Origin: Pseudomonadota bacterium
GTDB lineage: Bacteria; Pseudomonadota; Gammaproteobacteria; Xanthomonadales; Xanthomonadaceae
Direction of reading: 5' to 3'
Length of the DNA stretch: 64,000 nt
Assembly (NCBI GenBank): GCA_018240435.1
Contig: JAFEFT010000013.1
Location: forward strand, 31,822 to 95,821
The notes under the pieces: model-generated
The model's input: the letters and a program-made list of their open reading frames with translations, nothing else
What the model was told of the DNA's origin: nothing
Databases searched by the model: none
Translations under genes and position numbers: made by a program
Shown: positions 1-64,000 of the stretch, in pieces
How positions within the stretch are numbered: position 1 is the stretch's first letter
Layout of the letters: every line of letters starts with the position of its first letter

Positions 1-373
1 AGTCGGCTTGGCTGGCGAGCAGTGCCTCATCGGTGGATTGGGCATCGATGCCGTGCGTGGCCAACTCGGCGCGGATGCGCGCCGGCCCGTAGCCCGCGGC
101 GGCGCGCGCGCGGGCAAGGCTCTCGGCGAAACGGGCATCGTCTTGCCAGCCGGCCTGGGTCAACTGGTCGATGGCGATCGCCGCATCATCTTTCTCGACC
201 CCGCGTGCGGCGAGCTTGCGGGTGAGTTCCTTGCGCGAGTGCTCGCGGCGGACGAGCAGGCCGAGGGCGCGCTGGGTAGGCGTCGGCTCGCGATGGTGGC
301 GGCCATTGCGCCTGTTCGCATCGTCGGGCGTTTCGTGGATGTCCACCACGAAGTCTTCGAAAACCTGCCCCAT
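1..373 (-). CDS. recX: Regulatory protein RecX, partial (C-terminus outside window)
   Basis: RecX binds RecA filaments and modulates recombinase and co-protease activity. The frame opens at an ATG at 373 on the minus strand, preceded by a good GGAGGG ribosome site, and stays open to base 1, giving about 124 residues. Visible family features are a charged N-terminus followed by a helix typical of the RecX three-helix repeats (ALGLLVRREHSRKEL) and the segment LAARGVEKDDAAIAIDQL. It lies 71 bases downstream of recA on the same strand, the usual recA-recX arrangement, and is probably co-transcribed by readthrough. The C-terminal part lies outside the window, so intactness cannot be judged. Confidence 0.9.
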   Translation of the reverse strand, partial: MGQVFEDFVVDIHETPDDANRRNGRHHREPTPTQRALGLLVRREHSRKELTRKLAARGVEKDDAAIAIDQLTQAGWQDDARFAESLARARAAAGYGPARIRAELATHGIDAQSTDEALLASQAD

Positions 374-444
374 GACGACCCTCCGCCCGGGTTGATGATG
401 TCAGCGCCCGCACTGCCCGAGCGGGCGCGCCGTCACGCCTTGGC

Positions 445-1479
445 TCACACCTCGGCACCCTCGTCGTTCTCCGCTCGCGAGGCCTCCTGCGGCACGAACT
501 TCTCGCGCAGTGCGGCTTCGAGCTTGGCGGCGGCCTTGGGGTTGTCCTTGAGGTATTGGCGGGCGTTCTCCTTGCCCTGGCCGATGCGCTCGCCGTCGTA
601 GCCGTACCAGGCGCCGGACTTTTCGACCAGCTTGGCCTCCACGCCCATGTCGATCAGCTCGCCTTCGCGGCTGATGCCCTCGCCGTAGAGGATCTCGGTG
701 ATGACCTGCTTGAACGGCGGCGCCATCTTGTTCTTCACGACCTTGATGCGGGTCTGGTTGCCGATGATCTCCTCGCCCTTCTTGACGCTGCCGATGCGGC
801 GGATGTCCAGGCGCACCGAGGCGTAGAACTTCAGGGCGTTGCCGCCGGTGGTGGTCTCCGGGCTCTGGCCGGGCATCATGATGCCGATCTTCATGCGCAG
901 CTGGTTGATGAAGATCACCAGGCAGTTGCTGCGCTTGATGTTGCCGGTGAGCTTGCGCAGGGCCTGGCTCATCAGGCGTGCCTGCAGGCCGGGGAGCTGG
1001 TCGCCCATCTCGCCTTCGATCTCGGCCTTGGGCGTGAGCGCGGCGACCGAGTCGACCACCACCAGATCGACCGCACTCGAGCGCACCAGCATGTCGGCGA
1101 TCTCCAGCGCCTGCTCGCCGGTGTCGGGCTGCGACACCAGCAGGTCATCGACGTTGACGCCGAGCTTGGCGGCATAGGTGGGATCGAGCGCGTGCTCGGC
1201 GTCGATGAAGGCGGCGGTGCCGCCGGCCTTCTGGCATTGGGCGATGGCTTGCAGGGTCAGGGTGGTCTTGCCGGAGGATTCCGGGCCGTAGATCTCGACC
1301 ACGCGGCCTTTCGGCAGGCCGCCGATGCCCAGCGCGATGTCGAGCATCAGCGAGCCAGTGCCGATCACCTCGGCGGCTTCGGCGACCTTGTCGCCCATGC
1401 GCATCACGGTGCCCTTGCCGAATTGCTTTTCGATCTGGCTCAGGGCTGCGGCCAGTGCGCGCTTGCGGTTGTCGTCCAT
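445..1479 (-). CDS. recA: Recombinase RecA
   Basis: DNA-dependent ATPase that forms the strand-exchange filament and triggers LexA self-cleavage. The 344-residue product has the full-length RecA core: Walker A GPESSGKT at residues 65-72, catalytic Glu96 in DAEHALDP, the Walker B aspartate at 144 (LVVVD), and a [15 protein letters not shown] stretch in the DNA-binding L2 region. Numbering matches the E. coli protein closely, which supports the chosen ATG. It sits between lexA (upstream, same strand) and recX. No xanthomonad-type LexA operator is visible in its 197-base upstream gap. An inverted repeat at 1531-1547 is the only obvious dyad there. Confidence 0.98.
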
Positions 1480-1530
1480 GGTGTCGTCCTCGGGTTCGTG
1501 TGGGGTGTGGAGGCAGTGTGCAGGGCGTCT

Positions 1531-1547
1531 GTCTCAAAAGCTGAGAC
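1531..1547. promoter_or_regulatory. Inverted repeat upstream of recA
   Basis: GTCTCAAAAGCTGAGAC has perfect 6-bp arms around a 5-bp centre and lies 52 bases upstream of the recA start codon. The position suits an operator or a promoter-proximal hairpin. It does not match the LexA box seen at lexA. Its role is inference only. Confidence 0.35.
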
Positions 1548-1676
1548 GGGTGGAAGCGGGTTCATGGTGCCGACGCGTTGGCATCGCGGCTATCGGCAAC
1601 GCACCCGATGCGATGTAGGAAAACGCCGATATCGACGCAGCGGCGATCACGGACGCGGCGCCGGGCAGCATCGCAC

Positions 1677-2363
1677 TCACCGCGACGGCCGCGCGGTGTT
1701 GGGCCGCACCAGCCCGCAATAAAGGCCTTCAATGGCAAAGTCGTCGTCGGGCTGGATGACGATCGGCGCGTAGTCGGGATTGCGCGGCAGCAGGCGGATG
1801 GCGTCCTTGCCGATCTTGAGCAGCTTGACGGTGATCTCCTCGCCGATGCGGGCGACCACGATCTGTCCCGACAGCGCGTCGCGGGTGCGGTGGACGCCGA
1901 TCAGGTCGCCTTCGAAGATGCCTTCCTCGCGCATTGAATCGCCCTGCACGCGCAGCACGTAATCGGGCGCGGGCGCGAACAGCACGCGATCGAGCAGGAT
2001 GTAGTCGTCCGAGCCGATGTCGGCACCGATCGGCAGGCCGGCGGCGACGCGCCCGAGCAGCGGTACCCGCAGCAGGTGGTCGTCGTTGAATACGGCGGCA
2101 TTGGCCGATGGGAAATCGATTCGCGCCTGCGCCGGTTTGGGCGCCTGCAGGATACGGATGCCGCGGGCACGGCCGGGTACGCGCTCGATCGCGCCGGCTG
2201 CTTCCAACGCTTCGAGGTGGTATTGCGCCGCGCGCACGCCCTTGAAGCCGAACGCGCGGGCGATTTCCGTCTGCGACGGCGGCATGCCCTCGGCCTCGAT
2301 GCGCTCGGCGATCAGGGCGAGGATGGCGGCTTGGGTGTCGGTGATTGGCATGGTTAGTAGCAA
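1677..2363 (-). CDS. lexA: SOS repressor LexA
   Basis: Transcriptional repressor of the SOS regulon that cleaves itself on contact with RecA filaments. The N-terminal winged helix-turn-helix covers about residues 10-70 (PPSQTEIARAFGFKG). The cleavage site is Ala108-Gly109 (RVAAGLPIG), the catalytic serine is Ser143 (QGDSM) and the lysine is Lys180 (ITVKLL). Two starts are possible: a TTG at 2363 preceded by AAGG with about nine bases spacing (228 aa), or an in-frame ATG at 2351 with no visible ribosome site (224 aa). The TTG is preferred on spacing. The LexA operator at 2354-2372 overlaps this start region, so autoregulation would block both transcription and the initiation region. Confidence 0.97.
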   Translation of the reverse strand: MLLTMPITDTQAAILALIAERIEAEGMPPSQTEIARAFGFKGVRAAQYHLEALEAAGAIERVPGRARGIRILQAPKPAQARIDFPSANAAVFNDDHLLRVPLLGRVAAGLPIGADIGSDDYILLDRVLFAPAPDYVLRVQGDSMREEGIFEGDLIGVHRTRDALSGQIVVARIGEEITVKLLKIGKDAIRLLPRNPDYAPIVIQPDDDFAIEGLYCGLVRPNTARPSR

Positions 2364-2372
2364 TACTACTAA
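2354..2372. promoter_or_regulatory. LexA operator (SOS box)
   Basis: TTAGTAGCAATACTACTAA is nearly identical to the palindrome known for LexA in Xanthomonas (TTAGTAGTAATACTACTAA), and the dyad extends two more bases on each side (2352-2374). It lies between the cinA stop and the lexA start, partly inside the lexA coding region if the TTG start is used. Confidence 0.9.
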
Positions 2373-2384
2373 CCTTCGCCGCTG

Positions 2385-2909
2385 TCAACAAGAACCATTG
2401 CTGCAGGAGTCCAGATGCAACCCCCGCAACCCCGCCGCCACCGCCTGCCGCCGCACCGCATCGCGCTCGCCAGCGAAGCGGAACCTCTCCGCCCGCACCT
2501 CCCCGTCGCGCTGCTGCCACGCAATCCACACCGTGCCGACCGGTTTGTCGGCGCTGCCGCCGCCGGGGCCGGCGATGCCGGTGACCGCCACCGCGACATC
2601 GGCGCCGATGCGATCGAGCACGCCGGCGACCATCTCGACCGCACACTCGCGGCTGACGGCACCGTGTTCGGCCAGCGTGTCGATGCGCACGCCGAGCAAC
2701 CCCTGCTTGACTGCATTGCGGTACGCGACGACGCCACCGACGAACCATTCAGAGCTGCCTGCCACGTCGGTGATCGACTTCGCGATCCAGCCGCCGGTGC
2801 AACTCTCGGCGGTGGCCAGCTTCCAGCCGCGGGCCAGCAACGCCGCACCGACGCTCCCGGCCAGCGCCTTCAGCGCGGCATCGTCGTCGGTGGGGGCGGC
2901 CCGGGTCAT
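2385..2909 (-). CDS. pncC: CinA C-terminal domain amidase (nicotinamide-nucleotide amidase, PncC type)
   Basis: Hydrolyses nicotinamide mononucleotide to nicotinate mononucleotide in pyridine nucleotide salvage. It is a stand-alone CinA C-terminal domain of about 174 residues. The signature ATAESCTGG with Ser36 as the probable nucleophile is clear, followed by the family segments SSEWFVGGVVAYRN and TGIAGPGGGS. ATG at 2909 was chosen because homologs begin shortly before this helix. An upstream ATG at 2939 would add ten residues and overlap arsR. It lies directly upstream of lexA on the same strand. Many bacteria place cinA next to recA, which fits. The C-terminal tail is Cys/Ser-rich and unremarkable. 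Confidence 0.9.
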   Translation of the reverse strand: MTRAAPTDDDAALKALAGSVGAALLARGWKLATAESCTGGWIAKSITDVAGSSEWFVGGVVAYRNAVKQGLLGVRIDTLAEHGAVSRECAVEMVAGVLDRIGADVAVAVTGIAGPGGGSADKPVGTVWIAWQQRDGEVRAERFRFAGERDAVRRQAVAAGLRGLHLDSCSNGSC

Positions 2910-2916
2910 GGCGCGC

Positions 2917-3270
2917 TCAGGCGCAGCGACGGCCGCCACGGCGGCGCGGCGACCCGCAATACAGCCCGTGCAGGGTTTCGATGATGCGCTGCGCCGGGCC
3001 TTCGGGCAGCGAGTAATACACGCTCTGGGCGTCGCGGCGGGCGCTCACCAGGCCATCGCCGCGCAGCACCGCCAGATGCTGCGACAGCGCCGACTGGCTC
3101 AATTCGAGGCGGGCGTTGAGCTCGCCGACGTTGTGCTCGCCCTCGACCAGCATGCACAGGATCATCAGCCGCTTGTCGTTGGCCAGCGCCTTGAGCAGGC
3201 GCGAGGCCTCGCCGGCGTGTTCGCTCATTTGCGCCAGATCGAGGCGGCGGGCAGCGGGACGACGCGGCAT
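2917..3270 (-). CDS. ArsR-family repressor, BigR/YgaV-like sulfide sensor
   Basis: Small winged-helix repressor (117 aa from ATG 3270; a second in-frame ATG lies at 3228). The recognition helix region reads LSQSALSQHLAVL, followed by the wing SARRDAQSVYYSL. Two cysteines, one in LMILCMLVEGE and one near the C-terminus in HGLYCGS, sit where BigR, SqrR and YgaV carry the pair that forms a di- or tetrasulfide link on exposure to sulfide or persulfide. Those proteins control sulfur-detoxification operons. Here the gene is divergent from a DUF2892/RND/thioredoxin operon, which fits such a role. The sensing assignment is inference from the cysteine pattern and neighbours. Confidence 0.8.
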   Translation of the reverse strand: MPRRPAARRLDLAQMSEHAGEASRLLKALANDKRLMILCMLVEGEHNVGELNARLELSQSALSQHLAVLRGDGLVSARRDAQSVYYSLPEGPAQRIIETLHGLYCGSPRRRGGRRCA

Positions 3271-3376
3271 CGGGTCCAGGCAACATGACGGTGCCAGGAC
3301 GGTAGCACGCGCCCGGCACGCCTGACCAGCCGAGGCCGATGCCGAGGCCACCGTGGTTCGGGCGGGCTTGTTTTTC

Positions 3377-3402
3377 ATATTCGTTGATGCTAATATAAGA
3401 AT
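3377..3402. promoter_or_regulatory. AT-rich divergent promoter/operator candidate
   Basis: In an otherwise GC-rich gap between the divergent arsR and DUF2892 genes, this segment is strongly AT-rich. It contains ATAT repeats 12 bases apart (3377-3380 and 3393-3396), ATTC at 3379 and GAAT at 3399 in dyad orientation, and a TATAAG element that could be a -10. SmtB/ArsR operators are typically AT-rich dyads of this kind. The assignment is tentative. Confidence 0.4.
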
Positions 3403-3476
3403 CGTCTGAAGTAAATAGCAGCCGGCCGCCAGCCTCGCCGACCAACGAAACCACATCACCCACCCAGGAGAACCCC

Positions 3477-3692
3477 ATGAGCCTCGAACGCGCCGTGATG
3501 GCCTTTGCCGGAACGATGGTCCTGGTCAGCCTCGCGCTGACGTACTTCCTCTCGCCGTGGTGGATGCTGCTGACCGCCTTCGTCGGCGTGAACCTGATCC
3601 AGTCCAGCTTCACCGGTTTCTGCCCGGCGGCGATGGCGATGCGGGCGCTGGGCGTCGGCCGCGGCGCCACCCCCGGTTGCAGCTTCCGCTGA
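3477..3692 (+). CDS. DUF2892 membrane protein (YgaP transmembrane-domain-like)
   Basis: A 71-residue protein with two hydrophobic segments and the family signature SSFTGFCPAAMAMRALG, containing the conserved FCP cysteine. DUF2892 proteins resemble the membrane anchor of the rhodanese YgaP and recur in BigR/YgaV-controlled sulfur operons. A clear AGGAG ribosome site precedes the ATG. It is first in the plus-strand operon that continues with the RND adaptor at 3710. The molecular function is unknown; membrane handling of sulfane sulfur is an inference from context. Confidence 0.85.
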   Translation: MSLERAVMAFAGTMVLVSLALTYFLSPWWMLLTAFVGVNLIQSSFTGFCPAAMAMRALGVGRGATPGCSFR

Positions 3693-3709
3693 CCGCGCGG
3701 AGCCTGCCG

Positions 3710-4798
3710 ATGCGTCGCACCCTCGCCCCGACCCTCCTCGCCTGTGTCCTCGCCTGTGCCCTCGCCCTGACCGGCTGCGGCCAGCGCGGCCCGGCGCCCG
3801 CATCGCCGTCGCCGCCGTCGTTGGCCTCGTTCATCGCGCACGTCGATCGCAGCGGCCCGGCGCGATCGTGGGATGGCACCGTGCAAGCGGTGCAGCAGGC
3901 GGACGTGGCGGCGCAGACCAGCGGCCGGGTGCTGGCGGTCGACGTCGACGTCGGCAGCCGCGTCGCCGCCGGGCAGGTGCTGGTGCGGCTGACGGCGGTC
4001 GAGCAGCAATCCGGCCAGAACGTCGCCCGGGCGCAGCTGCAGGCGGCACAGGCGGCCGCGGCCGAGGCGCAGGCGAGTTACGCCCGCTATCAGGCACTAG
4101 CGCAACGGCAGTTGGTCTCGCGCCTGCAGATGGATCAGATCCGCGCCCGCCGCGATGCCGCGGTGGCGGCGCGCAATGCGGCGCAGGCGCAGCTGGCCAG
4201 CGCCGGCGAGCAGGCCGGCTACACGCTGGTGCGGGCGCCGTTTGCCGGCATCGTGCAGGCGCGTTCGGTGGATACCGGCGAAGCGGTCGCACCCGGTCGC
4301 GTGCTGGTTTCGCTGTATGCACCCGGCGCGCTGCGCGTGCAGGCACAGGTGCCTGAATCCGACGCCGCGGCATTGCGGCAACTCGACACGGTGAGCGTGC
4401 GCCTGGCCGACGGTCGCAGCGTCGACGCCCGTTCGCTGACGGTGTTCCCGGCCGCCGATCCCGATACCCACAGCGTTGGCGTGCGCGCCGAACTGCCGGC
4501 ACTGACCCCGGCACCCGCACCCGGAACCAGCGCACGACTGCAGGCCGGCGCTGGCACCGGCGCGGCCGCGCTGTGGCTGCCGCGGCAGGCGCTCGTGCAG
4601 CGTGGCGAGGTGAGCGCAGTCTATGTGCTCGCCGACGGCTGGCCGCAGTTGCGCCAGATCCGCACCGGCGATGGCGACGGCGCGCGCGTGCAGGTGCTGG
4701 CCGGGCTGCGTGAGGGCGAGCGCGTCGCCAGCGACCCGAGCGCCGCGCTGCAAGTGCTGGTGCAGCGCCGGCAGCGAGCGGGCGGCGACCATGACTGA
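3710..4798 (+). CDS. RND efflux periplasmic adaptor (membrane fusion lipoprotein)
   Basis: HlyD/AcrA-type adaptor of 362 residues that bridges an inner-membrane RND pump to an outer-membrane channel. A lipoprotein signal peptide ends in the lipobox LTGC (Cys23). The barrel-sandwich half motifs are visible (SGRVLAVDVDVGSRVAAGQ and RAPFAGIVQARSVDTGE), separated by an Ala/Gln-rich coiled-coil hairpin at about residues 105-165. The start at 3710 was chosen because it begins the signal peptide; the frame is open further upstream but that part overlaps DUF2892. The stop overlaps the pump start by 8 bases, so the two are translationally coupled. No outer-membrane channel gene is in the cluster, so a shared TolC-type protein would be needed. 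Confidence 0.92.
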   Translation: MRRTLAPTLLACVLACALALTGCGQRGPAPASPSPPSLASFIAHVDRSGPARSWDGTVQAVQQADVAAQTSGRVLAVDVDVGSRVAAGQVLVRLTAVEQQSGQNVARAQLQAAQAAAAEAQASYARYQALAQRQLVSRLQMDQIRARRDAAVAARNAAQAQLASAGEQAGYTLVRAPFAGIVQARSVDTGEAVAPGRVLVSLYAPGALRVQAQVPESDAAALRQLDTVSVRLADGRSVDARSLTVFPAADPDTHSVGVRAELPALTPAPAPGTSARLQAGAGTGAAALWLPRQALVQRGEVSAVYVLADGWPQLRQIRTGDGDGARVQVLAGLREGERVASDPSAALQVLVQRRQRAGGDHD

Positions 4799-7700
4799 AC
4801 CCCGCCTGGGCCTCTCCGGCCGCATCGCCGCCGCCTTCCAGAGCAACCCGCTGACGCCGATCCTGGCGCTGCTGGCGCTGCTGCTCGGGCTGATCGCGGT
4901 GGTCGTCACCCCGCGCGAGGAAGAGCCGCAGATCGACGTGACCATGGCCAACGTCTTCGTGCCCTGGCCGGGCGCCAGCGCGCGCGACATCGAGCAGATG
5001 GTCGCCACCCCGCTGGAACAGAAACTGGCCGAGATCCAGGGCGTCAAGCACGTCTATTCGGTCAGCCGCCCGGGCATGGCGGTGCTGACCGTCGAGTTCA
5101 CCGTCGGCGTGCCGCGGCAGACGGCGGTGGTGCGCCTGTACAACCAGGTCTATTCGAATCAGGACTGGGTGCCGGCCGGCGCCGGCATCGGACCGCCGCT
5201 GGTCAAGCCCAAAGGCATCGACGACGTGCCGGTGATGAGCCTGACGCTGTGGACCGACGATGCCGCGCGCAGCGCCACCGATCTGGCCGCCGTCGCCCAT
5301 GCGCTGGAAACCGAGCTCAAGCGCATCCCCGGCACGCGCGACATCTACAGCATCGGCGCCCCCGAACGGGTGGTCGCGGTGACCCTCGACCCGGCCCGGC
5401 TGGCGGCGTTCAATCTCACCGTCGGCGATCTGACGCAGGCGTTGCAGGCCGCCAACGTGGTGCGTCAGGCCGGCGAACGCGTCGACGGCAATCGCACCGT
5501 GCCGCTCACCGCCGGCACCTTCCTGGCCAATGCCGACGACGTCGCCGATCTGGTGATCGGCCTGCACGACGGCAAGCCGGTACGCCTGCTCGACGTCGCC
5601 CGCGTGCGCGCCGGCGCCGACCTGCCGTCGAGCTATGTCTGGATCGCCACCCCGCCCGGCCGGCCGGGGCCGGAATCCGGCAACGCCCCGGCGGTGACCA
5701 TCGCCATCGCCAAGAAGGCCGGCAGCAACGCCGCCGACATCACCCAGGCGGTGTCGCGGCGGCTGGCGCAACTGCAAGGGCAGATCATCCCCGCCGGCGT
5801 GCATGTCACGGTCACCCGCGACTACGGCCGCACCGCCACCGACAAGGCGCTCAAGCTGATCGAGAAACTGGTGTTCGCCACCGCCTCGGTGGTGCTGCTG
5901 GTGCTGCTCGCCCTCGGCCGCCGCGAGGCGATCGTGGTGGGCACGGCGGTGGTGCTGACGCTGGCGCTGACCTTGTTCGCCTCCACCGCGATGGGCTTCA
6001 CCCTCAACCGGGTGTCGCTGTTCGCGCTGATCTTCTCGATCGGCATCCTCGTCGACGACGCCATCGTCATCGTCGAGAACATCCACCGCCACCTGCAACG
6101 CGGCGATTGCAGCCTGCGCGAGGCGATCCCGGCGGCGGTGGACGAAGTCGGCGGGCCGACCATCCTGGCCACCTTCACGGTGATCGCCGCGCTGCTGCCG
6201 ATGGCTTTCGTGACCGGCCTGATGGGGCCATACATGCGGCCGATCCCGATCAATGCCTCGGCCGGCATGCTGCTGTCGCTGGCGGTGGCGATGGTGGTCA
6301 CGCCGTGGCTGTCGCTCAAGCTGCTGGGGCGCCACGCACCGCCGCCGAAGGGGCCGCCAGCGGCCGACGCGGCAACGACGACCGCGGTGCCAGCCACAGC
6401 GGCGCCCGATTCGGCGCCACCAGCCGCCGAGGCCTGCGCGGTGCCGCCGCCGACCCGCCTGCAACACCTGTTCGAGCGCGTGCTGCGGCCCTTCCTCGAC
6501 CCCCGGCGCGGCGGCCGCCGCCGGCTCGGCTTGTTCGCCGGCATGGTGCTGCTGGTGCTGCTGGCCGCCGGCTTGGTGGTCGGCGGCGCGGTGGTGCTGA
6601 AGATGCTGCCGTTCGACAACAAATCCGAGCTGCAGATCGTGCTCGACATGCCCGAAGGCAGCACCCTGGAAGACACCAACGCCGTGCTCGCGCAAATGGC
6701 GCAGCGCATCGAGCGCGTGCCCGAGGTGCTCGACATCGAAGGCTATGCCGGCACCTCGGCGCCGATCAATTTCAACGGCCTGGTGCGGCAGTACTTCCTG
6801 CGCAGCGGCAGCAACGTCGGCGACCTGCAGGTCAACCTCGTCGACAAACACCTGCGCTCGCGGCAGAGCCACCAGATCGCGCGCGCCTTGCGCCCCGAGC
6901 TGGCCGCGATCGCCCGCCAGCACGGCGCCTGGCTGAAGGTGGTGGAGGTGCCGCCCGGGCCGCCGGTGCTGGCGCCGCTGGTGGCCGAGATCTACGGCCC
7001 CGACTACGACCGCAGCCGCGCGATCGCCCGCGATCTGGTGCAGCGCTTCGCGCACACGCCGGACGTGGTCGATGTCGGCACCAGCGTCGAAGCCGACGCG
7101 CCGCGGCAGGTGCTGGCGGTCGATCGCGACCGCGCCGCCGCGCTGGGGGTGTCGCAGTCGGCGATCAGCGATGTCCTTGCCGCCGCCATGCAAGGGCTGG
7201 ACGTCACTTACGTCCACGATAGCCAGGCCAAGTATCCGCGGCCGATCCGCCTGCGCCTGCCGGCCGCCGGCCAGGCCTCGCTCGACCGCCTGCTGGCGCT
7301 GCGCGTGCGCGGCGGCAGCGGCCAGCTGGTGCCGCTGTCGGAGCTGGTGCGGGTGCAGCCGGCGCACTGGGACGACGCCATCTGGCACAAGGACCTGCTG
7401 CCGGTGGTGTACGTCACCGGCGACGACGCCGGCCATCGCGACAGCCCGCTGTACGGCATGTTCGACCTGGTCGGGCAACTCGACCGCCACCGCGTCGCCG
7501 GCGAACCGCTGGCGCAGACCTTCATCGCCCAGCCGGCGGACACCGCCCGCTTCGCGGTCAAATGGGATGGCGAGTGGCAGATCACCTACGAGACCTTCCG
7601 CGACATGGGCATCGCCTACGCTGCCGGCATGCTGCTGATCTACCTGCTGGTGGTGGCGCAGTTCCGCAGCTACCTGGTACCGCTGGTGATCATGGCGCCG

Positions 7701-8099
7701 ATCCCGCTGACCGCGATCGGGGTGATGCCGGGCCACGCCCTGCTCGGCGCGCAGTTCACCGCCACCTCGATGATCGGCATGATCGCGCTGGCCGGCATCA
7801 TCGTGCGCAATTCCATCCTGCTGGTCGACTTCATCCGCCTCGCCGTCGCCGCCGGGCATCGGCTCGAAGACGCGGTGGTGGAGGCCTGCGCGGTGCGCGC
7901 CAAGCCCATCGTGCTGACCGGCGTGGCGGCGATGCTCGGCGCCCTGTTCATCCTCGACGACCCGATCTTCAACGGCCTGGCGATCGCCTTGATTTTCGGC
8001 ATCCTCGTCAGCACCTTGCTCACCTTGCTGGTGATTCCGCTGCTCTATTACACGCTGGCGCGCCGCGACCTGGCGAGCGCCAGCCCATCGCAGGTGTGA
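4791..8099 (+). CDS. RND efflux pump, inner-membrane permease
   Basis: Proton-driven exporter of the AcrB/HAE superfamily, 1102 residues with the expected twelve hydrophobic segments in two halves. The proton-relay pair Asp422-Asp423 appears in GILVDDAIVIVEN (the AcrB Asp407/408 motif). The second half carries GIIVRNSILLVDFI. An Ala/Pro-rich cytoplasmic insert of about 45 residues (about 515-560) separates the two halves and is unusual. It is coupled to the adaptor by an 8-base overlap, and one base separates it from trxC. The substrate cannot be read from sequence. The ArsR/DUF2892/TrxC/MBL context suggests export linked to sulfur or thiol stress, but drug or metal export is not excluded. 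Confidence 0.93.
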   Translation: MTEPRLGLSGRIAAAFQSNPLTPILALLALLLGLIAVVVTPREEEPQIDVTMANVFVPWPGASARDIEQMVATPLEQKLAEIQGVKHVYSVSRPGMAVLTVEFTVGVPRQTAVVRLYNQVYSNQDWVPAGAGIGPPLVKPKGIDDVPVMSLTLWTDDAARSATDLAAVAHALETELKRIPGTRDIYSIGAPERVVAVTLDPARLAAFNLTVGDLTQALQAANVVRQAGERVDGNRTVPLTAGTFLANADDVADLVIGLHDGKPVRLLDVARVRAGADLPSSYVWIATPPGRPGPESGNAPAVTIAIAKKAGSNAADITQAVSRRLAQLQGQIIPAGVHVTVTRDYGRTATDKALKLIEKLVFATASVVLLVLLALGRREAIVVGTAVVLTLALTLFASTAMGFTLNRVSLFALIFSIGILVDDAIVIVENIHRHLQRGDCSLREAIPAAVDEVGGPTILATFTVIAALLPMAFVTGLMGPYMRPIPINASAGMLLSLAVAMVVTPWLSLKLLGRHAPPPKGPPAADAATTTAVPATAAPDSAPPAAEACAVPPPTRLQHLFERVLRPFLDPRRGGRRRLGLFAGMVLLVLLAAGLVVGGAVVLKMLPFDNKSELQIVLDMPEGSTLEDTNAVLAQMAQRIERVPEVLDIEGYAGTSAPINFNGLVRQYFLRSGSNVGDLQVNLVDKHLRSRQSHQIARALRPELAAIARQHGAWLKVVEVPPGPPVLAPLVAEIYGPDYDRSRAIARDLVQRFAHTPDVVDVGTSVEADAPRQVLAVDRDRAAALGVSQSAISDVLAAAMQGLDVTYVHDSQAKYPRPIRLRLPAAGQASLDRLLALRVRGGSGQLVPLSELVRVQPAHWDDAIWHKDLLPVVYVTGDDAGHRDSPLYGMFDLVGQLDRHRVAGEPLAQTFIAQPADTARFAVKWDGEWQITYETFRDMGIAYAAGMLLIYLLVVAQFRSYLVPLVIMAPIPLTAIGVMPGHALLGAQFTATSMIGMIALAGIIVRNSILLVDFIRLAVAAGHRLEDAVVEACAVRAKPIVLTGVAAMLGALFILDDPIFNGLAIALIFGILVSTLLTLLVIPLLYYTLARRDLASASPSQV

Positions 8100-8100
8100 C

Positions 8101-8535
8101 ATGGACGAAACCACGCTGATCGCATGCCCGCGCTGCAACGCCATCAACCGCATCGCCAGCGCCCGCCTCGGTGACGGCCCGGCCTGCGGCAAATGCCATG
8201 CCGGCTTGTTCGACGGCCATCCGGTGACGCTCGACGAGGCCGCATTCCATGCCCACGGCGAACGCGCCGAACTGCCGCTGCTGGTGGACTTCTGGGCAAC
8301 GTGGTGCGCGCCGTGCCGGATGATGGCGCCGCAGTTCGCGGCCGCCGCCGCGCAACTCGAACCGCGGCTGCGGCTGGGCAAGCTCGACACCGACGCCCAG
8401 CCGGCGCTGGCCGCGCGCTTTGCCATCCGCTCGATTCCGACGCTGGTGCTGCTGCAGCGCGGCCGCGAACTGGCGCGCCAGTCGGGCGCGATGCAGGCGG
8501 CCGACATCGTCCGCTGGGCACGGCAATACGCCTGA
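8101..8535 (+). CDS. trxC: Thioredoxin 2 (zinc-containing, TrxC)
   Basis: Disulfide reductase of 144 residues. The N-terminal zinc finger has CPRC (Cys9, Cys12) and CGKC (Cys29, Cys32), the hallmark that separates TrxC from TrxA. The active site is WCAPC (Cys69, Cys72) and the cis-proline loop is SIPTL. It starts one base after the RND pump stop, so it is the last gene of the operon. It could reduce persulfides or the regulator's disulfide. This fits the sulfide-response reading of the cluster but is inferred. Confidence 0.95.
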   Translation: MDETTLIACPRCNAINRIASARLGDGPACGKCHAGLFDGHPVTLDEAAFHAHGERAELPLLVDFWATWCAPCRMMAPQFAAAAAQLEPRLRLGKLDTDAQPALAARFAIRSIPTLVLLQRGRELARQSGAMQAADIVRWARQYA

Positions 8536-8648
8536 GCGCGGGCGGTGAAGCGCTTACCGCGAGCGCTTGGACGAACGCGGGCCGACCGGCCGGAGCACGA
8601 TCGGCCTTGGTCATCCGGCGCCGGCGCGCGAAGTGTTGGTCGCCCGCC

Positions 8649-9536
8649 TCAGCTCACACCGGTGGTGTGCCCTAGTTGATTCAACGGCAGCCGCAGGTAG
8701 GCGATGCCGTTGCCGTCGGCCTCCGGCAGCCGCCCGCCACGGATATTGACCTGCAACGCCGGCAGCAACAGCCGCGGCACCGGCAAGCGGGCATCGCGCG
8801 CCTGCCGCAGGGCCACGAACGCCGCTTCGCTGGCGGCGCCGGCGACGTGCACGTTCGCTGCCTGCGCCGCGACCGACGTCTGCGCCTGCTCGCCGCGTGA
8901 GGCCGGCGGATAGTCGTGGCACAGGAACAGCCGCGTCGCTTCCGGCAGCGCGAGAATCCGGCGGATCGATGCGTACAACTGCGCCGCATCGCCGCCCGGG
9001 AAATCGCAACGTGCGCTGCCCACATCCGGCGCGAACAGGGTGTCGCCGATGAAGGCGGCATCACCGATCAGGTAGGTCAGGCTGTCGCGGGTATGCCCGG
9101 GCGTGGCCATCGCCCGTGCCTGCAGCGCGCCGATGGCGATCACCTCGCCGTCGTCGAGCAGGCGGTCGAACTGGCTGCCATCGGCGACGAACTCGGCGCC
9201 CCATCCGAACAGCGCCTTGAAGGTGCGCTGCACGTCGACGATGCCGCGCCCGATCGCCAGCTTCGCACCCAGCGCATCGCGCAGATACGCGCCGGCGCTG
9301 AGGTGGTCGGCGTGGGCGTGGGTTTCCAGGATCCACTCCACGCGCAGCCTGTGCGCGCGCACGAACGCGAGCACCGCGTCGGCCGATCGCGTCGCGGTGC
9401 GTGCGGCCGCCGCGTCGTAATCCAGCACCGGATCGACGATCGCCGCCACGCTGCCGTCGCCGTCGTGGACGACGTAAGTGAAAGTGCCGGTGTCGGGATG
9501 GAAGAAGGCTTCGACGGCGGGAGATGGAATATTCAC
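8649..9536 (-). CDS. MBL-fold persulfide dioxygenase-like hydrolase (Blh/ETHE1 type)
   Basis: Metallo-beta-lactamase-fold protein of 295 residues with the metal motif THAHADH (His73, His75, Asp77, His78), a third ligand loop ATPGHTRDSL and the segment GDTLFAPDVGSARCDFP, which resembles the persulfide dioxygenase/Blh group and not the glyoxalase II group. Blh in Xylella and Agrobacterium is the enzyme controlled by BigR. The GTG start at 9536 has an AGGAAG ribosome site nine bases upstream and matches the family start. The open frame continues upstream without support. It is convergent with the trxC operon, so it has its own promoter toward mutS. Function is assigned by family; dioxygenase activity is untested. 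Confidence 0.85.
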   Translation of the reverse strand: MNIPSPAVEAFFHPDTGTFTYVVHDGDGSVAAIVDPVLDYDAAAARTATRSADAVLAFVRAHRLRVEWILETHAHADHLSAGAYLRDALGAKLAIGRGIVDVQRTFKALFGWGAEFVADGSQFDRLLDDGEVIAIGALQARAMATPGHTRDSLTYLIGDAAFIGDTLFAPDVGSARCDFPGGDAAQLYASIRRILALPEATRLFLCHDYPPASRGEQAQTSVAAQAANVHVAGAASEAAFVALRQARDARLPVPRLLLPALQVNIRGGRLPEADGNGIAYLRLPLNQLGHTTGVS

Positions 9537-9706
9537 GACCGGTGGCTTCCTGTGATGGATCGACCAGGCTTGCACGAATACGCAACGTTCGCCGATGAAA
9601 TGCCCATCGCTGCATGCTGCCACGCCCGCCCGCGCCTGTCGCGGGCGTCCGCCGACCGCTTGCGGCACAATGCGCATCCGCAGCATGGTCAGGATCGAAA
9701 CCCACC

Positions 9707-12346
9707 GTGGCAACCCAGCAGCGCGGCGACACCGCCGCCGCCGGCGTCGACAAGGCCGCCGAACACACCCCGCTGATGAAGCAGTACTTCGCCGCCAAGG
9801 CGGAGCATCCGGATGTGCTGATGTTCTTCCGCATGGGCGATTTCTACGAGCTGTTTTACGACGACGCGCGCAAGGCGGCGAAGCTGCTCGACATCACCTT
9901 GACGCAGCGCGGCGCATCGGCGGGTGCGCCGATCCCGATGGCGGGCGTGCCCGTCCATGCCTGTGAAGGGTATCTGGCGCGGCTGGTGGCGCTGGGCGAG
10001 TCGGTGGCGATCTGCGAGCAGATCGGCGATCCGGCGCTGGCGAAGGGTTTGGTCGAACGCAAGGTGGTGCGCATCGTCACCCCGGGCACCGTCACCGACG
10101 AGGCCTTGCTGGAAGATCGCCGCGACGTGCTGCTGCTGGCGGTCTGCCGCGGCGCGAAGGGCCATCGCTTCGGGCTGGCCTGGGCCGATCTGGCCGGTGG
10201 TCGCTTTCGCGTCAACGAAGTCGCCGATGACGACGCGCTGCTGGCCGAACTGGCGCGGCTGGAACCGGCCGAGGTGCTGCTTCCCGACGAGGAGGGCTGG
10301 CCGGCGGCAGTGCTGGCGCGAGCCGGCCTGCGCCGGCGCGCGCCGTGGCTGTTCGATCCGCCGTCGGGCCGGCGCAAGTTGCTGGACCATTTCGCCGTGC
10401 AGGGGCTGGATGCGTTTGGCATCGACACGCTGCCGCTGGCGATCGGCGCCGCCGGCGCATTGCTGGGCTACGTCGAGGAAACGCAGCGCCAGCGGCTGGC
10501 GCATCTGGACGCGATCGCGGTGGAATCCGGCGACGACTCGCTGGCGATGAATGCGGCCACCCGTCGCCATCTGGAACTCGACAGCCGCTTCGACGGGCGC
10601 AACGAGCACACCTTGCTGGGCGTGCTCGACACCACCATCACGCCGATGGGCGGGCGGCTGTTGCGCCGCTGGCTGCATCGGCCATTGCGCGATCGCGACG
10701 TGCTCGCCAAGCGCCATCATGCCGTCGCCGCCGTGGTCCAGGCGCGCACCGGCGAGACGTTGCGCGAACGGCTGCGCGCGCTGGGCGACGTCGAGCGCAT
10801 CCTCACCCGCGTCGCGCTGCGCTCGGCGCGACCGCGCGACCTGTCCACGCTGCGCGATGCGCTGGCGCTGCTGCCGGCGATCGCCGCCGATCTGGCGCTG
10901 CTCGATTCGCCGCGCATCGACGCCCTGCGCGAGGAACTGGCCGGTGCCCACGCCGACTCCGGCAGCGCCTGCGCCGACCTGCTCGGGCGCGCGATCGCCG
11001 CGCAGCCGCCGCTGCGCCTGCTCGATGGCGGCGTGATCGCCAACGGCTTCGATACCGATCTCGACCAATTGCGCCGGCTGTCCAGCCATGCCGACGATTT
11101 CCTCGTCGAACTGGAAGCGCGCGAGCGCGCCGCCACCGGCATCGCGACCTTGAAGGTCGGCTACAACCGCGTGCACGGTTATTACATCGAGATCAGCAAG
11201 GGCCAGGCCGAACGCGCGCCAGTGCACTACACGCGCCGGCAGACGCTCACCGGCGCCGAGCGCTACATCACCGAGGAGCTCAAGTCCTTCGAGGACAAGG
11301 TGCTGTCGGCACGCGAACGCGCCCTCGCCCGCGAACGGCTGTTGTACGACAGCGTGCTCGATCGCCTGCACGAGCACCTGTCGCCGCTGCGCCGGATCGC
11401 CGATGCGCTGTCGGAGATCGACGTGCTCGCCGCCTTCGCCGAACGGGCACTGGCGCTGGATTGGAGCGCGCCGGAACTGGTCGAGGTGCCGGGCATCCGA
11501 ATCGAACGCGGCCGCCATCCGGTGGTCGAAGCGGTGCGCAACGAACCGTTCGAACCCAACGACATCGACCTGCACGATTCGCGCCGGCTGCTGGTCATCA
11601 CCGGCCCGAACATGGGCGGCAAGAGCACCTACATGCGCCAGGTCGCGCTGATCGTGCTGCTGGCCCACATCGGCAGTTTCGTGCCGGCGGCCGCGGCGCG
11701 GATCGGCCCGATCGACCGCATCCTCACCCGTATCGGCGCCGGCGACGACCTCGCCCGCGGGCAATCGACCTTCATGGTCGAGATGACCGAGACCAGCTAC
11801 ATCCTGCGCCACGCCAACGAGCATTCGCTGGTGTTGATGGACGAGATCGGCCGCGGCACGTCCACCTACGACGGTCTGGCGCTGGCCGAGGCCTGCGCCC
11901 GCCAGCTCGCCGCCGGCAACCGCTGCTTCGCCCTGTTCGCCACGCATTATTTCGAGTTGACCGCGCTGGCCGAAGCCGGCAGCGGCATCGCCAACGTCCA
12001 TCTCGATGCGGTCGAGCACGGCCACGGGCTGGTGTTCATGCACGCCGTCAAGGACGGCCCGGCGGATCGCAGTTACGGCCTGCAGGTGGCGGCGCTGGCC
12101 GGTCTGCCCAAGCCGGTGCTGCAGCGTGCGCGCAAGCGTCTGGCGGAACTGGAACGGCACCAGCGCAGCGAATCGGCGCAGGTCACGGCGCCGGCGCTGG
12201 ACGTGCCGCAGCAGATGGGCCTGTTCGCGCCCAGTTCGGCGGCGCTGGACGCCCTGGCGGCAATCGACCCGGACGAGCTGACCCCGCGCCAGGCACTGGA
12301 AGCGCTGTACCGCTTGCAGGCATTGCACCGGCAGAGCGCCACCTGA
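9707..12346 (+). CDS. mutS: DNA mismatch repair protein MutS
   Basis: Mismatch recognition ATPase, about 879 residues from a GTG at 9707 that has AGGA upstream. An internal ATG at 9776 is too close to the conserved core to be preferred. The mismatch-reading Phe-Tyr-Glu motif is at about residues 46-48 (RMGDFYELF). The Walker [10 protein letters not shown] starts near residue 633, and the Walker B/signature [13 protein letters not shown] follows near residue 710. Length and motif spacing are those of a complete MutS1. It is transcribed away from the MBL gene, with a 170-base shared upstream region. It is followed by a repeat-bearing gap before hslR on the opposite strand. Confidence 0.98.
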
Positions 12347-12468
12347 CCCAGACGGCCTCGCCGCGAAGATCGAGCCCGGAAGGTGATGCCCGACCACCCG
12401 GGCTGCGCAAGGCCGCAGGTCATCGACGCCATCGCACGGTCTTGCGTGCGTCGCATGCGGCCGCGATC

Positions 12469-12495
12469 GATGGGTTGCGCTGGGCGCAGCCCATC
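12469..12495. repeat. REP-like palindrome downstream of mutS
   Basis: Arms GATGGGTTGCGC and GCGCAGCCCATC pair with one mismatch around a TGG loop. Similar GATGGG...CCCATC hairpins are common extragenic palindromes in xanthomonads. It lies between the convergent mutS and hslR genes and could also act as a termination or RNA-stabilising hairpin. Confidence 0.5.
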
Positions 12496-12567
12496 ACCCC
12501 GCCCCGCAAAACCCAAAACCGCTCGGAGCCGCCATTAAGGCAACCCATCCTGCGCGGCGCCCCCACC

Positions 12568-12975
12568 TCACATCGCATCGATGTCGCCGAGGGCACGAAG
12601 CAACCGCCGGGCGCGCTTGTCGGGCTTGCTCTCGGGTGGGCGGTAACCGGTCGCTTCGGCGCGTCGCTGCGCACGCGCCAGCTCGCGCGCCTGCCTGGAG
12701 GCGTCGCCTTCGTGGTACAGCGCTTGCGCCACCGGCGCCGGGCCGCGCTGCACGGACAGCGCCCGGACTTCGACCTGGAAGATCTCCTCGCCGCGCACGA
12801 TGCGCAACTGCGCGCCCACGCGCACCGCCGCCGCCGGCTTGCGCGGCTGGCCATCGACCGCCACCCGGCCGGCCACCACCGCCTGCCTGGCCACGGCCCG
12901 GGTCTTGAAGAAACGTGCCGCCCACAGCCAGGCATCGAGGCGGACTTCAGCGGTGGCAGGCGCGATGTCGCTCAT
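12568..12975 (-). CDS. hslR: S4-domain RNA-binding heat shock protein (Hsp15/HslR)
   Basis: Ribosome-associated protein that rescues 50S subunits carrying stalled peptidyl-tRNA. The 135-residue product has an S4 domain at about residues 10-70 (RLDAWLWAARFFKTRAVA, then GRVAVDG) followed by a basic tail (KPDKRARR), as in E. coli Hsp15. It is convergent with mutS and lies upstream of nothing obvious on its strand. It is separated from the rplS stop by a 124-base gap containing a hairpin. Family assignment is firm; heat induction is not visible in the sequence. Confidence 0.9.
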   Translation of the reverse strand: MSDIAPATAEVRLDAWLWAARFFKTRAVARQAVVAGRVAVDGQPRKPAAAVRVGAQLRIVRGEEIFQVEVRALSVQRGPAPVAQALYHEGDASRQARELARAQRRAEATGYRPPESKPDKRARRLLRALGDIDAM

Positions 12976-13053
12976 CGGCGGGTCGCTGTGTCGATGCCGG
13001 CAGCGGCCGTTGCGGCACCAGGCTCAACGGCTTGCACGCGGCCCGGAAAGCAC

Positions 13054-13075
13054 AACGGCCGCATGCGCGGCCGTT
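13054..13075 (-). terminator. Hairpin after rplS, possible terminator
   Basis: A 9-bp perfect stem (AACGGCCGC / GCGGCCGTT) with a 4-base loop lies 25 bases beyond the rplS stop codon. It lacks a clear T-run on the minus strand, so intrinsic termination is only plausible. Confidence 0.5.
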
Positions 13076-13099
13076 TGCATCCATCCATGCAGGACGGCC

Positions 13100-13510
13100 T
13101 TATTCGGCAGCCGACTCGGCGGCAGCCTTGGCCGCGGCGGCCTTGGCCTTGGCGGCGGCATTGCCGGCCAGATCCTCGCGGATGCGCGCGGCCTTGCCCT
13201 CGAGATCGCGCAGGTAATACAGCTTGCTCGAACGCACGCGACCGCGGCGCTTGACCTCGACCGAATCGATGCTCGAACTATGCGACTGGAACACGCGCTC
13301 GACGCCGAAGCCGTGCGAGATCTTGCGCACCGTGAAGGCCGAATTCAGACCCCGGTTGCGCTTGGCAATCACCACGCCCTCGTAAGCCTGCACGCGCTCG
13401 CGATTGCCTTCCTTGACCTTGACGTTGACGACGACGGTGTCGCCGGGCCCGAAGTCGGGCAGCTGGCGCTGCATCTGCGCAGCTTCGAATTCCTGGATGA
13501 GCTTGTTCAT
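13100..13510 (-). CDS. rplS: 50S ribosomal protein L19
   Basis: Structural protein of the large subunit at the 30S-50S interface. The 136-residue product starts [13 protein letters not shown] and carries [13 protein letters not shown], the L19 core. The C-terminus has an Ala/Lys-rich extension of about 20 residues beyond the E. coli length. The start at 13510 was chosen by homology; the frame is open further upstream. It is the last gene of rpsP-rimM-trmD-rplS. The 192-base space from trmD is longer than usual for this operon. Confidence 0.97.
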
Positions 13511-13702
13511 GGCACGGATACCGTTCGAGGGTTGCGGGCTTCCCACCCGCAGGAAGCTGCGCAGTATAGCGAACGACGTGCGGTTTTGCATAGCCTGCCT
13601 GTGCCTGAGCCTGAATTGCGTGGAGGGGCCGATTCAGCGATCCAGCCGCTGCCGCGCGCAGGCCAGCACTGCCGGCTGCCTGGCGATCGACGCCGGCCCT
13701 GC

Positions 13703-14476
13703 TCAATCGCCATCGCCCGCGGCAGACGGTTGCGCCAGCGCCGCCAGCCAGTCGCGCCGATAGCTTGCAAGCAAGGAACGGTCGGCCTCGTCCAGGCTCA
13801 TCCGCGCCAGCAGGTCCGGGCGCCGCAGCCACGTCCTCCCCAGCGATTGTTGCCGCCGCCAGCGGGCGATCGCGGCGTGGTCGCCCGACAGCAGCACCGC
13901 GGGAACGCCAGCCGTCCCCGCGGATTCCGATCGGGTGTAATGCGGGCAATCGAGCAGGCCATCCTCGAACGAATCCTGACGCGCCGAATCGGCATCGTTG
14001 AGCGCGCCCTCCTGCAGGCGGCCGATGGCGTCGATCAGCACCGCCGCGCCCAACTCGCCGCCGGACAGGACGTAATCGCCAATCGAAATTTCCTCGTCCA
14101 CTTCGTGCGCGATCAGGCGCTCGTCGATGCCCTCGTAACGTCCGCACAGCAGCAACAGCCGTGGCAATGCCGCCAGCCGGCGCACCGTCGCCTGGGTCAG
14201 CCGCTCGCCTTGCGGACTCAGATGGATCACCGGCGCCGTCACTCCGGCGGCGCGCGCGGCAGCCAGACATGCGCGCAGCGGCTCGATCATCATCAGCATG
14301 CCCGGCCCGCCACCGAACGGGCGCTCATCGACGCGGCGATAGTTGCCGCTGGCGTAATCGCGCGGATTCCAGCACCGGATGTCGATCAGGCCACGCTCGC
14401 GCGCCCGCCCGACCACGCCGATGCGCGCGCTGTGGTCGATGAAGTCGGGAAACAGGGTGAGGACGTCCAGGCGCAT
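13703..14476 (-). CDS. trmD: tRNA (guanine37-N1)-methyltransferase
   Basis: SPOUT-class enzyme that methylates G37 of tRNAs and prevents +1 frameshifting. The 257-residue product has the knot signatures [14 protein letters not shown] and [11 protein letters not shown], and the catalytic-loop aspartate in [15 protein letters not shown]. It follows rimM in the standard operon but is separated from it by about 267 bases containing a 7-bp tandem repeat, where the usual spacing is much shorter. Confidence 0.98.
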
Positions 14477-14651
14477 GGGTCGATCCGGATGAGCAGCCGC
14501 AAATCATGGACCATTGCAGCACGGCGGCAAGGCCTTGCCCCGGTCCCGGCAAGCAGGAGAAGACAACCGGCATCGGCGCTGCGCGCCGTCCATGCCGCGC
14601 CGCCGCACCCTCTTTACCAGCGCAGTTGGCGCGCCGCCACAAGGTTCTGTA

Positions 14652-14745
14652 CTCTGTCCTCTGTCCTCTGTCCTCTGTCCTCTGTCCTCTGTCCTCTGTC
14701 CTCTGTCCTCTGTCCTCTGTCCTCTGTCCTCTGTCCTCTGTCCTC
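14652..14745. repeat. Tandem 7-bp repeat CTCTGTC (13 copies) at the rimM stop
   Basis: Thirteen perfect head-to-tail copies of CTCTGTC run from 14652 to 14742, then a partial copy CTC whose last two bases begin the complement of the rimM TGA stop (14744-14746). On the transcribed (minus) strand the unit reads GACAGAG. The perfection of the copies suggests recent expansion and length instability by slippage. Confidence 0.95.
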
Positions 14746-15319
14746 AGAACTCCGGATCCCAATCCACCACGATGCGGCGGCTGTCGAAATCCACCGAGAC
14801 CAGGTGTGGCTGCACGAACGGCAGCAATCGCTCGCGCTCGCCGCGAACCACCATCACATGGTTGGCGCCGGTATCGAACAGATGATCGACCTTGCCGAAG
14901 GCCAGGCCTTCCAGATTGACCACATCCAGCCCTTCCAGATCGACCCAGTAGTATTCGCCGGGCCTGGGCGGCGGCAAGGCGCTGCGCGGCACGGAAATCT
15001 CGTAGCCGGCCCAGTTCTGGGCGGCATCGCGATCGCTCACGCCGGGAATGGTCGCGACCACCGCATCGCCGTGGCAACGCCCGCGCACGCCGGCCAGCCG
15101 CGAGGTATCGGGCGCGCGCACCAGTGTCCACGGTTGGTAGCGGAAAATGGCATCGAGCGGATCGGTCCACGATTCGATGCGCAGTTCGCCGCGCACACCG
15201 AACGCGCCGGTGATGCGGCCGAGCGCGACCGTGCGCGCGCCGGCGCCATCGGCGGCACTGGCGATGGGCCCGCCTGCACCGGCGGCCGGTTCGATCGGGG
15301 GCGTCTTCGCCGCGCTCAT
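14744..15319 (-). CDS. rimM: 16S rRNA processing protein RimM
   Basis: Assembly factor for the 30S subunit head that binds S19. The 191-residue product has the N-terminal barrel signature [19 protein letters not shown] and a C-terminal PRC-barrel ([13 protein letters not shown], then [13 protein letters not shown]). About 28 residues of Ala/Pro/Gly-rich sequence precede the conserved start. The ATG at 15319 is the only candidate close to it. The stop codon directly abuts the 7-bp repeat tract, so changes in repeat number would not alter the protein but would change the spacing to trmD. Confidence 0.95.
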
Positions 15320-15399
15320 CGGCGCGCACGCCGGCTTGCACGACGGCACGCGCGCGCCGTGCCAAGGCTGGACCGCGCGTCCGGCGCGGCCCGCATGGA

Positions 15400-15657
15400 T
15401 CAGGCCGCGGCCTTGGTGGCAGTGGCTTCCTTGAGCAGCAAGGCGACCTTGTCGCTGAGCTGCGCGCCATGATCGACCCAGTGCTGGACACGGGCCAGAT
15501 CGAGTTCGAGGCGCTTGTCGTTGCCGCTGGCGATCGGGTTGAAGTAGCCCAGGCGCTCCAGCGAACGGCCATCGCGCTTGTTGCGATGGTCGGTGGCGAC
15601 GATGTGGTAGAACGGACGCTTCTTGGCGCCGCCGCGGGAAAGACGGATCTTGACCAT
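15400..15657 (-). CDS. rpsP: 30S ribosomal protein S16
   Basis: Primary assembly protein of the small subunit, 85 residues. The N-terminus [20 protein letters not shown] and the segment GYFNPIA are diagnostic of S16. ATG 15657 was chosen by homology. It is the first gene of the rpsP-rimM-trmD-rplS operon, with its promoter expected in the 152-base gap to ffh. Confidence 0.97.
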
Positions 15658-15809
15658 GGTGATTCTCGTTGGGGTTGTCGCACCGACCGGCATCGACGCA
15701 CGGCGGCAAGCTGTTCAGAATAGCAGATGCTGGCGAAGAACTCCAAGGCCAGCCCGGCGCGACCATCCGTCATGGATGCGTCGCCGCGCAATTCCTGCCG
15801 TCGCGGCGA

Positions 15810-17198
15810 TTACTGCGCCGGCGGCCCGAAACCCTGGAAGCCGCCCGGCCCGCCCTTGCCCATCACGCCCTTGAGCTGGCGCATGATGCCGCGGGCACCG
15901 AACATCGACAGCTTGGTCATCATCTTTTCCATCTGCATGTGCTGCTTCATCAGCCGGTTGACGTCCTGCACCGAGGTGCCGGAGCCGCGGGCGATGCGGG
16001 CACGGCGCTGGCCATTGATCAAGTCCGGATGCCGGCGCTCTTTTTTCGTCATCGAATTGATGATGGCGATCATCCGCGGCACTTCCTTGCCGGAGATCTG
16101 GCCCTTGACCGCATCGGGCACGCTGGCAAGGCCGGGCAGCTTGTCCATCAAGGCGCCGACGCCACCCATGTTCTGCATCTGTTCGAGCTGATCGCGCATG
16201 TCCGAGAAGTCGAACTTCTTGCCCTTGGCGACTTTCTCGGCGAGCTTTTGCGCCTTGTCCTTGTCGACCTTCTGCTCGACCTGCTCGACCAGCGAGAGCA
16301 CGTCGCCCATGTCGAGGATGCGGCCAGCGGCGCGATCGGGGTGGAAGACGTCGAGGCCCTCGGGCTTTTCGCCGACGCCGATGAACTTGATCGGCTTGCC
16401 GGTGATGTAGCGCACCGACAGCGCCGCGCCGCCGCGGGCATCACCGTCGGTCTTGGTGAGCACCACGCCGGTCAGCGGCAGCGCATCGTGAAAGGCCTTG
16501 GCGGTGGTGGCGGCATCCTGACCGGTCATCGAGTCGACCACGAACAGCGTCTCGACCGGATGGATGGCGGCGTGCAACTGCTTGATCTCGTCCATCATCG
16601 CCGCATCGATGGCGAGGCGACCGGCGGTATCGACGATCAGCACGTCGGCAAAACTCTTGCGCGCATCGTCGATCGCCGACTGCACGATGGCGATGGGTTT
16701 CTGGCTGGCGTCGGAGGGGTGGAACAGCGCCCCGACCTGGCCGGCCAGGGTTTCGAGTTGGGCGATCGCGGCCGGACGATAGATGTCGGCGGAGACCACC
16801 ATCACCTTCTTCTTGCGCCGCTCCTTGAGGTGCTTGGCGAGCTTGGCGACGGTCGTCGTCTTGCCCGCACCCTGCAGGCCCGCCATCAGGATGATCGCCG
16901 GCGCCGGCACGTTGAGTTGCAAGTCCGACGCCGCCGAACCCATCACCGCCGCCAGTTCGTCGCGCACCACTTTCACCAGCGCCTGCCCCGGCGTGAGCGA
17001 CTTCAGCACTTCGTGCCCGATGGCACGCACCTTGATGCGCTCGATCAGCGCTTTCACCACCGGCAGCGCGACGTCGGCCTCCAGCAGCGCCACCCGCACC
17101 TCGCGCAGGGCGTCGCGGATGTTGTCTTCGGTCAGCCGACCCTTGCCGCGCAGGCGATTGATGGTGTCGGAAAGGCGCTGGGTCAACGACTCGAACAT
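15810..17198 (-). CDS. ffh: Signal recognition particle protein Ffh
   Basis: GTPase that pairs with 4.5S RNA to target nascent membrane proteins to FtsY. The 462-residue product has an N domain (1-90), the G domain with GLQGAGKTTT (107-116), DTAGR and TKTDGDARGG, and a methionine-rich M domain from about 330 (MQNMGG, MKQHMQMEKMMTKL) that binds signal sequences and RNA. It is divergent from ypjD, an arrangement shared with E. coli, and upstream of rpsP on the same strand. Confidence 0.98.
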   Translation of the reverse strand: MFESLTQRLSDTINRLRGKGRLTEDNIRDALREVRVALLEADVALPVVKALIERIKVRAIGHEVLKSLTPGQALVKVVRDELAAVMGSAASDLQLNVPAPAIILMAGLQGAGKTTTVAKLAKHLKERRKKKVMVVSADIYRPAAIAQLETLAGQVGALFHPSDASQKPIAIVQSAIDDARKSFADVLIVDTAGRLAIDAAMMDEIKQLHAAIHPVETLFVVDSMTGQDAATTAKAFHDALPLTGVVLTKTDGDARGGAALSVRYITGKPIKFIGVGEKPEGLDVFHPDRAAGRILDMGDVLSLVEQVEQKVDKDKAQKLAEKVAKGKKFDFSDMRDQLEQMQNMGGVGALMDKLPGLASVPDAVKGQISGKEVPRMIAIINSMTKKERRHPDLINGQRRARIARGSGTSVQDVNRLMKQHMQMEKMMTKLSMFGARGIMRQLKGVMGKGGPGGFQGFGPPAQ

Positions 17199-17356
17199 GG
17201 CCGTGGGATGCTGCGGAAGGAAGGGCGCGGATTATAGCGCATGGGCCCGAGAGCCAAGGCCGGACGGCGACTCGCGCGCCCGTTGCGAGCAAGGGTTCGG
17301 GTACGCCCGAAGGTGCCGCTCGTGGAGTTGGCGGGTGCTGCGACCCCTCACCCCAA

Positions 17357-17379
17357 CCCCTCTCCCGATGGGAGAGGGG
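17357..17379. repeat. CCCCTCTCCC palindrome (interspersed repeat)
   Basis: Perfect 10-bp arms CCCCTCTCCC / GGGAGAGGGG around GAT, embedded in the flanking text CTCACCCCAACC. This is a widespread extragenic palindrome in high-GC proteobacteria. It occupies part of the 406-base gap between the divergent ffh and ypjD genes. Confidence 0.65.
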
Positions 17380-17462
17380 CTTTGATCCCTGTTTGCGGGC
17401 GAAAGAGGGCATGAACGCCCTCACACACCACTCACCAACAGTCCACCGTTCACCGACTGCCT

Positions 17463-17555
17463 TCTGTCCTCCGTCCTCTGTCCTCCTCCTCTGTCCTCTG
17501 TCCTCTGTCCTCTGTTCTCTGTCATCTGTCATCTGTCCTCTGTCCTCTGTCCCCT
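17463..17555. repeat. Degenerate 7-bp tandem repeat (CTCTGTC family)
   Basis: About a dozen copies related to CTCTGTC with substitutions (CTCCGTC, TTCTCTG, ATCTGTC) and an irregular CCTCCTCC interruption. The same unit is found perfect at 14652-14742. This tract lies in the ffh/ypjD intergenic region, 50-140 bases upstream of the ypjD start. The rest of the 17199-17604 gap shows only the palindrome at 17357. Confidence 0.85.
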
Positions 17556-17604
17556 GCCCCCTCCAGCGTTCCCACCCGCGCGCGTGATCTGCCAAACTTC
17601 GGCG

Positions 17605-18420
17605 ATGACCGCGTTGCTCCTGCTCGCCGCACTTGCCTACGTGACCGCCGCCGCCACCGGCGCGCTGTGGATGGCGGCCGACGCCGGCAATCGGCCGCGA
17701 CCGGGCTTGCGGGTGGCCAGCATCGCCGCCGGCCTGCTGGCGGTGATCGCCCATGCCGCATTGCACGTGCTGGCATGGATCGCCAGCGGCGGGCCCGACA
17801 TGCATTTTTTCGCCGCCCTCTCGCTGGTGACTCTCGGCATGTCGGCGCTCACCGCCACGGTCGCGTGGCGACAACGATTGCAGGCGCTGGGCGTGGTCGT
17901 CTACCCGTTGAGCGCGATCATGCTCACGCTGTACCATTTCTTCGGCCACCTGCACGCCGAAGAGCTCGACTGGCGCTTGTTGTTGCATGCCTGGCTGGCG
18001 CTGCTGGCCTACGCCACGTTGTCGCTGGCGGCGCTGCTGGCACTGGCGCTGGCGGCGCAGGAGCGCGCGCTGCGCACGCGGCAGATCCGCGGCTGGCTGC
18101 GCGTGCTGCCACCGCTGACGCAGATGGAATTGCTGCTGTTTCGCTGCATCGGCGCCGGCTTTGCCGTACTCACACTCACGCTGGTCACCGGATTGCTGTT
18201 CGTGCACGACCTGCTCGGCCAGCATCTGTGGCACAAGACCGTGCTGTCGGTGCTGTCGTGGCTGGTGTTCGGCTGGCTGCTTCTGGGTCGATGGCGTTGG
18301 GGCTGGCGCGGTCCGCGCGCGGTGAAGCTCACGCTGCTGGCGATGGCGCTGCTGGCACTGGCCTTCTTCGGCAGCAAGTACGTGCTGGAAGTGGTCTTGC
18401 ATCGCCACGAGACGATGTGA
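17605..18420 (+). CDS. ypjD: Inner-membrane cytochrome c assembly-like protein (YpjD/HemX family)
   Basis: Integral membrane protein of 271 residues with about eight hydrophobic helices and the histidine-bearing segments of the CcsA/CcmC-like domain (LTLYHFFGHLH, LLHAWLALLAYATL, HLWHKTVLSVLSW). YpjD is related to haem-handling proteins, but its reaction is not established. ATG 17605 starts directly with the first membrane helix. An in-frame GTG at 17584 is an alternative. It is divergent from ffh, as in other gammaproteobacteria. Confidence 0.88.
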   Translation: MTALLLLAALAYVTAAATGALWMAADAGNRPRPGLRVASIAAGLLAVIAHAALHVLAWIASGGPDMHFFAALSLVTLGMSALTATVAWRQRLQALGVVVYPLSAIMLTLYHFFGHLHAEELDWRLLLHAWLALLAYATLSLAALLALALAAQERALRTRQIRGWLRVLPPLTQMELLLFRCIGAGFAVLTLTLVTGLLFVHDLLGQHLWHKTVLSVLSWLVFGWLLLGRWRWGWRGPRAVKLTLLAMALLALAFFGSKYVLEVVLHRHETM

Positions 18421-18486
18421 TCGGCGACGGCGGGCAAGCCACGGCAGCGGCGCACGCCGCAGCGAGCGATCCGACCGTCGCATCGA

Positions 18487-19299
18487 TCAGCGCGAACCGT
18501 GTGCCGCCGCCGACATCGCCGCCAGCTCGCCGGCACTGAATCCAGCCGCCGCCCGTGCGTCGAGGTTCAGCGGCCCGCGCACCGCGCCGCGCGCGTGCAA
18601 CGCCAGCAGCCGGCGGAATTCGCCTTCCGGCTCGACGCCATCGCGCTGACAGCACCAGCGGAACCAGCGCGAACCGGCGGCGACGTGCGCCACTTCCTCG
18701 CGCAAGATCACTTCCAGAATCGCCGCCGTGGCTTCGTCGCCGACCTCGCGCAGGCGCACGATCATGCCCGGCGTCACATCCAGCCCGCGCGCTTCGAGCA
18801 CGCGCGGTACCAGCGCCATCCGCTCGCGGCAACAGCCGGCAGTCTTCACCGCCATTTCCCACAGGCCGTCGTGGGCGTCGAAATCGCCGTAGTCATGGCC
18901 GTATTCGCGCAGGCGTGCGCGCAGCATCGTGAAGTGACGCGCTTCATCGGCAGCGACGCCGATCCAGTCGGCGTAAAAATCGCGCGGCAGGTCGCGGAAG
19001 CGGTACACCGCATCCCACGCCAGATTGATCGCGTTGAACTCGATATGGGCGATGGCATGGACGAACGCGGCGCGCCCATCGACCGTGCCGAGGCCGCGCT
19101 GGGCGACGGCGCGCGGATGCACCAGCCGCGGGCGTTCGGGGCGGCCGGGAGTGCCAATGGGATTGGGCGGTGCGTGGTCATCGAATGACAGCTCGCCGCG
19201 CGCGAAGGCTTCGGCGGCGGCGAATGTGCGCGTCAGCTTGACGTGCGGATCAACCGCATCCAGGCACTCGCTCGCGGCATCGGATACGGATCTCTTCAA
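18487..19299 (-). CDS. DUF455 ferritin-like protein
   Basis: A 270-residue protein with the ferritin-like four-helix pattern of metal-binding residues: HIEFNA (His85, Glu87), DEARHF (Glu119, His122) and EEVAHV (Glu202, His205). This suggests a di-iron centre, as in the related tRNA hydroxylase MiaE and rubrerythrins. Enzymatic function of DUF455 is not established. It is convergent with ypjD and lies downstream of purF on the same strand. A REP doublet lies just upstream of its start. Confidence 0.85.
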   Translation of the reverse strand: MKRSVSDAASECLDAVDPHVKLTRTFAAAEAFARGELSFDDHAPPNPIGTPGRPERPRLVHPRAVAQRGLGTVDGRAAFVHAIAHIEFNAINLAWDAVYRFRDLPRDFYADWIGVAADEARHFTMLRARLREYGHDYGDFDAHDGLWEMAVKTAGCCRERMALVPRVLEARGLDVTPGMIVRLREVGDEATAAILEVILREEVAHVAAGSRWFRWCCQRDGVEPEGEFRRLLALHARGAVRGPLNLDARAAAGFSAGELAAMSAAAHGSR

Positions 19300-19310
19300 G
19301 GCGTTTGCTC

Positions 19311-19409
19311 GTCATTCCCGCGCAGGCGGGAATCGCTCATGGGCTCTTGCGAATGGCGCCGCGTCCAACAGCGAAAGGCGCGAGCGATTCCCGCCTGCGC
19401 GGGAATGAC
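19311..19409. repeat. REP doublet (BIME-like), two 27-bp inverted arms
   Basis: Perfect 27-bp arms at 19311-19337 and 19383-19409 in opposite orientation enclose 45 bases. Each arm is itself a hairpin, ATTCCCGC GCAG GCGGGAAT. This is the architecture of REP pairs mobilised by RAYT transposases. It fills the gap between purF and the DUF455 gene (both minus strand) and may stabilise or terminate the purF transcript. Confidence 0.9.
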
Positions 19410-19436
19410 GGCAACCGGGGCATCGCCGGGGCCCGC

Positions 19437-20909
19437 CTACCCCGCCACCCGTCGCTTCTTCTTCGCCTCGTCCGAGCGCAACTGCGTCAGCCGTTCGAAA
19501 TAGCCCGGTTCGATGCCGGTCACGTACTGCCCGCTGAAACACGACGAATCGAACTTGCGACCAGGGAATTTCGGCCCGGCGACGGCCGCTTCCAGATCGG
19601 CCAGATCCTGATAGATCAGCCAGTCGCAGCCGAGCAATTGTTCGATCTCCTTCTCGCTGCGACCATGCGCGACCAATTCCTGCGACGACGGCATGTCGAT
19701 GCCGTAGACATTGGGATAGCGCACCGGCGGCGCGGCGGAAGCGAAGTAGACCTTGCGCGCACCGGCCTCCCGCGCCATCTGCACGATCTGCTGCGAGGTG
19801 GTGCCACGCACGATCGAATCGTCGACCAGCAGCACCACCCGGTTGCGGAACTCCAGCGGGATCGCGTTGAGCTTGCGGCGCACCGATTTCACCCGCTCGC
19901 CTTGGCCTGGCATGATGAAGGTGCGGCCGACGTAGCGATTCTTGATGAATCCCTCGCGGTATTTCACGCCGAGCGTGTTGGCGATTTCCAATGCGGCATC
20001 GCGCGAGGTATCGGGGATCGGGATGACGGTGTCGATATCGTGATCGGGCCGCTCGCGCAGGATCTTCTGCGCCAGGGTCACGCCCATGCGCATGCGCGCC
20101 TTGTGCACCGAGATTTCCTCGATCATCGAATCCGGGCGCGCGAAATAGACGTATTCGAATATGCACGGCGCGCTCGCCTGCGGCGGCGCGCAGACTTGCG
20201 TGTGCAACTGCCCGCGTGCGGTCACCACCACGCATTCGCCAGCGCCCACATCGCGCAGGCGCACGAAACCGAGCACGTCCAGCGCCACCGATTCGGAGGC
20301 CACCGCATACTCGACGCCGGCCGCACCATCGCGCTTGCCCAGCACCAGCGGGCGGATGCCGTGCGGATCGCGGAACGCGACCAATCCCAACCCCTGCACC
20401 GTCGCGACCACCGCGAAGCCACCGCGGGCGCGGCGATTGACGCCTTCGACCGCCTTGAACACGGCCTCGGGCGTCAGCGCTGGCTGCATCTGCAATTCGT
20501 GCGCGAACACGTTGAGCAGCACTTCCGAATCGGACTCGGTGTTGACGTTGCGCCGATCCTGCTCGAACACCTCGCGGCGCAGTGCCTCGGTGTTGATCAG
20601 GTTGCCGTTGTGCGCCAGCGCGATGCCGTAAGGAGAGTTGACATAGAACGGCTGCGCCTCGTCGGAGCCCTCGCTGCCGGCGGTCGGATAGCGGCAATGG
20701 CCGATGCCGACGCGCCCGCTCAGCAGGCGCATCGACGCCGCGTCGAAGACATCCTTCACCAGCCCGTTGCCCTTGTGCACGCGGATCTTGCCGCCGTCGG
20801 AAGTGGCGATGCCGGCGGCATCCTGGCCACGGTGCTGCAGCATCGCCAGGCCGTCGTACAAGGAGGCGGCGACTTCAGAGGTACCGACGATTCCGATGAT
20901 GCCGCACAT
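19437..20909 (-). CDS. purF: Amidophosphoribosyltransferase
   Basis: Catalyses the first committed step of purine synthesis, PRPP plus glutamine to phosphoribosylamine. The 490-residue product begins MCGIIGIVG, so Cys2 becomes the N-terminal nucleophile of the glutaminase domain. The phosphoribosyltransferase domain has the PRPP loop [14 protein letters not shown]. No propeptide or iron-sulfur cysteine set is apparent, as in the E. coli type. It follows cvpA with a 45-base gap in the conserved folC-SPOR-cvpA-purF order. Confidence 0.98.
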
Positions 20910-20954
20910 GGCGCTGGTTCCCGTGCAAGGTGGTGGTGGCCGGGCGCTGCGCGA

Positions 20955-21716
20955 TCAGTCCGATGCGCGGCGTTGCGACTTGGCGCGACGCGCCGGGCGG
21001 GCCTTTTTCTTCGGCGCGGATTTTACCCCTTCGCGACCCGAGGCCGTACTCGGAACCGTGGCCGGCGATGCCGGCGCCGGCACCGGATGGTCGCCGCTCG
21101 AAGCCGAGGCCGGCGCATCGACGACCGCCGACGCCGTCGCCGCGCCGTCACCGACCAATGACGACAGCGCTTGCGCGCCCATCGCCTGCACCACCTTCTG
21201 CCGACCCTGTTCGACGACCTCGGCAAAGCTCAGGTGCGCCGACGCTGCCTCCGGCAGCCAGTGCGCCATCGCCTCGGCGCCAGACTGATACAGCGGGATC
21301 AGCGGCGAAGCGCGCCATTGCGGCTGCTGCGGCAGCGCCGTCCAGCCCAGCACCAGCACCAGCACGCAACCGAGCACGACGCCGCGGGCAAGGCCATAGA
21401 CGAAACCAAAAAAGCTGTCGACGCCGCCCAGCCCGAGCGAACGCACGGTGCGCGCCACGATCCAGCTCACCACGCTGCCGGCGACCATCGCCGCGATGAA
21501 CACCAGCGCATAGGCCAGCAGCAGGCGCCCGGCGGCATCGGCGATCTGCGGCTGCAACCACTGCGCGACCTCGGCGCCGTAGATGAAGGCCAGCCAGAAG
21601 GCGGCGATCCACACCACCATCGACAGCACTTCGGCGACGAATCCGCGCAGCGCGCCGAACAGCGCCGACAGCGCCAGCACGACCAGCAAGATCCAGTCGA
21701 CCGAACTCATCGGCAT
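20955..21716 (-). CDS. cvpA: CvpA family membrane protein
   Basis: Inner-membrane protein of 253 residues with four hydrophobic helices in the first 135 residues (VDWILLVVLALSALFGALRG at the start). CvpA is needed for colicin V production and bile or envelope resistance in enterics; its mechanism is unknown. The C-terminal 110 residues form a low-complexity Ala/Pro region ending in a Lys/Arg cluster (KKKARPARRAKSQRR), longer than the roughly 160-residue E. coli protein. It is co-directional with purF. Confidence 0.92.
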   Translation of the reverse strand: MPMSSVDWILLVVLALSALFGALRGFVAEVLSMVVWIAAFWLAFIYGAEVAQWLQPQIADAAGRLLLAYALVFIAAMVAGSVVSWIVARTVRSLGLGGVDSFFGFVYGLARGVVLGCVLVLVLGWTALPQQPQWRASPLIPLYQSGAEAMAHWLPEAASAHLSFAEVVEQGRQKVVQAMGAQALSSLVGDGAATASAVVDAPASASSGDHPVPAPASPATVPSTASGREGVKSAPKKKARPARRAKSQRRASD

Positions 21717-21787
21717 CGGCCGGGACGCGCGCCCTGCGGGCGCCGGCGCTCAGGACGATGCGGCATCGACGGAGCGCGGGGAGCGTT

Positions 21788-22900
21788 TCATGGATAGGTC
21801 ACGACGATGCCGTCCAGACGCACTTTCGCCTTCAGCTCGCCCTGCAGGCGGCTGGCGCCGTCACGGTCCGCCACCGGCCCGACCCGCAGCCGCCAGCGCA
21901 CGCCGCTTTCGGTCTGCACCTTTTCGCTGTAGGCGACGAAGCCGGCGGCGCGCAGCTTGTCGCGCATCGCATCGGCCTGTGCCTGGGCGCCATAGGCGCC
22001 GATCTGGATGGCGTAACCATGCGCCGCAGCGGCCGGCGACGGCTTTTCGCTGGACGGCGGTGCCGCGACCACCGGCGTCTTGCCGGAGGCCGCCGGCGAT
22101 GCATGGGGCGACGGCGGCGCAGCCGTGGCGGGCGCCGGCGCTTTCGGCGAACTCGCCACCCCCTCCGGCGCCGGCGTGGCGGCATCGAGGGCGACCACGT
22201 TGGCCGGCATGTCCGAACGCAACTGCTGCGCGCGAAGCCGCGCCGCCTCGGCGTCGCCGCGCTGCTGGAACGGGCCGATGCGCACGCGCTGCGCCGGCTT
22301 GCCCGCCATCGTCACCGTTTCGGAATAGGCCGGAATCTGCCTGGCCTTGAGCGAGTTCACCAATGCCTGCGCGTTGGCGGCGTTGGCATAGGTACCGAGG
22401 CTGACGACATAACGACCGCCGGCATTGGCGGCGGGAATCGGTGGCGGCTCGGGCAAGGCCGCAGGCGAAGCCGGGCTGGCGGCCGCCGCCACGATGCCGG
22501 CGGGCGACGCCGCGGGCGGCGGTGCCTTTCCGGACGCGGGCACGACCGGCACCGCTGCGGGGGAGGCCGGCGAAGCGATCACCGAAGGGCTGGCGGCGGG
22601 GGTCGGCGCGGCCGGGCTGGCCGGGGAAGCCATCGGGCTGGCCACCGAGATGGCCATCGGGCTGGCTGCCGGGCTGGCATTCATGCCCACCACCCCGCCG
22701 GCCGGCACGTTCGGCGGCGGCGTCACCAGCGGCAGCTCCTTGGTCTGGAAGTTGCCTGCCGGCGCCGCCGGCGCCTTCAGCGGCACCTTCGACACCGACG
22801 CATTGGGATCGTTGCCGACGATCAGCATCGGCAGGAAGATGATCGCCAGTGCCGAAATCACTGCCGCGCCGATCAACCGGTGTTTCAGGGCAGGTTCCAT
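21788..22900 (-). CDS. SPOR-domain membrane protein (DedD-like)
   Basis: Cell-division-associated protein that binds denuded septal glycan strands. The 370-residue product has one N-terminal transmembrane helix (about 9-29), a long Ala/Pro/Ser-rich periplasmic linker and two SPOR repeats: about 160-240 (YVVSLGTYANAANAQALVNS) and about 295-370 (YAIQIGAYGAQAQADAMRDK). DedD of E. coli has one such repeat, so the duplication is notable but common in xanthomonads. It lies between folC and cvpA, the conserved place for dedD. Confidence 0.9.
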   Translation of the reverse strand: MEPALKHRLIGAAVISALAIIFLPMLIVGNDPNASVSKVPLKAPAAPAGNFQTKELPLVTPPPNVPAGGVVGMNASPAASPMAISVASPMASPASPAAPTPAASPSVIASPASPAAVPVVPASGKAPPPAASPAGIVAAAASPASPAALPEPPPIPAANAGGRYVVSLGTYANAANAQALVNSLKARQIPAYSETVTMAGKPAQRVRIGPFQQRGDAEAARLRAQQLRSDMPANVVALDAATPAPEGVASSPKAPAPATAAPPSPHASPAASGKTPVVAAPPSSEKPSPAAAAHGYAIQIGAYGAQAQADAMRDKLRAAGFVAYSEKVQTESGVRWRLRVGPVADRDGASRLQGELKAKVRLDGIVVTYP

Positions 22901-22970
22901 GCGACGACTCGACGACGGCGGGATGGGCGATTATAGCCATCGCCGTCGCTGCCAACCCGACCGGCTCGCC

Positions 22971-24404
22971 TCAATCGGCCACCAGTGCGCGCAGGGCATC
23001 GGCGACGGTGTGGAACGACCCGAACACCACGACGCGATCGCCCGGCCCGGCCTGCGCGCGCGCCTGCGCGAGCGCGACGGCGACGCCATCGACGACATCG
23101 ACATCCGCGCCGGCCAGCACCGGCGCCAACCGTCGCGCCAGCGCCTGCGCGCTCAGGCCACGCGGAGTGTCGGCCAGCCCGCACAGCCACCAATGCGCGA
23201 CATGCCCGCGCAGCGGGCCGACGATGCCATCCAGATCCTTGTCCGCAAGCGCACTGAACACCGCCAGGGTTTTGCCGGCACCCGGATTTTCCGCCAGCCA
23301 CTGCGCCAGCTGGCGCGCCGCCTGCGGGTTGTGGGCGACGTCGAGCATCACCGGTACACCATCGGTGCGCACGGTTTGCAAACGTCCGCGCACGTTCGCA
23401 GCGCACACGCCGGCAACGATCGCCGCATCGTCGATAGGAAGATCCAGCGCGCGCAGCGCGGCGATGGCAGCGGCGGCATTGGCGCGTTGCGCCGGCGCCG
23501 CCAGCGCCGGTTGCGGCAACTCGATTTCGTAACCGACCTCACGCCAGCGCCAACGGTCGCCGAGTTCGTCGATCAGATAATCGCAACCGGCGCGGATCGC
23601 CACCGCGCCGATGGCGTAGGCATGGCGCAACACGCTCGCCGGCGGATCGAATTCGGCCAGCACGACGGGCTTGCCGGCACGCATGATGCCGGCCTTCTCC
23701 AAGCCGATCGTCTCGCGGTCGGCGCCGAGCAGCACCTGATGATCCAGATCGACGCTGGTGATGATCGCCACGTCGGCATCGACGATGTTCACTGCATCCA
23801 GCCGCCCGCCCAGCCCGACCTCCAGAATCGCCAGATCCAGCCCGGCGCGGGCGAACAGCCACAAGGCGGCGAGCGTGCCGTATTCGAAATAGGTCAATGG
23901 AATTGGCACCGACTCACCCGTTCGTGGTGAACCTGTCGAACCATCATCCGTTCGCAACACAAAATCCGTTCGTGGTGAGCCTGTCGAACCATGAACGGAT
24001 TCCCGCGTTGCCATCACCTCATCCGTTCGTGGTGATCCTGGCCTGCCCTGAGCTTGTCGAAGGGAGCCATGCACGATGCTTCCCGTGCGCGCCGCTTCGA
24101 TGGCCTCGAACGCTTCGATCAACGCCGCATCGTCGCCATCGCCGCCGTCGATCCGCACCCGCTCGTTGTAGGCCAGCAGATGCGGCGAGGTATAGGCCCC
24201 GACGCGCAGCCCCGCCGCGCGCGCGATCGCTTCGACGAACGCCACCGTCGAGCCCTTGCCATTGGTGCCGCCGACGGTGATGACATGCCGCGCCGGCCGC
24301 GTCAGCCCGAGCCGATCGGCGATCGTGCGCACCCGATCCAGGCCGAGCGCGATCGCGTCCGGATGCTGGCGTTGCTGGTAGGCGAGCCATTGTTCGAGCG
24401 TCAT
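22971..24404 (-). CDS. folC: Folylpolyglutamate/dihydrofolate synthase with in-frame repeat insertion
   Basis: Adds glutamate to dihydropteroate and to folates. The 477-residue product starts MTLEQWLAYQ (ATG 24404) and has the P-loop GGTNGKGST (45-53) and the Mur-ligase-like segments AYTSPHLLAYNERVRI and ILEVGLGGRLDAVN. Residues about 110-165 do not belong to the family. They are encoded by an array of interspersed repeats (23918-24064) and read as repeated GSTGSPRT-like peptides. Without them the length, about 422, is normal. The insertion keeps the frame and falls before the conserved LTYFEYGTLAALWLF segment, so activity may survive with a surface loop. Confidence 0.93.
   Translation of the reverse strand: MTLEQWLAYQQRQHPDAIALGLDRVRTIADRLGLTRPARHVITVGGTNGKGSTVAFVEAIARAAGLRVGAYTSPHLLAYNERVRIDGGDGDDAALIEAFEAIEAARTGSIVHGSLRQAQGRPGSPRTDEVMATRESVHGSTGSPRTDFVLRTDDGSTGSPRTGESVPIPLTYFEYGTLAALWLFARAGLDLAILEVGLGGRLDAVNIVDADVAIITSVDLDHQVLLGADRETIGLEKAGIMRAGKPVVLAEFDPPASVLRHAYAIGAVAIRAGCDYLIDELGDRWRWREVGYEIELPQPALAAPAQRANAAAAIAALRALDLPIDDAAIVAGVCAANVRGRLQTVRTDGVPVMLDVAHNPQAARQLAQWLAENPGAGKTLAVFSALADKDLDGIVGPLRGHVAHWWLCGLADTPRGLSAQALARRLAPVLAGADVDVVDGVAVALAQARAQAGPGDRVVVFGSFHTVADALRALVAD
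23918..24064. repeat. Interspersed repeat array inside folC
   Basis: Four copies or fragments of a unit whose core is CGTTCGTGGTGAGCCTGTCG lie at 23918-23944, about 23945-23965 (fragment), 23966-23998 and 24023-24064. The last has the longer variant with CTGCCCTGAGCTTGTCGAAG. The same unit is found at 53909-54084. Here it lies wholly inside the folC reading frame. Confidence 0.93.
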
Positions 24405-24542
24405 GCGCCACCGCCTGCGGGTACGCCGGCGGGGACGGGGTGTTCGCGGCGCGGCTGCGCAGGATAGCCCAGCACGCCCCTGGCGTGTCCGTACCGGCTC
24501 CGCGCTGGCGTTGTACACTGCACCGTGAACCGGGGAATCGCC

Positions 24543-25700
24543 ATGCCACGCCAAGCCGTTGCGAGATCGGCCGCCCTGCTCGTGGCCGTGACCACCGCCC
24601 TCGCCGCCCATCCGGCGCCGGCGCAGCAGTCGGGCACCGCCGCGCTTGCTGCGCAACTCGATCAGGTCTGCGCCAGCGCCGCGGTCGGCTCGGCGCTGGC
24701 ATCACGCTGCGCCACCATCCTCGCCAGCCCGGATCCGAACGCGCGCCTGATCGCCGCCGACCACAACGATCTCGAAGAACTGCCCGGCGCCGGCCGCGCC
24801 GCCGCCAAGGACCAATGGCCGTCGCGGCAGGAAGTCGACACCTTGCTGACGCCGAAGCTGGCCCTGTTCTTCAGCGTCGACCACGACCGCGCGGCTCGTC
24901 GCGACGACGCGATCGAAGCGGCGTTCGATGCCGATTCGACCACCTTCACGGCAGGTCTCGACTGGCATCCGGCTACACGCTGGCAGCTGGGGCTGACCCT
25001 GAACCGGTCGCATGAAAACCAGCAATTCCGCGGTTCGGCGGGGCGGACGCAAGCCGATGCCACTGGCCTGATCGCGGTCACCAGCGTCGATCTCGACGAT
25101 CATTTCAGCCTCAACGGCTACTTCGGCAAATTCCGCGGTTCGCAGGACATCCGCCGCGTCGTCAGCTTCGTCGACAACAGCACGCCGATCGCCGAGACGG
25201 CATCGCCCGATCTCGATCGCACGCTCGGCGGCATCGGTCTGGATGCCAACTTCGCGCGCGGCTCGCTGACGTGGCTGGGTTCACTGGGCTTCGATGGCGC
25301 CAGCACCACCATCGACGGCTACACCGAGACCGGCGGCTCGGGCTTCGACTTGATCGTGCCGCAACGGGTGGTGAGCACCCGCCGCGGCCGCTTCGAACTG
25401 GGGTTGTCGGACGCGGTTTCGACGGGCTGGGGCGTCTGGCAGCCGCAACTTCGCGTCGGCCTGATCCACGAGTTCGGCAACGATGCGCGAACGCTGGGCG
25501 TGCGTTTCGTCGACGACACCAACGGCACCGTGGTGCGTTTCGACACCGGCGCCCCGGATCGCGACTGGGCGCAGGCGACGCTGTCGTCCACCTTCGTGCT
25601 GCCGCACGGCAATTCAGGCTTCATCACCATCGGCCGCGAATTCGGCCACAGCACCTCGACCGCGACGACCTTCGCCATCGGCTGGCGGGTCGAACTGTAA
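24543..25700 (+). CDS. Autotransporter-type outer-membrane beta-barrel protein, no passenger
   Basis: A 385-residue exported protein. ATG 24543 follows a GGGGA ribosome site; a GTG at 24525 is an alternative. A signal peptide (ALLVAVTTALAAHPAPAQQ) ends near residue 28. From about residue 100 the sequence alternates polar and hydrophobic residues in amphipathic strands (FTAGLDWHPATRWQLGLTLN, RGRFELGLSDAVS, GFITIGREFGH), as in autotransporter barrel domains. The N-terminal 70 residues are too short to be a normal passenger. It is divergent from folC. Function is unknown; OM barrel placement is inferred from pattern. Confidence 0.72.
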   Translation: MPRQAVARSAALLVAVTTALAAHPAPAQQSGTAALAAQLDQVCASAAVGSALASRCATILASPDPNARLIAADHNDLEELPGAGRAAAKDQWPSRQEVDTLLTPKLALFFSVDHDRAARRDDAIEAAFDADSTTFTAGLDWHPATRWQLGLTLNRSHENQQFRGSAGRTQADATGLIAVTSVDLDDHFSLNGYFGKFRGSQDIRRVVSFVDNSTPIAETASPDLDRTLGGIGLDANFARGSLTWLGSLGFDGASTTIDGYTETGGSGFDLIVPQRVVSTRRGRFELGLSDAVSTGWGVWQPQLRVGLIHEFGNDARTLGVRFVDDTNGTVVRFDTGAPDRDWAQATLSSTFVLPHGNSGFITIGREFGHSTSTATTFAIGWRVEL

Positions 25701-25772
25701 TCGCGCCGCGGATACCCGACGGGCGGCCACCGGGCCGCCCATCGCCTCACTGCAGCGCGGCTGGATCGGCGA

Positions 25773-26294
25773 TCAGCCGAGGCGATCGCGCAGCAAGCCC
25801 AGCAATTCCAGCGCCTGCGGCGTGCGCACCGGCTGGCCATCGTTGCCGACTGCATCGATGCGGCTGGACGCGCCATTCGGGCTCACCCGCAACAGCACGC
25901 TGGTGCCCTTGAACTGCACCTCGTAGCTGCCCAGCAGCTGCGAGCGCTGGCCCACCGTGACATCGCCGATGTGGTCGAGCGCCTTGCCGAGGCGTTCCCA
26001 GCTGCTCGCCGGGGTATCGGCCAGATTGATGGCCGGACCACCGGCGGCGGCCTGCGCGGCGGCACCGCCGACCGACGGCACCTGCATGGTCGGATCGGTC
26101 GCCGGGGTATCCAGATCCGGCGGCACTTCCAGCGGCCGGTTCTCGCGCGCTTTCGAATAGTCGACGTTGTGCGCGCGCGGCAGGAAGCGCAGGCTGCCAT
26201 CGGGACGATGGAACATGCTGCAACCGGAGGTGGCGAGCAAGGCCACGGCGAACGCCGCGGCCAGCGACACACGCAGGAAATGGTTCGAGGACAT
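25773..26294 (-). CDS. bamC: BamC/NlpB-like lipoprotein
   Basis: Probable accessory lipoprotein of the BAM outer-membrane assembly machine. The 173-residue product has a lipoprotein signal (ALLATSGC, lipobox Cys about 25) and the BamC hallmark RPLEVPPDLDTP at about 53-64. It is about half the length of E. coli BamC, with only one folded domain after the unstructured N-terminal segment. A GGAG site precedes ATG 26294. It lies 19 bases after dapA on the same strand, the same order as E. coli dapA-bamC. Confidence 0.85.
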   Translation of the reverse strand: MSSNHFLRVSLAAAFAVALLATSGCSMFHRPDGSLRFLPRAHNVDYSKARENRPLEVPPDLDTPATDPTMQVPSVGGAAAQAAAGGPAINLADTPASSWERLGKALDHIGDVTVGQRSQLLGSYEVQFKGTSVLLRVSPNGASSRIDAVGNDGQPVRTPQALELLGLLRDRLG

Positions 26295-26313
26295 CGGGTT
26301 CTCCGGAAGACGA

Positions 26314-27234
26314 TCAGGCGGCAAGATGGGGTTGTGCGGGCGCAGCCAATGCCGCGGCTTCGAGACTGGCGCAAGCGGTGGCCATCGTCGCTGCCGTGCG
26401 CGCATGTTGCGGCGACAGCGGCAACAGCGGCAAACGCAGGCCGGTGCCGATGCCGGTCGCCGCCAGCAGCGCCTTGACCGGAATCGGGTTGGGTTCGACG
26501 GCGAGGAAGGCCAGCAGTTCCGGCAAGCCCGCCTCGATCGCCGCGGTGCCGGCGCGATCGCCGCCGCGAGCGGCATCGCACAGGCGCCGGAAGGTGCGCG
26601 GAATCACGTTCGATGCCACCGAAATCACGCCGTCGGCGCCGTCCAGCATCGCGGCCGCCGCCGTCGGATCGTCGCCGCTGAGGACAGTGAAGCGCTCGTC
26701 CTTGAGGCCGACCAGATCGCGCATCCGCGCCGGCTCGGCGCGCGCTTCCTTGATGCCGACGATCTGCGGGTGCACGCGCAATTGCGCCACCGTCTCGGGC
26801 AGCAGGTCGCTGCCGGTGCGGCTGGGCACGTTGTAGAGCACCACCGGCAGGCCGCCCTGCTCGGCGACGTGGGCGAAATGCACCAGCAGGCCGGCCTGGG
26901 TCGGGCGCACATAGGGTGGCGTCACCACCAGCGCCGCGTTGGCCCCGCACGCTTGCGCGCGCCGCGTCTGCGCTACCGTCCTGGCAGTGCTCTGCATGCC
27001 GGTGCCGGCCAGCACCGGCACGCGACCGCCGACATGCGTCACCGCCACGCTCAGCAGTTGTTCGAATTCGCCATCGTCCAGCGCCGCGGCTTCACCGGTC
27101 GACCCGGCGACCACCAAGGCCTGGGTGCCAGCCGCCAGCTGCGCGTCCAGCAGGCGCTTCCACGCCGCCAGGTCGACATCGCCGGCGGCGGTGAACGGCG
27201 TGGCGAGGGCGGTGATGGAACCTTCGATGCGCAA
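26314..27234 (-). CDS. dapA: 4-hydroxy-tetrahydrodipicolinate synthase
   Basis: Condenses pyruvate with aspartate semialdehyde in lysine and diaminopimelate synthesis. The Schiff-base lysine is in GIKEA and the catalytic tyrosine in LYNVPSRTG. With the TTG start at 27234 these are Lys162 and Tyr134, one off the E. coli positions (161, 133). That TTG also has GGAAG six bases upstream, so it is preferred over the ATG at 27279. About 306 residues. It is followed by bamC and divergent from gcvR. Confidence 0.95.
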
Positions 27235-27455
27235 AAGCGGCTTCCAGCGTGCGGACAATCGGGCAATGGTACCGGGCAAGGGCGCGGCAAGTCCATGCCG
27301 GGCGGTGAAAGCGCCACGCCCCCGTGACCGACGTACGCCGCCCGATTCACGGTCGATTCACGACTTGCGGGCCCCTCGCCGGCGCCAGTATGCTGGCGCC
27401 GTGTGGTCGGGAAACGGCCCGTCGCCATCCCGCCCCTTCGCTGTCGCCAGATGCC

Positions 27456-28052
27456 ATGCCTTCCGCTCGCCGCCCCGGACCGACCTTGACCCGCGAACCG
27501 TCCAGCCGTCCTGCCGCGAACGAAAACCACCTGCTGATCAATGCCAGCGCTGCGCACCCCGATTCGCCCCTGCTCGCCTTGAGCCGGCGCATCGCCGAGA
27601 GCGGCTGCAACCTCGCCGATGCGCGCCTGTCCACGGTCGGCCACGACGTGTCGGTGACGGCGCTGGCAGTCGGTTCGTGGGACGCCGTGGCCAAGCTCGA
27701 GGCGATGCTGGCACGCCTTGAGCGCGAGGAAAAAAACATCAAACTGATGTGGAACCGCACCTCGCCCAAGCCGCTGCAGACCAACCTGTTGCCCTACATC
27801 GTCGAGGTGGTGGCGGCCGACAAGCCGGGCATCCTGTTCCAGCTCGCCGATTTCTTCGACCGCCTCGGCATCAGCATCGAGAACCTGTCGTGCTCGCGCT
27901 ACCGCGCCATGCAGACCGGCGCCGAGATGTTCACCGCGCAAGTCACCATCGGCGTGCCCAGCAACATGCACATCGCCGGCCTGCGCGACGACTTCCTCGA
28001 GTTCTGCGATCACCTGAACCTCGATGCGATCATGGACCCGATGAAGTTCTGA
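27456..28052 (+). CDS. gcvR: Glycine cleavage system transcriptional repressor GcvR-like (ACT domains)
   Basis: A 198-residue protein with two ACT domains: an N-terminal one from about residue 23 (HLLINASAAHPDSPLLALS) and a second one from about 110 (YIVEVVAADKPGILFQLADF). In E. coli GcvR binds glycine and antagonises GcvA at the gcv promoter. ATG 27456 was chosen because the upstream open frame lacks family similarity. It sits between dapA (divergent) and bcp (16 bases downstream), an order typical of xanthomonads. Regulation by glycine here is inferred from the family. Confidence 0.87.
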   Translation: MPSARRPGPTLTREPSSRPAANENHLLINASAAHPDSPLLALSRRIAESGCNLADARLSTVGHDVSVTALAVGSWDAVAKLEAMLARLEREEKNIKLMWNRTSPKPLQTNLLPYIVEVVAADKPGILFQLADFFDRLGISIENLSCSRYRAMQTGAEMFTAQVTIGVPSNMHIAGLRDDFLEFCDHLNLDAIMDPMKF

Positions 28053-28068
28053 CCGATCGAGAACCGCG

Positions 28069-28545
28069 ATGCCCGACATCGGCGACCGCATCCCCGAGAC
28101 CGCATTCACCCTGCAAACGGGCGCCAGCGCCCGCCTTGCCGACCATGCCGGGCGCTGGCTGGTGCTGTATTTCTATCCGAAGGACAGCACCCCCGGCTGC
28201 ACCGTCGAAGGCAACGATTTCAACGCCCTGCTGGCGAATTTCAAACGTGCAGGCGCGACCGTGCTGGGCGTGTCGCGCGACTCGGTGAAGTCGCACCAGA
28301 ACTTCTGCACGAAACAGGGCTTCAAGTTCGATCTGGTCAGCGATGGCGACGAGGCGCTGTGCCGTGCCTTCGACGTGATCCACGAGAAGAACATGTACGG
28401 CAAGAAGGTGCTCGGCATCGTCCGCAGCACCTTCCTGATCGACCCGGCGGGCCGCATCGCCGACCTCTGGCGGCCGGTGAAAGTGCAAGGCCACGCCGCG
28501 GCGGTGCTGGCCTCGTTGCAGCAGCTGCGCAAGGCCAAGCCCTAG
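28069..28545 (+). CDS. bcp: Thioredoxin-dependent peroxiredoxin (BCP/PrxQ)
   Basis: Reduces hydrogen and organic peroxides with electrons from thioredoxin. The 158-residue product has the peroxidatic Cys44 in YPKDSTPGCTVEG. The usual resolving cysteine five residues later (CxxxxC) is replaced by Asn49. Other cysteines are present in QNFCTKQGF and EALCRAFD and could resolve the sulfenate, as in other PrxQ subtypes. It is co-directional with gcvR and phoH. Confidence 0.95.
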   Translation: MPDIGDRIPETAFTLQTGASARLADHAGRWLVLYFYPKDSTPGCTVEGNDFNALLANFKRAGATVLGVSRDSVKSHQNFCTKQGFKFDLVSDGDEALCRAFDVIHEKNMYGKKVLGIVRSTFLIDPAGRIADLWRPVKVQGHAAAVLASLQQLRKAKP

Positions 28546-28674
28546 CGTGCACCGCGCGCCGGCGTCCTCCCGCCCGACCGCGCGCGGCGCCCTGTGCGCC
28601 GCCGCCTGCGTCGCGATTGCCGGCACGCATGCACCCTTGCCGATTTTCCTGACGAACCCGAAAAGGCCCACGCC

Positions 28675-30105
28675 GTGACTCCCAACGACAAGCGCATCTT
28701 CGTGCTCGACACCAACGTGCTGATGCACGACCCGACCGCGTTGTTCAAGTTCGAAGAGCACGACGTGTTCTTGCCGATGATGGTGATCGAGGAACTCGAC
28801 GCGGCCAAGAAGGGCAATTCCGAAGTCAGCCGCAACGCGCGCCAGGTCAGCCGCTTCATCAACGAGCTGATCGAAGGCAACCGCAACGGCGGCATCGAGG
28901 GCGGCCTGCCGCTGACTCATCCCAAGGCGCTGCAACTGAAGGTCAACGCCAACGTCGGGCGCCTGTATTTCCAGGTCGACGGCGGCGAAGCGAAGAAAAA
29001 GGCCGCCGCGGCCAGCCTGCCCGGCGCCGCCAAGACCCATCTGGCCGACAACCAGATCATCGCCGCAGTGATGGAATTGCGCGCCGCCCGCCCGGACGAG
29101 CCGGTCGTGCTGGTGTCCAAAGACATCAACATGCGAATCAAGGCCTCGATCGCCGGCATCACCGCCGAGGATTACGAAAACGATCGCGCGCTCGACGATT
29201 TCAACCTGCTGTTCACCGGCGCCGCCGAATTGCCGGCCGACTTCTGGGAACGCCACGACACCGACTTGCGCAGCTGGCCGGAGAAAGGCCGCACCTGGTA
29301 CGAGGTGAAGAAACGCGACGACGAAAACTGGCACCCGAACCAGTTCCTCTATCTGCCCGGCGAGGAGGACGTCGAGCTGTGCGTGGCCAAGGCCGAGGGC
29401 GACAAGGCGACGCTGCGCATCGTCGACGACTTCCGCCATGCGCAGCGCTCGGTGTGGGGCATCACCGCGCGCAACCGCGAGCAGAACTTCGCGCTCAATG
29501 CGCTGATGGATCCGGAGATCGATTTCGTCACCCTGCTCGGCACCGCCGGCACCGGCAAGACCCTGCTCGCGCTCGCCGCGGGCCTGGCGCAAACCATGGA
29601 CCAGCAGCGCTATCGCGAGATCATCATGACCCGCGCCACGGTCAGCGTCGGCGAGGACATCGGCTTTTTGCCCGGCACCGAAGAAGAAAAGATGACGCCG
29701 TGGATGGGCGCACTGACCGACAACCTCGAAGTGCTCACCCGCACTCCGGCCGAGAACGGCGCCTGGGGCCGCGCCGCGACCAACGACCTGCTCGCCTCGC
29801 GGATCAAGATCCGCTCGCTCAACTTCATGCGCGGGCGCACCTTCCTCAACCGCTGGCTGATCCTCGACGAGGCGCAGAACCTCACCCCGAAGCAGATGAA
29901 GACGCTGATCACCCGCGCCGGCCCGGGCACCAAGATCGTCTGCCTGGGCAACGTCGAGCAGATCGACACGCCGTATCTGACCGAAACCACCTCCGGCCTG
30001 ACTTACGCCGTGGACCGTTTCAAGGACTGGGCACACAGCGCGCACATCACCTTGCGCCGCGGCGAGCGCTCGCGGCTGGCCGACTATGCGTCGGAGGTGC
30101 TGTAG
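28675..30105 (+). CDS. PIN-PhoH fusion ATPase/ribonuclease (PhoH2-like)
   Basis: A 476-residue protein with an N-terminal PIN nuclease domain (Asp12 in VLDTNVLMHDP, then IEELDAAKKG and LVSKDINMRIKA) and a C-terminal PhoH ATPase domain (Walker A GTAGTGKT from residue 289; Walker B LILDEAQN near 396). PIN-PhoH proteins studied in other bacteria unwind and cleave RNA. The GTG start at 28675 has AAGG nine bases upstream; the longer open frame is not supported. It follows bcp, as in other xanthomonads. Confidence 0.93.
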   Translation: MTPNDKRIFVLDTNVLMHDPTALFKFEEHDVFLPMMVIEELDAAKKGNSEVSRNARQVSRFINELIEGNRNGGIEGGLPLTHPKALQLKVNANVGRLYFQVDGGEAKKKAAAASLPGAAKTHLADNQIIAAVMELRAARPDEPVVLVSKDINMRIKASIAGITAEDYENDRALDDFNLLFTGAAELPADFWERHDTDLRSWPEKGRTWYEVKKRDDENWHPNQFLYLPGEEDVELCVAKAEGDKATLRIVDDFRHAQRSVWGITARNREQNFALNALMDPEIDFVTLLGTAGTGKTLLALAAGLAQTMDQQRYREIIMTRATVSVGEDIGFLPGTEEEKMTPWMGALTDNLEVLTRTPAENGAWGRAATNDLLASRIKIRSLNFMRGRTFLNRWLILDEAQNLTPKQMKTLITRAGPGTKIVCLGNVEQIDTPYLTETTSGLTYAVDRFKDWAHSAHITLRRGERSRLADYASEVL

Positions 30106-30218
30106 GGGTCGCGACGCCGGACTCGCCACTCGCGGCTCGGCGTTCTGGATCCCGGGCTGGGATCGCGGAAGCCGACTGTCGGGAAAGATATCCCTGTACA
30201 CTTGAAGTTGATGTATTT

Positions 30219-30232
30219 GCAATCATGATTGC
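30219..30232. promoter_or_regulatory. Perfect palindrome upstream of XRE regulator, operator candidate
   Basis: GCAATCATGATTGC is a 14-bp perfect palindrome in an AT-rich stretch 66 bases before the XRE gene start. A further TTGCAA follows at about 30237. Such a site is what an XRE-type dimer would bind for autoregulation. It would also control the downstream hyf-like genes if they are one operon. Confidence 0.5.
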
Positions 30233-30297
30233 GATCTTGCAAATGCATATTCCCATCTGCGATGCTGGCGCCGGTCACTTTCCCCTGGCATTTCCCG

Positions 30298-30549
30298 ATG
30301 ATTTCCTCGGCCCAGATGCGCGCTGCGCGCGCTTTGCTCGGCATCGACCAGCGCGAGTTGGCGCGCCTGGCCGGGGTGTCGCTGCCCACCGTGCAGCGAA
30401 TGGAAGCCAGCAACGGCGTGGTGCGTGGCGTGGTCGGCACGCTCACCAAGGTGGTGAATGCACTGGAAGCCGCCGGAATCGAGCTGATCGGCAATGACCA
30501 GGCCAGCCAGGGCCGCGGCCGCGGAGTACGGCTGAAGGATTCGCCATGA
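30298..30549 (+). CDS. Small XRE-family DNA-binding regulator
   Basis: An 83-residue protein (ATG 30298) with a helix-turn-helix at about residues 7-50 (AARALLGIDQRELARLAG, then VSLPTVQRMEAS) and a short C-terminal helix (ALEAAGIELIG) seen in single-domain XRE regulators. Its stop overlaps the start of a 34-codon open frame, which in turn ends two bases before hyfB. It is thus the head of a contiguous unit with the hyf-like genes and a natural candidate for their regulator. Ligand or signal is unknown. Confidence 0.82.
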   Translation: MISSAQMRAARALLGIDQRELARLAGVSLPTVQRMEASNGVVRGVVGTLTKVVNALEAAGIELIGNDQASQGRGRGVRLKDSP

Positions 30550-30650
30550 GCATCGACCCGGCAACCGTCGCGACGCACGCACACCGCCTGATCGCACCGC
30601 TTCGAACGACAGCACTTCGCGCCCACCACGAGGGCGCGCGCAACGGTTGA
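30546..30650 (+). CDS. Short open frame bridging XRE regulator and hyfB (uncertain)
   Basis: A 34-codon frame starts with an ATGA overlap on the XRE stop and ends with TGA two bases before the hyfB ATG. The peptide (MSIDPATVATHAHRLIAPLR at the start) has no recognisable family. It may only provide translational coupling to hyfB, or be a chance frame in high-GC DNA. Confidence 0.25.
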   Translation: MSIDPATVATHAHRLIAPLRTTALRAHHEGARNG

Positions 30651-30652
30651 CG

Positions 30653-32650
30653 ATGGCCGCCGAACTGCTGCCGGCGGCGCTATGGGTGGCCTGTGGCTGG
30701 ATCGGGATCGGCCTGGCCGGGTTGTTGCGCCCGCGCGATCTGGTCTTCACCGGCCGCGTGCTGTTCACGCTGGGCATGCTCGGCGGGCTGGCGCTGCTGG
30801 TGATCGGGGTGCTCGCGCTGGATGCGCCGGCGCAGTCGCTGGTGCTGCCGCTGGGCCTGCCCGACCTGCCCTTCCACCTGCGCCTGGATCCGCTGGCGGC
30901 GGTGTTCCTGGCGCTGATCGGCGGCGCCTCGGCCGGCATCTCGGCGTATTCGGCCGGCTATTTCCGCGCCGGCGAGGGCGCTGCGCCAGGCCTGCTGTGC
31001 CTGCAGTACCACGTCTTCCTCGCCAGCATGACGCTGGTGGTGCTGGCCGACGATGCCTATGGCTTCATGGTCGCCTGGGAGACGATGGCGCTGGCCTCGT
31101 ACTTCCTCGTCACCACCCAGCACCGGGTGCCGGAGATCCGCAGCGCGGGCTTCCTGTACCTGCTGCTGGCGCACGTGGGCGCGATCGCGATCCTGCTGTG
31201 CTTCGGCGTGCTCCAGGGTGGCTCGTGGCAGTTCACATTCGAGTCCATGCGTGCCGCCTCGCTGGCGCCCTGGCAGGCCGGCGCGGCGTTTGCGCTGGCG
31301 GTGTTCGGCTTCGGCGCCAAGGCCGGCCTGCTGCCGCTGCACGTGTGGCTGCCCGAAGCGCACCCGGCCGCGCCCTCGCCGGTGTCGGCGCTGATGAGCG
31401 GGGTGATGATCAAGATCGCGGTCTATGGCCTGATCCGGGTCTGCTTCGACCTGCTGCACCTGCACCCCTGGGGCTGGGGCGCCGTGCTGCTGGCGCTGGG
31501 CGCCCTCACCGCGCTGTTCGGCGCGGTGTTCGCGGCGGTGCAGACCGACATGAAGCGGCTGCTGGCGTATTCGTCGATCGAGAACATCGGCATCATCCTG
31601 TCCGGGGTCGGGCTGGCGCTGCTGTTCGCCGGCCTGCACATGCCGGTCCCGGCAGCGCTGGCGATGACCGCCACCTTGTACCACTGCCTCAACCATGCGC
31701 TGTTCAAGAGCTTGTTGTTCCTGGCCACCGGCTCGGTGCTGCACGCCACCGGCGAGCGCAACCTGGGCAAGCTCGGCGGGCTGATCCACCGCATGCCCTG
31801 GGTGGCCTGGCTGGCGCTGATTGGCACCCTCGCCACCGCCGGCCTGCCGCCACTCAACGGCTTCGTCTCCGAATGGCTGCTGCTGCAGGCCTACCTGTAC
31901 ACGCCGGCATTGCCACACACGATCATCAACATGCTCGCCCCGCTGGGCGCGGCGGCATTCGCGCTGACGGTGGCGCTGGCCGCCTACGTGATGGTGAAGT
32001 TCTACGGGGTGATCTTCCTCGGCCGGCCACGCGAGGCCAGGCTGGCGCAGGCGCACGATGCCGGCTGGCTGGAGCGGCTGGGCCTGGCCTGGCTGGCGCT
32101 GGGCTGCATCGCGCTGGGACTGGCGCCGGTGTGGGTTCTGCGCGTGCTCGACGGGGTCGAGCGGATGCTGTTCGGCGCCAGCGTCGCCAACCCGTCCGGG
32201 CATGGCTGGCTGCTCGCGCCGATCGCCGCCGCGCGCGCCTCCTACGGAGCGCCGGCGTTCGCGCTGGGCATCGCCCTGGCCTGCGCGGCAACCTTTGCGG
32301 TGGTGCGTCTGCTCTATCACGGGCGCGTCCGCCGCGGCGATGCGTGGGATTGCGGCTTCGCTGCGCAGAGCGCGCGCATGCAGGACACTGCCGAGGGCTT
32401 CGGGCAGCCGATCCGGCGGGTGTTCCGGCCGTTCTTCCAGATCCGGCGACTGCAACCCGATCCGTCCGATCCGGCGCCACGCTACGAGCTGCAACTGGCC
32501 GATCCGAGCTGGAACTGGCTGTACCTGCCGATCACCGCCGGCGTGCAGGCACTGGCGCGATGGGTCGGCTTCCTGCAGAGCGGACGAATCGCGATCTACC
32601 TGCTGTACAGCTTCCTGACCCTGCTCGCCCTGCTGGTGTTCGTGCTGTGA
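30653..32650 (+). CDS. hyfB: Hydrogenase-4/complex I-like antiporter subunit HyfB
   Basis: Membrane subunit of 665 residues in the NuoL/M/N-Mrp antiporter family, about fifteen hydrophobic helices. The two charged residues expected for proton translocation are present: Glu in MVAWETMALASYF and Lys in FGAKAGLLPLHVWLPEAH. The C-terminal region (RRGDAWDCGFAAQ) is the HyfB/HycC-type extension. It is the first structural gene of a six-gene cluster. Its stop overlaps the hyfC start. It should form part of a proton or sodium channel in the membrane arm. Confidence 0.92.
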   Translation: MAAELLPAALWVACGWIGIGLAGLLRPRDLVFTGRVLFTLGMLGGLALLVIGVLALDAPAQSLVLPLGLPDLPFHLRLDPLAAVFLALIGGASAGISAYSAGYFRAGEGAAPGLLCLQYHVFLASMTLVVLADDAYGFMVAWETMALASYFLVTTQHRVPEIRSAGFLYLLLAHVGAIAILLCFGVLQGGSWQFTFESMRAASLAPWQAGAAFALAVFGFGAKAGLLPLHVWLPEAHPAAPSPVSALMSGVMIKIAVYGLIRVCFDLLHLHPWGWGAVLLALGALTALFGAVFAAVQTDMKRLLAYSSIENIGIILSGVGLALLFAGLHMPVPAALAMTATLYHCLNHALFKSLLFLATGSVLHATGERNLGKLGGLIHRMPWVAWLALIGTLATAGLPPLNGFVSEWLLLQAYLYTPALPHTIINMLAPLGAAAFALTVALAAYVMVKFYGVIFLGRPREARLAQAHDAGWLERLGLAWLALGCIALGLAPVWVLRVLDGVERMLFGASVANPSGHGWLLAPIAAARASYGAPAFALGIALACAATFAVVRLLYHGRVRRGDAWDCGFAAQSARMQDTAEGFGQPIRRVFRPFFQIRRLQPDPSDPAPRYELQLADPSWNWLYLPITAGVQALARWVGFLQSGRIAIYLLYSFLTLLALLVFVL

Positions 32651-33597
32651 ACCTGCCTGCCCTGTCGTCGAACCTGCTCGATGCGGCACTGTCCATCGCC
32701 GCGGCGCCGCTGCTTGCCGGCTGGGTCGAGGTGTGCCGCGCGCGCTTGCAGAACCGCCGCGGCGCCGGCGTCCTGCAGCCGTACCGCACCATCCGCAAGC
32801 TGCTGCACAAGGACGTGGTGCTTGCGCACGGCGCCTCGCCGCTGTTCCGCGCCTCGCCCTATGTGCAGTTCGCGGCGATGGTGCTGGCGGCGGCGATCAT
32901 CCCGACCTTCGGCGCGCAGGCACCGCTGGGGATCGCCGCCGACACCATCGCCCTGGTCGGGGTGTTCGCGATCGCGCGGGTGCTGGCAGCGCTGGCGGCG
33001 ATGGACATCGGCACCGCGTTCGGCAGCCTCGGCGCGCGCCGCGAAATGCTGATCGGCTTCCTGTCCGAGCCGGCGCTGCTGATGGTGCTGTTCACCGCCT
33101 CAATGATCTCGGCCAGCACCCAGCTGACGAACATCGTCGGCGAATTGGGGCACGCGCGCCTGGCCATCTATCCCAGCCTGGCCTTCGCCGCCACCGCCTT
33201 CGTGATGGTGCTGCTGGCCGAAAACGCGCGCATCCCGATCGACAACCCGGCCACCCACCTCGAACTGACCATGATCCACGAAGCCATGGTGCTGGAGTAC
33301 TCGGCCCGCCACCTGGCGCTGATCGAATGGGCCAGCGCGCTCAAGCTGTTCAACTACATGGCCATCGGCATCGCCCTGTTCCTGCCTTGGGGCCTGGCCG
33401 GGCCGGAGGCGGGACTGGCCGCGGCCGCCGGCGCCTGGCTGCTGGCCGTGGCCAAGCTCGCCGCCGCCGGCGCCGGGCTGGCGCTGATCGAGACGCTCAG
33501 CGCCAAGCTGCGCATCTTCCGCGCCCCCGAGTTCCTCGCCACCGCCTTCCTGCTGGCGGTGCTCGGCCTGCTGGTCCACCTGCTGCTGGAAGCCTGA
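32647..33597 (+). CDS. hyfC: Hydrogenase-4/complex I subunit 1-like protein HyfC
   Basis: NuoH-related membrane subunit of 316 residues that connects the redox module to the antiporter subunits. The GTG start overlaps the hyfB stop by four bases (GTGA). The NuoH-type cytoplasmic loop appears as AENARIPIDNPATHLEL followed by HEAMVLEYSARHLALIEW, rich in acidic residues. About eight hydrophobic helices. HyfC/HycD is the closest family by sequence pattern. Confidence 0.92.
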   Translation: MNLPALSSNLLDAALSIAAAPLLAGWVEVCRARLQNRRGAGVLQPYRTIRKLLHKDVVLAHGASPLFRASPYVQFAAMVLAAAIIPTFGAQAPLGIAADTIALVGVFAIARVLAALAAMDIGTAFGSLGARREMLIGFLSEPALLMVLFTASMISASTQLTNIVGELGHARLAIYPSLAFAATAFVMVLLAENARIPIDNPATHLELTMIHEAMVLEYSARHLALIEWASALKLFNYMAIGIALFLPWGLAGPEAGLAAAAGAWLLAVAKLAAAGAGLALIETLSAKLRIFRAPEFLATAFLLAVLGLLVHLLLEA

Positions 33598-33600
33598 GCC

Positions 33601-34263
33601 ATGCCCAGCTACGCCTCCCAGCTGATCAACCTGTGCGCGGCGCTGATGCTGCTGACCTCGTTCGCGATGATTTCGCAGCGGCGCATCCGCTCTCTGGTCA
33701 ACCTGTACGCGCTGCAGGGCCTGGCGCTGACGGTGTCCATCGCCATCGTCGCCGCTGCTTCCGGACAGCACCACCTGTATTTTTCGGCGGCGCTGTCGGG
33801 CGTGCTCAAGGTGCTGGCGCTGCCGTGGATCCTGCACCGGCTGATCGCACGCCTGGACGTGCGCTGGGACCCGGAACCGCTGATCAACATCCCGACCACG
33901 ATGCTGGTCGGCATCGTGCTGGTGGTGTTCGCCTTCGGTCTGGCGCAGCCAGTCGCGCAGCTGGCCACCACCATCGCCCGCGGCACCCTCGGCATCGCCC
34001 TGGCGGTGGTCCTGCTGGCGTTCCTGATGATGATCACCCGCACCAAGGCGATCTCGCAGGTGATCGGCTTCCTGGCGATGGAGAACGGCCTGTTCTTCGC
34101 CGCCACCAGCGCCACCTACGGCATGCCGATGGTGGTGGAACTGGGCGTGGCGCTGGACCTGCTGGTCGGCATGGTGGTGCTGGGCGTGTTCTTCTTCCAG
34201 ATCCGCGAGCAGTTCGACAGCCTCGACCTGCTGCACATGGAAAAACTCAAGGAGGAGGACTGA
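33601..34263 (+). CDS. hyfE: Hydrogenase-4 component E-like membrane protein HyfE
   Basis: A 220-residue membrane protein of the HyfE family, related to NuoK/MnhC. Six hydrophobic segments are visible, with YFSAALSGVLKVLALPWILH in the middle and the C-terminal FFFQIREQFDSLDLLHMEKL motif. It starts three bases after hyfC and ends two bases before hyfF. Role: small membrane subunit of the ion-translocating arm. Confidence 0.9.
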   Translation: MPSYASQLINLCAALMLLTSFAMISQRRIRSLVNLYALQGLALTVSIAIVAAASGQHHLYFSAALSGVLKVLALPWILHRLIARLDVRWDPEPLINIPTTMLVGIVLVVFAFGLAQPVAQLATTIARGTLGIALAVVLLAFLMMITRTKAISQVIGFLAMENGLFFAATSATYGMPMVVELGVALDLLVGMVVLGVFFFQIREQFDSLDLLHMEKLKEED

Positions 34264-34265
34264 GC

Positions 34266-35717
34266 ATGGAGCTATGGCTGCTGCTCGCCTGCCCCCTGAT
34301 CGGCAGCCTGCTGCTGGGCGTGATCGGCGCGCGGCGGTGGGCGCCGGAGGTCAACGCCGCCATCAGCCTGGCAACGTTCCTGGCCAGCGTCGCGCTGAGC
34401 ATGCAGGTGATCGCGCACGGCCGGCTGCTGGCCGGCCACGAGCAGTTCCTGGTCGATCCGTTCAACGTGTTCCTGGTCGCGCTGACCGCCTTCGTCGGCC
34501 TGACCACTGCCCTGTTTTCGCGTCCGTACATGCGCATCGAGATGCAGCGCGGACACATGAACCCGGCGCGGCTGCGGCTGTACCACAGCATGTACCAGCT
34601 GTTCGTGTTCACCATGCTGCTGGCGCTGCTGACCAACAACCTGGGCCTGCTGTGGGTCGCGATGGAGGCGGCCACGCTCTCGACCGTGCTGCTGGTCGCG
34701 CTGTACCGCACCCCGGCCAGTCTGGAGGCGGCATGGAAGTATTTCATCCTGTGCGGGGTGGGCATCGCCCAGGCCCTGTTCGGCACCATCCTGCTGTACT
34801 TCGCGGCCGAAAAGGTGCTTGGCGCGCACGGCAGCACGGCGCTGCTTTGGACCCACCTGGACGCGGTCAAGGGCCAGCTCGAACCGACCGTGCTGGCGCT
34901 GGCCTTCGTGTTCCTGCTGGTCGGCTACGGCACCAAGGTCGGCCTGGCGCCACTGCACAACTGGTTGCCCGACGCCCACGCCGAAGGCCCCACGCCGATC
35001 TCGGCGGTGCTCTCGGGACTGCTGCTCAATGTCGCCCTGTACGCGGTGGTGCGCTGCAAGGTGCTGGTCGATGGCGCCGTCCACAGCGGCCTGGCCAGTT
35101 CGCTGATGATGGGCTTCGGCCTGCTCTCGGTGCTGCTGGCGACGTTGTTCCTGTTTCGCCAGAAGGACATCAAGCGCCTGTTCGGCTATTCCTCGATCGA
35201 GCACATGGGCATCGTCACCTTCGCTTTCGGAATGGGCGGACCGATCGCCAACTTCGCCGCGCTGCTGCACATGACCGTGCATTCGCTGACCAAGTCGGCG
35301 ATCTTCTTCACCGTCGGTCACGCCACCCAGAAAGCCGGCAGCCAGTCGATGGACGCCATCCGCGGCCTGATCGGAGTCAGCCCGACGATCGGCTGGGGAA
35401 TGATGCTCGGTACTCTGGCGATCCTCGGGATGCCGCCGTTCGGGGTATTCGCCAGCGAGTTCTTGATCCTCACCACGGCGATGCGCGAGCATCCGTGGGC
35501 GACGCTGCCGCTGCTGTTCGCGCTGGCGATCGCCTTCGCGGCAATCTTCGGTCGGGTGCAGGCGATGGTGTTCGGCAGCAGCAACCTCCAGCGCCTGCCG
35601 CACTCGCCGGCGCTGCTGCCGGTGTTCGCACACATGGCGCTGGTGTTGTGCCTGGGCCTGTACATCCCGCCGGTCCTGGCCACCTGGTACCGGCTCGCAG
35701 CGGCGCTGATCGGATGA
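34266..35717 (+). CDS. hyfF: Hydrogenase-4 subunit F-like antiporter HyfF
   Basis: Second antiporter-like subunit of the cluster, 483 residues. It has the family glutamate in LLWVAMEAATLSTVLLVA and the lysine in GYGTKVGLAPLHNWLPDAHA, plus a second lysine segment (HSLTKSAIFFTVGH). E. coli Hyf has three such subunits (B, D, F); this cluster has two. Its stop overlaps the hyfG start (ATGA). Confidence 0.92.
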   Translation: MELWLLLACPLIGSLLLGVIGARRWAPEVNAAISLATFLASVALSMQVIAHGRLLAGHEQFLVDPFNVFLVALTAFVGLTTALFSRPYMRIEMQRGHMNPARLRLYHSMYQLFVFTMLLALLTNNLGLLWVAMEAATLSTVLLVALYRTPASLEAAWKYFILCGVGIAQALFGTILLYFAAEKVLGAHGSTALLWTHLDAVKGQLEPTVLALAFVFLLVGYGTKVGLAPLHNWLPDAHAEGPTPISAVLSGLLLNVALYAVVRCKVLVDGAVHSGLASSLMMGFGLLSVLLATLFLFRQKDIKRLFGYSSIEHMGIVTFAFGMGGPIANFAALLHMTVHSLTKSAIFFTVGHATQKAGSQSMDAIRGLIGVSPTIGWGMMLGTLAILGMPPFGVFASEFLILTTAMREHPWATLPLLFALAIAFAAIFGRVQAMVFGSSNLQRLPHSPALLPVFAHMALVLCLGLYIPPVLATWYRLAAALIG

Positions 35718-37264
35718 ACGCGCATCCCTTCGCCACCCTGCCCGGCCTTGCGACCCTGCCTGGCGCCCTGCGCGCCCGCCACGGCACGGCGCACCGCGAG
35801 CACCTGCCGCAGCTGTGCCAGGCGGTGGCCGACGCCGGCGGCCACCTGCTCGCCCTGTGGGGCAGCGACGAGCGCGATCGTGGCAAAGGCTTCACCCTGT
35901 CTCTGGCCTTGCACGACGGCGCCGACCTGGTGGTGGTGGAGGCCGCGCTGGATGCCGAAGACCCGCACCACCCCGACCTGTCCGCCATCCTGCCGGCCGC
36001 CGCGCGCATGCAGCGCGCCAACTGCGACCTCACCGGCATCCGCGCCGACGGCGGCGATCCGCGCGGCTGGCTGGATCACGGTCACTGGTCGGGATCGGCC
36101 TTCCCGCTGCGCCGGCTGCCCGAAGCAATGCCGGCAGCGACGGCAGATCCGGCCGACTATGCCTTCGTGCGCGTGGCCGGCAGCGGCGTGCACGAGATCG
36201 CCGTCGGGCCGGTCCATGCCGGGGTGATCGAGCCGGGGCATTTCCGCTTTTCGGTGGTCGGCGAGAAGCTGCTGCGGCTGGAGGAGCGCCTGGGCTACAC
36301 CCACAAGGGCATCGAGCGCCGCTTCCAGGACTTGACGCTGGCGCAGGGCGCGCCCCTGGCCGCGCGCATCTGTGGCGATTCGACCATCGCCTTTGCCTGG
36401 GCCTGGGCGATGGCGGTCGAAGCGCTCACCGGCACCGCGCCGCCGCCGCGCGCGCTGGCCCTGCGCGCCCTCCTGCTGGAGCGCGAACGCCTGGCCAACC
36501 ACCTCGGCGACCTGGGTGCGCTGGGCAACGACGGCGGCTTCGCCTTCGGACTGAGCCAGTTCATGCGCCTCAAGGAAGATCTGCTGCGCAGCAACGCCGC
36601 CGCGTTCGGTGCCCGCTACCTGCTCGACGCCCTCGCGCCCGGCGGCACCCGCGTCGACCTGAGCGAAGACGCCCGCGCCCGCCTGCTCGGCGAGGTCGCC
36701 CCGCTGGAAGCCCAGCTGCGCACCCTGCGCGCGATCTACGACGACCACGCCGGCCTGCAGGATCGTTTCATCGGAGCCGGCCGCGCCAGCCCGGAGTTGG
36801 TCGCGAGGCTGGGCGGCATCGGTCTGGCCGCGCGCGCCAGCGGGGCGCGCCGCGACTGGCGGGTGGATCTGCCAGTGGCGCCCTACGACTGCCTCGACGT
36901 GCGCGTGGCCAGCCGCAGCGACGGCGACGTCGCCGCGCGGGTCGCGGTGCGCTTCGACGAGGCGTTCGAATCGCTGCGCCTGTGCCGGATCCTGCTGGAG
37001 ATCCTGCCGACCGGCCCGGTGACGGCAGCGGTCGGGCCGGTGCTTGCCGAGGGCCTGGCTCTGGGCGGCGTGGAAGGCTGGCGCGGGCCAGTCCTGCTGG
37101 CGCTGCGCGCCGACCCGGACGGGCGCATCCGCCGCTGCCACCCACACGATCCGTCGTGGCAGAACTGGCCGCTGATCGAACATGCCGCCCTGCCCGACAT
37201 CGTTGCTGATTTCCCCCTGATCAACAAATCGTTCAACCTTTCCTACAGCGGCCACGACCTGTAG
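35714..37264 (+). CDS. hyfG: HyfG-like large subunit lacking NiFe ligands (Ehr type)
   Basis: A 516-residue fusion of a NuoC-like domain (about 25-155) and a NuoD/hydrogenase large-subunit domain (165-516), as in HyfG/HycE. In true group 4 hydrogenases two CxxC motifs bind NiFe. Here the first reads RICGDST (Cys220 kept, second Cys replaced by Ser223). The C-terminus ends FNLSYSGHDL where the second CxxC and the protease-recognition arginine should be. There is no C-terminal extension to cleave. Three of four ligands are thus absent, which defines energy-converting hydrogenase-related (Ehr) proteins. It overlaps hyfF by four bases and is 15 bases before hyfI. Substrate unknown. Confidence 0.92.
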   Translation: MNAHPFATLPGLATLPGALRARHGTAHREHLPQLCQAVADAGGHLLALWGSDERDRGKGFTLSLALHDGADLVVVEAALDAEDPHHPDLSAILPAAARMQRANCDLTGIRADGGDPRGWLDHGHWSGSAFPLRRLPEAMPAATADPADYAFVRVAGSGVHEIAVGPVHAGVIEPGHFRFSVVGEKLLRLEERLGYTHKGIERRFQDLTLAQGAPLAARICGDSTIAFAWAWAMAVEALTGTAPPPRALALRALLLERERLANHLGDLGALGNDGGFAFGLSQFMRLKEDLLRSNAAAFGARYLLDALAPGGTRVDLSEDARARLLGEVAPLEAQLRTLRAIYDDHAGLQDRFIGAGRASPELVARLGGIGLAARASGARRDWRVDLPVAPYDCLDVRVASRSDGDVAARVAVRFDEAFESLRLCRILLEILPTGPVTAAVGPVLAEGLALGGVEGWRGPVLLALRADPDGRIRRCHPHDPSWQNWPLIEHAALPDIVADFPLINKSFNLSYSGHDL

Positions 37265-37279
37265 CCGCGCCCGACCGCC

Positions 37280-37792
37280 ATGCTCAAGACCCTCCGTCAG
37301 ATCGCCCGCATCGGCGTGGCCAGCGAACCGCCGCCGGCGCCCGACCCATCCCTGCTCAGCGCCGAGCAGTTGCACGCCGAACTTTGGCGCATCCTCGGCC
37401 GCGCTCTATGCCTGCGGATGGTCGATGCCGGATCGTGCAACGCCTGCGAACTGGAAGTGCAGGCACTGGGCAACCCCTATTACAACATCGAGGGCCTGGG
37501 CATCCGCTTCGTTGCCAGCCCGCGCCACGCCGACGTGCTGCTGGTGTCCGGGCCGGTCGGGCGCAACATGGAGCAGGCCCTGCGCCGAACCTGGGCGGCG
37601 ATGCCCGATCCCAAACGGGTGGTCGCGATCGGCGACTGCGCCGCCTGCGGCGGCGTGTTCGGCACCAGCTACGCCTGCCACGGCGGCGCCGCCAGGGTGA
37701 TCCCGGTCGATGTGACCATCCCCGGCTGCCCGCCGTCGCCGACGCAATTGCTGCGTGGCATTCTCGCCGCCGCCGGTGCCCGGCCATCCTGA
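37280..37792 (+). CDS. hyfI: HyfI/NuoB-like iron-sulfur small subunit
   Basis: A 170-residue small subunit with the four cysteines expected for the proximal 4Fe-4S cluster: Cys53 and Cys56 (GSCNACELE), Cys120 (GDCAACGG) and Cys150 (PGCPPSP). The CxxC spacing is hydrogenase-like, not the tandem CC of NuoB. The cluster is intact although the partner HyfG has lost NiFe ligands. No HyfH/NuoI-type ferredoxin gene is present, so how electrons reach this centre is unclear. Thirty-odd N-terminal residues may contact the membrane. Confidence 0.92.
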   Translation: MLKTLRQIARIGVASEPPPAPDPSLLSAEQLHAELWRILGRALCLRMVDAGSCNACELEVQALGNPYYNIEGLGIRFVASPRHADVLLVSGPVGRNMEQALRRTWAAMPDPKRVVAIGDCAACGGVFGTSYACHGGAARVIPVDVTIPGCPPSPTQLLRGILAAAGARPS

Positions 37793-37815
37793 ACCCGCCA
37801 GCCAATCCTCCGCCG

Positions 37816-38628
37816 ATGTCCTCCGATCCAGTCCTCTGCGCCCTGACCATCGCCGGCTCCGATTCCGGCGCCGGCGCCGGCATCCAGGCCGACCTAAAGA
37901 CCTTCGCCGCCCACGGCGTGCATGGGCTGTCGGCGATCGCCGCGCTGACCGCGCAGAACACCCGCGGCGTCGCCGCCATCCACCTGCCGCCGGCAGCATT
38001 CCTGAATGCGCAGATCGACGCCTGCTTCGACGACTTTCCGATCGGCGCGGTCAAGATCGGCATGCTCGCCAACGCGGCGGTCATCGCCGCCGTCGCCGCT
38101 GCCCTCGAACGCCACCGCCCGCCGCAGGTCGTGCTCGATCCGGTGATGATCGCCACCTCCGGCGCCCGTCTGCTCGATGCCGACGCCCTCGCCGCGCTGC
38201 GTGACCGACTGCTGCCGCGGGCCAGCCTGCTGACCCCGAACATCCCCGAAGCCGAGACGCTGCTCGGCCACCCGATCGCCGATGCCGCTGCGGCCGACGC
38301 CGCGCTGGCCGAGTTGCTGGCGCTGGGGGCGCCGGCGGTGCTGCTCAAGGGCGGCCACCTGCCCGGCGACGGGGCGATGCTCGACCGCTATGGCGATCAC
38401 AGCCAACGCGCCGTCTTCAGCCACGAGCGGCTCGACGTGCAGCCGCACGGCACCGGCTGCACGCTGGCTGCCGCCATTGCCGCCAACCTGTGCCATGGCG
38501 GCGAGCTCTTGAAAGCCTGCGCGGCGGCCACAGACTATGTCCACGGGGCGCTGCGGAACTCCTGGCGCCCGGCGCACTCGAAGGTATCGCTGCTCGACCA
38601 TTTCTGGCAGCATCATCGCGTCAACTGA
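37816..38628 (+). CDS. thiD: Hydroxymethylpyrimidine (phosphate) kinase
   Basis: Phosphorylates HMP and HMP-P in thiamine synthesis. The 270-residue ribokinase-fold product begins with the substrate-binding LTIAGSDSGAGAGIQADLKT segment and has the C-terminal anion-hole motif HGTGCTLAAAIAANL. ATG 37816 lies 23 bases after hyfI, so it may be transcribed with the hyf-like genes, though functional linkage is not obvious. No TPP riboswitch is seen upstream. Confidence 0.95.
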   Translation: MSSDPVLCALTIAGSDSGAGAGIQADLKTFAAHGVHGLSAIAALTAQNTRGVAAIHLPPAAFLNAQIDACFDDFPIGAVKIGMLANAAVIAAVAAALERHRPPQVVLDPVMIATSGARLLDADALAALRDRLLPRASLLTPNIPEAETLLGHPIADAAAADAALAELLALGAPAVLLKGGHLPGDGAMLDRYGDHSQRAVFSHERLDVQPHGTGCTLAAAIAANLCHGGELLKACAAATDYVHGALRNSWRPAHSKVSLLDHFWQHHRVN

Positions 38629-38644
38629 CAGGATCACTACGGCC

Positions 38645-39409
38645 ATGGCCAATCCACTACGCAGCAGCAATCCCGCGCTCGGCGCCAATGTCTTCCTCGA
38701 CAGCGCCAGCGGCGCGGTCGGCACGCAAGATGGCGTGATGACGCTCAATGGCACCGTCAACAAGACGGCCTTCCTGCTGGTTCTCGTGCTGGTCGGCGCG
38801 ATGTACAGCTGGAGCCAGTTCAACTCGCTGGCCGACGTCGGCGCCATGCAGGGGCTGGCGATGGTCGGCGCCATCGGCGGCTTCGTGCTGGCGCTGGTCA
38901 CCATTTTCAAGCCGCAATGGGCGATGTTCACCGCCCCGGCCTACGCCGCGCTGGAAGGCCTGTTCGTCGGCGCGGTATCGGCGCTGTTCGAACTGCGCTG
39001 GCCCGGGATCGTGATGCAGGCGGTCGGGCTGACCTTCGGCACCATGGGCGCACTGCTGCTGGCCTATCGCAGCGGCCTGATCCGGGCCACCGAGAAGTTC
39101 CGCCTCGGCGTGTTCGCCGCCACCGGTGGCGTCGCCCTGTTCTACCTCGCCAGCATGATCAGCGGCTGGTTCGGCCATCCGTTCAGCGTGATCACTTCGA
39201 GCAGTCCGATGGGTATCGGCCTGAGCGCGGTCGTCGTGGTCATCGCCGCGCTCAACCTGATCCTCGACTTCGACACCATCGAACGCGGCATCGAGGCGCG
39301 CGCCCCCAAGTACATGGAGTGGTACGGCGCCTTCGGCCTGGTGGTGACCCTGGTCTGGCTGTATCTGGAAATCCTGCGCCTGCTGAGCAAGCTCAACTCG
39401 CGCAACTGA
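38645..39409 (+). CDS. Bax inhibitor-1/YccA family membrane protein
   Basis: A 254-residue membrane protein with about seven hydrophobic helices and the BI-1 C-terminal pattern ILDFDTIERGIEARAP followed by WYGAFGLVVTLVWLYLEILR, where the aspartate pair acts as a pH-sensitive gate in studied homologs. In E. coli YccA modulates FtsH. It begins 16 bases after thiD and is the last gene before a strong terminator. Confidence 0.9.
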   Translation: MANPLRSSNPALGANVFLDSASGAVGTQDGVMTLNGTVNKTAFLLVLVLVGAMYSWSQFNSLADVGAMQGLAMVGAIGGFVLALVTIFKPQWAMFTAPAYAALEGLFVGAVSALFELRWPGIVMQAVGLTFGTMGALLLAYRSGLIRATEKFRLGVFAATGGVALFYLASMISGWFGHPFSVITSSSPMGIGLSAVVVVIAALNLILDFDTIERGIEARAPKYMEWYGAFGLVVTLVWLYLEILRLLSKLNSRN

Positions 39410-39434
39410 CCGCCGGCAACGACGAGATCGACGA

Positions 39435-39467
39435 CGAAAGGCGGCCTGCTGGCCGCCTTTCGTTTTT
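39435..39467 (+). terminator. Intrinsic terminator after the hyf-thiD-BI-1 unit
   Basis: Perfect 12-bp stem CGAAAGGCGGCC / GGCCGCCTTTCG with a TGCT loop, followed by five T residues, 26 bases beyond the BI-1 gene stop. Confidence 0.93.
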
Positions 39468-39584
39468 CCAGCGGAAGATCGTTGCCGACTGCATCGAACC
39501 TGCGACGGCATGGCCAGGTCCCACGATTGAAATTGACAATCCGGGCGGCGATCTCTAGTCTATGCGGCTCGCTGCGCGACACCT

Positions 39585-39669
<85 letters not shown>

Positions 39670-39685
39670 ACGCATCGCAACACGA

Positions 39686-39710
39686 AACCCCGCCCTTCGG
39701 CGGGGTTTTT
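39686..39710 (+). terminator. Intrinsic terminator after tRNA-Leu
   Basis: Stem ACCCCGCC / GGCGGGGT with a CTTC loop and a run of T residues, starting 17 bases after the tRNA. Confidence 0.93.
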
Positions 39711-39776
39711 GTTGGCCGCAACACTGCCGCGCGACACGCCCTTTCGCGCATCGGCGGCGGGCGCGATACTGGGCGC

Positions 39777-40475
39777 ATGAACCGACTCGCGCTCCTTGCG
39801 TCCGCCCTTGCGCTGGCGCTGTCCGCCCACGCCGGCGACACGCCGCCTGCCAGCCATGCCGCCGCCCGTACCATCGTACTGGTCCGCCACGGCAACTACC
39901 TCGACGATGCCAGCGTGCCGGAAATGCCCGGACCGCATCTGTCACCGCTGGGCATTGCGCAAGCCGAACTGGCGGCGGCGCGAATCGCCGGCATGCCGGA
40001 GCACTTCGATGCGCTGCGGGTCAGCCCGATGCAACGGGCCCGCGATACCGCGGCGGCGATCGCCCCGGATTTTCCCGGCCGCCGTTTCACCGTCGTCGAC
40101 GATCTGGCCGAATGCACGCCGCCGACCCGACGTACCGAGGTCACTGCGCACGAAAAGCCGGAGGACATGGCAGCGTGCCAGGCCCGGCTCGATCGCGTCT
40201 TCGCCCGCTATTTCGTGCCGGCAACGGGCCATGAGGAACACGATCTGCTGGTCTGCCACGGCAACGTGATCCGCTACCTCGTCACCCGCGCGCTCGGGGT
40301 CGACACCCGGGCGTGGCTGGAAATGTCGGTCGGCAACGCCAGCCTGACCACGATCCGCGTCGAGGCCGACGGTCGCTTCAAGGTGATCGCGGTCGGCGAC
40401 GTCGGCCACATCCCGCCGAACCTGCGCAGCGGCGCCACCGGCGATCCGCCACGAACGCTGGCGATTCCGCGCTGA
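39777..40475 (+). CDS. Secreted histidine phosphatase superfamily protein
   Basis: A 232-residue protein with a signal peptide (residues 1-19, ending AHAG) and the phosphoglycerate-mutase-type active site VLVRHGN (His38), a second catalytic histidine in LLVCHGNVIRYLV and the arginine in SPMQRARDTA. These residues define the branch that forms a phosphohistidine intermediate. The substrate cannot be deduced; periplasmic phosphatase is the best reading. It is convergent with the M4 protease gene and follows the tRNA terminator. Confidence 0.85.
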   Translation: MNRLALLASALALALSAHAGDTPPASHAAARTIVLVRHGNYLDDASVPEMPGPHLSPLGIAQAELAAARIAGMPEHFDALRVSPMQRARDTAAAIAPDFPGRRFTVVDDLAECTPPTRRTEVTAHEKPEDMAACQARLDRVFARYFVPATGHEEHDLLVCHGNVIRYLVTRALGVDTRAWLEMSVGNASLTTIRVEADGRFKVIAVGDVGHIPPNLRSGATGDPPRTLAIPR

Positions 40476-40507
40476 GAGGCTGTGCGTTTTCAGCTGCGAC
40501 GACCATG

Positions 40508-40536
40508 AAAAAAACCCCGGCACTTTCGTACCGGGG
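40508..40536 (-). terminator. Intrinsic terminator after the M4 protease gene
   Basis: On the minus strand a 9-bp stem (CCCCGGTAC / GTGCCGGGG, one G-U pair) with a GAAA tetraloop is followed by seven T residues. It lies 56 bases beyond the protease stop codon. Confidence 0.92.
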
Positions 40537-40591
40537 CCAATCGAGGTTCGTGCTTGCCCAGCCGGCCCCCGCTCGCGCGGGGCCGCTTGCA

Positions 40592-42859
<2,268 letters not shown>

Positions 42860-43664
42860 GGAGATCCCCAGTGAGTTGGTAAGGAGTGGCTTTGCTGAAC
42901 GGGCTGTCGATGAAGGGTGCCGCTTCGGCAGGTCGATCCGGTCGATCGGTGCAGCACCGGTCATCGCCCTGTCGCAATTCGCCGATCCGGGTGTCCACTC
43001 CGGGTCGCCATACCGGCGGCGTGACGAAAGTCACGCTTTCGGTTGCCGATGGACGCTATGCCCAACTCTTACGGATGTGTCATTAAATTTTTTTAATGTT
43101 GTGTTGCACCACACCATTTCATGCTTGCAGTCGCGTATCAATTACCTCTAGACGGCGTATTCACTAGGGATATCGCAATTCTTGCATTGCACAATCGAAC
43201 GTTATGAAAACCTCCATGCAGAGGTTAATTTAACGTTTCGAACGGGCAAATTTGCGCAAAAGGGGCCGCTGTCGCTGGCGCCGCGATGACGACCGGACCG
43301 GCGTTGCCCGCCCATCGGCGTAGTGGGGAATCGCGATCTCGTGAGCACCGGCGAACGGCGAGCCCGGCCCGGGTTGCGCTTCGTCAGGCCGCCGCACCAC
43401 CGCGTTCCGCGCGTCGGCGCCGGGCGGCGCTCTCATCCATCCCATCAAGAACGGCCGACCTTGCCCGCGCCAAGCCGCCCGGCACGGCACTCGGCAGCGC
43501 TTCCGGGCCTTGTCAGCCCGCGAACAGCCTGCGCGGCGCCGAGCCTCCACGCACGCCGCCGGACAGAGCCACACGCTTGCTCCGACCGCTTGCGCGATCG
43601 ATCCAGATCCGATGCGGGATCGTCGGCGCGACCTCCGGATGGCCCGGAGCGCCCCGCCGCCCCA
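42860..43664. other. 805-base gap between protease and purA, regulatory region
   Basis: No credible gene. Bases 43078-43245 are strikingly AT-rich for this genome and hold three dyads: CATTAAATTTTTTTAATG (43081-43098), AACCTCCATGCAGAGGTT (43209-43226) and GTTAATTTAAC (43224-43234). They are likely promoter or operator elements for the protease. From about 43250 to 43664 the sequence is GC-rich with no recognisable feature. Confidence 0.55.
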
Positions 43665-45083
<1,419 letters not shown>

Positions 45084-45101
45084 TCACCGGCGATGCCGGC
45101 C

Positions 45102-45302
45102 TCACGCCGCCAGGCTGCGCACCCATTGCAGCGCCAGCAGGCCGAGCAGGACCATCACCCCGCCACCCACGCGCAAACCGTTTTCCGACGCGTCGAGCAG
45201 GCGTGCGATCGTCTGTTTCCATGCCCGCGGCGCGAGCAGCGGCAGCAGGCCCTCGAACACCAGCACCAGGCAGATCGCCGCCAGCAGGTCGCGGTAATCC
45301 AT
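45102..45302 (-). CDS. DUF2065 small membrane protein (YjeT-like)
   Basis: A 66-residue protein with two hydrophobic helices (LLAAICLVLVFEGLLPLL and VGGGVMVLLGLLALQWV) separated by a basic loop. The same family member, YjeT, lies between hflC and purA in E. coli, and the position here is identical, 13 bases after hflC. Function is unknown. Confidence 0.88.
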   Translation of the reverse strand: MDYRDLLAAICLVLVFEGLLPLLAPRAWKQTIARLLDASENGLRVGGGVMVLLGLLALQWVRSLAA

Positions 45303-45315
45303 CGCCGTCGGCGAG

Positions 45316-46197
45316 CTACTTCGCCGGCGCCGCGCCGCGGCCGGGGTTGGTCAGGTAATGCAGCAGATCCGAATCCGGATCGAGCACCACCGTGTCCTTG
45401 CTGCCGAACATCGTCCGGTAGGTCTGCAAGCTGCGGTAGAAGGCGTAGAACTCGGGATCCTGTCCGTACGCCTGCGCCGCGATCGCTGCGGCCTGTGCAT
45501 CGCCCTGGCCGCGCAACTGCTGCGCATCACGTTCGGCGTCGGCGGTGATGACCAGGCGCTGGCGATCGGCCTCGGCCTGGATCTTCGCGGCCTCCTCCTG
45601 GCCTTCGGCGCGCAACTGCAAGGCCACCCGCGAACGCTCGGCGCGCATGCGGTCGTACACCGAACTGAGCACGTTGCTGTCCTCGGGCAGGTCGATGCGC
45701 TTGATGCGGATGTCCACCACCTGGATGCCGAGCGAGCGCCCGGCGACCTCGTTCACCTGCCGCAACATGCCGCCACCGAGGTTGCTGCGATCCAGGGTGA
45801 CGATGTCCTGCAAGGTGCGCTGGTTGATGGTGTTGCGCAGCGCCTCGACCACGATCGGCGTCAAGCGCTGCTCGGCCGCCGACTCGCTGCCGAGGGTGGC
45901 GGTGAAATAGCGGCGCGGATCGGCGATGCGCCAGGCGACGAAGTAGTCGACGCTGACGTCCTTCTTTTCCTGCGTCAGGTAGCGCTTGGGCTGGGCATCG
46001 AGGGTGAGGATGCGGCGATCGAACACCGCCACGTTCTGCACGATCGGGATCTTGAAGTGCAGGCCCGGCTTGATGTTCGAGTCGACGATGCGGCCGAACT
46101 GGAAGCGCAGCGCGACCTGATTCTCGCCGACGGTGTACATCGAGCCGGTGAGGATGATCGCGACGAGGACGGCAACGGCGGCCCAGAGCAGTTTCAT
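45316..46197 (-). CDS. hflC: FtsH modulator HflC (SPFH/band 7)
   Basis: Periplasm-facing SPFH protein that forms a cage with HflK around FtsH hexamers. The 293-residue product has one N-terminal membrane helix (4-24), the SPFH domain (YTVGENQVALRFQFGRIVD onward) and the long helical region rich in Ala/Glu/Arg. Its start overlaps the hflK stop by one base (TGATG), so the two subunits are translated together. Confidence 0.97.
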   Translation of the reverse strand: MKLLWAAVAVLVAIILTGSMYTVGENQVALRFQFGRIVDSNIKPGLHFKIPIVQNVAVFDRRILTLDAQPKRYLTQEKKDVSVDYFVAWRIADPRRYFTATLGSESAAEQRLTPIVVEALRNTINQRTLQDIVTLDRSNLGGGMLRQVNEVAGRSLGIQVVDIRIKRIDLPEDSNVLSSVYDRMRAERSRVALQLRAEGQEEAAKIQAEADRQRLVITADAERDAQQLRGQGDAQAAAIAAQAYGQDPEFYAFYRSLQTYRTMFGSKDTVVLDPDSDLLHYLTNPGRGAAPAK

Positions 46198-47351
46198 CAG
46201 CGGTCGACCTCTCTGTCGTCACTGCGGCCCGAACGCGGCGCGCGATCGGCGCGCGCGGCATCGTCGGCACCCGCCGGCGCGGTGGCGGTCACCGCCGGCA
46301 GCGTGACCGCCTGTGCGGCATCGCCGGCGGCCGCGGCGCCAGCATCGGCGGCGCGGGGGGCGGTCAGGTAAAGGGTGTTGATGCCACGCCCGGCGACCAC
46401 CTTGGGCACGCTCTTGAGCACGTCCTCGATGGTTTCCAGATACAGCCGGCGGCGCGTCACCTCGGGCGCCTTGCGGTATTGCTCGTCGAGCAGCGAGAAA
46501 CGCTGCGCGTTGCCTTGCGCGCCGGCGATGAGCGCATCCTTGTAGCCTTGCGCACCGGTGACCAGGCTCGCCGCCTGCCCGCGCGCCTTCGGCAGCACGT
46601 CGCTGGCGTAGGCACGGGCGACGTTGATCGCCTTGTCCTTGTCCTGCTGGGCGCGGCTGACATCGTCGAAGGCTTCCTTCACCTCTTGCGGCGGGCGCGC
46701 GTTCTGCAAGGTGAAATCGGCGACCGTCAGCCCGGTCTTGTACTGGTCGAGCGCCTCTTGCAGGCGTTCGCGCGCGCGCGCCGTGCGCACGCTGGCGGCG
46801 CCCTTGAGCACGTCGTCCATCGTCGCCGCGCCAACCACTTCGCGCACCACGCTCTCGGCGGCCTGCTGCAAGGTCTTTTCCGGCTCGCGATTGCCGAACA
46901 GGAACAGGCGCGGATCGGCCACCGTGTACTGCACGTTGTAATCGACCTGCACGATGTTCTGGTCGTTGGTGAGCATGCGCACCGAATCGGAGGCGGTGCG
47001 CACCTTGGTCGAATCGACCATCGCCACCGTCTCGATCGGCCACGGCCATTTGAGATTCACGCCGGGCATCAGGATCCGGTCGAACTGGCCGTAGCGCAGC
47101 ACCACGCCGCGCTGGGTTTCGTTGACGAGCCGGAAGCTGGAAAAGCCCAGCCAGACCGCGAGCAGCACGCCGATCCAGATGGAAAAGCGCGGGCCGGAAT
47201 CGCCAGCGCCGGGGGCACCGCCGAACAGGCCGCCAAGCCCCTGCTTGAGTCGTTGCAGGAAAGCGTCGGTCTCGCGCTTGGGATCGCGCCCGCGCCAGGG
47301 ATCCTTGCCACCTTTGTCCGAACCGCCCTTGCCCGGCAGGTTCCAAGCCAT
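46197..47351 (-). CDS. hflK: FtsH modulator HflK (SPFH/band 7)
   Basis: Partner of HflC, 384 residues from ATG 47351. The Gly/Lys/Arg-rich cytoplasmic N-terminus (MAWNLPGKGGSDKGGKDPWR) is typical of HflK. One membrane helix lies near residues 57-77, followed by the SPFH domain (VNETQRGVVLRYGQFDRI) and a long helix. The Ala-rich C-terminal tail is low-complexity. It lies between hflX and hflC in the conserved order. Confidence 0.97.
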   Translation of the reverse strand: MAWNLPGKGGSDKGGKDPWRGRDPKRETDAFLQRLKQGLGGLFGGAPGAGDSGPRFSIWIGVLLAVWLGFSSFRLVNETQRGVVLRYGQFDRILMPGVNLKWPWPIETVAMVDSTKVRTASDSVRMLTNDQNIVQVDYNVQYTVADPRLFLFGNREPEKTLQQAAESVVREVVGAATMDDVLKGAASVRTARARERLQEALDQYKTGLTVADFTLQNARPPQEVKEAFDDVSRAQQDKDKAINVARAYASDVLPKARGQAASLVTGAQGYKDALIAGAQGNAQRFSLLDEQYRKAPEVTRRRLYLETIEDVLKSVPKVVAGRGINTLYLTAPRAADAGAAAAGDAAQAVTLPAVTATAPAGADDAARADRAPRSGRSDDREVDR

Positions 47352-47468
47352 GCTGCGCTCCTGCGCTGGCTGCACGGCGAAACCGGCAGCGTCGATGAGC
47401 CTTCGACCCGCCACGCGGAACCGAACGGCTCGTGCCAGCCAGCGCCCGATGATGCCGCGCGCTGGCCT

Positions 47469-48779
47469 TCAGGGATTGTATGTAGGGGCGGAAGTGCCGG
47501 CAAGCAAGGCCTCCAGCGCATCGCCGCCCTTTTCCCGCGCCAGTTGCTCGGCCTGCACCCGCGGCAAGTCCAGCTGCAATCGCCAGCCGTGCTCGTCGAC
47601 GACCTCGCCGACGACCGCGCCAAGCGCGTGCAGACGCGCACGCAGTCGCGCCTGGGTGGGCGCCAGCGTCAGCTTGCCCTGGGTGCGGTTGCCGGCGAAC
47701 GCCTCGCCGATCGCCTCGCGCAACAAGGCCAAACCCTCGCCCGTGCGCGCCGAAACCCAGACCTTGCCCGCGCCATCGACCGGTTGTTCGCGGCGCGGCT
47801 GCGCGGGTTCGTCGAGGCGGTCGATCTTGTTGAACACCAGCAATTGCGGAATCTCGCCGGCGTCGATCTCGGCCAGCACCGCATCGACCTGGCCGACGCG
47901 CTCGTCGCGCAGCGGATCGGCAGCATCGACGACGTGCAGCAGCAGATCGGCGTCGCGCGCTTCCGACAAGGTCGACCGAAACGCCGCCACCAGCTCGTGC
48001 GGCAGGTCGCGGACGAAACCGACGGTATCGGCCAGCACCACCGGCCCGCAATCCAGGCCCTCGATGCGGCGCACGGTCGGATCGAGGGTGGCGAACAACT
48101 GGTCGGCGACGAATACGCCCGATTGCGTCAGCGCATTGAACAGCGTCGACTTGCCGGCATTGGTGTAACCGACCAGTGCCACCCGCGGCAGCGCGTTGCG
48201 CACGCGCGCACGGCGCATCTGGGTGCGCTGCACCTCGACCTTGTCCAGCCTGGCTTCGAGCTGCTCGACGCGCTTTTGCAGCAGGCGGCGATCAGTTTCC
48301 AGCTGGGTTTCGCCCGGCCCGCGCAGGCCGATGCCGCCGCCGCGCTGGCGCTCCAGATGCGTCCAGCCGCGCACCAGCCGCGTTGCCATGTGCTTGAGCT
48401 GCGCCAGCTCGACCTGCAACTTGCCCTCGTGCGAACTGGCGCGCAGGGCGAAGATGTCGAGGATCAGGCCGGTGCGGTCGACCACGCGACGGCTGAGCGC
48501 CTTTTCCAGATTGCGCTCCTGCACCGGCGAGAGCATGCCATTGACCAGCACCAGATCGGCGCCGGCGGCCTCGCAGCGCATGCGGATTTCATCGACCTTG
48601 CCACTGCCGACGAAGGTGGCCGGATTCGGCCGCGCCAGCCTGGCGGTGACGGTATCGACCACGCTGGCACCGGCCGAACGCGCCAGCTCGGAAAACTCTT
48701 CCAGCAAGGCCGGATCGGCCGCGCCGGCATACGGCTGCACCAGCAGGGCGTTTTCGCCCCTGCGCGAACGCTCGAACAC
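47469..48779 (-). CDS. hflX: Ribosome-dissociating GTPase HflX
   Basis: Splits stalled or heat-damaged 70S ribosomes. The 436-residue product has an N-terminal HflX domain with the glycine-rich RGGGIGLRGPGETQLETDR segment and an Obg-type G domain (GYTNAGKSTLFN, then DTVGFVRDLPH and NKIDRLD). The GTG at 48779 matches the family start (FERSRRGENALLVQ), though no strong ribosome site is seen; translation may be coupled to hfq, whose stop is nine bases upstream. Confidence 0.96.
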   Translation of the reverse strand: MFERSRRGENALLVQPYAGAADPALLEEFSELARSAGASVVDTVTARLARPNPATFVGSGKVDEIRMRCEAAGADLVLVNGMLSPVQERNLEKALSRRVVDRTGLILDIFALRASSHEGKLQVELAQLKHMATRLVRGWTHLERQRGGGIGLRGPGETQLETDRRLLQKRVEQLEARLDKVEVQRTQMRRARVRNALPRVALVGYTNAGKSTLFNALTQSGVFVADQLFATLDPTVRRIEGLDCGPVVLADTVGFVRDLPHELVAAFRSTLSEARDADLLLHVVDAADPLRDERVGQVDAVLAEIDAGEIPQLLVFNKIDRLDEPAQPRREQPVDGAGKVWVSARTGEGLALLREAIGEAFAGNRTQGKLTLAPTQARLRARLHALGAVVGEVVDEHGWRLQLDLPRVQAEQLAREKGGDALEALLAGTSAPTYNP

Positions 48780-48788
48780 CGGACGACG

Positions 48789-49034
48789 TTACGGCGCCAC
48801 CGGCGCGTCGTCGTGTTCGTCGGGCAAACGCACGTTGCGCGCCGGCACCACCGTGGAAATGGCGTGCTTGTAGACCATCTGGCTGACGGTGTTGCGCAAC
48901 AACACCACGAACTGGTCGAACGACTCGATGGTGCCTTGCAGCTTGATGCCGTTGACGAGGAACACCGACACCGGGATCTTCTCGCGGCGCAGCGCATTGA
49001 GGAATGGATCTTGCAGCGATTGACCCTTGGACAT
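48789..49034 (-). CDS. hfq: RNA chaperone Hfq
   Basis: Hexameric Sm-like protein that pairs small RNAs with mRNAs. The 81-residue product has Gln8 (SLQDPFLN), the Sm1 motif ([18 protein letters not shown]) and the Sm2 motif [10 protein letters not shown] that form the U-binding proximal pore, plus a short acidic tail. A strong GGAGAGG site precedes ATG 49034. It lies in the standard miaA-hfq-hflX order with a 161-base gap from miaA that may hold its own promoter. Confidence 0.98.
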
Positions 49035-49195
49035 GCGACCTCTCCGGCTTGCGATGTTTCGTGTCGTGACGCGCAAGCAATCGCCGCCCGGCCGGAGGCC
49101 GGTCACCACGCATGCACGCCTTCCCCGCCGTCATCGCACGGCCGGGGCCGCGCATGATCGCACAGGCGGCAGCAGCGCGCGAATCGACCGACCGA

Positions 49196-50170
49196 TCAAG
49201 GTGACGGCGATCGGCCGAGAAACACCGCCAGCGCCTCATCGAGTTCGCCGCGCTGGTGCTCGGGATCGAACCGGCGCGCATCGAGCTGGCCGCGCAGCCA
49301 GGTGAGCTGACGCTTGGCGAGCTGCCGGGTGGCGGCAAGCGCCTGCTCGCGGAAGGCGCGCGCATCGGTCAGGCCATCCAGGTGCTGCCATGCCTGGCGA
49401 TAGCCGACCGCGCGCAGCGCCGGCAGATCCAGCGGCGCGGGGTGCGCGCGCAGATGCGGATCGGCGCGCAAGCGGCGGACTTCGTCGAGGAATCCGGCCG
49501 CGAGCATGGCATCCAGGCGCCGCTCGATGCGCGCGTGCAGCACGTCGCGATCGCCCGGCGCCAACACCAGATTGAGCACGCGAAAGGGAAACGGACGATG
49601 CGCTTGCGCTCGTTGCCAATCGCTGATCGGCCGCCGGGTCAGACGCCAGACTTCCAGTGCGCGACCGATGCGCTGGCGATCACCCGGCTTGATCCGCTCC
49701 GCCGCCACCGGATCGACCGTCGCGAGCTCGGAATGCAAGGCATCCCACCCGCGCGCCGCTGCTTCCTCGGCGATCCGCGCGCGCAATGCCGGGTCGGCGG
49801 ACGGCATCGACGCCAGCCCGTGCACCATGGCGCGGAAATACAAACCGGTGCCGCCGACCAGCACCGGGATCGCACCGCGCGCGGCGATTTCGGCCAACGC
49901 GACGTTCGCTGCCGTTGCGAATTCAGCGGCGCTGAAGGTTTCGTGCGGATCGCGCAGGTCGAGCAGATGATGCGGTGCCAACGCACGCTCGCGCGCATCG
50001 GGCTTGGCGCTGCCGATGTCCAGCCCGCGATAGACCAGCGCCGAATCGACGCTGACGATCTCGCCGCCCAACCGCTGCGCCCAGTCGAGTGCGAGCGCGG
50101 TCTTGCCCGACGCGGTGGGCCCCAGGATGGCGATGGCAGGCGGGCGTTGGTCGCAACGGGCGTCGATCAC
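49196..50170 (-). CDS. miaA: tRNA dimethylallyltransferase MiaA
   Basis: Adds dimethylallyl to A37 of tRNAs reading UNN codons. The 324-residue product has the P-loop [12 protein letters not shown] near residue 17 and the motif [18 protein letters not shown] that binds the target adenine and diphosphate. The GTG start at 50170 is the only one near the conserved N-terminus. It follows folP by 18 bases on the same strand. Confidence 0.96.
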
Positions 50171-50188
50171 CTCGGCACCTTCAATGAC

Positions 50189-51085
50189 TCAATCCTCGTC
50201 GCCCCAACGCGGCTTCGCCGGCGGCGACTTGCCTTGCGGAACCGACTGCGCCGCGATCGCATTCCACACCTTCAACGCATCCACCGTCGCCGCCACATCG
50301 TGCACGCGCAGCAGTTTCGCGCCCTGTTGTGCAGCGATCAGCGCCGCCGCGACCGAGCCGTGCAGGCGCTGGCCTTGCTCGCGCCCGGTGAGGGTGCCGA
50401 TCATGCGCTTGCGCGACAACCCGGCCAGCACCGGCACGCCCAGATCGGTGAAGCGCGCGAGCTGGCGCAGCAACACGAGGTTGTGGTCGAGCGTCTTGCC
50501 AAATCCGAAACCCGGATCGACCACGATCTTCTTTTTCGCAATGCCGCTCATCTCGCAGGCGAAAATGCGCTGGGCCAGGAACTGGTGCACCTCGGCCACC
50601 ACATCGTCATAGCTCGGCGCATCCTGCATTGAGCGCGGCTCGCCCTGCATGTGCATCAGCACCACCGGCACCTTCAATCCTGCTACCGCATCCAACGCGC
50701 CATCCCGACGCAGCGCAAACACGTCGTTGATCGCGCCGGCACCGGCAGCGACCGCCGCGCGCATCACTTCGGGTTTGGAGGTGTCGACGAAAATCGGCAC
50801 CTCGCAGCCACGCGCGAGCGCTGCGATCACCGGGATCACCCGGCGCAATTCTTCTTCGACGGAAATCTCATCGGCACCGGGACGTGTCGATTCGCCGCCG
50901 ATATCCAGCGCATCGGCGCCCTCGTCCACCAGCCGCAAGCCCTGCGCGATCGCCGCATCGGCCGTCGTCAAACCATCACCGGAAAACGAATCCGGGGTGA
51001 CATTGACGATGCCCAACACGCGCGCCCGATCGAGCCGCAGCTCGCGGCCGGCGCAGTCCAGAGTCGGTACGGTGTCGAACATCAC
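50189..51085 (-). CDS. folP: Dihydropteroate synthase
   Basis: Joins pterin diphosphate and p-aminobenzoate in folate synthesis; target of sulfonamides. The 298-residue product has GIVNVTPDSFSGDG, GGESTRPGA and VVDPGFGFGKTLDHN, and ends with a Pro/Lys tail. Start is GTG 51085 or the next codon ATG 51082; both overlap the stop of the upstream PIN toxin gene (GTGATG), with GGAG just upstream. Translation is therefore coupled to the toxin gene, which is unusual. Confidence 0.96.
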   Translation of the reverse strand: MMFDTVPTLDCAGRELRLDRARVLGIVNVTPDSFSGDGLTTADAAIAQGLRLVDEGADALDIGGESTRPGADEISVEEELRRVIPVIAALARGCEVPIFVDTSKPEVMRAAVAAGAGAINDVFALRRDGALDAVAGLKVPVVLMHMQGEPRSMQDAPSYDDVVAEVHQFLAQRIFACEMSGIAKKKIVVDPGFGFGKTLDHNLVLLRQLARFTDLGVPVLAGLSRKRMIGTLTGREQGQRLHGSVAAALIAAQQGAKLLRVHDVAATVDALKVWNAIAAQSVPQGKSPPAKPRWGDED

Positions 51086-51516
51086 GTCTCTCCACGCCCT
51101 TTCGGCTGGAAAGGATTTTGCACGACCAGTTTGCCGAAGCGGCGGCCGTGACTGAAGTCCTCACTGTACAAGACGTTGCAATGGCTGCGGATCGCCGCTT
51201 CGGCGATCAATGCATCGAACCACGACAACTTGTGCGCCACCGCCAGCTCGTGCGCGTCCAGCACCATGTTGGCATCAGCGCCGACCACTTCGAAACCGGC
51301 GATGGCATGCAAGGCCGCGCGCGCGTCTGCCGCCGAGAACGCGGGTTTCAGCTTGCCGGTCAGCACCGCGCGCAATTCGATCAGCACTTGCGTGCTGACG
51401 ACGATTTCATTTTCGTTCGCCAGCTCGCGCAACCAGCGCGCGATGAAATGCGTCTTGTCGGGTTGCCGGCGATCGAGCCGATATACCCACAGATTGGTAT
51501 CGACGAAAACGCGCAT
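51082..51516 (-). CDS. PIN-domain ribonuclease toxin (VapC-like)
   Basis: A 144-residue PIN protein with the acidic metal-binding set: Asp6 (VFVDTNLW), Glu in VLIELRAVL, Asp in LSWFDALIAEAA and Asp in YSEDFSHG. VapC toxins cleave tRNA or rRNA and are held inactive by their antitoxin. It follows the antitoxin gene by 15 bases and overlaps folP. All key acids are present, so the nuclease should be active. Confidence 0.9.
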   Translation of the reverse strand: MRVFVDTNLWVYRLDRRQPDKTHFIARWLRELANENEIVVSTQVLIELRAVLTGKLKPAFSAADARAALHAIAGFEVVGADANMVLDAHELAVAHKLSWFDALIAEAAIRSHCNVLYSEDFSHGRRFGKLVVQNPFQPKGRGET

Positions 51517-51531
51517 CGCGCCAGCGCGCGC

Positions 51532-51759
51532 TCAGCGCTTGTGCAAGGACGCGCGCGAGAAACCGCGCGCGCTGCGCGACTTGCTGCGCGCCGCTACGGC
51601 GTCGAACGCATCCAGTGCTTCGATGCGGCGTGATTTGGCATCGGCATAGCGCACCAGAAATTCACGCACCACCGCATTGACCGAGGTGCGCTCCCGCAGC
51701 GCCGCCTCACGCGCGCGTTGCAGAACGTCGTCGTCCACCGCCAGCGTCAGGTTGGTCAT
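51532..51759 (-). CDS. Ribbon-helix-helix antitoxin (VapB-like)
   Basis: A 75-residue protein from ATG 51759, which has GGAGG five bases upstream; an ATG at 51771 is in frame. The N-terminus MTNLTLAVDDDVLQRAREAA followed by RTSVNAVVREFLVRY is the beta-strand/helix/helix pattern of RHH DNA-binding antitoxins. The basic C-terminus (RSKSRSARGFSRASLHKR) should wrap the toxin. Likely autoregulated through the dyad at 51785-51801. Confidence 0.85.
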   Translation of the reverse strand: MTNLTLAVDDDVLQRAREAALRERTSVNAVVREFLVRYADAKSRRIEALDAFDAVAARSKSRSARGFSRASLHKR

Positions 51760-51784
51760 GGCCGCCTCCATCGTCGCGCGACCA

Positions 51785-51801
51785 GTGTAACACGGGTACA
51801 C
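51785..51801. promoter_or_regulatory. Operator candidate of the toxin-antitoxin pair
   Basis: GTGTAACACGGGTACAC has 5-bp inverted arms GTGTA/TACAC with a 7-base centre, 26 bases upstream of the antitoxin start. A TACACT on the minus strand could be the -10. Position and symmetry suit antitoxin autorepression. Confidence 0.45.
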
Positions 51802-51852
51802 GGGGTGACGTCCGATCGCTGCGGCGCGACGACACCCCGGCGCGAGGGCGAC

Positions 51853-51881
51853 AAAAAAAGCCAGGGCTAGCCCTGGCTTTT
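51853..51881 (-). terminator. Intrinsic terminator after ftsH
   Basis: A 26-base perfect palindrome (51856-51881, core GCCAGGGCTAGCCCTGGC) is followed on the minus strand by seven T residues, 25 bases beyond the ftsH stop. It isolates the toxin-antitoxin/folP unit from ftsH transcription. Confidence 0.93.
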
Positions 51882-51905
51882 GCTTGCACCCGCGGTGATG
51901 TCCGA

Positions 51906-53828
<1,923 letters not shown>

Positions 53829-53908
53829 GGAGTTTCCCTGTACGCAGCGGGTGCAGGCGACACTTCAACACCGTCCATTTTCATTTCCTGAATCACGCCA
53901 ATCCTGTT

Positions 53909-54084
53909 TCGTTCGTGGTGAGCCTGGCCTGCCCTGAGCCTGACAAACCGTGTTCCGTTCGTGGCGAGCCTGTCGAACCATGCGCCTGTCGAACCAAGTT
54001 CCGTTCGTGGTGAGCCTGTCGAACCACGATTCGTTCGCGGTGAAACAAGCCTTCCCCGAGCCAGTCGAAGGGAACCATGAACGG
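53909..54084. repeat. Interspersed repeat array between rlmE and ftsH
   Basis: Four copies of the unit seen inside folC: 53909-53949 (long variant), about 53954-53984, 54001-54029 and 54030-54084 (diverged, long). Core CGTTCGTGGTGAGCCTGTCG. The array accounts for most of the 291-base gap between ftsH and rlmE and should be transcribed with both. Confidence 0.93.
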
Positions 54085-54119
54085 CACCCACCAACCCGCA
54101 CGCGGCAACCACCTGCATT

Positions 54120-54740
54120 CTACGCCCGCTTGCCGACCGCCAGCGCGTACACCTCCGGCGAGCGCTTGCGCGAGGCCTCGGGTTTGCGAATCACCACTTT
54201 CCGATACCGTTGCCGCAGTTCGCGCACGTATCCGTCGAACCCCTCGCCCATGAACAGCTTGGTAACGAACGCACCATCCGGCTTCAGATGGGCGGTGGCG
54301 AAATCCCGCGCCAATTCGGCCAGATGCAGCGCCCGCGGCTGATCCACGGTGTCCATGCCACTGAAGTTGGGGGCCATGTCGGAAAGAACAAGGTCCACCG
54401 CGCGAACGCCGAGTACCGATTCGAGCTCCGCCAACGGCGCGTCCTCGCGGAAATCGCCGCAGATGAACTCCACCCCGGCGATTGGCGGCATCGGCAGGAT
54501 GTCCAGCGCCACCACCGCACCGGAGTTTCCGAGCATCCGCCGTACCACCTGCGACCAACCGCCAGGCGCAGCGCCCAGATCGACCACCACCATGCCCGGC
54601 TTGAGCAGGCGATCCTTCGCCAGCAGCTCCTCCAGCTTGTACGCCGCACGCGAACGCATGCCCTCCGCCTGCGCCTTCTTCACGAAGGGATCGGCGAAGT
54701 GCTCGCGTAACCAGGCGTGGCTGCTTTTGCTGCGGGGCAT
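54120..54740 (-). CDS. rlmE: 23S rRNA (uridine2552-2'-O)-methyltransferase RlmE
   Basis: FtsJ-type SAM enzyme needed for 50S maturation, 206 residues from ATG 54740. It has the SAM-binding VVVDLGAAPGGWSQVV, the catalytic lysine near SRAAYKLEELL, LVLSDMAPNFSG, and FVTKLFMGEGFD. It is divergent from yhbY with a 7-bp tandem repeat tract starting eight bases upstream of its start codon, where a promoter or ribosome site should be. Confidence 0.97.
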   Translation of the reverse strand: MPRSKSSHAWLREHFADPFVKKAQAEGMRSRAAYKLEELLAKDRLLKPGMVVVDLGAAPGGWSQVVRRMLGNSGAVVALDILPMPPIAGVEFICGDFREDAPLAELESVLGVRAVDLVLSDMAPNFSGMDTVDQPRALHLAELARDFATAHLKPDGAFVTKLFMGEGFDGYVRELRQRYRKVVIRKPEASRKRSPEVYALAVGKRA

Positions 54741-54748
54741 TTGGCGGA

Positions 54749-54818
54749 CGGGAGACGGGAGCCGGGAGACGGGAAGCGGAAGACGGGAAGCGGGAGACGG
54801 GAGCCGGGAGACGGGAAC
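54749..54818. repeat. Tandem 7-bp repeat CGGGAGA (10 copies) at the rlmE start
   Basis: Ten contiguous heptamers alternating CGGGAGA, CGGGAGC and CGGGAAG, with one CGGAAGA. The tract begins eight bases upstream of the rlmE ATG and lies in the divergent rlmE/yhbY region. On the rlmE-sense strand it is pyrimidine-rich. Confidence 0.93.
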
Positions 54819-54981
54819 GGACGATGGACGAAACCATCGTCCGCTTCGGCATTCCTGCAACCTGATGAGCCTGCGTGTTGCCCCTTCCCCCGCCTGCGGG
54901 GGAAGGAATCCTGAGGCCATGTCCACGCGAGCCCCGAGTCCCGCATGATACCCTTTCGCACCTTCGAGACTGCCCGCACCG

Positions 54982-55284
54982 ATGCCCACGACCCTGTCCC
55001 CTGCGCAGAAGCGGTACCTGCGCACGCTCGCGCACGAACTCAAGCCGGTGATCCTGGTCGGCGCCAAGGGTGTGACCGCAGCGCTGTTGACGGAACTGGA
55101 TCTGGCGCTGGAGCAGCACGAATTGGTCAAGATCAAACTGGCCGCGCCCGACCGCGACGAGCGCGAAGTCTGGATCGCGTCACTGGTCGACGCCGCCGGC
55201 GTGGCACTGGTGCAGCGGGTCGGCCACGTCGCCACCGTCTACCGCGGCCGCCGCAAGGATCCGGCGATCATCCTGCCGCGCTGA
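54982..55284 (+). CDS. yhbY: Ribosome assembly RNA-binding protein YhbY
   Basis: A 100-residue CRS1-YhbY domain protein that associates with the 50S precursor. The family signature is clear: LRTLAHELKPVILVGAKGVT, with GAKG as the GxxG RNA-binding loop, and VYRGRRKDPAIILPR at the end. It is divergent from rlmE, the conserved pairing in gammaproteobacteria, and followed by the Mth938-like gene. Confidence 0.95.
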   Translation: MPTTLSPAQKRYLRTLAHELKPVILVGAKGVTAALLTELDLALEQHELVKIKLAAPDRDEREVWIASLVDAAGVALVQRVGHVATVYRGRRKDPAIILPR

Positions 55285-55303
55285 GCCAGGCCGGGAGGCT
55301 CCC

Positions 55304-55681
55304 ATTCCGTTCATCCTGCAACCACCCGATCACGCCTGCGTCATCCGCTCGGTCACCGACACGGCGATCTACGTCAACGACCGCGCGCTCGACGGCAGCT
55401 TCTTCCTCTCGCCCCATGCGCTGCATCCGGATTGGCCGGTGCGCGATGCCTCCGCGCTCACGCCCGACGACCTTGCCGCGCTGCTGGCGCTGAATCCGGA
55501 AGTGATCCTGCTCGGCACCGGCAGACGGCAACGTTTTCCGTCGACGCTGGTGATGGCCGCCTGCCTGACCCGCGGAGTCGGCATCGAGGTGATGGACAAC
55601 CACGCCGCCGCGCGCACCTTCAGCATCCTTGCCGGCGAGGGGCGACGGGTGGTGGCGGGGTTCGTGCTGGGCGGCTGTTGA
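55304..55681 (+). CDS. Mth938-like (DUF498) domain protein with apparent ATT start
   Basis: A 125-residue protein of the Mth938/NDUFAF3-like fold (PEVILLGTGRRQRFPS, then GIEVMDNHAAARTFSILAGE). No ATG, GTG or TTG precedes the conserved N-terminus in frame. An ATT at 55304 is placed where homologs have Met and is preceded by GGGAGG with six bases spacing. AUU initiation is known for infC. An in-frame internal ATG at 55439 would remove about 45 conserved residues. A sequencing error at the start codon is the alternative. Bacterial function is not established. It is convergent with nlpD. Confidence 0.8.
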   Translation: MPFILQPPDHACVIRSVTDTAIYVNDRALDGSFFLSPHALHPDWPVRDASALTPDDLAALLALNPEVILLGTGRRQRFPSTLVMAACLTRGVGIEVMDNHAAARTFSILAGEGRRVVAGFVLGGC

Positions 55682-55712
55682 TCGCTGCGATATTTGCGCG
55701 ACAGCGCACTGC

Positions 55713-56777
55713 TCAACGACCCGGCAGATACTGCAACGGATCCACCGGCCGGCCATTGCGACGGATCTCGAAATGCAATTCGTCACGACTGGCGCCGGTA
55801 CTGCCCATCTCCGCGATCGCCTGGCCGGCCTTGACGCGCTGGCCTTCGGCGACCAGACGCTTGCGGTTGTGGCCGTAGGCCGACAGCCATTCGTCGGAAT
55901 GCTTGATGATGACCAGTTCACCGTAACCGACCAGGCCCGAACCGGAATACACCACCACGCCGTCGGCGGCAGCGACCACGGTATCGCCGGCGCGACCGGC
56001 GATGTCGATGCCCTGTTTGGTGGCGTCGCCGGGCATGAAGCGCGCGAGCAACGAACCGGCTGCCGGCCAGCGCCAGCGGATGCCACCAACCGTGGCGACG
56101 TCGGCCGGCAGGATCGCCGCGGAGGGCACGCGCGGCGCCGCGGCGACATCCGGCGCGAGGCCCGGCGACGATTCTTCTGGCGTCGGATTCGACGATGGAA
56201 TCGGTGGCGGCGGTCGTACAGCGGCGACTTCGCGACTGCGCGGCGGTTTGGTCGACGGCGATGCCGCCGTCGGCGCGGCGGTCGGTGTCGCATTCACCGC
56301 AGGCGGGCCAACACTGGATGGCACCGTCTCGAACGGCGTCGGCTCTGGCGCGCTCGCAACCGGCGACGGATTTGACGGCGGCCGAATCGACGACGGCACT
56401 GCGCTGGTTCTCTGTCGCGGCGGCGCTGGTCGCGGCGTCTCGCGAGCGACGGGCGGCGCGGATTCACGCAAGCGGCCCGCGCTCAGGCGCAGCGTCTGGC
56501 CGACATAGATCGTGTACGGCGGCGCGATGTGGTTGATCGCCGCCAGCTCGCGAAAATCCATGCCGTTGCGGAAGGCGATGCCGTACAGGGTATCGCCGCG
56601 CACCACCACCACGTCGCCGGCGCCGGCATGGCGCGCCGGCGCGACCCGCGGCGGGACGTGCAAGGGCTCGTCGCCGCGGGTGTCGCGATCGCGGCCGCAG
56701 GCGCCGAGCAACACCGCCAGCACGAGCAAGCCCGACCATCGCAGCAACGACGCGAGGGCTTGCGGCGCGGGCTTCAT
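55713..56777 (-). CDS. nlpD: NlpD-like lipoprotein (LysM plus degenerate LytM/M23)
   Basis: Activator of cell-wall amidases at division. The 354-residue product has a lipobox LLGAC (Cys27), a LysM domain (about 55-100; VVRGDTLYGIAFRNG), a Pro/Ser-rich linker, and a C-terminal M23 domain (about 240-350). The metal-binding HxxxD is replaced by KQGIDIAG, so the zinc site is incomplete, as in NlpD and EnvC, which act as regulators and not as enzymes. Its start overlaps the yqaA stop by four bases. No rpoS follows; the next gene is convergent. Confidence 0.92.
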   Translation of the reverse strand: MKPAPQALASLLRWSGLLVLAVLLGACGRDRDTRGDEPLHVPPRVAPARHAGAGDVVVVRGDTLYGIAFRNGMDFRELAAINHIAPPYTIYVGQTLRLSAGRLRESAPPVARETPRPAPPRQRTSAVPSSIRPPSNPSPVASAPEPTPFETVPSSVGPPAVNATPTAAPTAASPSTKPPRSREVAAVRPPPPIPSSNPTPEESSPGLAPDVAAAPRVPSAAILPADVATVGGIRWRWPAAGSLLARFMPGDATKQGIDIAGRAGDTVVAAADGVVVYSGSGLVGYGELVIIKHSDEWLSAYGHNRKRLVAEGQRVKAGQAIAEMGSTGASRDELHFEIRRNGRPVDPLQYLPGR

Positions 56778-57367
56778 CCGTGGATTCCTCTCCAATACAG
56801 CCAGCCGACCAGTGCCGCCAAGAGTAGCAGGCCCAGCCAGCCCACCGGCTCGATCCAGCGGTGCAGCATCGCCTCGCCCTTTTCGCCACCGAGCTTGATC
56901 GCGCCGGCAACCAGAAACACGCGCTTGCCGCGGCCCAGGGTGGCGCCGGCGAAGAACGGCAGCAGCGGCATGTGCACGGCGCCGGAGGCGAGCGTGAAAA
57001 TCTTGAATGGAATCGGCACGAAACCGGCGATCAGCAGCAGCCAGAAGCCATCGTCGCGCGCCTGTTTTTCGATTTCGTGGAAATGCGCGGCGTAGCCGAA
57101 GTGCTCGATCCACGGCAGCAGCCAGTCGATCGCGAAATAGCCCAGCGAGTAGCCGATGCACATCCCGACCAGCGAACCGCCGAGGCTGATCGCCGCATAA
57201 CGAAAGGCATGATCGCGCCGCGCCAGACACATCGGTGCGAGCATGATCTCCGGTGCCACCGGGAAGAACACCGCCTCGCACAGGCTCAGCACGAACAAGA
57301 TCGCCGGCGCGCGCTTGTGCGCCGCCCACACCAGCGCGCGCTCGTACAGCGGCTTGAACAACTTCAT
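56774..57367 (-). CDS. yqaA: YqaA/DedA-like VTT-domain membrane protein
   Basis: A 197-residue inner-membrane protein with several hydrophobic helices and the VTT-type motif GGSLVGMCIGYSLGYFAID, FVPIPFKIFTLASGA and a glycine-rich re-entrant segment. DedA-superfamily members move lipids or maintain proton motive force; the specific substrate is unknown. It lies between pcm (17 bases upstream) and nlpD (overlapping), as in xanthomonads. Confidence 0.9.
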   Translation of the reverse strand: MKLFKPLYERALVWAAHKRAPAILFVLSLCEAVFFPVAPEIMLAPMCLARRDHAFRYAAISLGGSLVGMCIGYSLGYFAIDWLLPWIEHFGYAAHFHEIEKQARDDGFWLLLIAGFVPIPFKIFTLASGAVHMPLLPFFAGATLGRGKRVFLVAGAIKLGGEKGEAMLHRWIEPVGWLGLLLLAALVGWLYWRGIHG

Positions 57368-57384
57368 GCGTTCTTCGCCATCGC

Positions 57385-58059
57385 CTACACCACGCCCGGC
57401 AGCAGCGGCACGAAACTGACCGCATCCAGATCCTGCGCTGCCCAGCCCTGCTCGGTATTGCGCCAGCGTTGCAGCACCTGCGCCGCAGGTGGCCCGACCG
57501 GGGCAACGAGCACGCCATCGGGATGCAATTGCGCCAGCAGTTCGACTTCGACATCGGCACCGGCGGCGGTGACGATGATCGCGTCGAACGGCGCGTGCTC
57601 GGGCCAGCCGACGCGACCGTCGGCGTGGCGGGTGGTGATGTTCTTCAGGCCAAGCTGGCGGAAGCGTTTGCGCGCGCCGCGCAACAGTTCGTCGATGCGC
57701 TCGATGGTGTAGACCTGCTCGACCAGCAACGACAGCACCGCCGCCTGATAGCCCGAGCCGGTGCCGATCTCCAGCACCCGTCGCGGCGGCGGCAGCGCCG
57801 GATGCACCGGTTCGAGCAGCGCCTGCGTCATCCGCGCCACCACCCACGGCTGCGAGATGGTCTGGCTGTTGCCGATCGGCAGCGCGGTGTCCTCGTAGGC
57901 GCGGCTGGACAGGCCTTCGTCGATGAACAAATGCCGCGGCACCTGCCGCATCGCCGTCAGCACGCGCTCATCGCCGATGCCCTCGGCGCGCAGTCGCTCG
58001 ATCAGGCGATCGCGTGCGCGCTGGCCGGTCAAGCCCGAACCCTGGATCGACGCGATCAT
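57385..58059 (-). CDS. pcm: Protein-L-isoaspartate O-methyltransferase
   Basis: Repairs isoaspartyl residues in damaged proteins using SAM. The 224-residue product has the SAM motif [16 protein letters not shown] and the substrate-site segment [18 protein letters not shown] 58059 overlaps the surE stop by four bases. The surE-pcm pair is conserved widely. Confidence 0.96.
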
Positions 58060-58835
58060 GGCCGCACCTGCAACGCCTGCCCCAGCCCGTCCACCCACTG
58101 CGCCACCTTGTCGAGCGCTTTGAAGCGGGTCAGATCGACCTGGATCGGGGTGATGGCGACGTGACCCGTACGCACCGAATGGAAATCGGTGCCCGGCCCG
58201 GCATCGAGTTCACCACCGGCCGCGCCGATCCACCAGAACGGACGGCCGCGCGGATCGCACTGGCGGACGCATGGCTCGGCGCGATGGCGCTGGCCGAGGC
58301 GACCGGCCTCGAAACCGCGAATCTGCTCCCACGGGCGATCGGGCACGTTGACGTTGAGGATGGTGTCGGCCGGCAGCGGATCGACCAGCAAACGGGCGAT
58401 GATCTCGATCGCCGCCCGCGCTGCCGCGTCGTAGTGTTGCGCGCCGTGGCCGTTGCTGGCGCACGACACCGCCACCGCCGGCAGGCCGAGAAAGCGCCCT
58501 TCCATCGCCGCCGCGACGGTGCCCGAATAAATCACGTCATCGCCGAGGTTGGCCGAGCTGTTGATGCCCGACACCACGATGTCCGGCTCGTGTTCGAGCA
58601 AGCCGCCAAGCGCGACATGCACGCAATCGGTCGGCGTGCCGTAGACCCGCCAAGTGGCGTCGTCCACCTGTGCCACCCGGATCGGCTGGTCGAGCGTCAG
58701 CGAATTGCTCGCACCGGAGCGGTCGCGATCGGGTGCGACCACCCACACCTCGTGCCCCGCCGTGCGCAGCTGCGCCGCGAGGATGCGGATGCCCGGCGCG
58801 TCCACGCCATCGTCATTGCTCACCAGTACCCGCAT
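58056..58835 (-). CDS. surE: 5'/3'-nucleotidase SurE
   Basis: Survival protein with phosphatase activity on nucleotides and short polyphosphate. The 259-residue product starts [15 protein letters not shown] (metal ligands Asp8, Asp9), with [14 protein letters not shown] and [20 protein letters not shown] forming the rest of the active site. ATG 58835 is the family start; the upstream open frame is not conserved. First gene of surE-pcm-yqaA-nlpD. Confidence 0.96.
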
Positions 58836-59009
58836 GCCGCCTCTTGGAGCGCCGATCGAGGCGCTGCTGGTATTCACGAACACACCCTCGGCACAGGCCG
58901 CGGCGCTCACCGGGATATTGTGCCACGACGCCGGTGCGGGCCGACGGATGGTGCCGACGCCATCGGCAGCGAATCATCGCCGCCGCCCGCGGCGACGCCA
59001 CGGTGACGA

Positions 59010-59726
59010 TCAATCCAGCAACAAGCGCCCGAGCGAATATGACCCCGGCCCGCGCCGGGCGATGCGGGCGGCGGCTTCGAGCGCGCCGCGGGCGAAAATG
59101 TCGCGATCGCTGGCGCGATGGATCAGTTCCAGTCGCTCACCAACGCCGGTGAACTGGACGTGGTGCTCGCCGACCACATCCCCAGCGCGCAGGCTCAGGT
59201 AGTGCGGCGGCTCGCCGCGCGCCGCAGCGATCGTTTCGCCCAACGCCAGCGCGGTACCCGACGGCGCATCGCGCTTGTGCACGTGATGGGTTTCGAGCAG
59301 GTGGCAATCCCAGCCGGGCAGCGCTCTGGCGGCGCGCTCGACCAGTTCGTGCAGCACCGCCACGCCAAGGCTGAAATTGGCCGACCACAGCAACGGAATC
59401 GCATCGGCGGCAGTCGCCATCGCCGCCCGCTGAGCCGCCGACAAGCCGGTGGTGCCCGAAACGAGCGCCGCGCCGCGTTGCAGACACAATTCCAATGCGC
59501 CTTCGAAAGCCTCGGCAAGGCTGAAATCCACCAGCACGTCGAACGGCAGCGCCGAGCTGCGACGCTCCGCCGCGAGCGCACGCACGCCATCGATCGTGCC
59601 GCCGCTGCGGGTAATCGCACCGACTGTCTGAAAGCGCGAGTCCGCCTGCGCCAGCCGCAACAGGGCGCGGCCCATGCGACCGGACGCGCCGTGGATCAAC
59701 AATCGGATCGGCGCTGCGCTCATCAC
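59010..59726 (-). CDS. dapB: 4-hydroxy-tetrahydrodipicolinate reductase
   Basis: Second enzyme of the lysine/diaminopimelate branch, NAD(P)H dependent. The 238-residue product has the nucleotide-binding LLIHGASGRMGRALLRLA, the active-site ETHHVHKRDAPSGTALALGE (catalytic His and Lys) and SGTTGLS. Start is GTG 59726 or ATG 59723. It is somewhat shorter than the E. coli protein (273). It follows the DUF937 gene, three bases apart, on the same strand. Confidence 0.95.
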   Translation of the reverse strand: MMSAAPIRLLIHGASGRMGRALLRLAQADSRFQTVGAITRSGGTIDGVRALAAERRSSALPFDVLVDFSLAEAFEGALELCLQRGAALVSGTTGLSAAQRAAMATAADAIPLLWSANFSLGVAVLHELVERAARALPGWDCHLLETHHVHKRDAPSGTALALGETIAAARGEPPHYLSLRAGDVVGEHHVQFTGVGERLELIHRASDRDIFARGALEAAARIARRGPGSYSLGRLLLD

Positions 59727-59729
59727 ACT

Positions 59730-60221
59730 TCAGCGCTTGCCGAGCAACGAGCCGAGCATGCCACCCAGCCCCGCGCCCGACGGCAATGCCTGCGCGTGCT
59801 GCGTCGCCGCCGCCAGCATTTGCTGTAATCCTTGTGCGGTGCCGCCTTGCGCACCGTGCTGCGCGATGGCGTTCATCAACAGCGGCTCCAGCGTCGCGAG
59901 CAGGTGCCCGGCTTGCTCGCCGGACACACCGGCATCGGCGGCCAAGCCCGTCATTCCACCGCCATGTTGCGCGAGGATCCCCGCCAGCAATGACGACGTT
60001 TGCGAGCCACCGCCGACGCTTGCGAATTGTTCCGCCAGAGCCTGCAACCCTTGCGCGCCGCCGGCGGTGTTGGCGCGCTGGCCAAGGGCATCGAGCAACG
60101 ACGGCAGCGCCCCGGCGGCCGCACCTTGCGCCTGTGCCGGCGACACGCCCATGCGGCCGGCCAATTGCTCGATCGCACCGCCATCGAGCGAAGCCACCAC
60201 CTGCTGCAACAATCCATTCAT
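59730..60221 (-). CDS. DUF937 (YidB-like) protein
   Basis: A 163-residue Ala/Gly/Gln-rich helical protein starting MNGLLQQVVASLDGGAIEQL and including the DUF937 pattern of short helices interrupted by glycines (GVSPAQAQGAAAGALPSLL). It ends in GLGGMLGSLLGKR, a motif also found in YidB proteins. No enzyme residues are apparent. It is immediately upstream of dapB. Function unknown. Confidence 0.85.
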   Translation of the reverse strand: MNGLLQQVVASLDGGAIEQLAGRMGVSPAQAQGAAAGALPSLLDALGQRANTAGGAQGLQALAEQFASVGGGSQTSSLLAGILAQHGGGMTGLAADAGVSGEQAGHLLATLEPLLMNAIAQHGAQGGTAQGLQQMLAAATQHAQALPSGAGLGGMLGSLLGKR

Positions 60222-60847
60222 GCGACACTTCCATTGGAAAGCACCCAGTGTACGACGCCGATGCAACGATCGCGCAGACGCACGCAGCGGGCTCGGATGA
60301 GCGCTGCCGCTGAGCCCAGTGGGCGGGGCATCGCGCTCAAGCGGGGACGGACGCGCAAGCATATGGCTTCCACGACGACGGCATCTACACCGTCGTAACA
60401 TAGTCGTAAAGGTGGGATCAGCTTCGCTGATCCCACTATTTGGCGAATTCGCTTCTGATACCACTTTCCGCCTGCGGCGGCTGCCCAGCACCCCTTCATG
60501 CCGGCAGCGCCGGCTTGACCCGGTCGTTACCGTCAGCGCATCATCGAACGCGGATCGCACGGTAGGAAGGTCTGGAAAAACGCCTTGCCGACGAACTGCA
60601 AGGAATTCGCAGGCGGCTTGGCAAGTTTGGCGATTTCCCCGGCAGCATTTCACGATCTATTTTGCGTCCGTGGTGGCCACGGGGAACGTTCAGAACCGCT
60701 TTGACAAGGTCATGGAGTCAGCGAATCTTGCATGGATTCGATGCACGGGTTTTTCACGACCGGCTCCGGGGTAAACTGTTTGATCATTTTGGAATAGCCG
60801 CCCGATGATCCATAGGACAGATTGAAAATGAAGAAATTCGACACGCG
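60222..60847. other. 626-base gap upstream of the RHS gene
   Basis: No credible gene. It contains the hairpin at 60412-60436 and a lower-GC stretch from about 60640 that probably carries the RHS promoter. Candidate open frames here lack ribosome sites and family similarity. Confidence 0.5.
60412..60436. repeat. Palindromic element GTGGGATCAGC
   Basis: Perfect 11-bp arms GTGGGATCAGC / GCTGATCCCAC with a TTC loop, no T-run. It looks like a REP-type extragenic palindrome and not a terminator. Confidence 0.65.
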
Positions 60848-60872
60848 ATGGGCTGGTACGCGGCGGTCATGA
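60828..60872 (+). other. 14-codon leader frame overlapping the RHS start
   Basis: ATG at 60828, with AGGA ten bases upstream, opens MKKFDTRWAGTRRS and stops at TGA 60870-60872, overlapping an in-frame RHS ATG at 60869 (ATGA). The basic peptide looks like the n-region of a signal peptide whose hydrophobic part lies in the RHS frame. It is either a coupled leader or the result of a frameshift. Confidence 0.4.
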
Positions 60873-63800
60873 TCGCCCTGTTGTTACCGACAACGGCATG
60901 TGCTGCCAGATATCCCGATGGCAAGGGAGACGTTGGAACAGTTTCGGTTACGGGTGTTCGGACTAGATTGACTAGTTATGATTGGGGCGTGATCCCCCCG
61001 AAACTCCTCGACGGCGGTGGCAGCGGCGGCAGTGAGATCGGCAACAAAGGCAACCCAGACGGCAAGAAGAACCCCAAAAAGGACGACTGCAACAAGGCCG
61101 GCAATCCAATCATCTACTCGACCGGCAACAAGATCGAGCCGGAGACGGATTTCGTGAGCGGCGGCGACCTGCCGCTCTCATTGCATCGCACCTACAACAA
61201 TTATTGGGATGGCATCGGCCTGTTCGGCAAGAACTGGCTGAGCGATTACGACTACAAGCTCGCGTTCAACAGCAGCGCCACGACCGGCACCTGCTATCCG
61301 AAGCCGGGCGCAACATGTGCCACGCCACCGACCAACGTCACCACCTTCTGGGCGATGCGCCCTGACGGCGTGCAGATCAAATACAAATACAACGCAACGC
61401 AAGGCGTCTGGTGGGAGGACAAGCCCAGTCCGATCTCGCGCATCGTCCGCAACGGCGACGGCAGCTATACGCTCTACGGCGAAGCGCACAATGTCGAGCA
61501 CTATCGCGCCGATGGCTATGTGCTGTCGGTGGCCAACGAGCAAGGCGTGGGCTGGACGTTCACGTACGATGCGAATAATTACCTGCAGCGCGTCACCCAT
61601 ACCTCCGGGCGCTATATCCAGTTCGTCTGGACGGGCAATCAGTTGACCGGCGTGACCGATCCGCAGGGAAATCCATACACCTACACGTACCTGGCCAATC
61701 GCGACGGTGCCGGGGCGAATCTTCTTCAAACCGCCACATTGCCGGGTGCGTCGCCGACCACCATCACCTACTACTATGAGGATCCGCGTTTTCCGTTTGG
61801 CCTGACCGGCAAGGATTTCAATGGCACGCGGTACTCGACGTTCGCCTATGATGCGGCCGGCCACGCCATATTGAGCCAGCACGGCAGCGGCAGTGGCACG
61901 ATCGACCAATACACGTTCAGCTATGTCGATTCCGGCAACGGCACGCTCACGGTGCTGGAAACCAATCCACTGGGGCGGCAAACCACCTACACCTTCGTCA
62001 ACGGCAACATCACCAGTACCACCGGCAATGGCGGCGTTGGTTGCATGGGCGCCTACAAAACCCACACCTACGATGCCAATGGATACGACAGCCAAGTCGA
62101 GGACTTCAACGGCAATATCACGCAATACACCTATGCGGCCAACGGGCAACTGCAGCAGCAAGTCGAGGCTTACAACACGCCTTCCGCGCGCACCACGACC
62201 TACCAATGGGATCCAGATCCGACCCGCAATCGCTTGCTGTCGGTGACGTTGGTCGGTATTCGTGGCACCAGCTATACCTATGATGCGATGGGCAGAGTGG
62301 CAACGGCGTCCATTCAGAACCTGAGCGCGAACGGCGTTGCCAATCAAACGCTGACGACCACCTACACGTATGCGACCTACCCCAGCGGGATCACGAAAAC
62401 CCTCACGGTCGACGGACCGCTCCCCGGGCCGGGCGATGCGGTAACGTACAGTTACAGTGCCAGCGGTGATTTGACGTCGATTGCCAACAGCCTGGGACAG
62501 GCGGTCACTTACAGCACGTACAACGGCCTGGGTGAACCGGGGCATGTCGTCAACGCCAATGGCGCGGCAGCCGACTATACCTATGACAGCCAAGGGCGTC
62601 TTGTCGATGTACGCACCTACCCCAATGGCACAGCAGCCGATACGGTCTACACGTATGCACCTTCCGGATTGCTCGCCGCAACGACCGCCGCTGACGGCGT
62701 CAAGCAAAATTACGTCTACGATGCTACTCGCCACCTGATCGCCTCCTGGAGCGGCTCGGGCGCAGCCCAGCAAGAGGCCGACGCGTTTTACGATCCGATG
62801 GGCAACCTCACGTCCGTGCAGTACCGAACGCTGGTCGGGCAGTACCGCAATAAATGCACGGCGTGGTGGCGCGATGGCGAGGGGTACAATGAGTGCGTCG
62901 CATGGTCTCAGGTCTGGATCCCCGCCGGAACGGTCACCCGCAGCACGTCGACGAGTTACGACGGCCTTGGCCGCGTATCGACGATCGGCGGCAACAACGG
63001 CCAGAACATCCGCACCACTTACGATGCCGACGATAACCCGGCGACGATCACCGATTCGCTCAACCACGCCACGACGATTTCCTACGACGCGTTTGACCGC
63101 CCGATCCAATCCGTCGATGCCAAAGGGGGCGTCACGCAGTTCGGGTACGACGCCGACGGCAATCTGACCCGCGTCACCGATCCGCGCGGGCTGGTCACGA
63201 CCTACGTCTACGACGGACTGGGTCAACTGTGGGCGCGCTCGAGTCCAGACACCGGCACGACGACGTTCACCTACGGCACCGGCGGTTTGCGCACCGCCAT
63301 GACGCGCGCGGACGGCAGCGTCACGACGTACGCCTACGATGCGCTGGGTCGATTGACCACCGTGACGGCCGGCAGCAACACGCAGACGTTTGCCTACGAC
63401 ACCTGCGCCAACGGTCGCGGTCTGCTGTGCAGCACGGCGGACGCACAGGGTAGCCTGACCCGCACATATACCCCGGAAGGAAGGCTGGCAAGCCAGACCA
63501 GCACCATATCGGGCACGCCGTACACGATCGCCTACGCCTACGATGCGCTGGGTCGCCCGACTGCCATCACCTATCCCAACGGCGTCGTCGCCGGCTACAC
63601 CTACGCCAACGGCAAGCCCGCGACGATGACGGTGACCATCAACGGCGTCACCCGCAACGTCGTCACCGGGTTGACCTACCTGCCGTACGGGGACGCCAAT
63701 GGCTGGACCTACGGCAACGGCCTGGTCCGCGCCAACACCTACGATCTGGACGGCCGCCTGACCGGCATCAGCACGACGGTGCCGTCCAGCAGCGCGCTCA

Positions 63801-64000
63801 TCCAAAGTCTGGCCTACGGCTTCGATGCCAACGACACCATCACCGCGATCAGCAACGGCGCCAATGCCTCGCTGACACAAAGTTTTGGATACGACGAACT
63901 GACGCGGCTGACGGGCGTCACCTCCAACTCGGGCAACTGGACCTGGGGGTACGACGGCAACGGCAACCGCAGCAGCCAGACCAGTTCGTATGGCAGTGCC
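60848..64000 (+). CDS. Secreted RHS/YD-repeat protein, partial (C-terminus outside window)
   Basis: The frame is open from ATG 60848 to the end of the window, 1051 residues. A hydrophobic segment (VMIALLLPTTACAARYPD) suggests Sec export, though the usual basic n-region is missing from this frame and present in the overlapping one. A DUF6531-type N-terminal region follows (GNPIIYSTGNKIEPETDF, SLHRTYNNYWDGIGLFGKNW), then many YD repeats (YTYDAMGRV, YTYDSQGRLVD, ISYDAFDRP, YAYDALGRLTT, WGYDGNGNRS) that build the RHS cocoon. The variable C-terminal toxin, if any, lies beyond 64000. RHS proteins are polymorphic toxins or surface proteins. Which type this is cannot be decided here. Confidence 0.9.
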   Translation, partial: MGWYAAVMIALLLPTTACAARYPDGKGDVGTVSVTGVRTRLTSYDWGVIPPKLLDGGGSGGSEIGNKGNPDGKKNPKKDDCNKAGNPIIYSTGNKIEPETDFVSGGDLPLSLHRTYNNYWDGIGLFGKNWLSDYDYKLAFNSSATTGTCYPKPGATCATPPTNVTTFWAMRPDGVQIKYKYNATQGVWWEDKPSPISRIVRNGDGSYTLYGEAHNVEHYRADGYVLSVANEQGVGWTFTYDANNYLQRVTHTSGRYIQFVWTGNQLTGVTDPQGNPYTYTYLANRDGAGANLLQTATLPGASPTTITYYYEDPRFPFGLTGKDFNGTRYSTFAYDAAGHAILSQHGSGSGTIDQYTFSYVDSGNGTLTVLETNPLGRQTTYTFVNGNITSTTGNGGVGCMGAYKTHTYDANGYDSQVEDFNGNITQYTYAANGQLQQQVEAYNTPSARTTTYQWDPDPTRNRLLSVTLVGIRGTSYTYDAMGRVATASIQNLSANGVANQTLTTTYTYATYPSGITKTLTVDGPLPGPGDAVTYSYSASGDLTSIANSLGQAVTYSTYNGLGEPGHVVNANGAAADYTYDSQGRLVDVRTYPNGTAADTVYTYAPSGLLAATTAADGVKQNYVYDATRHLIASWSGSGAAQQEADAFYDPMGNLTSVQYRTLVGQYRNKCTAWWRDGEGYNECVAWSQVWIPAGTVTRSTSTSYDGLGRVSTIGGNNGQNIRTTYDADDNPATITDSLNHATTISYDAFDRPIQSVDAKGGVTQFGYDADGNLTRVTDPRGLVTTYVYDGLGQLWARSSPDTGTTTFTYGTGGLRTAMTRADGSVTTYAYDALGRLTTVTAGSNTQTFAYDTCANGRGLLCSTADAQGSLTRTYTPEGRLASQTSTISGTPYTIAYAYDALGRPTAITYPNGVVAGYTYANGKPATMTVTINGVTRNVVTGLTYLPYGDANGWTYGNGLVRANTYDLDGRLTGISTTVPSSSALIQSLAYGFDANDTITAISNGANASLTQSFGYDELTRLTGVTSNSGNWTWGYDGNGNRSSQTSSYGSA

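Follow-up and report, generated by a model that had tools for sequence, protein, structure and literature searches.

A predicted Hyq-type Ehr complex whose HyfG carries a different set of invariant residues at the former NiFe site

By sequence comparison, the closest relative we found that has been studied experimentally is the Hyq complex of Azorhizobium caulinodans (hyqRBCEFGI), which was published between 2009 and 2012 as an 'endo-hydrogenase'. Its authors themselves described HyqG as lacking both CxxC motifs, and reported three HyqG cysteines (258, 491 and 497 in A. caulinodans) as fully conserved (PMC2650096, PMC2930871, PMC3357923). Deletion of hyq slowed N2-dependent growth by about 20%, also when 20% H2 was supplied, and lowered nodule N2 fixation from 31 to 25, whereas loss of hupSL had no such effect (PMC2650096, PMC2930871); both observations fit a role for Hyq that in part goes beyond H2 oxidation. 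Nodule H2 evolution was 0.30, 0.32 and 0.36 in the wild type and the single mutants, against 27 in the mutant that lacks both hupSL and hyq (PMC2930871). In A. caulinodans, H2 uptake and evolution that depend on hyq reportedly survive complete hup/hyp deletion, and R. centenum, which has hyq and no hup/hyp, is reported to recycle H2, with data not presented there (PMC2930871, PMC3357923). A HyqG free of NiFe motifs is thereby credited with fast, reversible H2 chemistry, implying either a new kind of hydrogenase or misread in vivo data. Beyond the three papers, no further work on the Azorhizobium hyq hydrogenase was found in the open-access literature, nor a later paper among the 12 best matches from 2012 on, subscription journals lying mostly outside the search.

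Here we describe a related locus in a 64-kb window, the whole stretch of Xanthomonadaceae DNA that was analysed. Six intact genes, all on the + strand and separated by -4 to 15 bp, occupy positions 30653-37792; gene calls, profiles and alignments bear out the first-pass annotation, which had described tightly packed HyfB, C, E, F, G and I homologs. hyfB (30653-32650, ATG start) encodes a 665-residue antiporter-like (NuoL-like) membrane subunit (NF005086, 870.8 bits, cut-off 667), and hyfC (32647-33597, GTG start) a 316-residue NuoH-like subunit, recognized by PF00146 (111.8 bits) and by alignment, whose acidic loop AENARIPIDNP begins at residue 191. They are followed by hyfE (33601-34263), for a 220-residue membrane subunit that aligns with E. 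coli HyfE and matches NF008556 (E=2.2e-28, under its cut-off) and no Pfam family, and hyfF (34266-35717), for a 483-residue antiporter-like membrane subunit (NF005045, 849.4 bits, cut-off 543). hyfG/hyqG (35714-37264) encodes a fused NuoC-NuoD/hydrogenase-large-subunit-like protein of 516 residues without the NiFe ligand set, and hyfI/hyqI (37280-37792) a NuoB-like small subunit of 170 residues. Curated cut-offs were exceeded by the HyfB and HyfF profiles, while HyfE, HyfC, HyfG and HyfI matched the HyfE, NuoH, NuoD and NuoB families, each under cut-off; NADHdh, Complex1_30kDa and 49kDa, and Oxidored_q6 were over their Pfam cut-offs. Residues 72-513 of HyfG match subunit 5 of E. coli FHL (HycE, E=8e-55) and HyfI matches subunit 7 (HycG, E=3e-34); both proteins also match 6u8y, which we take to be the MBS structure.

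The six-gene unit is constant in content. Of the 84 named loci, 63 have all six genes where they are expected; at 18 of the remaining 21 the absent genes all fall past a contig end, leaving three loci (L034, L083, L084) that depart inside the contig. Compared with the copy in a genome of the same genus, dN/dS was 0.06-0.09 by YN00 (hyfB, E, F and G; no value for hyfC and hyfI) and 0.28-0.43 by NG86 (all six genes), showing at the level of sequence comparison that the operon is under purifying selection.

An alignment of HyfG with hydrogenase relatives confirmed that three of the four NiFe-binding cysteines and the C-terminal extension are gone, as had been read from the sequence alone. Cysteines 2, 3 and 4 are replaced by Ser, Ser and Gly and one (C220) is kept; HycE, E. 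coli HyfG and the rows L017-L019, aligned alongside, have all four. The site of the first CxxC reads C220-G-D222-S223 (RICGDST; 36371-36382, + strand). That of the second lies in the C-terminus, INKSFNLSYSGHDL (residues 503-516; 37220-37261, + strand), as S510-Y-S-G513 within NLSYSGHDL-stop. HyfG ends three residues past the cysteine-4 position, the extension otherwise removed by a protease is absent, and a HycI homolog was not found in the window (tblastn, E. coli protein, E<=1e-3). C220 was considered as a conserved relic of NiFe binding and rejected, since its column among 124 aligned homologs is mostly Ser (S 105, C 10, A 8, V 1). No cysteine is conserved across these homologs, the best column reaching 77/124, and D222, R457, D479, N504, K505, S506, Y511 and D515 are invariant in all 124, which span records titled Pseudomonadota and Nitrospirae. 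In these alignments, then, a new invariant residue set occupies the old NiFe site.

Glu173 of HyfG (36230-36232, + strand) falls in an ungapped alignment block with 6cfw_L as the equivalent of MbhL Glu21 and is present in 123 of 123 homologs with a residue there (one gap); passages of PMC7684303 name E21 as the proton-reduction residue of MBH. The same passages give His38 and Tyr87 (T. thermophilus Nqo4 numbering) as quinone residues of complex I. Their equivalents in HyfG are Ile172 and Gly221, with Ile in 123/123 family rows that have a residue and Gly in 123/124, and binding of quinone in the manner of complex I was rejected on this ground. A structure prediction for HyfG (pLDDT 81.7, pTM 0.86) has low confidence in just the stretches 138-198 and 512-516 and for that reason gives no pocket geometry.

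In HyfI, C53, C56, C120 and C150 are kept in 123, 123, 123 and 122 (one gap) of 123 family rows, and the first pair is spaced two apart (CxxC) as in MBH, not in tandem as in complex I. The single [4Fe-4S] site of hydrogenase spacing is intact in the alignment, in agreement with the earlier reading that the small subunit retains four Fe-S cysteines. That the antiporter subunits keep their Glu/Lys residues was likewise borne out: E143, K223, K254 and K352 of HyfB and E134, K224 and K343 of HyfF align with the same residues of the E. coli proteins, and Asn255 of HyfF stands at the HyfB K254 position, as it does in E. coli HyfF.

In the tree, all 50 sampled Hyq rows form one group (support 100/97) that includes the window protein and the R. 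leguminosarum ortholog named by the Hyq authors; the R. johnstonii 3841 ortholog served as a stand-in for the A. caulinodans protein, whose operon was not found among the gathered loci with the primers printed in PMC2650096. The Hyq family and five other Ehr rows also form a supported group. The branches are long, the NuoD row very long, and the NiFe rows fall in two places, and the tree does not show the proposed place of such complexes halfway from group 4 hydrogenases to complex I. We classify the window complex, by sequence, as a probable Hyq-type Ehr (HyqBCEFGI), a membrane-bound complex of six subunits that is related both to group 4 hydrogenases and to complex I. The first-pass annotation was right about the Ehr label, given the group 4/complex I-like subunits, the loss of NiFe ligands and the retained antiporter charges, and, as far as the searches reached, about the lack of hyp genes; it missed the kinship with Hyq, the linked XRE gene, the invariant residues and the poor conservation of C220.

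That XRE-type HTH gene (30229-30549, + strand; HTH_3 over the Pfam cut-off; true start probably an internal ATG) has homologs directly upstream of hyfB in the same-genus genome G280 (L139) and at L086, L093, L097, L102 and L103, and downstream on the opposite strand at L107, L108, L110, L111, L114 and L125. From its place and homology, it is probably a hyqR-like regulator of the operon. The operon encodes no NADH module or NuoI-type Fe-S subunit, and tblastn with E. coli proteins (E<=1e-3) found no HyfA, HyfH, HyfJ, HyfR, HypA or HypB homolog in the 64 kb, matching the earlier statement that no hyp or HyfH/A gene is nearby. Clustering of gene neighbours (80 loci and the window) gave no electron-donor partner common to many loci, in a screen of ORFs of at least 90 aa with a crude frame choice (the window's own hyfG was lost to a read-through frame) that small ferredoxin genes would escape. 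A pyridine-nucleotide oxidoreductase-like cluster occurred at three loci; the recurrence of metG, a spermidine-synthase-like gene and DUF1275 seemed to be a matter of position.

The lack of hyp genes extends to the whole window genome (99.96% complete by the tool's figure), in which neither HypA nor HypD was found, with E. coli as positive control; HypD was also missed in G171 and G156 (90% and 82% complete), though both carry CxxC-bearing group 4 proteins. Searches of this genome also turned up no nitrogenase, no FeFe hydrogenase and no NiFe large subunit above the cut-off. Three molybdopterin-family proteins are encoded elsewhere in the genome, and NuoB- and NuoD-like genes are also present.

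The reading that we favour, at somewhat less than even confidence, is that the window complex is an Ehr-type oxidoreductase that translocates protons and has a pocket remodelled and free of NiFe, a putative quinone substrate and reversible coupling. No dedicated donor subunit is encoded, and electrons would pass between the HyfI cluster and a soluble low-potential carrier of the ferredoxin or flavodoxin type. In the remodelled pocket of HyfG (D222, K505, Y511, D515, R457) a substrate would take or give electrons, with protons perhaps delivered through E173, and the membrane arm would couple this step reversibly to proton movement. The substrate would most likely be a quinone, reached from the HyfC/HyfG/HyfI chamber and bound in a mode unlike that of complex I, whose quinone residues are missing, so that quinone may not be the substrate. 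In diazotrophs Hyq may add to or draw from the pool of low-potential electrons that nitrogenase uses; in the window host it could serve alongside complex I as an auxiliary coupling site, probably under the control of the linked XRE protein. The H2 phenotypes of A. caulinodans fit this carrier-quinone mechanism only with extra assumptions.

Those phenotypes, with the recycling reported for R. centenum, instead speak for the activity claimed for Azorhizobium Hyq, that of an H2:quinone oxidoreductase without NiFe, in which a non-NiFe site of HyfG would split or make H2 and the HyfI cluster would carry the electrons. The contiguous hup-hyp-hyq order in three genomes (L140, L141, L142) also argues for a link to H2 and against the carrier-quinone reading. 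We nevertheless consider H2:quinone activity unlikely: the supporting evidence is genetic, the family has no conserved cysteine, and HypD and nitrogenase-family genes were found in fewer than half of the Hyq-bearing genomes searched. HypD was detected in 17 of 46 such genomes (3/16 in one set, 14/30 in another) and the nitrogenase family PF00148 in 18 at E<=0.001 and 17 over cut-off; the two occur together in 13 genomes, HypD alone in 4, nitrogenase alone in another 4, and neither in 25. In this sample 30 of the 46 are the best 30 R. johnstonii protein matches of 53 positives, from the order of a Devosia MAG, and completeness is not given for 36, making single absences outside the window's genome weak. 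Nitrogenase-family genes were found in none of the 10 Hyq-bearing genomes of the window's order. An obligatory tie of Hyq to nitrogen fixation or to hydrogenase maturation was rejected on these counts.

Equally doubtful is the idea of two activities, with a mostly alphaproteobacterial, cysteine-type branch handling H2 at a putative metal site and a cysteine-less branch, including the window, carrying out a different redox chemistry. The three HyqG cysteines, which in the R. johnstonii ortholog align at 491, 497 and, off by one, 259, occur together in 37 of the 124 homologs and are all absent from 69, among them the window protein (G271, I503, L509), and this split broadly follows the tree. The set is, however, not all-or-none (first two in 13, first and third in 2, one alone in 3), and both branches share the other invariant pocket residues. 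Found in 53, 52 and 39 of 124, the cysteines were rejected as a family-wide metal site; their absence here is why we file the window complex as Hyq-type Ehr of the cysteine-less branch and not as Hyq in the narrow sense.

It is quite improbable that H2 exchanges electrons at a site with neither Ni-Fe thiolates nor a conserved cysteine, through an invariant Asp/Lys/Tyr/Arg/Glu pocket beside the [4Fe-4S] cluster; if true, such a site would be a further kind of hydrogenase chemistry, in hosts with no detected maturation genes. Catalysis at the Fe-S cluster, by a sulfane-sulfur or other reductase like MBS/Mbx, is very unlikely: MBS is a solved relative that has also lost NiFe function, but passages of PMC7684303 describe its cluster as held by three cysteines and E21 as absent, and we rejected MBS-type catalysis because HyfI keeps four cysteines and HyfG keeps E173. 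Just as remote is uptake of inorganic carbon or anions driven by the complex with a SulP-family transporter, suggested by a SulP-like gene that precedes hyfB, in the same orientation, in 7 of the 52 named loci whose upstream sequence reaches 2.5 kb or more (four of the proteins match SulP/STAS profiles) but that was not detected in the other 45. That the operon is a degenerate hydrogenase remnant, as its lost NiFe ligands, patchy distribution (it was not found in same-genus G245) and the treatment of Geobacter Ehr as non-functional in parts of PMC13194489 might suggest, is hardly credible given six intact genes, low dN/dS and the new invariant set.

The window host offers a background in which the disputed nickel-free H2 claim could be put to the test. 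With no other hydrogenase or nitrogenase found, a hyq-dependent H2 signal there would come from the window complex, and lack of one would favour redox chemistry of the carrier-quinone kind; the invariant HyfG residues are concrete mutation targets.

Among known systems, E. coli hydrogenase-4/3 (HyfA-R, HycA-I) has subunits B, C, E, F, G and I homologous to those of the window, and its hyf operon likewise directly follows gcvR-bcp; unlike the window it retains the NiFe cysteines together with a longer C-terminus, and it has hyp genes as well as HyfA, D, H, J and R. The term Ehr is reportedly that of Coppi (2005) and Marreiros (2013). Ehr complexes, as portrayed in sections of PMC6349859 and PMC13194489, also combine group 4 hydrogenase/complex I subunits and antiporter-like subunits with missing NiFe ligands; linked formate dehydrogenase or NuoE/F-like genes are proposed for some, whereas none was noted near this operon, and the window lacks an HyfH-like ferredoxin subunit. 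MBS/Mbx of Pyrococcus furiosus is likewise a complex I relative without NiFe function, and differs, according to excerpts of PMC7684303, in its three-cysteine proximal cluster. The hyfBCEFGI operons of Cupriavidus metallidurans CH34 and C. necator H16 have the same six genes, and CH34 HyfG (L104) falls in the window's family; in the part of PMC2864759 concerned they are said to resemble an incomplete hyf operon whose role in lithotrophic growth is very unlikely. Closest is Hyq of A. caulinodans and its orthologs: the window host differs in having no nif, hyp or other NiFe hydrogenase found, and its HyfG in the three cysteines, but the six structural genes and their order are the same, the invariant HyqG residues are held in common within a single tree group, and in R. 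leguminosarum (R. johnstonii 3841) an HTH gene homologous to the window XRE gene stands in the place of hyqR.

The operon hyfBCEFGI (30653-37792, + strand) had been read in the first-pass annotation as hydrogenase-4-like and devoid of a NiFe site, and this observation is sound. The six genes are intact and closely packed, profile and sequence searches concur on their identity as HyfB, C, E, F, G and I, and a small XRE gene (30229-30549), missing from the earlier list, lies upstream. HyfG is a fusion protein of NuoC-NuoD/hydrogenase-large-subunit type. As had been claimed, its NiFe motifs are altered, to C220-G-D-S223 and S510-Y-S-G513, and the C-terminal extension is absent, the protein stopping three residues past S510-Y-S-G513. 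The retention of all four Fe-S cysteines in HyfI was likewise borne out, as was that of the charged residues of the antiporter-like subunits, when aligned with the E. coli proteins. We place the complex in the cysteine-less branch of the Hyq-type Ehr complexes (hydrogenase-related, without NiFe ligands), a known kind to which the operon adds a new member.

HyfG-type matches were collected in 137 loci. With incomplete rows (L067) removed, together with copies of the window itself, NuoD and controls, the family alignment comprised 124 rows, 123 of them distinct and many from close kin. The column of the first NiFe cysteine holds Ser in 105 rows, Cys in 10, Ala in 8 and Val in 1; the second, Ser in 106, Thr in 16 and Ala in 2; the third, Ser in 111, Ala in 8, Asn in 4 and Cys in 1; and the fourth, Gly in 122 and Ala in 2. 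Invariant in 124/124, among the positions listed, are H197, D222, R259, H263, D273, R351, D381, R383, D405, R413, R457, G458, D479, S481, W485, D499, F500, P501, N504, K505, S506, Y511 and D515. At D222, D479, N504 and K505 the family differs from HycE, the NuoD of the window's genome and five other Ehr rows in the same alignment. The complex I quinone residues Nqo4 H38 and Y87, as given in PMC7684303, align with I172 and G221 of HyfG, and HyfI has cysteines two residues apart, as does MBH. By the alignment columns and the HyfI spacing, the former NiFe site retains a hydrogenase-type glutamate (E173), lacks conserved thiolates and is unlike both the complex I quinone site and the open cluster of MBS. 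The invariant residues would share one cavity lining, an arrangement drawn from homology; the AlphaFold model of HyfG is unreliable at residues 138-198 and 512-516. Proton-coupled redox of a putative substrate at this NiFe-free pocket is a mechanism that we put forward tentatively, as a serious possibility falling a little short of probable.

The genome of the window (3.18 Mb, 99.96% complete by the tool's figure) was checked for hyp genes, as had been proposed, and neither HypA nor HypD was found in the whole 3.18 Mb. Nothing exceeded the cut-off for the NiFe hydrogenase family PF00374 genome-wide, the single match, below cut-off, coinciding with a NuoD-like gene and not with HyfG; neither an FeFe hydrogenase nor a nitrogenase-family protein was found in the whole genome. 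Each of these searches gave matches in E. coli or another control genome. Complex I NuoB- and NuoD-like genes occur in the genome, as do three molybdopterin-family proteins, one of them on the window's contig beyond the NuoD-like gene.

HyfG matches were found in 17 of 299 genomes of the window's order (E<=1e-30). Nine further genomes of the order encode, by alignment, the window's kind of protein (L004-L012), three encode a second Ehr kind (L013-L015; another, L021, is in the already counted G230), and one encodes a third kind (L016). The matches in the last three genomes are genuine group 4 hydrogenases whose cysteines are complete (L017-L019). In L013, L014, L015, L016 and L021, the two additional NiFe-less kinds of HyfG have the C-termini AGCDR and AETDR. 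A second copy of the window's kind (L020) occurs within genome G033, whose two Hyq copies (L005, L020) fall near the window's branch in one case and inside the alphaproteobacterial branch in the other; their difference suggests transfer, or a contaminating contig. Encoding stretches in named genomes number at least 579, and the named-genome loci used were the best 80 of these, with record titles of Beta-, Gamma- and Alphaproteobacteria, Nitrospirae, Mariprofundus, two acidobacterial names and others. Among plasmid records, 57 of 61 (E<=1e-20) contain a single region that spans 80% or more of the query, and the R. johnstonii protein was matched in 53 of 397 genomes (E<=1e-60) of the order of a Devosia MAG (G305, locus L092). 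All six genes stand in the expected places at 63 of the 84 named loci; at 18 of the remaining 21 the contig stops before the missing genes would be reached, and L034, L083 and L084 depart within the contig. Public annotation of HyfG in L105 and L103 reads 'nickel-dependent hydrogenase large subunit' and 'hydrogenase expression protein HypE', with the NiFe cysteines missing. At 7 of 52 loci (L031, L042, L050, L064, L067, L096, L100) hyfB has a gene for a SulP-like transporter upstream of it and in the same orientation, under record titles of Betaproteobacteria and Methylobacter/Methylothermaceae.

In a 61-row tree all 50 Hyq rows form one group (support 100/97), and the five further Ehr rows adjoin it. 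The five NiFe rows are split, those of E. coli closer to Ehr and L017-L019 with NuoD. The deeper branching order is unsure because the branches are long. Nearest to the window's copy is that of the same-genus genome G280 (72%), and dN/dS is low for the window's operon. The locus history shows gain and loss of the operon: the order is gcvR-bcp-phoH-XRE-hyf-thiD in the window, gcvR-bcp-phoH-DUF1275-thiD in G001, a relative without a match, and XRE-DUF1275-thiD in same-genus G245, where gcvR, bcp and phoH were not found within the stretch compared. In G075, another relative without a match, DUF1275 is seen solely as a 33-residue match. When window positions 27324-38628 are set against L150, L151 and L152, the operon and XRE gene occupy the place of DUF1275 between phoH and thiD. 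DUF1275 also lies near the hyf operons of L049, L053, L056, L057, L061, L103 and L104, and so may mark an exchange site. The pair gcvR-bcp stands upstream of hyf in the window (27324-28545), separated from it by phoH and XRE, and in E. coli MG1655 (L137) it immediately precedes hyfA; this may reflect an old location common to both, or chance.

Counting against the proton-coupled redox reading is a real tie to H2 metabolism in one bacterial group, where a hup-hyp cluster and then hyqBCEFG lie contiguously on one strand (L140, L141, L142). The hup-hyp genes were identified by profiles on the L140 and L142 proteins and by similarity in L141, and the HupL motifs of L140 are intact. A hypD-hyqG gap of ~6.5 kb by match coordinates, the same as in L140-L142, suggests this arrangement in genomes G550, G599 and G653 too. 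In the strains tabulated in PMC2930871, the hup/hyp and hyq sets are described as unlinked. Non-diazotrophs are, according to the same paper, generally without hyq. Among 46 Hyq-bearing genomes, 30 of them the best matches to the R. johnstonii protein out of the 53 positives, nitrogenase-family matches over cut-off occur in 17, HypD in 17 (3/16 and 14/30 in the two sets), both in 13 and neither in 25. These counts speak against a general restriction of hyq to diazotrophs, subject to sampling and completeness cautions (HypD was missed in the less complete G171 and G156, which carry CxxC-bearing group 4 proteins). Locus L045 belongs to Rhodanobacter lindaniclasticus, in whose genome (G299) searches for HypD and PF00148 found neither.

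The relative for which a phenotype is on record is hyqRBCEFGI of Azorhizobium caulinodans. PMC2650096 reports its induction via NifA, regards HyqG as a NiFe subunit and gives ~20% slower N2-dependent growth on hyq deletion, with 20% H2 as well. PMC2930871 gives nodule H2 evolution as 0.30 in the wild type, 0.32 in hupSL, 0.36 in hyq and 27 in the double mutant, and H2 recycling persisting when the complete hup/hyp set is deleted. According to PMC3357923, H2 evolution below 1 micromolar O2 depends on hyq, no cell-free assay being available, and HyqG of eight genera is described as missing both CxxC motifs, with three conserved cysteines named (Cys258, Cys491 and Cys497 in A. caulinodans). The interest of the complex is that it allows the disputed hydrogenase claim for Hyq to be tested, the searches of its host having turned up no additional hydrogenase. 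Of the 124 rows, 37 have all three HyqG cysteines and 69, the window's among them, have not one of the three. The R. johnstonii 3841 ortholog (L102), a stand-in for the A. caulinodans sequence, has the same operon as the window, and an HTH gene there overlaps hyfB and is matched by the window's XRE gene (62% over 80 residues).
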